DNA from: Alphaproteobacteria bacterium
GTDB lineage: Bacteria; Pseudomonadota; Alphaproteobacteria; Acetobacterales; Acetobacteraceae
Length of the DNA stretch: 26,871 nt
Assembly: GCA_013298245.1 (NCBI GenBank)
Contig: JAAFHD010000004.1
Span: 1-26,871, forward strand
Reading direction: 5' to 3'
The notes under the pieces were generated by a model, which saw only the letters and a list, made by a program, of their open reading frames with translations, was not told the DNA's origin and did not search any database. How positions within the stretch are numbered: the first letter of the stretch is position 1; the number at the start of each line of letters is the position of its first letter. A program made the translations under genes and the position numbers. Of this stretch, positions 1 to 26,871 are shown piece by piece.

Positions 1-480
1 ATCCCCTGGGCCTATGGCACCGCCGTCTTCGCGTTCTTCACGTTGAATGTCATCCGTCCGGTGTTGATGGGCGCATGGGGGCACGCCTTCCCCTATGGCA
101 TTTTCAGCCACCTCGATTGGGTGTCGAACGTCGGGTACCAGTACCTGCACTTCCACTACAACCCGGCGCACATGATCGCCGTCAGCCTGTTCTTCGGAAC
201 CACGCTGGCGCTGTCACTGCACGCCTCGCTCGTGCTGGCCGCGATCAATCCGAAGAAGGGGCTGCCCGTCGCATCGCCTGAGGCGGAGAACAGCTTCTAC
301 CGTGACTTCATCGGCTATTCGGTCGGCACCTTGGGCATCCACCGTGTGGGTCTGTTCATGGCGCTGGCGGCCGTCATCTGGTCTGCCATCTGCATCGTCA
401 TCTCGGGGCCGTTCTGGACCCGCGGCTGGCCTGAATGGTGGAACTGGTGGCTGCAGATTCCGATCTGGCGCGGCATGTGA
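1..480 (+). CDS. pufL: Photosynthetic reaction centre L subunit, 3' part (5' end outside window)
   Basis: The reading frame is open from base 1 to the TGA at 478-480, giving the last 159 residues of a protein normally about 275 long. The L subunit is an inner-membrane protein that, with M, binds the special-pair bacteriochlorophylls, bacteriopheophytins, quinones and the non-haem iron. The GIFSHLDW segment carries the accessory bacteriochlorophyll His (L153 in Rhodobacter sphaeroides numbering). The HFHYNPAHM segment carries His L168 and the special-pair ligand His L173. The iron ligands L190 (SLHASL) and L230 (GIHRVG) are also present, as is the Tyr at L162 between the cytochrome and the special pair. 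The Trp-rich tail (WPEWWNWW) is typical. The gene is followed 14 bases later by pufM. The identification is secure; only the N-terminal portion is missing. Confidence 0.98.
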
Positions 481-494
481 AGGGGAGAGGAACC

Positions 495-1469
495 ATGGCA
501 CTCGAATACCAATACCTCTTCACCCGCATCCAGGTGCGCGGCCCGCATTACAAGGGCCTGCCCCTGCCCGCGGGCGACGATACGCGCACCAATGATGGCG
601 GGTTTTCCCACCTGCTGGGCAAGATCGGTGACGCGCAGTTCGGGCCGTTCTATCTCGGCACCTATGGCGTGCTGGCCCTGTTCTTCGGCTTCATCGCCTT
701 CGAGATCATCGGGCTGAACATGCTGGCCTCGGTGAACTGGAATCCGATGCTGTTCGTGCGGGACCTGTTCTGGCTCTCGCTCGACCCGCCGCTGCCGCAG
801 CACGGCCTGAAGATCTTCATGCCGCTGGCCGAAGGCGGGTGGTGGTTGCTGGCGGGCTTCTCGCTCACGCTGTCGCTGCTGTTGTGGTGGGCGCGCAGCT
901 ATGCCCGTGCGCGCAGCCTGGGCCTTGGCACACACACCAGTTGGGCCTTCGCGGCGGCACTCTGGCTGTTCCTGGTGCTGGGCTTCATCCGCCCGGTCTT
1001 CATGGGCAACTGGAGTGAGGCGGTGCCCTTCGGCATCTTCTCGCACCTCGATTGGACAGCGGCATTTTCCATCCGCTACGGCAACCTGTTCTACAACCCG
1101 TTCCATGCGCTGAGCATCGTGTTCCTCTACGGTTCCGTGCTGCTGTTTGCCATGCATGGCGCGACCATTCTCGCGGTCGGCCGCTTCGGCGGTGAGCGTG
1201 AGGTGGAACAGGCCTATGACCGCGGCACCGCGATGGAACGTGCGGGCCTGTTCTGGCGCTGGACGATGGGCTTCAACGCCACATCCGAAAGCATCCACCG
1301 CTGGGCCTGGTGGTTCGCGGTGCTGACACCGATCACCGGTGGCATCGGCATCCTGGTGACGGGCACGCTGGTGGACAACTGGTACCTCTGGGCGATGGAT
1401 CGGGGCTTCGTGGCCGCCTATCCGCCGATCGCCACCCCTGACCCCTATCTGACGGGAGCCGGCCGATGA
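495..1469 (+). CDS. pufM: Photosynthetic reaction centre M subunit
   Basis: This encodes 324 residues, within the usual M-subunit range. The ATG at 495 is preceded by a strong AGGGGAGAGG ribosome site at 481-490. The frame is open further upstream into pufL, but the product start MALEYQ fits the family. M is the second membrane core subunit of the type-2 reaction centre. The sequence contains GIFSHLDW (His M182), YNPFHALS (special-pair ligand His M202) and FAMHGAT (iron ligand M219). It also has GEREVEQ (Glu M234 iron ligand), FWRWTMGF (Trp M252 at QA) and SIHRWAWW (iron ligand M266), using R. sphaeroides numbering. Five membrane segments are evident. Its stop overlaps the start of pufC (ATGA at 1466-1469), which indicates translational coupling in a pufLMC operon. 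Pigment-binding pufB/pufA genes would be expected upstream of the window. Confidence 0.98.
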
Positions 1470-2539
1470 GGTGGAACTCGACCAATACGACGCTGATCGG
1501 GCTGGCCGGCATAGGTGCTGTGATCGGCTTCGGGCTGCTCTTCACCTTCGAGCGGCTGCCGATCGACACGGTGCAGGGGGGCTTTCGCGGCACCTCCATG
1601 GGCCAGGTGATCAACCCGCGCACGGCTGCTGTGATGGCCGCGCGCAATGTGGCGCCGCCGGTGCCCGAGGCCGCCGATCCCGGTGGTGACCGGGCCTCCG
1701 CGGTGTTCGAGAATGTGCAGGTTCTGGGGCACCTCTCGGTCGAGCAGTTCAACCGGATCATGCAGGTCATGACCGAGTGGATCTACCCGAACGAGAACAT
1801 CGCCGAGGGCTGCAATGGCTGCCATGTGCCGGGCAATTTCGCCTCGGACGACATCTACACCAAGCATGTGGCGCGCCGCATGCTGCAGATGACGATGTCG
1901 CTGAACGGCACCTGGCAGACGCATACCGGCGAAGTGGGCGTGACCTGCTACACCTGCCACCGCGGCAATGCGGTGCCGGCCTATGTGTGGTCCGCGCCGG
2001 TGCCGAATACGGCGGGCGGTGGGTTTGCCGCTGTGGCGAGCGGTGAGCAGAACCGGCCTGGCCGGAATGTGGGCCTGGCGTCGCTGCCGAATGACCCGTT
2101 CACGCCGTATCTGATGGGCAATGAGGAAATCCGCATGCAGGGGCGTGACCAGCACCCGCGGGCGGAAAGCCGGCAATCCATCCAGCAGACGGAGTGGAAT
2201 TATGGGCTGATGATGCACATGTCGACGTCACTCGGCGTGAACTGCACCTTCTGCCACAACAGCCGCGCCTTCTCGAACTGGGATGAAAGCCCGCCGCAAC
2301 GACTGACGGCGTGGCATGGCATCCGCATGGTGCGGGATATCAACACCAACTACATCGAGCCGCTGCGGGAACGCTTCCCGGCGAACCGGCTGGGGCCGAT
2401 GGGGGATACGTTGAAGGTGAACTGCACGACGTGCCACCAGGGGGCCTACGAGCCGCTGTATGGTGCGCCGATGCGGGTGAATTATCCGGAGCTGTTGCCG
2501 GCGCCGCAGAGACGGGCGGAAGGGCCTCGGCAGAACTGA
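1466..2539 (+). CDS. pufC: Reaction-centre tetrahaem cytochrome c subunit
   Basis: This 357-residue protein is the periplasmic cytochrome that re-reduces the photo-oxidised special pair, taking electrons from soluble cytochrome c or HiPIP. Four CxxCH haem-attachment motifs are visible at residues 116-120 (CNGCH), 161-165 (CYTCH), 260-264 (CTFCH) and 320-324 (CTTCH). They fall in two pairs, as in the Blastochloris viridis subunit. Helices rich in Met and His precede the haem motifs, as expected for axial ligands. Residues about 8-28 form one hydrophobic segment with no lipobox cysteine. The protein is therefore probably held by an uncleaved N-terminal anchor rather than the lipid anchor of the B. 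viridis protein. The gene start overlaps the pufM stop by four bases. No further puf gene follows. Confidence 0.97.
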
Positions 2540-2557
2540 GTTTTGGAAGTGTTGAGT

Positions 2558-2590
2558 GGGAGGGGCCGGTTCCGAGAGGGGCCGGCTCCC
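2558..2590 (+). terminator. Possible hairpin after pufC
   Basis: Nineteen bases after the pufC stop there is an imperfect inverted repeat. GGGA and GCCGG on the left (2558-2569) pair with CCGGC and TCCC on the right (2582-2590), with a small bulge and a loop of about 12 bases. No T-run follows, so if it ends the puf transcript it is not a classical intrinsic terminator. It could instead be an mRNA-stabilising 3' stem. The rest of 2591-2790 shows no convincing gene. Confidence 0.3.
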
Positions 2591-2797
2591 GGTCAGTTCG
2601 TATTGGATGGCGTTGCCACGTTTGCTCGGAAACTGAATTCCCGGTTTGGGCCGAATCAGGGCGACCGAGCGCGCGGATCAGCTTCCCGATATTGTCGTCC
2701 CGGATGGCCTGCGGACGCTGCTTCGGGTAGCGACTCTTGTCCCGGCGGCTAAAGTCCGAAATGCTTGTGTGGAAAGCGTCGTGGTAGGAGTTTACTG

Positions 2798-3643
2798 ATG
2801 CCTTGGAAACCGGCGAATGGCCGACACGCTATCGAGCGCGCCACGGCTTCTTTCATTTTTCGTGACGGCCTGACGCAGCACGCGCATAACCAAGCTGTAA
2901 ACCTTCTCATGAGGTCGGCATCAGCACTCGGCTTGAACGAGACAGTTATTCTGCCGCCACCCGTCCAGCTCAATTTCGTACAATCTGGTAATGTGCCCGC
3001 ACCTATTCCTCAGCACGTTGTCGGCCCACCCGCAGGGCGCAGTGTTCGTCGGACCGATAACGGGAAACCACAAGAGGACGCCCTTTTGACGTCGGATCTG
3101 CTGTCATTCACCACTTATGCCTATGAGCGATGGAAGCCGTTTCATGACCGAATGGGCGCCCTTCTGCAGCAACTGTTCGCCATGGTATCTACTACAACCG
3201 CGATTTCGGAGGTACGACTCGAGTACTGGGACCGCTTTGATCGTCGGCCAGCTTCTGATCAAGACGAGCCTTTGACCAACCCAGCGTCGCAGCTGCTAGG
3301 GCCAAGCCTCCTATCGGAAACTGGTTCTTGGCATACACATGTAGGCATATTCCGCGACTTGGAACGAGATCGGCGAACCCTCATCAACGCCAATGTCGAT
3401 GCGATCGCGTCAATGACGAACCATCCGCAGACATTCTCGGGAGGGGTTACGGGTCAGGCTCGCATCTACACATTGGCGTCTACGCAAGCGGTTAGCGACC
3501 AAAATCCCTTGGGCACATGGGACATCGCGTTTGGTGAATTCGATCGCATTCATCACATCTTGAAAAGTGTCCTAAATGATGTTATACATCCGGATATCGC
3601 TACGGCGATCAATTTGAATGCGCAGCCCTTGAAGTTGAGATAG
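2798..3643 (+). CDS. TIGR04255-like family protein, function unknown
   Basis: This encodes 281 residues. The ATG at 2798 is chosen because TAGGAG at 2785-2790 lies seven bases upstream; a longer frame from a TTG at 2765 lacks such a site. The opening (PWKPANGRHAIERATASFIF) and general length resemble the sporadically distributed TIGR04255 family, whose members often start with a short 'AIERV.F.F'-like strand and whose role is unknown. This assignment is by eye only. No signal peptide, membrane helix, nucleotide-binding loop or nuclease motif is visible, so a soluble cytoplasmic protein is likely. It is the first gene of a three-gene, same-strand block that is AT-richer than its neighbours and uses codons (TTA, ATA, AAT) rare elsewhere in the window. 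The next gene starts two bases after its stop. Confidence 0.72.
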   Translation: MPWKPANGRHAIERATASFIFRDGLTQHAHNQAVNLLMRSASALGLNETVILPPPVQLNFVQSGNVPAPIPQHVVGPPAGRSVRRTDNGKPQEDALLTSDLLSFTTYAYERWKPFHDRMGALLQQLFAMVSTTTAISEVRLEYWDRFDRRPASDQDEPLTNPASQLLGPSLLSETGSWHTHVGIFRDLERDRRTLINANVDAIASMTNHPQTFSGGVTGQARIYTLASTQAVSDQNPLGTWDIAFGEFDRIHHILKSVLNDVIHPDIATAINLNAQPLKLR

Positions 3644-3645
3644 CG

Positions 3646-4371
3646 ATGATGAGCACAGCGCTGACATCCCAATTGCATCGCAGGACGCCTTCCGCATTGG
3701 CAGCGTCGTCTAATGTCATGGACGATATCTCGTCGTCTGGCCGGGATTCGCAAGCGGACACCTTTGAGTCCGGTGACGCGTTCGTACCTCAAACTTTCAT
3801 CGTGCCACATCAGCGGCCCGCCGTTGCTGCGCGGCGGTCGCAGTCGACCTTTAATACAACTTGTGTAATTGGCTTAGTCTCGCAACTAGCGGTATTTGGA
3901 CCAGCGCCCTCAATCGCACGCGATGTGACGAGTCTCTGGCACCTTGATGCCGGCAGCATGCACTGGTTCGACGAAGACCTGATGGCTGCCAATGGTGCGT
4001 TCGCGCCTGTACAAGAAAATTGCGGGCATATTAGATTTTTTGAAGAGATTGATCGTTTTCTCAAATTACAGGCCGACTGGGATGGCGACAACGGCATCGC
4101 CCCAAGCATAGCTGCCGGCGATGCTGCGAAGACATTCCTGCGCGAGCTATCATCAACCAAATTTCCCGCCGCATGTTATGCGATCGGAGATGGCGAAATC
4201 ATATTTCAATGGCGATCAAGTCAAAATTTCATAGAAGTCGCGTTCGATGGCGATATAATTTCTTGGTATGTGAAGCTTGGCAACGCTGAGCCTGAGTCCA
4301 GCGATGACGTTTTCACGACGTACCAGTCGATCGACCAGCGGCTACTTTTGGCAATCAGTCAATTGGGTTGA
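3646..4371 (+). CDS. Hypothetical protein of the AT-rich three-gene block
   Basis: This encodes 241 residues and starts two bases after the previous stop; ATG codons at 3646 and 3649 are both possible. I do not recognise a named domain. The N-terminal ~110 residues are Ser/Ala-rich and poorly structured in appearance. The C-terminal ~130 residues look like a compact fold. It has an acidic LQADWDGDNG motif (around residues 144-153), a helix with AAKTFLREL, then strands GDGEIIFQWRS and FIEVAFDGDIISWY. A 'Trp-Asp-Gly ... FL.L ... G.i.leW....iEi...g...Y' pattern recurs in uncharacterised bacterial proteins I recall, but I cannot name the family. A hydrophobic stretch around residues 72-85 (TCVIGLVSQLAVFG) is too weak to call a membrane segment. 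Codon use is AT-rich; bases 4021-4080 are 24/60 G+C by hand count. Confidence 0.68.
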   Translation: MMSTALTSQLHRRTPSALAASSNVMDDISSSGRDSQADTFESGDAFVPQTFIVPHQRPAVAARRSQSTFNTTCVIGLVSQLAVFGPAPSIARDVTSLWHLDAGSMHWFDEDLMAANGAFAPVQENCGHIRFFEEIDRFLKLQADWDGDNGIAPSIAAGDAAKTFLRELSSTKFPAACYAIGDGEIIFQWRSSQNFIEVAFDGDIISWYVKLGNAEPESSDDVFTTYQSIDQRLLLAISQLG

Positions 4372-4389
4372 GAGTGGGGCAGTTTTTAT

Positions 4390-4872
4390 ATGACGCAGCG
4401 CTGTCCGGCATCTCCAGCACCGATCGAATCGAGTGAACAAGTTATTAGAGGTATATATTCCCCGGAAATTTTCGATACGCGCACAGGCCGCGTGACGGCC
4501 GCCGCAGTCAAGTTGGATGAACTGATGTCGACAAATGGTCTCGTAGACTACTGCGGCGCGTCGTCTGGACTGTCAGTTTTTCGTATCGATCACGCGGGCG
4601 GCTTGGAACAGGCGCGTGATGCATTGAATACCGTTGTAAGCAGGCTGCGAACGAAAGGGCAGACACGATTGGCCGTAGGCTTCTCAACGTTGTTGGCCAG
4701 TGCAATTTCTAACATCCCTGGTGGGCATCTTTCTGTGCTGGACGACGGGGGTGAGCACCATACCTGCCACGCTGTCGTTAGAGCGGCGTCGGCCACTACA
4801 CGAGCTTCTTTACGTGGAGCGCGAGATGAGTTGGTTCAAATGATGAATGAGGCTCTTGTCAGGTTTCCTTAG
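4390..4872 (+). CDS. Hypothetical protein, third gene of the AT-rich block
   Basis: This encodes 160 residues and starts 18 bases after the preceding gene; the ribosome site (GAGTGGGG near 4372-4379) is rather distant. No named domain is recognised. The N-terminal part (VIRGIYSPEIFDTRTGRVTA, then GLSVFRIDHAGG) resembles a pattern seen in small uncharacterised proteins, where a short 'I.P..fd..G.vt..Af' segment is followed by 'LSV.R'. The later HTCHAVVRA segment could be the equivalent of their 'HA.I..' strand. This is recall, not a search result. The last 14 bases overlap the 3' end of the convergent vapC gene. Order, spacing and shared base composition suggest co-transcription with the two preceding genes. 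Confidence 0.65.
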   Translation: MTQRCPASPAPIESSEQVIRGIYSPEIFDTRTGRVTAAAVKLDELMSTNGLVDYCGASSGLSVFRIDHAGGLEQARDALNTVVSRLRTKGQTRLAVGFSTLLASAISNIPGGHLSVLDDGGEHHTCHAVVRAASATTRASLRGARDELVQMMNEALVRFP

Positions 4873-5239
4873 GGCGAACATTCATCCCCCCCCCCCCATT
4901 CCTCGTCACCAGCACCATCCCCCGCGCCCGCGCCTGCCCCGCAACCAGCACATCACCCACCCCAACCACCGCCCCGCACGCCGCCAACACAGCCCTCACC
5001 TCCCCCGCCGCCCGAGCATCCTCGCGCCCAAACTCCAGCACCCCGAACCGCAGCCCATCCACCACCGCCACATTCCGCGCCACCCGCGCGCTGCGAAACG
5101 CCCCATAGAACAGCTCATGCAGCACGATCGCCGAGACAAACACCTCCGCCGGCGCACATGCCTGCACCCGCCGCCCAACCGGCGCCTCTGTGTCCTTCAG
5201 CACGGCAATCACGGCATTGGTGTCCAGCAAAAACCCCAT
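4859..5239 (-). CDS. vapC: VapC-type PIN-domain ribonuclease toxin, C-terminus altered
   Basis: This encodes 126 residues and starts at 5239; its ATG overlaps the vapB stop (TGATG), the usual toxin-antitoxin coupling. PIN-domain toxins are Mg-dependent RNases acting on tRNA or rRNA. The acidic site is visible: Asp6 in LLDTN, Glu42 in VLHELFYG, Asp96 in GVGDVLVAGQARARG, with Glu80 and the terminal TRN (residues 112-114) in their normal places. After TRN, family members normally continue with a segment of the type 'vreF.rvpgl'. Here the frame instead runs through four Gly encoded by a 12-base G tract, then NVRPKET and a stop that overlaps the neighbouring foreign gene. The last strand is therefore probably lost. 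Activity is uncertain, although all catalytic acids are kept. Confidence 0.88.
   Translation of the reverse strand: MGFLLDTNAVIAVLKDTEAPVGRRVQACAPAEVFVSAIVLHELFYGAFRSARVARNVAVVDGLRFGVLEFGREDARAAGEVRAVLAACGAVVGVGDVLVAGQARARGMVLVTRNGGGGMNVRPKET
4886..4897. repeat. Run of 12 C at the boundary of the AT-rich block
   Basis: An uninterrupted run of twelve C (G on the vapC strand) lies 14 bases after the stop of the third cassette gene and inside the vapC frame. It sits exactly where GC-rich host-like DNA (47/60 G+C at 4921-4980 by hand count) gives way to the AT-rich block. It may mark a recombination junction, a slippage-prone tract or an assembly artefact. Lengths of 11 or 13 would each end VapC within a few codons and would not restore a normal tail. 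Confidence 0.9.
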
Positions 5240-5484
5240 CAGCCGAACAGCTCATCCAACCCCGGCCGCTCCTGCTCACCCGGCCCTTCCGCCGCCGCCT
5301 CCGCCGCATCCGCATCCAACCGCCCCGCCACCGCGCGCAGCCAGGCCCAATCCGCGGCCATCGGTTCCAAAATCACCGCATCCCCCTGCCGGCGAATGCG
5401 CACCTCCTGCCCGTCAAACCGGAATTGCTTGGGCAGCCTGATCGCCTGGGAACGCCCGGTCCAGAACAGCTTCGCGGTGTCCAT
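5239..5484 (-). CDS. vapB: VapB-type antitoxin, AbrB/SpoVT-like DNA-binding N-terminus
   Basis: This encodes 81 residues. The start at 5484 ([20 protein letters not shown]) is chosen because GGAGG lies eight bases upstream and the product begins as VapB proteins do. The frame is open further upstream, but that extension is Gly/Ala-rich and has no family character. The N-terminal ~45 residues form a swapped-hairpin AbrB fold ([35 protein letters not shown]) that dimerises and binds operator DNA. The acidic C-terminal tail ([17 protein letters not shown]) would bind and block VapC. Its stop overlaps the vapC start, so the two genes are translationally coupled. The pair probably represses its own promoter through the palindromes at 5498-5528. 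Confidence 0.9.
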
Positions 5485-5497
5485 GCTCAGCGCCTCC

Positions 5498-5540
5498 GTA
5501 TGGTAGCTACCAAAGATAGCCACCATACCGCGCAGATCAA
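5498..5540 (-). promoter_or_regulatory. vapBC promoter and palindromic operator
   Basis: The sequence TGGTAGCTACCA (5501-5512) is a perfect 12-bp palindrome. It lies within a wider inverted repeat, GTATGGT (5498-5504) and ACCATAC (5522-5528). On the minus strand a plausible promoter has -35 TTGATC (5540-5535), a 16-base spacer and -10 TATCTT (5518-5513). VapB-VapC binding to the inverted repeats would cover the -10 box. Self-repression of this kind is the norm for vapBC; the box assignments are by eye. Confidence 0.55.
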
Positions 5541-5635
5541 CACCCGGCGCAACAACAAAAATCGCGCATACCCTGCCATCGTGGCCCATTCCGCCGGCAG
5601 CAGCCCCACCCCAAACCGACGCGCGGATCAGCCCA

Positions 5636-7363
5636 TCACCTGCACACGAAGCTCGCCGCATCCTCCACATCGCCGCCCGCCGTGAAGCGCGCCACCTGCG
5701 GGTATGGGCACAGCGGCCGCGTGCGGGTGGGCGCCCAACCGGCCGGCAGTTCCGCGTTCACCGCCCCCGCATTGCCCGCCCCGCGCACGCTGGCGATGAT
5801 GCGCTCAGGGGCGATGCCCTCCTCCACCCAGCGCACCAGCGGCGTGATCATGTCGAACTGGTCGGCGGCCGGCCCGGCGGCGCAATGCGCCATGCCCGGC
5901 ACCGGAAACACCCGCGCGAATTGCGCCGCCGTCCCGCCCTGTGCGGCATCCAACTGGCGGAACCAGGTGGTCGAGGTATTGACCGAAAACACCGCATCCG
6001 ACACGCCATGAAACACCAGCACGCGCCCACCGCGGTTGCGCAGCGCTGACATGTCGGTCGGGTTGACCGGGTTCATGAAGCTCATCGCCGGCACGGGGTA
6101 GAGCGGCGTGGTGCTGGATACGGTGCTGAACAGCGTCTCCAGCGGGCGCATCGCGAAGGCGCGGCGGTCGAAGCCCGTCATGCTCTCCGGCGGCGCGCTG
6201 ACGATCATGCCGACGGAAAACGAACTGCGCGCCTCCGGCAGGGTGAATTCCCACAAGGCCCAATTCGCGGCACTCAACCCAGGGTCGAACGGAAAGCTCG
6301 AATAGACGCGCTGGCCATCCGCCAGCGCGGGCCCCGCATAGATCGACGCGACAACATCCTTCTGCGCTTCAGTCAGGCAGGTGCCATCCCGCGCGCCGGT
6401 GCAGCTCGGCACGTCGCGCCGCAGGTCGAAGGCGGCCTGGCAGGCCTGCGTGTCCTGCACCATGCCATCGGCCGCGCCATCCAGCGCGTCGCAGCGGTTC
6501 AGGATGGCGCGCGCCACCATCTGGCGTTCGGCCGGCGTGAAGGCGGTGCCGAGATTATTGGGATCCGTCGCCACCGACCGATAGCGCTGCGCGCCCCACA
6601 GCTGCGCCACCGAAGACGCCGGCAGCGTGAAGGCCGGCGCGCCGGCCAGAATGCCATCATACCATTGCGAATAGCGCGTCGCCGCGACCAGCGCGTGGCG
6701 CCCGCCATTGGAACAGCCACCAAAATACGACCGGTCCGGCAGGCGCCCATACACACGGCGGATGATGTCGCGCGCCACCGGCGTCAGGCTGCCGACCGCC
6801 TGGTAGCCATAGTCCAGCCGCGCCTGCGGGTCGGCGCCGAAATTCGCCTCGCCCCGATCGCGGTTGCCGGCATTGGAACTCAATACCGCGAAGCCCTGAT
6901 GCAACCCGCCGGTGACCGGCCCGCCGCCGAATTCGGCCAGTGCGGGCACCACCACGCCATCCAGCCCGCCATTGCCCTGGTGGAAGAAGCGGCCATTCCA
7001 TTGCAGCGGCAGGCGCATCTCGAAATCAATGCCATAGGCGCGGCCATCCACCGCGCTGACGCGTTCATTGACGGTGCCAAGCACCTGGCAATGCGCCGCC
7101 ACCGGCGCGCCGCCGACGCGCTGCCCATCCACCTGGCGGCCGCCCACCATCACGCCGCCGGCGGCTACCAGCGCCGCGGATGTGATGGTGGTGCCCGGAA
7201 TGCCGGCCAGCGTGTTCACCAGGCTGGCGCAATCGCCACTGAAGCTGCCGGGTTGCGCCCGCGTCAGCTGCTGCGCTGCGGCGCCATGACCGCCGAGCGC
7301 CAGGGCCGCCAGCATGTGGGTGCCCGCGACGACGGCGCGATGCGCCCGGTTCCTGTGGCTCAT
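5636..7363 (-). CDS. Secreted tannase/feruloyl esterase-family hydrolase (MHETase superfamily)
   Basis: This encodes 575 residues. The ATG at 7363 follows a GGAGGGG site; a GTG five codons upstream is less likely. Residues 1-31 are a signal peptide (cleavage near GAAAQQ), so the enzyme is exported. The tannase-family CS-D-HC signature is complete. It comprises Cys217-Ser218 in GGCSNGG, Asp456 in HGVSDAVF and His493-Cys494 in PGMAHCAAG, where Ser/Asp/His is the triad and the two Cys normally form a disulfide. A calcium-loop motif ([14 protein letters not shown], about 291-304) lies in the lid region, as in feruloyl esterases, tannases and MHETase. It should hydrolyse an ester of an aromatic acid; the exact substrate cannot be read from sequence. 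It lies 155 bases downstream of the Bug-family binding-protein gene on the same strand. Confidence 0.93.
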
Positions 7364-7518
7364 GTCACGCCCCTCCACTCCCGTCTTGGTTGTCCGACTG
7401 GGCTGCAGAGACGTTCGCAGCGCCTTGCCATGCGGTCAACGCGTGCCCGTGCGTCGCGGCATGGCACGCCAGGAGCGCAGTCCAGCACGGCAAGACCTGG
7501 CGCGCGCCGGCGGCAGGG

Positions 7519-8496
7519 CTACTCCGGCTGCACGCCCGCGGCCCGCAGCAGGCGCGTGCTGGTCTCCACGCCGTCGCGCAACAGCGCCATCACCTGCGCG
7601 CTGGTTTCCAAGCCGGCGCGCGGGACCACGCCGGTCATTTCATTGACCCGTGCCGCGCTCTGCTGGATGGCCTGGCGGAAGGCATCGCCCAGCGCGGTGA
7701 GTGCTGCCGGCGGCGTGCGCCGCGGCGCCACGATCGGGAAGAACTCCTCATGGATGACGCCGGGCATGCCGGCCTGCGGGGCGCTCGGCACATCGGGCAG
7801 TGCCGGGCTGCGCTGATCCGCCAGCACCGCGAGTGCCCGCAACGCGCCTGCGCGCACCTGCCCGATCGCGGAGGCCATGGTGGGTGTGGCGAAATGCGCC
7901 TCGCCCGAGAGCAGTGCCGCGATGCTGGGCCCGCCGCCGCGATAATGCACGGTCTCGGCCTCCACATTCATGCGCGCCATCAGCACCAGGCCGCCGATAT
8001 GCGGGCCGCTGCCAGGACCGGCGGAGGAATAGTTGAACCGGCGCGGATTGGCGCGCAGCAGCGCGATGAATTCCTGCGCCGTGCGCGCCGGCACGGCCGG
8101 ATTGACCACCAGCAGATGCGGCGAGAAACCAGCCACCGCCACGCCATCGAAATCGCCCAGCGTGTCATAGGGAACATTGGCGACGACGGCCGGCACCGTG
8201 GCGAGCGAGCTGTTGATCAGCAGCGTATAGCCATCGGCCGGGGCACGCGCGACCGCCTCGGAGCCGATGATGCTGCCCGCACCGGCGCGGTTCTCGATGA
8301 TGACCGGCTGGCCGAGAATCTGGCCGGCGGGTTCGGCGATGATGCGCCCCAGGATGTCATTGGAACCGCCAGGTGCCGCGGCCACGACCAGGCGCACCGG
8401 CCGTGTGGGCCGCCAGCCTGCGCTGCCCTGGGCGTGGACCAGCCCCGGCAGCGCGAGGCCACCCAGGGCAAAGGTCTTGCGACGATGGAACTTCAT
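7519..8496 (-). CDS. Bug/TctC-family tripartite tricarboxylate transporter substrate-binding protein
   Basis: This encodes 325 residues, normal for the family. The ATG at 8496 follows GGGAGA, and it overlaps the TGA of the GntR gene (ATGA). The N-terminal ~22 residues are an export signal ending VHA-QG, with a twin-arginine-like HRRKTFALGG start that is common in this family. The mature protein opens with the diagnostic RPVRLVVAAAPGGSNDILGR strand-loop and later has the usual ENRAGAGSIIGSEAVARA and DGYTLL motifs. Bug proteins bind small organic acids in the periplasm; TphC, which binds terephthalate, is a member. No membrane permease (TctA/TctB) is encoded nearby, as is usual for these 'orphan' binding proteins. 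The neighbouring esterase suggests an aromatic carboxylate ligand, which is inference. Confidence 0.95.
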   Translation of the reverse strand: MKFHRRKTFALGGLALPGLVHAQGSAGWRPTRPVRLVVAAAPGGSNDILGRIIAEPAGQILGQPVIIENRAGAGSIIGSEAVARAPADGYTLLINSSLATVPAVVANVPYDTLGDFDGVAVAGFSPHLLVVNPAVPARTAQEFIALLRANPRRFNYSSAGPGSGPHIGGLVLMARMNVEAETVHYRGGGPSIAALLSGEAHFATPTMASAIGQVRAGALRALAVLADQRSPALPDVPSAPQAGMPGVIHEEFFPIVAPRRTPPAALTALGDAFRQAIQQSAARVNEMTGVVPRAGLETSAQVMALLRDGVETSTRLLRAAGVQPE

Positions 8497-9275
8497 GGAC
8501 GTCTCCCGTTTATTGGTCCTTGCCGGACCTTTGTGGATGGCATCGAAGCAGAAGACATCGGGCTTGCCCATGGGCTTGCTGCTGCGCCGCGTTTCGCGGC
8601 CCGGCCGATGCGGTCGAGGTGCCGGCGCATCGCCTGTGCTGCGGCGTCAGGGTCGCGTGCCGCGACGGCGGTGGCGATGTCGCGGTGGTCGAGCCAGGAG
8701 CGGCGCATGGCCCCCGGCGCGGCAAGGGCCTGGTGGCTGAGCGCGGAGGACTGGCCATAGGCCTCGGCCAGCAGCGCGGCCAGCAGCCGGTTGCCGCCGG
8801 CGCGTTGCAGCGTCGCGTGGAATTCAGCACCCGCGATGTGAAAGGCGGCGGCGTCGTCCAGCGCGCGGCCCTGGGCGGCGGCCAGTTCCAGCAGGCGCGC
8901 GCGCGCCGCGGCACTGGCATGGCGCGCCGCATCGCGGGCGGCTGCGACCTCGAGCAGCAGGCGCGCGCCGTGCACCTCCTCGAAGCTGTAGCGGGCGGTG
9001 ACCGCTGGCCGGGCGAACCAACTGGCGGCGGGTAGCACGCGCGAACGGGCACCTTGGGCCACCTCAATCAAGCCGCGCGCCGCCAGGGCCTGGATCGCGC
9101 CGCGCACCGTCTCGCGGCTGACGTCGAGCTGGGCCGCGAGGTCGCGCTCGCCCGGCAATTCGTCATCCGGGCGCAGCAGGCCGGAGATGATCATGCCGGC
9201 CAGCCGGTCGGCGATCTGCTGGCGCATTGTGCGTCTCGTGACGGCTGACTGCAGCAGGGCCAGGTCATCATGCAT
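8493..9275 (-). CDS. GntR-family transcriptional regulator, FadR/FCD subfamily
   Basis: This encodes 260 residues. Residues about 17-72 form the GntR winged helix-turn-helix (MRQQIADRLAGMI... GERDLAAQLDVSRETVRGAIQALAARGLIEV). Residues about 98-225 are the all-helical FCD effector domain, with the FHATLQRAGGNRLL and DHRDIATAVAARD.DAA..AMRRHLD signatures that carry metal/ligand histidines. A further ~35-residue low-complexity tail overlaps the start of the Bug gene by four bases. It probably controls the downstream binding-protein and esterase genes and the divergent pdxA-like gene, responding to a carboxylate. The start at 9275 lacks a strong ribosome site, so a later start cannot be excluded, but the helix-turn-helix is unaffected. 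Confidence 0.93.
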   Translation of the reverse strand: MHDDLALLQSAVTRRTMRQQIADRLAGMIISGLLRPDDELPGERDLAAQLDVSRETVRGAIQALAARGLIEVAQGARSRVLPAASWFARPAVTARYSFEEVHGARLLLEVAAARDAARHASAAARARLLELAAAQGRALDDAAAFHIAGAEFHATLQRAGGNRLLAALLAEAYGQSSALSHQALAAPGAMRRSWLDHRDIATAVAARDPDAAAQAMRRHLDRIGRAAKRGAAASPWASPMSSASMPSTKVRQGPINGRRP

Positions 9276-9304
9276 GGCCGCAGCGTATCAGCACGGCGCG
9301 GCGC

Positions 9305-9361
9305 TGGTCCACTGGTCTGGTGACCGGGCCTGTTGACAGGTTTCAATCGCCTGGGTCAGAT
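9305..9361 (+). promoter_or_regulatory. Candidate GntR operator and promoter of the pdxA-like gene
   Basis: The 112-base gap between the divergent regulator and dehydrogenase genes holds TGGTC at 9305 and 9313, and an inverted GACC at 9322-9325. Together they resemble the TGGTC-spacer-GACCA half-sites bound by FCD-type GntR regulators. Immediately downstream is a consensus -35, TTGACA (9333-9338), with a weak -10 (TCAGAT, 9356-9361) after 17 bases. Binding at the half-sites would place the regulator just upstream of or over the promoter. Confidence 0.4.
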
Positions 9362-9387
9362 CTGCGTATCCTGCGGAGATATCCACC

Positions 9388-10398
9388 ATGACGCGAAGCG
9401 CAATGACGCCCCGCCTCGCCCTCGTGCTCGGTGATCCCGCCGGGATTGGGCCGGAGATCATGGCCAGGGTGTTGGCCGAGCCGGCCAACCGCGACAAAGC
9501 CGCCTTGCTGCTGGTGGCAGACCCCGACGAATTGGCGGAGGGGATGCGCATCGCGGGCGTCGAACTGCCGATCACGCCGGTGAACGATCCCGCGGCGCTG
9601 GCGCCCGGCCGCATCGCGCTGCACCCGCTGCCGCGCCGCGCGCCGATCGCGCGTGGCTCGTCGAGCGTGGAAGGCGGCCGGCATGCGCTGGACACGCTGC
9701 GCACCTGCCTGACGCTGGCGCAGGAAGGGGTGGTGGACGGCATCTGCTTCGCACCGCTGAACAAGGCGTCGCTGCACATGGCGGGGATGGGCCATGCGGA
9801 CGAGTTGCACTGGTTCGCCGAGATGCTGGGCCACCAGGGTGCGCTGAGTGAATTCAACGTGCTGGATGGGCTCTGGACCTGCCGCGTCACGAGCCATGTC
9901 GCGCTGCGCGAGGTGCCCGGCCTGATCACGCGTGACAGGATCATCGACGCCATTGCGTTGGTCCATGACGCGCTTATCCAGGCCGGCATTGCGGCGCCGC
10001 GCATCGCGGTCTGCGGGCTCAATCCGCACAATGGCGACAACGGCGCCTTCGGGCGCGAGGAGATCGACGTTATCGCCCCCGCGCTGGAAGCAGCGCGCAG
10101 CCGCGGGCTGCCCTGCGAAGGTCCCTACCCGGCAGACACCATTTTCCTGCGCGCACAGCCCAAGGCCGATGGCACGCGCGATGTGGATGCGATCGTCACC
10201 ATGTACCACGACCAGGGGCAGATCGCGATGAAGCTGATGGGCTTCTGGCGCGGCATCACGGTCGCCGGCGGGCTGCCGGTGCCGATCACGACCTGCGCGC
10301 ATGGCACGGGCTTCGACATCCAAGGCCAGGGCATCGCGCGCGCCGGCGCATTGCAGGCGGCCTTCGACCTGGCATGCTCGATGGCCGCGCGGGGCTGA
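9388..10398 (+). CDS. PdxA-family NAD-dependent dehydrogenase
   Basis: This encodes 336 residues. The ATG at 9388 lies nine bases after GGAG; an ATG five codons later is possible. It has the PdxA opening LGDPAGIGPEI and the metal-ligand histidines equivalent to E. coli PdxA His166, His211 and His266, here in VTSH170, LNPH214 and MYHD274. It also has the C-terminal HGTGFDIQGQG motif. PdxA itself oxidises 4-phosphohydroxy-threonine in vitamin B6 synthesis. Paralogues act elsewhere, including D-threonate/erythronate 4-phosphate dehydrogenases and TphB, the cis-dihydrodiol dehydrogenase of terephthalate breakdown. The setting here, divergent from a regulator, a Bug binding protein and a tannase-family esterase, argues for a catabolic paralogue. 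The symbol is left blank for that reason. Confidence 0.88.
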   Translation: MTRSAMTPRLALVLGDPAGIGPEIMARVLAEPANRDKAALLLVADPDELAEGMRIAGVELPITPVNDPAALAPGRIALHPLPRRAPIARGSSSVEGGRHALDTLRTCLTLAQEGVVDGICFAPLNKASLHMAGMGHADELHWFAEMLGHQGALSEFNVLDGLWTCRVTSHVALREVPGLITRDRIIDAIALVHDALIQAGIAAPRIAVCGLNPHNGDNGAFGREEIDVIAPALEAARSRGLPCEGPYPADTIFLRAQPKADGTRDVDAIVTMYHDQGQIAMKLMGFWRGITVAGGLPVPITTCAHGTGFDIQGQGIARAGALQAAFDLACSMAARG

Positions 10399-10523
10399 CG
10401 GCGCAGAGCCGTGGGCGAGGGCTCGCGCAAGGGCGATTGAGCTGGCCGTGTGAATCAAACCAAATGGCCTCCGGCAAAACCGGGGCGGTTCACCTGTCCG
10501 GCTGTTCCGCGGCTGTCGGTCCG

Positions 10524-10547
10524 GGCGCCTGCGCCATGGCAGGCGCC
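10524..10547. terminator. Strong hairpin between convergent genes
   Basis: GGCGCCTGC (10524-10532) and GCAGGCGCC (10539-10547) form a perfect 9-bp GC-rich stem with a six-base loop. It lies in the 222-base gap between the converging pdxA-like and autotransporter genes. There is no T-run on either side, so intrinsic termination is uncertain. Its position suits a bidirectional transcript end. Nothing else is evident in 10399-10620. Confidence 0.4.
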
Positions 10548-10620
10548 GCCGCCACCGCAGCGGCGAGCGACAAGAGCTCGATATGCGGCAGTCTCAGCAT
10601 GGCAACACTGTTTCCATTGT

Positions 10621-13600
10621 TCAGAACGCGTAGCTGATGCCCGCGCGCAGCGCATGTTCCCGCGTGCGCCCGCTGCCGACCATCCCGACGTAGTTGGCCG
10701 TCGCCCGCAATTGTTGCGTGATGCGCAGTTCAGCACCCGCCTCCATCACCAGCGCATCGCGCGGCAGCGGCGCGCCCGCGATGGTGAAGGCGCTGCCACC
10801 GCCCTGGAAGGCCAGCGCGCCACGCGCCACGGTGTCACCAATGGCGCGTTGCCAGCCCAGCTGCGCGCGCGGCGTCAGCACCATGCCGCCGGCCAGCGGC
10901 AGGCTGCCCTCCAGCCGCACGCCCAGCGTGCTCCAGCCCAGTGACGCGCTGCGCGTGCCCGAGCGCAGCAGCGCCGGGCCGCTGCCCGCCTCCGCCATGC
11001 CGCCCGCGCTGCTGCGCGCCCAGGCCAGGTTGGCGAAAGGTTCGACCAGCACGCCGCCCGCGCGCAGCCCATAGGCCACCTCGCCGAACAGCTGCACACC
11101 TTGCGCCGAATACTGCGCGGTGCTGTTGCCGCTGATGCCCGCGAACCCACCACGCCGCGTTGACACATCGCCCGCGAAGGCCGCGATACCGCCCGTCAAC
11201 CTGAGCGGCCCCGCCGACCACATGGCATAGGCACCGAACTGCGCTGCCGTCATGTGCGCGCGGCTCGACTGGCGTTCGGGCACGCGGAAGACGCTGTCCG
11301 TGCCGCCCGCGAAGATGCCGATGCGCCAGTTGTTGCCGGTCGCGTCCAGCCCCGCGATCGCGCCGCCCATGCTGCGCCGCAGCCCCGCCGCATTGCCATC
11401 GCCGCCCACCGCGCCGGTCGCACCCAGGCCCTGCATCCAGGCGCTGACGCGCACGCCGCCGAACTGCGCGATGGGCGTGCCGCCATCGGCCGGCTGGCGC
11501 GCGCGGCCCAGCACCGCGCCGCGGATCAGCCGCGATTCCTCCAGCATGCCCGACAGCGCGGAGATGTGGATTTCGCCCGAGATCGCATCCAGCCCCGCCC
11601 GCGCCTGCGGCGCCGAGAGCGGCAGGAAACCCGCCGTCAGCGGCGCGCCCACAGGCAGTGTATCGAGCGCTCCGGCCACCGCGCGCTGGTTCGGCGTCAA
11701 GGCGACATCGCTGAAGCCCGTGGTGTTGCGCGACAGCGTCAGCAGCACATCGGTGGCGGTGTAGGACAGCGCGGGCGTCAGGAAGGCCAGGTCGGTGCTG
11801 ACCGAACCGAAGGTGCCGCTACGTCCGCCAGAGGCAGAGAGGATGGTGTAGTTGGTGGTCGGGCCATAGCCGGTACCGCCGGCCAGCACGCGCACGGTTG
11901 CACCACCCAGCGTGGCAGTGCCGGTCGCGTTGATACGGTCCGATTGCCCGCCAGGCTGGGTTTCCACCACGAAAGTGCTGCCCGCCGCGAAGGCGACATT
12001 GCCGCCCACCGTGACCGTGCCGATGGAATTGCCCGGCGCCACAGTGCCGCCCGCGCCGATGTTCAACCCGCCCAGCACAGCGTTGCCCGCCAGCGTCGCA
12101 CCCGCGCCCACATTCACCGTGGCGTTGGGCAGGCCCGCGCCATTCACCCGCAGCGTGCCCGCGGCCAACGTGATGGTGCCGGCCATGCTGCCGCCCTGCA
12201 CGGACAGCTCGCCCGTGCCGGTCTTGCTGAAGCCCGCGCCGCCGGTCAGCGCGCCGGTCAGACCCAGCGTGGCCGCACCGGTGTCGATGGTGGTCACGCC
12301 AATCGCCGGGCCTGGTCCGAAGGTGATCGGGTTGGCCAAGGTGAAGCCACCGGCGCGCAGCGTGGCGCCCTGCGCGAGCGTGATGGCGCCACTGCCGGCC
12401 GCTGCCGCCTGCGACAGGATCAGCGCGGCACCGCCGGCCACATTGGTGCCGCCCGCATGCGTGTTGGCGGCCGAGAGCGTCACGCCGCCACTTTCAATCG
12501 CAACGACGCCGCTGCCGGAGATCACGCCGGCCATGGTGATGGCGCCGCCGGTCGCGAAGGCCAATGTGGCGTTGTTGGTGACATCACCGGGCAGGCTGCC
12601 GCCGGCGCGCAGGCGCAGCGTGCCGCTGCTGATCAAGGTGCCGCCGGAATGCGTGGCGGCGCTGGCCAGTTCCAGATTGCCGGTGCCGGCCATCACCAGG
12701 CGGCCGGTGCCGGCCACAGCACCTTGCAACTGCAATGTGCTGGTGCCCGCGGGCGCGAAGGTCGCATCGCCGCTGAGCGTGATGCTGCGCGCCATGTTGA
12801 AGCTGGCGGTGGTGGCCAGCGCCGCGCCGTTCAGCGCGACCGCGCCGCCGGCAGCACCCAGCGCTGCGTCCGCCGCGACCGAGAGCGTGCCGCCCGCCAC
12901 CGTCAGGCCACCCGTGAAGCTGTTGGCGCCACCCAGCACCAGCGTGCCTGCGCCGGTCTTGGCCAGGCCCGCGGTGCCGCCGATGTCGCTGGCGATGCTG
13001 GCGGTGATGCCGCTTTGCACCTCGATGCTGCCAAGGCCCGTCGCGGTCAGCGCGCCGCCGGACAGCGTGTAGCCATCCGTGCGGAAGGACAGTGTCTGGA
13101 AGCTTTGCGTGCCGCTGACGGTGACGGCGCCGGCAGCGCCGGCGAAGACCGCGTTCACGTTGTTCCAGACGCGCGATGTGGCGCCGGTTGCGTTGGTGAA
13201 ATTGGTGGCCCCCGCCCAGGTGCCGGCGCCGCCTTGCACGGTGCCGTTGGCGGTGGTGGTGCTGCCGTTCCAGAACAGTGTGAAGGCCGGGTCATAGGTG
13301 ACGCGCACCTGGCCCGCCGTTGCGGTATCGAGCGCGAAATCGGCCAGCTGGAAGCCGCTCGGCGCGCTGGACAGCACCAGGTTGGGAAGGCCGGTTGCGC
13401 TGCCATAGGTCATCAGCGTGTAGGTGCCGGTCGCCAGCCCGCCGCCATTGAGCAGCGCGATGTTGTGCGACCCCGCCACGGTCAGCGCGCCGGTGACGGT
13501 GATCCGGTCGGAGGTGACTGGCGCGCCCAGTTCGAATTGCGACACGGACCCGGCGTTCAGCGTCAGCGCGCCCACCGTCAGCGTGCCGATGGAATTGCCA

Positions 13601-16600
13601 GGTGCGATGCTGCCGCCCGACTGCACCGTCACAGTACCGGCCAGCGTGCCGTCGCCGCCCAGCGTGCCGCCCGACTGCACCGTCACCACGGGGCTCGCGA
13701 CGGTCCCGTTAAACCGCAGCGTGCCGCCGGAAATCACCGTGTTGCCGGTATAGCTCTGGTTGCGGCCCAGCGTGGTCACGCCACTGCCGCGATGCGCGAC
13801 ATCGCCCGCGCCCGAAATCTCCATCGGCTCGCCCTGCGTCACCGTGCGGTCAAACGCCAGCAGCGCGCCCGCCGCGACCGTGGCGCGCGTGAAGGGCGCG
13901 TTCAGGCCCGAATAGCCCGAGCCATCGGCCAGCGACAGCGTGCCGCGCTGCACCTCGAAGCCGCCGACATTGGTGTAGATGTTGGTCATCGTCAGCTGGC
14001 CGGTGCCGGCCTGCACGATGCGCCCGTCGCCCATCGCCCGGCGCGAGAAGGTCACGTCATCCGCGCGGTCAAAAATCAGCCGCGCATTGGCGTTGTTGAT
14101 GAAGGCGGTGCCGCCGGTCAGGTTGCCCGTGCCGGTGAAACGCGCCGCGCCCGCGCCGTTGATACCAAGGCCCTGCCCCGGTGCCAGGTTGCCGGTGAAG
14201 GTGACGACGTTGCTGCCATCCAGGATTTCCACCGCGCCATTGCCGGTGATGTTGCCGCCGAAGCTGGCCGCGTCGCTGCGGTTGAAGGTCAGCACCGTGC
14301 TGTTGTTCAGCGTGACATTGCCCGAAAGACTGCCGGTGGTGCCGCCCGCGCCGATGGTCAGCCGGCCATTCGTCTGGATGGTGGTGCCACCGGTATGCGT
14401 GGCGTCCCCGGTCAGGATGGAGGTGCCAGCGCCGCTGATCACCAGCGCGCCCGCGCCGGAAATGTTGCTCGGCACCGGCACGATGAAGCCACTGGCGCGG
14501 TTCATCTCCAGCGTGGCGCCCGCATCGATCACGATCGCGCCGCCGACGCGGCCATTGCCCTGCAAGGTCAGCCGCCCGCTGGTGACATTGGTGATGCCGG
14601 TGATGGCAGCATTGTCGGTGGTCAGCACCAGGTTGCCGTCGCCCGACTTGGTCAGCGGATTGCCGGTGATCAGGTTGGACTGGATGGTCGCCGTGATGCC
14701 GGCCGCCACATCGATCTGCGGCGCGGCGCCGGTCAGCAGCAATGCCTGCCCGGTCAGCGTGTAGTTGGCGCCGAAGATCAGCCCGGTCGCGGTATTATTG
14801 GCCGCCAGCGTGACGGTGCCGGTGCCGGCGGAAAAATTCGCCCGCCCGCTGGCCCAGGCAGCACTCGCGCTACCATTGGCGTTCGACCAGTTGGTGGTCG
14901 TGGAATCCCATGTGCCATTGCCGCCAACAACACTGCCGGCGGGCGCGATGGTCGCGCCATTCCAATGCTGCGCATTGCCCGGCGTGTAGGTCAGCAGCAC
15001 CTGGCCGGCGGTTGCGGTGTTCAGCAAGAAATCGGTGCCAATCGTGCCGCCTGGCAAGGTGCCGATCACCAAGTTCGGCAAGCCCGTTGCACTGCCGTAG
15101 GTCATCAGCGTGTAGGTGCCAGCGGCCATGCCGCCGCCATTGGCCAGGTTGATGCTGTGCGTGCCGGCCACGGTCAGCGCGCCGGTCACCGTCGCGCGGT
15201 CGGATGCCGGCGGCGCGCCCAGTTCGAACAGCGACGAAGAACCCGCGTTCAACGTCAGGCTCGCAACTGTGATCGTACCGATGGAATTGCCCGGCGAGAG
15301 CACACCACCCGACTGCACCGTCACCGCACCCGCCAGGTTGCCCGAACCACCCAGCGTGCCGCCATTCTGCACCGTGACCGCTGTGCTCGCGACCGCACCG
15401 TTGAAGCGCAGCTCACCGCTCTCGATCACCGTGTTGCCGGTGTAGGTTTGGTCCGCGGTCAGCGTGCGCGTGCCGGTGCCGCGCATCACCACGCCGCCGG
15501 CGCCGCTGATCGCGTTGGCGACATTCACCATCGCATTGCCGCTGAAACCGAACAGCGCGCCAGCATCCACCCGCACATCGCCGCCAAGGCCGAAATTGCT
15601 TTCCAGCAGCATGGTGCCACGTTCCACCACGGCACCGCCCGACATCACCGCACCCGCATCGATGGTCAGCGTGCCGGTGCCGCGCTGCACCAGCCGCCCG
15701 GCGCCGTTGATCAGGGTTCTGGTGCTGACATTGTCGCTGCGGTTGTAGGCGAGTGTGGCCCCCGCATCGACGACGGTGCCTCCCCTGACCAACCCGGTCG
15801 CGCCGCCATCGCCCACCTGCACGGTGCCCGCGCTGATGCGCAGCGGCGCAAAGACGGTGTTCCGCAGCGTCAGCGTGCCCGTGCCCGCCTGTTCCAATGT
15901 GCCGGTGCCGTCGAAGAAGCTCGCGGTGCTCGTGTCGGCCGAAGAGGTGAAACGCATCCGCGCAGTGGCGGCGTTCAGGTAGGTTTCCTGCGCGCCCAGG
16001 CTGCCGCCGGTGCCGATCGTCACGGTCACATTGCTGCTGACGCCAACGACGCGCGGCGCCAACTGGCCGGTGAAGGTGACCGGGTCATTGGTGAATTCCA
16101 CCTGGCCATTGCCGGTGATGCTGCCCGACAGCGTGCGCGCACCCACCTGGTTGAACTGGATGCTGCTGGCATTGGCGACCACGACATTACCGTCGATGCC
16201 GCCGGCGCCGCCAATGATCATCCGCACCGTGTTGCGCAGTTCCGTGCCGCCGCTGTGCGTGGCCACGGCTTCCAGCGCCACATTGCCGCTATTGGTCAGC
16301 AGCAACCGCCCCGCCCCCGAAATCGCGCTGTAGATGAAGGCCGTGCCGGTGGTCGACAGCGTGCGGCCGGACTGGATGTCGATATTGCCGGTCAGGCCCG
16401 CATTATTGCCCAGCACCAGGTCGCCGCCCTGCACGCGCAAGGTGCCGCTGAAGGCGCCGGAACTGGCGGTCAGTGTCAGTGTGCCGGGGCCGGCCTGGAT
16501 GACCTCACCGGCGCCGCGGAGCTGGCTGGTGAAACTGGTCGCGTCGCTGCGCTGGAAGGCCAGCGTGCCGCCGGCATTGATCGTGACATCGCCCGCCAGG

Positions 16601-19600
16601 CTGCCCGTGGTGCCGCCGGCGCCGATGTTCAGCCGCCCGGCATCGATGGTGGTGCCGCCGGCATGTGTCCAGGCGCCGGTCGCTGTGATGCTGGAACCAC
16701 CGGCGATGGTCACGCCGCCTGTGCCGCCGAGCGGCCCGGAGAGCAGCATGCCCGCCCCCGTACTCTCCAGCGTGACGCCGCCGGTAACGGTGATGGCGCG
16801 CGACGTGCCTGCCGCATCAACCGGCGCAATCGCCAGCAGGCGCGTGGTATTGGCCAGCGCCAGCGCACCGGTGCCGAGTGCATTATTGGCGAAGGCCAGC
16901 GTGCCGGAATTGACCGTGATGTCGCCCGACAGCGTGGCCGCGTTGTTCGCCGTCAGCCGCAGTGTGCCGGGGCCGGTCAGCGCGAAGCCCGTGGTGCTGG
17001 CGAGCGGCGCGGCGATGGTCGCGGTGATGCCGCTGGCGACGGTGATGCCGGGTGTCGCACCCGTCAGGCTCAGCGTGTCGCCGGCGATGCTGTAGGCAGC
17101 GTTGAATTGCAGGCCGCTGGCATTCACCCCGCCTGCGATGGTCGCGGTGCCGGTGCCGGCGGAGAAGATGGCGCGCCCGCCGGCCCAGGCGGCGCTGGCG
17201 CTGCCATTCGCGTTGGACCAGTTGGTCGTCGCCGCATCCCAAGTGCCGCTGCCGCCAACGACACTGCCGGCGGGCGTGATGGTCGCGCCGTTCCAATGCT
17301 GCCCGTCGCCCGGCGTGTAGGTCAGCAACACCTGGCCCGCGGTTGCGGTGTTCAGCGAGAAATCGGTCGCGATGGTGCCGCCCGGCGTCGTGCCGATCAG
17401 CAGGTTCGGCAGGCCAGTCGCGCTGCCATAGGTCATCAGCGTATAGGTGCCGGCCGCCATGCCGCCGCCATTGGCCAGGTTGATGCTGTGCGCGCCGGCC
17501 ACGGTCAGCGCACCCGTCACCGTCGCGCGGTCCGATGCCGGCGGTGCGCCCAGTTCGAACAGCGACGAAGAACCCGCATTCAGCGTCAGGCTGGCAACCG
17601 TGATGGTGCCGATGGAATTGCCCGGCGAGAGCACACCGCCTGACTGCACCGTGACCGCACCCGCCAGCGTGCCCGAACCACCCAATGTGCCGCCGTTCTG
17701 CACCGTGACCGCTGTGCTTGCGACCGTGCCGTTGAAGCGCAGTTCACCGCTCTCGATCACCGTGTTGCCGGTGTAGGTCTGGTTCGCCGTCAGCGTGCGC
17801 GTGCCCGTCCCGCGCATCACCACACCGCCCGCGCCGCTGATGATGTTGGCGAGGCTCCTGGTCGCATCATCGGTGAAGCCGAACAGCGCGCCGGCATCCA
17901 CCCGCACATCGCCATTGAAGGTGATATTGCCCTGCACCAGCATGGTGCCGCGTTCGACCACCGAACCTTGTCCCAGCGAGGTGCCGTTGTTGATGGTCAG
18001 CGTGCCGGTGCCACGCTGCACCAGCCGCCCGTCGCCGTTGATCAACTGGTTGGTGGAAAGATCGTCGCTGCGATTATAGGCGAGCGTCGCCCCGGCATCG
18101 ACCGTGATGGCGCTGAACAGCGTGCCCGCCGTGCCGCCATCGCCCACCTGCGCGGTGCCGGCACTGACGCGCAGCCGCGCACCAAGATCACCCAGGATGG
18201 TCAGCGTGCCGCTGCCCGCCTGCTCCACCTGGCCGAAGCCAAACACATTGGCCGACAAGGTCGTGTCGGACGGCGTGGTGAACCGCAGCGCCGCATCGAA
18301 GCCGTTGAGGTAGATCTCCCGCGCGCCCACACTGCCGCCGGCGCCGATCGTGATTGTCAGGGCGTTGGAAATGCCAATGATGCCCGGCGCCAGTTGGCCG
18401 TTGAAGGTGACCGGCCCGCCGTTGAATTCCACCAGCCCATCGCCGGTGATGTTGCCCGCGAAGGTCCGGGCACCCGTCTGCACGAAGGTGACCTGGGTGT
18501 TCGCCCCGGTCAAGATATTGCCGCCGATGCTGCCTGCGTTTTCGAGGGAGAGCCGCGCAGTGTCCCGCAGCTCCGTGCCGCCGGTATGGGTGGCCGCGGC
18601 GGTCAGCGACACGATGCCGGTGCCGGTCAGCAGCAACTGCCCCGCGCCCGAGATTGGGGCGACGATGGAGGCACTGCCCAGGGTCGTCAGCCTGCGGCCG
18701 GACTGGATGTCGATATTGCCGGTGAGGCCCGCATTGTCGCCCAGCAGCAGGTCGCCGCCCTGGATGCGGATGGTGCCGCCGAAGCTGCCGGAACTGGCGG
18801 TCAGCGTCAGCGCGCCGGGGCCGGCCTGGATGACCTCGCCCGTGCCCAGAAATACGCCGGCGAAACTGGACGCATCACTGCGCTGGAAGGCGAGTGTTGC
18901 GCCGGCATTGACCTCCGCGATGCCGGCCAGGCTGCCGGTGGTGCCGCCCGCGCCGATGTTCAGCCGCCCGGCATTGATGGTGGTGAAGCCGGTATGCGTC
19001 CAGGCGCCGGTCGCGGTCAGGGTGGAGCTGCCGTTGATGACCACATCGCCCGTGCCGGAGATGTTGTTGCCGACGGTGAAGGCGTCCGAGCGGTTGAACT
19101 CCAGCACCGCGTTGTTCGCCACATCGCCGGTGCCCAGCCTGCCGGTGGTGCCGCCCGCGCCGATCTGCAGCGTGCCGCTGGAGATGACGGTGGCGTCATA
19201 GGTGGTGGCGCCAGTCAGCACCACCCGGCCAAGGCCGTTCACCGAAAGGGCGCTGCCGCTGACGGAACCGGACAGCGTCAGCGTCGTGCCTGGGGCTGGC
19301 TGGAATGAGCTGCTGCCTGCCAGCTGGAACTCGCGGGCCGAGGTGAAGCTGGCCGTTGTCTGCAGGCTGGCGTTGGACATCACAATGCCACCTGTCGGTG
19401 CGCCCAGCCCGCTATCGGCATTGATGCGAAGGCGGCCCCCGCCACTGATCGATGTGCCGCCGGAATAGGTGTTGGCAGCGGTCAGCTCCAAGGTGCCCAG
19501 GCCGTTCATCAGCAGTTGGCCAGGGCCCGAGATGACGTTGGTCAATGTCAGGGTCACGCCGGAGGCGGGCGCGAAGGTCCCGCCACCGGCATTCAGCGTC

Positions 19601-21936
19601 GTTGTGCGGCCGGCGACGAAGCTCGCCGTGGTGGCCAGTGTGCCGCCATTGAAGGTGAGTGTGCCGGCCGCGTTGCCCAACCCGGAATCGGCGCCGACGG
19701 TGATGGTGCCGGCGTTCAGCACCGTGCCGCCCGTATAGGTGTTGTTGCCCGCGAGGGTGAGGTTGCCCGAGCCCGCCTGCGTCACGCTGCCAGTGCCGGA
19801 GATCACCTGGCTCAGCGTCGTGCCTGTGTTGCGGTTCACGATCAGCGCGGCGTTGTTGACGATGTCGCCGGAGCCGATGGTGCCCGTGGCGCCGCCCGCG
19901 CCGATCTGCAGCCTGCCGGCGCTGATGGTGGTGACGCCGGTATAGGTGTTGGCCGCGGTCAGGATCAGCCTGCCGCCGCCGATCACCTCCAGCGGCCGCA
20001 CGCCGCCGATCTCCGAGATCACGCCGGCCTGGGTGGCGGTCTCGCCCGTGAGCACCTGCAATTGCGTGGTGTTGCTGTTGATGTTGATCGGGTTCGCGAT
20101 CACCACGCCATCGACATAGCTGATGACCGAGCCCAGCGTGGTGATGGCACCCGTGCCGGCGGCGGTGCTGCTGCCCAGGCGCAGCGTGCCGTCCACGACC
20201 GTGGTGCCGCCGGAATAGCTGTTGTTGCCGTCGAGCGTCAGCGTGCCGGTCCCGAGCTGGGACAGGCTGCCCGTCCCGCTGATGGTGTTCGAGACGGTGA
20301 CCGCATCCGTGCGGATGAACAGCAGCGCACCGTTGTTGACGACATTCCCGGCGCCCAGATTGCCGGTGGTGCCGGCATTGCCCACCTGCAAGGTGCCGGC
20401 ACTGATGGTGGTGCCTCCGGCATAGGTGTTCGCCCCGGTCAGCACCAGCAGCCCCAGGCCGGTCTTGTTCAGCGGGCCAGCGCCGCCGATCACGCCGGTC
20501 AGCGTCAGCGCGGTCCCCACATCCGGCGCGATGTTGTTGCCGTTCACCGAGGTGTCCAGCGTGAAGGCGCGGGCGCTGGTAAAGGTGCCCGTGGTGACCA
20601 GGGTGGAGCCCTGGTTGAAGCCGGTCAGCCTCACCCCGCCGGAGGCCGCGCCCAGCGCGCCATCGGAGCCGACGGCAAGGCGGCTCGCCCCGATCACCGT
20701 GCCGCCCGTGTAGCTGTTGTTGCCGGTGAGGGTGAGGGTGTTCCCGCCAATGCCCACCTGGCGCACCGAACCCGTGCCCGAGATGTCATTGGCGACGGTG
20801 GTGGAATCGCTGCGCGAGAGGAAGAGCCGCCCATTGTTCACCACAGCGCCGGTGCCCAGGCTGCCGGCCAGCGCGCTGGCGCTGCCATTGCCGACGAAGA
20901 GATCGGACGAGTTGATCGTCGTCGTGCCGGAATAGGTGTTGGCGGCTTGCAGAAACAGCGTGCCGGAGCCCGCATGGATCAAGGCGCCCGTGCCGGAGAT
21001 GACGCCATCCAGGCGCACCGTGTCGGCACGGTTGACCGTCAGGGTCGCGTTGTTGGTCACGGCAACGCTTCCCAGGCTGCCACTGGTGCCGCCATCGCCG
21101 AGTTGCAGCGTGCCGCCCGAGATCGTCACGCTGGTCACGGTGCTGTTGCCCGTGAGCGTAAGCGTGCCGGTGCCCACCTTGTCCAGCACAAAGAGGCCCG
21201 CGCCAGCCTCACGCACGATCGTACCGCCATAGGTGGTGCTTGTGTTCAGGCTGCCGATGGCCAGGGTGATGTCAGCGCTACTGAAGCTGCGCAGAACGGT
21301 CCCGGCGGCCCCGCTTAGGGCACCCATCGTGATCGTCCGGGCGAACGGATCATCAATGTTGATCTGGCCCCGGTTGATGAAGGAGGAATTCCCGCCGGTC
21401 GAGCTGTCAAGCAATTCCAGGGCGCCTGACACGTCATAGGTCACGTTCGCGCCGGAGGCGGCGCTGCCCGCCATGAAGAGAAACTGGCCGGCCGCGATGG
21501 CAATTGTCTGGTTGATGCCGGAGGAATTCACCACGTTGTCGGCTATGCTCATGCCGGAGTTCAGGTTGATCGTGAAGCTCTGCGCGCCGGCCTGGAACAG
21601 CATGCCGCCTACGATAATGGTCGAGTTGGAATTGATCGTGGTGGGTCCGCCCGCGCCAAAGACCGCGCGGTCGCCGCCGGTGTTCGGCACCGTGTTCGGC
21701 GTCCAGTTCAGCGCGTTGCTCCAGATGGAGCCGGCGCTGCCGTTCCACAGAATGTCCGCCGCCGGCGCGGGCGCCGCAAGGGCGAAAAGGCCCAGCGCTG
21801 CCATCGGCAGCATCAGCCGCCGCGACCCGCGCCCCGCCGGCACGCCCTGCAACGCGGAGGTGCCGAGCAGCGCCTGGCGCATGGCCGAACGCCGCGCGCC
21901 GATATTCCCGCTTTGCGGAGCTGTGTTCATGGGCAT
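10621..21936 (-). CDS. Giant type V autotransporter with multi-unit PATR-repeat passenger
   Basis: This is one intact frame of 3771 residues. The start at 21936 (MPMNTAPQ) has GGAG ten bases upstream; ATG 21930 is an alternative. Residues 1-59 are a long signal sequence with core LMLPMAALGLFALAAPAPA. The passenger is a beta-helix of autotransporter-associated (PATR-type) repeats such as GTLQLGDGGTSGSLG and LTGNNSYTGGT. Four segments open with a Trp-Asn-Gly start motif (near residues 64, 1548, 2325 and 2889). Each closes with a GNSIGT.TV module followed by SDR..VTG..TVAG and GTYTLM-like strands. Residues about 3484-3771 are the C-terminal beta-barrel (PF03797-like), ending in Tyr-Ala-Phe as outer-membrane proteins do. 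No protease triad or RGD was seen, so an adhesin or surface-layer role is inferred. It is convergent with the pdxA-like gene. Confidence 0.95.
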   Translation of the reverse strand: MPMNTAPQSGNIGARRSAMRQALLGTSALQGVPAGRGSRRLMLPMAALGLFALAAPAPAADILWNGSAGSIWSNALNWTPNTVPNTGGDRAVFGAGGPTTINSNSTIIVGGMLFQAGAQSFTINLNSGMSIADNVVNSSGINQTIAIAAGQFLFMAGSAASGANVTYDVSGALELLDSSTGGNSSFINRGQINIDDPFARTITMGALSGAAGTVLRSFSSADITLAIGSLNTSTTYGGTIVREAGAGLFVLDKVGTGTLTLTGNSTVTSVTISGGTLQLGDGGTSGSLGSVAVTNNATLTVNRADTVRLDGVISGTGALIHAGSGTLFLQAANTYSGTTTINSSDLFVGNGSASALAGSLGTGAVVNNGRLFLSRSDSTTVANDISGTGSVRQVGIGGNTLTLTGNNSYTGGTVIGASRLAVGSDGALGAASGGVRLTGFNQGSTLVTTGTFTSARAFTLDTSVNGNNIAPDVGTALTLTGVIGGAGPLNKTGLGLLVLTGANTYAGGTTISAGTLQVGNAGTTGNLGAGNVVNNGALLFIRTDAVTVSNTISGTGSLSQLGTGTLTLDGNNSYSGGTTVVDGTLRLGSSTAAGTGAITTLGSVISYVDGVVIANPININSNTTQLQVLTGETATQAGVISEIGGVRPLEVIGGGRLILTAANTYTGVTTISAGRLQIGAGGATGTIGSGDIVNNAALIVNRNTGTTLSQVISGTGSVTQAGSGNLTLAGNNTYTGGTVLNAGTITVGADSGLGNAAGTLTFNGGTLATTASFVAGRTTTLNAGGGTFAPASGVTLTLTNVISGPGQLLMNGLGTLELTAANTYSGGTSISGGGRLRINADSGLGAPTGGIVMSNASLQTTASFTSAREFQLAGSSSFQPAPGTTLTLSGSVSGSALSVNGLGRVVLTGATTYDATVISSGTLQIGAGGTTGRLGTGDVANNAVLEFNRSDAFTVGNNISGTGDVVINGSSTLTATGAWTHTGFTTINAGRLNIGAGGTTGSLAGIAEVNAGATLAFQRSDASSFAGVFLGTGEVIQAGPGALTLTASSGSFGGTIRIQGGDLLLGDNAGLTGNIDIQSGRRLTTLGSASIVAPISGAGQLLLTGTGIVSLTAAATHTGGTELRDTARLSLENAGSIGGNILTGANTQVTFVQTGARTFAGNITGDGLVEFNGGPVTFNGQLAPGIIGISNALTITIGAGGSVGAREIYLNGFDAALRFTTPSDTTLSANVFGFGQVEQAGSGTLTILGDLGARLRVSAGTAQVGDGGTAGTLFSAITVDAGATLAYNRSDDLSTNQLINGDGRLVQRGTGTLTINNGTSLGQGSVVERGTMLVQGNITFNGDVRVDAGALFGFTDDATRSLANIISGAGGVVMRGTGTRTLTANQTYTGNTVIESGELRFNGTVASTAVTVQNGGTLGGSGTLAGAVTVQSGGVLSPGNSIGTITVASLTLNAGSSSLFELGAPPASDRATVTGALTVAGAHSINLANGGGMAAGTYTLMTYGSATGLPNLLIGTTPGGTIATDFSLNTATAGQVLLTYTPGDGQHWNGATITPAGSVVGGSGTWDAATTNWSNANGSASAAWAGGRAIFSAGTGTATIAGGVNASGLQFNAAYSIAGDTLSLTGATPGITVASGITATIAAPLASTTGFALTGPGTLRLTANNAATLSGDITVNSGTLAFANNALGTGALALANTTRLLAIAPVDAAGTSRAITVTGGVTLESTGAGMLLSGPLGGTGGVTIAGGSSITATGAWTHAGGTTIDAGRLNIGAGGTTGSLAGDVTINAGGTLAFQRSDATSFTSQLRGAGEVIQAGPGTLTLTASSGAFSGTLRVQGGDLVLGNNAGLTGNIDIQSGRTLSTTGTAFIYSAISGAGRLLLTNSGNVALEAVATHSGGTELRNTVRMIIGGAGGIDGNVVVANASSIQFNQVGARTLSGSITGNGQVEFTNDPVTFTGQLAPRVVGVSSNVTVTIGTGGSLGAQETYLNAATARMRFTSSADTSTASFFDGTGTLEQAGTGTLTLRNTVFAPLRISAGTVQVGDGGATGLVRGGTVVDAGATLAYNRSDNVSTRTLINGAGRLVQRGTGTLTIDAGAVMSGGAVVERGTMLLESNFGLGGDVRVDAGALFGFSGNAMVNVANAISGAGGVVMRGTGTRTLTADQTYTGNTVIESGELRFNGAVASTAVTVQNGGTLGGSGNLAGAVTVQSGGVLSPGNSIGTITVASLTLNAGSSSLFELGAPPASDRATVTGALTVAGTHSINLANGGGMAAGTYTLMTYGSATGLPNLVIGTLPGGTIGTDFLLNTATAGQVLLTYTPGNAQHWNGATIAPAGSVVGGNGTWDSTTTNWSNANGSASAAWASGRANFSAGTGTVTLAANNTATGLIFGANYTLTGQALLLTGAAPQIDVAAGITATIQSNLITGNPLTKSGDGNLVLTTDNAAITGITNVTSGRLTLQGNGRVGGAIVIDAGATLEMNRASGFIVPVPSNISGAGALVISGAGTSILTGDATHTGGTTIQTNGRLTIGAGGTTGSLSGNVTLNNSTVLTFNRSDAASFGGNITGNGAVEILDGSNVVTFTGNLAPGQGLGINGAGAARFTGTGNLTGGTAFINNANARLIFDRADDVTFSRRAMGDGRIVQAGTGQLTMTNIYTNVGGFEVQRGTLSLADGSGYSGLNAPFTRATVAAGALLAFDRTVTQGEPMEISGAGDVAHRGSGVTTLGRNQSYTGNTVISGGTLRFNGTVASPVVTVQSGGTLGGDGTLAGTVTVQSGGSIAPGNSIGTLTVGALTLNAGSVSQFELGAPVTSDRITVTGALTVAGSHNIALLNGGGLATGTYTLMTYGSATGLPNLVLSSAPSGFQLADFALDTATAGQVRVTYDPAFTLFWNGSTTTANGTVQGGAGTWAGATNFTNATGATSRVWNNVNAVFAGAAGAVTVSGTQSFQTLSFRTDGYTLSGGALTATGLGSIEVQSGITASIASDIGGTAGLAKTGAGTLVLGGANSFTGGLTVAGGTLSVAADAALGAAGGAVALNGAALATTASFNMARSITLSGDATFAPAGTSTLQLQGAVAGTGRLVMAGTGNLELASAATHSGGTLISSGTLRLRAGGSLPGDVTNNATLAFATGGAITMAGVISGSGVVAIESGGVTLSAANTHAGGTNVAGGAALILSQAAAAGSGAITLAQGATLRAGGFTLANPITFGPGPAIGVTTIDTGAATLGLTGALTGGAGFSKTGTGELSVQGGSMAGTITLAAGTLRVNGAGLPNATVNVGAGATLAGNAVLGGLNIGAGGTVAPGNSIGTVTVGGNVAFAAGSTFVVETQPGGQSDRINATGTATLGGATVRVLAGGTGYGPTTNYTILSASGGRSGTFGSVSTDLAFLTPALSYTATDVLLTLSRNTTGFSDVALTPNQRAVAGALDTLPVGAPLTAGFLPLSAPQARAGLDAISGEIHISALSGMLEESRLIRGAVLGRARQPADGGTPIAQFGGVRVSAWMQGLGATGAVGGDGNAAGLRRSMGGAIAGLDATGNNWRIGIFAGGTDSVFRVPERQSSRAHMTAAQFGAYAMWSAGPLRLTGGIAAFAGDVSTRRGGFAGISGNSTAQYSAQGVQLFGEVAYGLRAGGVLVEPFANLAWARSSAGGMAEAGSGPALLRSGTRSASLGWSTLGVRLEGSLPLAGGMVLTPRAQLGWQRAIGDTVARGALAFQGGGSAFTIAGAPLPRDALVMEAGAELRITQQLRATANYVGMVGSGRTREHALRAGISYAF
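14815..16690. repeat. Long direct repeat inside the autotransporter gene, copy 2
   Basis: This stretch matches 17146-19021 at an offset of exactly 2331 bp. I checked the offset at six landmarks, for example TCCAATGCT at 14961/17292, CTCGATCAC at 15421/17752 and ACTGGATGTC at 16371/18702. Similarity is very high at both ends, with a more divergent middle (about 15,560-16,360), but the spacing never changes. 2331 bp is 777 codons, one whole passenger unit. A shorter third relative lies at about 13,150-13,760. Confidence 0.85.
17146..19021. repeat. Long direct repeat inside the autotransporter gene, copy 1
   Basis: Partner of the copy at 14815-16690 (see that entry). It encodes the end of passenger unit 1 and the module that opens unit 2. 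The pair indicates an in-frame tandem duplication of one 777-codon unit. Confidence 0.85.
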
Positions 21937-22405
21937 CTCAGGCGATCTCCGGTCCGCGTGCCTGGTTGGGCATGCGGGGTGGTTGTTGTGACAGCCGGGG
22001 GGGGCGCGGCCGACAGCCGGCATGGGTTGAAGCCGCTGGCGGAATGGGCGGCCGGCGACGCGACGCCGGGCGCAGGGCATGCCGAATGCCACGGCGCCAC
22101 GACATCCGGCCGGAAGCCGTTGGCCCGGTTGCGGGTTGAACAGGCAGTGAACGACATGTCTCGTCTCCGGCGACGCGGTTCGCATCACTATTGATGCGCC
22201 TCCCCGCGCCGTGAAAGACGGAATTGCCGATCCTCCCGAATTTGGACGCTGGCCGGCCGCGAGGCCCAATCGTTGCAAAACAGCGGCTTGGCGCCTGACG
22301 ATTGCCATAGCCTATCGCGCCGACAGCCCGCGCCTATCGAGCGAGACTGAACCAGCCAGGGTTTGTCGGCAGCGTCGGTCGTGTCCCAGTTGGTGGTTTA
22401 GGAAC
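21937..22405. other. Intergenic region upstream of the giant autotransporter gene
   Basis: No gene is supported in these 469 bases. The autotransporter frame stays open upstream to 22308 on the minus strand, but that extension is Pro/Arg/His-rich and would bury the signal sequence. The region should hold the leftward promoter; no convincing -35/-10 pair was found. An inverted repeat CGCATCA-CTAT-TGATGCG (22181-22198) is the clearest candidate operator or hairpin. The right end abuts the IS3-family remnant. Confidence 0.6.
22181..22198. promoter_or_regulatory. Inverted repeat upstream of the autotransporter gene
   Basis: Seven bases, CGCATCA, pair perfectly with TGATGCG across a four-base centre. 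It lies about 245 bases ahead of the autotransporter start, in an otherwise featureless leader. It could be a regulator site or a small stem; no regulator can be named. Confidence 0.3.
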
Positions 22406-22436
22406 TGGAGTTGCCCCCCTTCCGCGGAGACCCTGA
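22406..22436 (+). repeat. IS3-family left terminal inverted repeat
   Basis: Thirty-one bases pairing with 23262-23292; mismatches at two internal positions only. Confidence 0.85.
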
Positions 22437-22457
22437 CACCCCCCTTGGAGGTGTCCG

Positions 22458-23217
22458 ATGCCCAAACGTTACCGAGCGTCCTACCCGCCTGAATTCCGAC
22501 GTCAGATCATTGAATTGCACCGCGCTGGCCGTTCTGCGCGCGCAGGGCCTGGCCGTGACCCGCAAGCGCATCGCCCGACTGATGCGCGAGACTGGCCTGC
22601 GTGGCGTCTCCCGCCGCCGTGGCATCGTCACCACGCGGCGTGACCCGAAACATCACCCGGCCCACGATCTGGTGCGACGCAACTTCCATGCTGACCGACC
22701 GGACCAGCTCTGGGTTGCCGACATCACCCTCGACGTATACGTCGAGCCCGACCGCCGCCGGGTTTCTGTACCTCGCCATCGTCCTCGACGTCTGGTCGCG
22801 CCCTTCGGCGCGGCGCTCGAACCGGTGGCGCGCTCGCGCCTCAGGATCGGCTGGGCGATGGCCAATACCCTGCATGCCAGCATCGTCCTCACCGCCCTCG
22901 AAATGGCCACCGCCGGCCGCAAGCCGCGTGATGTCATTCATCACAGCGACAAGGGCAGCCAATACACGTCGCTGGCCTTCGGCCAGCGCTGCGCGGAACT
23001 CGGCGTGCGGCCTTCCACGGGCTCGGTCGGCGATGCCTATGATAACGCGATGGCCGAGGCGTTCTTCGCCACACTCGAATGCGAGCTGCTGGATCGCAGG
23101 CGCTTCGCATCCCAGGCCGAGGCGCGCATGGCGGTCTTTCATTTCATCGAGGGTTTCTACAACCCAAGCCGACGCCACTCGGCCCTCGGATATCTCTCGC
23201 CCATGCAGTTCGAAAGG
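22458..23217 (+). pseudogene. IS3-family transposase remnant (orfA start fused to orfB, frameshifted)
   Basis: The remnant begins as orfA (MPKRYRASYPPEFRRQIIEL) with GGAGGTG just upstream. At about 22525 it passes, in another frame, into the middle of orfB (LRAQGLAVTRKRIARLMRETG), so roughly 400 bp are gone. The GCTGGCCGTTC bases at the join could be read as either protein, suggesting deletion between short matches. In the rve-type integrase domain the first Asp (LWVADIT), second Asp (HHSDKGSQY) and Glu (NAMAEAFF) are present. However, between about 22730 and 22850 the expected TAAGFLYLAIVLDVWSR lies in a different frame, so at least two indels have occurred. No active transposase can be made from this copy. 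Confidence 0.85.
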
Positions 23218-23261
23218 GGGGATACCCGCCAACCACGACCTGAACCGTTCCCCGCAACCCT

Positions 23262-23292
23262 TCAGGGTGTCCACGGAAGGGGGGCAACTCCA
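23262..23292 (-). repeat. IS3-family right terminal inverted repeat
   Basis: Inverted partner of 22406-22436, with 29 of 31 positions matching. Confidence 0.85.
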
Positions 23293-23361
23293 CAGATGCC
23301 TTCATGTCCGCCATCGCTCTCGCCGCAACCGTCACCTTCTGGATCAATGAGTCCTATGCCT
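23292..23361 (+). pseudogene. Possible IS5-type transposase C-terminal scrap
   Basis: Directly after the IS3 right end a short frame reads TDAFMSAIALAATVTFWIN and ends at a TGA. This resembles the last helix of IS5-family DDE transposases (pattern '..F..a..lAa...fWl'). If correct, the IS3 element landed in an older IS. The matching upstream part is not visible on the left flank, so this is tentative. Confidence 0.3.
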
Positions 23362-23373
23362 GAACTGCACGAA

Positions 23374-23430
23374 TTGTCCAAAATAAAAGAATAAGTAGAA
23401 TATTGAAACGTTCTTCGGAATATTGTAACG
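23374..23430 (+). promoter_or_regulatory. AT-rich promoter region with two 13-bp direct repeats ahead of the RTX gene
   Basis: A candidate promoter has -35 TTGTCC (23374-23379), a 16-base spacer and -10 TAGAAT (23396-23401). Overlapping and following it are GAATATTGAAACG (23398-23410) and GAATATTGTAACG (23418-23430). These match at 12 of 13 positions and are spaced 20 bp start to start, close to two helical turns, so one protein dimer could bind the same face. The stretch is strikingly AT-rich against its surroundings. It drives the RTX gene whose ATG is at 23516. Confidence 0.45.
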
Positions 23431-23515
23431 CCTTCGTGCTTGCCAATAAATCTAAATCGCGGAATGGTGAACTGCGTTGCCCATCCGAAGGTCGCGCCTC
23501 AAGGAGGCCGCAGCC

Positions 23516-24757
23516 ATGCCCATCATCCCGCAATATGGTTCACCCTTTGGAGGCTCGACCCTCAACGGCACGCCGGGGCCGGACTGGCTGATCGCCTATG
23601 GCTACGGCAACACCCTCATCGGCCTGGCCGGCGCCGATACGCTGCAGGGCGGTAACGGGGGCGCCAACATCCAGGCCGGCGACGGCGACAACATCATCGC
23701 CGTGCTGGGCTATGGCAACATCATCACCTTCGGTAACGGCAACAACAACATCGACGGCCCCTCGGGCGGCGTCACCATCACCTATACCGGGGTGGGCGGC
23801 GGCGCGGGCTTCATCAACGGCATCACCCTGCGCGGCGGCAACAACCGGCTGACCCTGGGCGCGGGCACCGACATCATTCGGGTCACTGAGGGCGGCAACA
23901 GCACCTATGATCTGGGTGGTGGCAACAACGACATCCAGTCCGATGGCTACGGCAATTTCATCACCGCAGGAAACGGCAACAACAGCATCAGCGGCATGCA
24001 GGGCGGCACCACGCTGCGGCTAGGGAACGGCAACAACACCATTGCCATCACCGGCTGGAACAATGACGTGGTGCTGGGCGACGGGGTGAACCACTTCATC
24101 GGCGGCGCCGGCGGCAACACCCGCATCACCGCCGGCAATGGCGGCAACGCAATCGAGCTCACGGGCTGGAACAACACCATCACCACTGGCAGCGGCAACG
24201 ACCAGGTCTGGGCCGGGATGGGCATGTCCGTCATCAGCACCGGCGTGGGCGACGACCAGGTTTGGCTCGGCGCCTCGGGCCAGTCGGTGGTGGACACGGG
24301 CGACGGCGACGACGTCATCCGCACCGGCGGCGCCGGCTTCGATATCCTGCGCGGCGGCCGCGGCAATGATCAGTACGTCGTGCGGGGCACCGGCGTGCAG
24401 GTGATCGAGGCGGCGGGCGAAGGCGTGGATACGCTCTATGTCGGCGTGGACGGCTACATCCTGCCCGACAACATCGAGGTGACCCACCTGATCGAGGGCG
24501 CCAGCCGCATCACCGGCGGCGCGGGGAATGACGTCATCGTCGCCAACGCCGCGCTGGCTTCGAGCATCGAAGGCGGCGCCGGGCAGGACACCCTCTACGG
24601 CCAGGGGCTGAACGACACCCTAGACGGCGGCGCGGGTGATGATGTGCTGCGCGGCTATGCCGGCGACGACCTGCTGCGAGGTGCCGCCGGCAACGACGTC
24701 CTCGACGGCGGCACCGGCAACGACTTCATGCTGGGCGGCGAGGGCGACGACATCTAG
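23516..24757 (+). CDS. RTX calcium-binding repeat protein, N-terminal half ended by an in-frame TAG
   Basis: This encodes 413 residues from the ATG at 23516, with AAGGAGG nine bases upstream. It starts MPIIPQYGSPFGG with no signal peptide, as expected of type I-secreted proteins. Residues about 20-270 are unusual short repeats built on GNGNN.I, GYGN.I and GWNN.I, probably stacking as a beta-roll or beta-helix. Residues about 270-413 are classical nonapeptides (GGxGxDxLxG) that bind calcium. The frame stops at TAG (24755-24757) in GGEGDDI-stop-VIDSTND. The two later equivalents read NDTYYLD and NDTYIVD, so the stop replaces a conserved Tyr. The same frame continues to 26503. Alone this half lacks the C-terminal secretion signal and would likely stay inside the cell. 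Confidence 0.85.
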   Translation: MPIIPQYGSPFGGSTLNGTPGPDWLIAYGYGNTLIGLAGADTLQGGNGGANIQAGDGDNIIAVLGYGNIITFGNGNNNIDGPSGGVTITYTGVGGGAGFINGITLRGGNNRLTLGAGTDIIRVTEGGNSTYDLGGGNNDIQSDGYGNFITAGNGNNSISGMQGGTTLRLGNGNNTIAITGWNNDVVLGDGVNHFIGGAGGNTRITAGNGGNAIELTGWNNTITTGSGNDQVWAGMGMSVISTGVGDDQVWLGASGQSVVDTGDGDDVIRTGGAGFDILRGGRGNDQYVVRGTGVQVIEAAGEGVDTLYVGVDGYILPDNIEVTHLIEGASRITGGAGNDVIVANAALASSIEGGAGQDTLYGQGLNDTLDGGAGDDVLRGYAGDDLLRGAAGNDVLDGGTGNDFMLGGEGDDI

Positions 24758-24814
24758 GTCATCGATTCGACCAACGACGCCACCTCCGAACAGCCGGGCG
24801 GCGGGACCGACTGG

Positions 24815-26503
24815 GTGATCAGCGTCCTGCCGGTGCCGATGGGCTTTTATCAGTTGCAGGCCCAGATCGAGAACCTGCAGCTCGCTGACGACCCGGGCGG
24901 GATCTTCGCCGCCATCGGCGTGGGCAACGCCCTGAACAATATTCTGCTGGGCAACGGCCGCGACAACGTGCTGACGGGACTGGAGGGCGCCGATACCCTA
25001 TATGGTCTAGGCGGCGGTGACAGCCTGATCGGCGGCGCCGGAAACGATCTGCTGGACGGCGGCGACGGCGACGACCAGTTGAGCGGTGACGATGCCCAGG
25101 GTCTCGGCGCCAGCTTCGGCCAGGACACGCTGCTGGGTGGGGCCGGCCGCGACACCCTGTTCGGCGGCGTCGGCAATGACCTGCTGGATGGCGGCACCGG
25201 TGATGACGCCATGATCGGCGGGGATGGCAACGACACCTACTACCTGGACAATCTGACCGATGTGACGTTCGAGCTGAACGTGCCAGGCGCGGGGGATGCG
25301 GACCAGGCCTTCATCGGCATCGTGGCGCCGCTCAACACCTTCTATGTCGGCGTGAACAACTTCGTGGAGAACTTCACCCTGCTGGCCGACCCCGGGCTGC
25401 TGATGCTCGGCAATATCGCCGCCAACGGGCTGAACAACCTGGTCATCGGCAACAACCGGGACAACACGCTGCTCGGGTTGGAGGGCGACGACACGCTGCA
25501 GGGCGGCGATGGCCATGACGACCTGACCGGCGGCGCCGGGAATGACAGCTTGGCCGGCGGTGACGGCAACGACCAGCTCAGCGGCGACGATTTCCAGGGC
25601 CAGGGCGCCATCGGCGGCGCCGACACGCTGCTGGGCGGGGCCGGCAACGATATCATGTTCGGCGGCGTCGGCGATGACCTGCTGAACGGCGGCACGGGCG
25701 CCGACGCCCTGGTCGGCGGCGACGGCAACGACACCTACATCGTGGACGATATCAACGATCTGCTGGTCGAACAGAACACGCCGAATTCCGGCAATGCCGA
25801 CAGTGCCGTCATCGGCATCATCGGCACCGCGCAGCAGGCCTTCGTGAGCCAGTTGAGCTTCGTGGAGATCTTCGAGCTGGTCGCCGACCCCAACGGCATC
25901 CTGGTGCCTAACCTGGTTGGCAATGAGCTGGACAATTTGATCACCGGCAATGGCCGCGACAACCTCATCGCCGCCCTCGGCGGCGATGATGTGGTCAGCG
26001 GCCTGGGCGGCGCCGACAGTCTCCTGGGAGGCGATGGCGACGACCTGCTGCTGGGCGGCGACGGCAATGACAGCCTGACCGGTGACACCGGCATGGCCGG
26101 CGACGACACCTTGCTGGGCGGTGCCGGTGACGACGTGCTCTTCAGCATGGCCGGCGACGACCTGCTGGAAGGCGCCGGCGGCAACGACGCCCTGCTGGGC
26201 GGCGACGGTCGCGACACCTTGAGCGGCGGCGCGGGGAACGACGTCCTCGACGGTGGCGGCGGCCGCGACGTCTATGTCTTCGTGGCCGGCGAGACCGGGA
26301 TCGACACCGTGGCCTTCGAAGGCGCGGGCGTGCCGGGTGGCGATCGGCTGGACTTCTACAATTACGGCGCCGGCAGCCTCGCGCGCATGGGCAACACCGA
26401 CACCTGGCAGGTGACGGCGGATGCCGCGCATGGCGGCGTCATCAGCCTGATCGTGCTGACCGGCGTGACCGCGCTCGTGGCTGGCGACTTTCTATTTCAC
26501 TGA
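24815..26503 (+). pseudogene. RTX protein C-terminal half with type I secretion-type tail, disconnected by TAG
   Basis: This lies in the same frame as the preceding half; open sequence resumes right after the TAG. The first possible restart codons are GTG 24815 and ATG 24836, neither with a good ribosome site. It encodes up to 562 residues. Two modules of about 160-166 residues each combine a D.Y..D...D...E..... strand region with an 'LNN.LLGNGRDN.L.GLEG.DTL' segment and runs of GGAGND.L.GG nonapeptides. The end has GRDVYVFVAGETGIDTV, then DRLDFYNYG and a hydrophobic tail closing LVAGDFLFH, typical of the uncleaved type I secretion signal. Together with 23516-24754 it would make one 995-codon protein. 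No TolC/ABC exporter genes are in the window. Confidence 0.75.
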
Positions 26504-26534
26504 GGCGGCGCGCGCCGCAACGGCCTGCTGATGA

Positions 26535-26871
26535 AGCGCCCTTGGCCGAGGGGCAGGTGACGACGCCGCGGCTGAGCGCGAGCTGGTGCGTGGATTGGTG
26601 GAGGTGATCCGCTTGGTGCCGGATGAGGGCCGCCTGCGGATTGAGGTTCGCGGCGAGCTGGGAGCGTTGCTGCGGTTGGCTGACGGCGTGCGCTGCGACG
26701 GTGCGGCGGGTAGAGGCGCCTCTGTTCCATGTTTGTTTTTGGAGCAAATCAAGCTGGATGCGGGGACAGGGTTCGGCTTATGGCGAACGAAGGTTCATCT
26801 CCCGCCCTACCGGCCGCGCGCCTCGGCCAGAACCAGCGCCGGCGCCGTGACCCGTGCAGCCTCACCAGGAA
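26535..26871 (+). pseudogene. C-terminal fragment resembling a large serine recombinase
   Basis: The frame opens after two TGA codons (26529-26534) and runs to the window end. Its AERELVRGLVEVIRLVPDEG and LRIEVRGELGALLRLADG segments match the usual end of large serine recombinases ('...LI..I.L.PdeG.LriEl.G.La.iL.la'). The upstream catalytic Ser domain and zinc-ribbon are absent; the RTX gene occupies that space. After about 26710 the frame is no longer family-like. It is a truncated remnant of an integrase or transposable island. Confidence 0.55.

Follow-up and report, generated by a model that had tools for sequence, protein, structure and literature searches.

Organization of the locus

The window, i.e., the whole stretch of 26,871 nucleotides analyzed here, contains a cassette of three genes of distinct base composition. 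The cassette and the features adjoining it are the following:

2587-2797, no strand: left portion of the accessory segment; blastn similarity to two same-genus genomes runs through the pufC flank and ends at 2586
2798-3643, plus strand: gene 1, TIGR04255 family protein, open frame of 281 aa
3646-4371, plus strand: gene 2, middle of the cassette, open frame of 241 aa
4390-4872, plus strand: gene 3, open frame of 160 aa
4859-5239, minus strand: vapC, right neighbour, with a base composition like that of the rest of the window
within 5239-5670, minus strand: vapB, likewise of ordinary composition

A sequence-only reading of this DNA had described three AT-rich genes in the same direction, with gaps of 2 and 18 bases, located between a photosynthesis operon and a toxin-antitoxin pair. 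This description is accurate. Firstly, the gaps are 2 bp (genes 1 and 2) and 18 bp (genes 2 and 3), and all three genes lie on the plus strand at the positions given. Secondly, the counts of 24/60 G+C at 4021-4080 and 47/60 at 4921-4980 are both exact. The G+C content of the cassette is 53.5%, versus 68.2% outside 2587-4872, where the lowest 2075-bp stretch has a G+C of 0.632 (mean 0.686, sd 0.022), and third-position G+C is 0.52-0.57 in the cassette genes versus 0.79-0.85 in five measured neighbour genes. Thirdly, the gene on the left codes for a protein that matches the M subunit of the reaction centre (E 7.5e-156), with PufL and PufC identified by eye, and the right neighbour is VapBC, which we judge to lie outside the cassette. 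Gene 3 and vapC share 14 bp at their 3' ends (4859-4872) in a tail-to-tail arrangement, and the ends of the two modules could affect each other. A run of 12 C at 4886-4897, in the last codons of vapC on the minus strand, is a possible slippage site that would alter the end of VapC.

DNA similarity to same-genus genomes on the pufM/pufC side reaches base 2586 in two of them (90% in L049 and 85% in L053, blastn), and ends at 2505-2526 in three others. On the right side, the closest relatives match strongly at the DNA level, among the matches listed, from 5638 onward; this position is at the end of a tannase-like gene and not within vapBC. The two closest relatives carry pufC on one contig and the tannase-like gene on another, and no clean empty site was seen in them. 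A gene 1 profile that recovers the window's copy in its own genome found no match in any of eight same-genus genomes, of which one is 69% complete. Because the flank similarity stops and gene 1 is absent from these genomes, we place the cassette in a variable segment. Elsewhere in the window, an IS3-type transposase remnant was seen by eye at 22411-23394, followed by RTX-like repeats at 23477-24757, and G+C falls to 0.57 within 23001-23750.

The three genes form a co-conserved unit

The resemblance of gene 1 to TIGR04255 that had been noticed by inspection is borne out by a score of 40.8 bits over residues 56-270 (NCBIfam; curated cut-off 30). Its predicted fold is alpha/beta with long beta strands (AF2 pLDDT 86.7), and residues Y109, W112, LEYWDRF 141-147, W178, H179, H181 and G183 are invariant in 7 sequences, most of them being retained in a set of 13. 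We propose that gene 1 encodes a candidate sensor, scaffold or neutraliser.

Gene 2 has a variable N-terminal part and a C-terminal region with the motif WDGD...GEI..W, which aligns to the C-terminal part of the 375-position PADLOC PDC-M32A model. Among 15 gene 2 members, three match PDLC04575 (best E 7.9e-6), three PDLC04576 (best E 1.3e-4) and one PDLC04574 (E 0.062). It is a co-conserved middle gene, more divergent than gene 3, and we propose it as a candidate adaptor or antitoxin.

Relatives of gene 1 were drawn from viral contigs, whole genomes and named genome contigs. In the first five loci (the window and L002-L005), genes 2 and 3 were assigned by eye, aligned and made into profiles, which were later enlarged and tested on held-out loci that gene 1 alone had recovered. 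Copies of one contig, recognized by contig and length, were merged (L003=L024=L025, L010=L023, L016=L020, L011=L031, L002=L018, L004=L028, L005=L026 and L014=L038). A gene 3 relative lies downstream in 17 of the 26 distinct gene 1 loci, one of the 17 (L029) having been recruited via gene 3, at gene 1 identities of 15-32%. Gene 3 is present in 11 of the 20 held-out loci, with E values of 2e-11 to 1.2e-15 in L008, L010 and L011, 6.6e-17 to 7.1e-30 in L013-L017, 1.4e-39 in L021, 5.4e-23 in L022 and 1.1e-30 in L037. Its profile found no match in the other nine, i.e., L007, L009, L012, L019 and L032-L036, the last five of which have a very distant gene 1. Gene 2 was detected in nine of the 11 held-out loci with gene 3 (weakest E 7.4e-6), its profile missing L010 and L015.

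The converse search with gene 3 gave matches in 6 of 385 genomes of the class, including the window's own; at about 1.6% of the genomes sampled, the module is rare. Gene 1 lies upstream in five of these six; in the sixth (G440), the contig starts 104 bases before the gene 3 match, which holds one internal stop. No intact orphan gene 3 was seen among the six finds.

Junction distances, which depend on the start codons that we chose, are short. Genes 1 and 2 overlap in 13 of the 17 cassettes, by exactly 4 bases in seven; the other four junctions measure 2, 7, 10 and 267 bases, the longest being that of L018, where gene 1 is shortened. Genes 2 and 3 overlap by up to 74 bases or are separated by up to 18. 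Pairwise distances over 14 loci are correlated for genes 1 and 2 (r 0.44, P 0.0016), genes 1 and 3 (r 0.56) and genes 2 and 3 (r 0.51; P 0.0002 each). Genes that move and function together are expected to diverge in such a correlated way, and shared ancestry alone also yields this pattern.

The gene order is shared by distant bacterial relatives and by prophages. Closely spaced, diverging in a correlated way and patchily distributed, genes 1, 2 and 3 constitute a co-conserved unit. AT-rich DNA in a segment that varies among same-genus genomes is also what accessory genes hitch-hiking together without a common function would leave; however, the order is kept at 15-32% identity over many loci and the genes diverge in a correlated manner, and we consider hitch-hiking highly improbable. 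The suggestion that the cassette is a defence, toxin or stress module is partly supported: the fixed order, tight spacing and patchy distribution are observed, and the function is inferred.

Carriage on phage-type DNA

We compared 20 chosen neighbouring proteins with PHROGs, and 17 of them matched. Phage-type genes occur at a distance of no more than about 4 kb from nine cassettes: those of L013 and L019 (integrase), L014 (endolysin), L015 (virion proteins), L016/L020 from Gemmobacter aestuarii (tail protein and amidase), L018 (baseplate hub and tape measure), L021 from Methylobacterium (tape measure and tail chaperone), L024 (neck protein and polymerase exonuclease) and L037 (DNA methyltransferase), five of the phage-associated loci having come from a viral collection, which biases the sample toward phage neighbours. 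In the scan of named genome contigs, phage-type genes are near four of six loci (L019, L020, L021 and L024). The matches at L017 are limited to a repressor and a ParB-like protein, and L022 and L023 were outside the scan. Thus, the cassette is prophage-carried cargo in several genomes, and the window's own copy has a gene context in which no phage gene was identified.

Two neighbouring genes may be mentioned. In the Tardiphaga locus L023, the product of 11371-13419, about 1.4 kb downstream of the cassette, matches an OLD-family nuclease (residues 386-442, E 2.6e-7), a possible defence neighbourhood. On the viral contig of L037, the product of 2276-3529 resembles, by eye, a TIR-like nucleotide-binding domain.

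Gene 3 may have an ADP-ribosyltransferase-like fold

Residues E16, S62, R65 and H127 of gene 3 are invariant in alignments of 12 and of 15 sequences. The top-ranked matches of its predicted structure are KptA, Tse2 and SdeA, all of which we take to have the ADP-ribosyltransferase (ART) fold; the Z scores are modest and come without sequence support, and the Foldseek match to Tse2 (5ako) has an E value of 0.37, below significance. A Pfam scan of 17 gene 3 members found no ART family at E <= 1, hhalign of gene 3 to 8 KptA and 12 RES sequences gave probabilities of 0.3% or less, and a PDB sequence search with gene 3 found no ART chain. Based on the predicted structure, gene 3 may encode an ART-like effector or toxin that uses NAD+.

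Gene 3 could also encode a KptA-type enzyme (2'-phosphotransferase) that modifies RNA or protein, the operon then being a stress-repair set. We regard this as very unlikely, as gene 3 gave neither a PF01885 match at E <= 1 nor significant profile similarity, and the occurrence of the operon is patchy. A toxin-like predicted fold for gene 3, in three tightly coupled genes that are often on phage-type DNA, would also suit an addiction module that stabilizes the prophage and plays no anti-phage role, gene 3 being the toxin and gene 1 and/or gene 2 the antitoxin. However, a two-gene toxin-antitoxin pair needs fewer than three conserved genes, and L022 is chromosomal with no phage gene seen by eye in 16.6 kb; we consider such a module rather unlikely.

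The third gene appears exchangeable

At some loci, unrelated proteins take the place of gene 3. In L019, a locus from a Rhodospirillales MAG, gene 1 is of the type seen in the window (27% identity), but the third gene is of another kind, 38% identical to the one that adjoins a distant TIGR04255 gene in L032. The third genes of L033 and L032 are 48% identical, and that of L012 is similar by eye to this type. The family in these four loci has NHIGILY...GLTCATF-like motifs, is common to distant TIGR04255 operons, and had no Pfam match in the three members tested (L012, L019 and L032). L007 and L009 share another small third-gene type (89% mutual identity), and the middle genes of L034 and L036 give a weak helix-turn-helix match. 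Other third-gene types were labelled cysteine-hydrolase-like and HEPN-like by eye, and no library match confirms these labels.

These replacements support the view that the third gene is exchangeable, as effectors are. This bears on a further possibility, namely that the operon is superinfection-exclusion or lysogenic-conversion cargo of prophages, whose target is the cell envelope or a single phage step and which involves no growth-stopping toxin. The tail, lysis and integrase genes near several loci would agree with this, whereas the third-gene exchange suggests effectors instead, and we consider such cargo improbable. More broadly, TIGR04255 could be the constant core of an undescribed anti-phage family, combined with an adaptor as the middle gene and a replaceable effector as the third, and spread largely by prophages, the effector being ART-fold in the window's branch and cysteine-hydrolase-like or HEPN-like, judged by eye, elsewhere. 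We put this forward tentatively, as a possible but doubtful generalization.

A possible mode of action

The reading that we prefer, with a probability of roughly 45%, is that the cassette is a horizontally moved operon, often prophage cargo, that works as an abortive-infection or toxin-antitoxin-like system in which genes 1 and 2 restrain an ART-fold effector. What is observed is an operon unit that occurs patchily and is in part borne by prophages; the fold class of gene 3, the restraint, the trigger and the outcome are put together as follows. The putative effector encoded by gene 3 would use NAD+ in acting on a target of the host or the phage, and the products of genes 1 and 2 would bind it and keep it restrained. 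A signal of phage infection, or loss of the operon, would free gene 3, which would then stop cell growth before phage release, such that the lysogen or prophage is protected.

If so, a conserved operon offers a testable function for TIGR04255, a curated model without a role in the library used. A third gene that can be exchanged, may be toxin-like and lies near phage genes might add an effector-bearing module to phage-host conflict, relevant to alphaproteobacteria among others.

Comparison with known systems

The cassette is a candidate undescribed phage-defence or toxin module, of which a prior published description is possible. The similarity to the PADLOC candidate PDC-M32A is a weak, partial match confined to the C-terminal region of gene 2; because no model in PADLOC-DB 2.0.0 matches gene 1 or gene 3 of the window at E <= 1, the whole cassette is not PDC-M32. 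A match of the gene 3 relative in L003 to PDC-M16B (E 0.019) is weak and was taken as chance.

Tse2, solved as the Tse2-Tsi2 complex (5ako), is delivered by the type VI secretion system and has a Tsi2-like immunity protein. The predicted fold of gene 3 places it near the top of the ranking, but gene 3 has no Tse2 match by PDB sequence search and its partners are TIGR04255 and gene 2. From KptA/Tpt1 RNA 2'-phosphotransferases, gene 3 differs in the Pfam and profile results given above. VapBC is an adjoining toxin-antitoxin pair, but it is on the opposite strand, has ordinary base composition and belongs to families unrelated to those of the cassette. Finally, gene 1 of the window belongs above the curated cut-off to TIGR04255 (NCBIfam sporadTIGR04255), a family to which the library assigns no role, and which here heads a three-gene cassette in most of the relatives seen.
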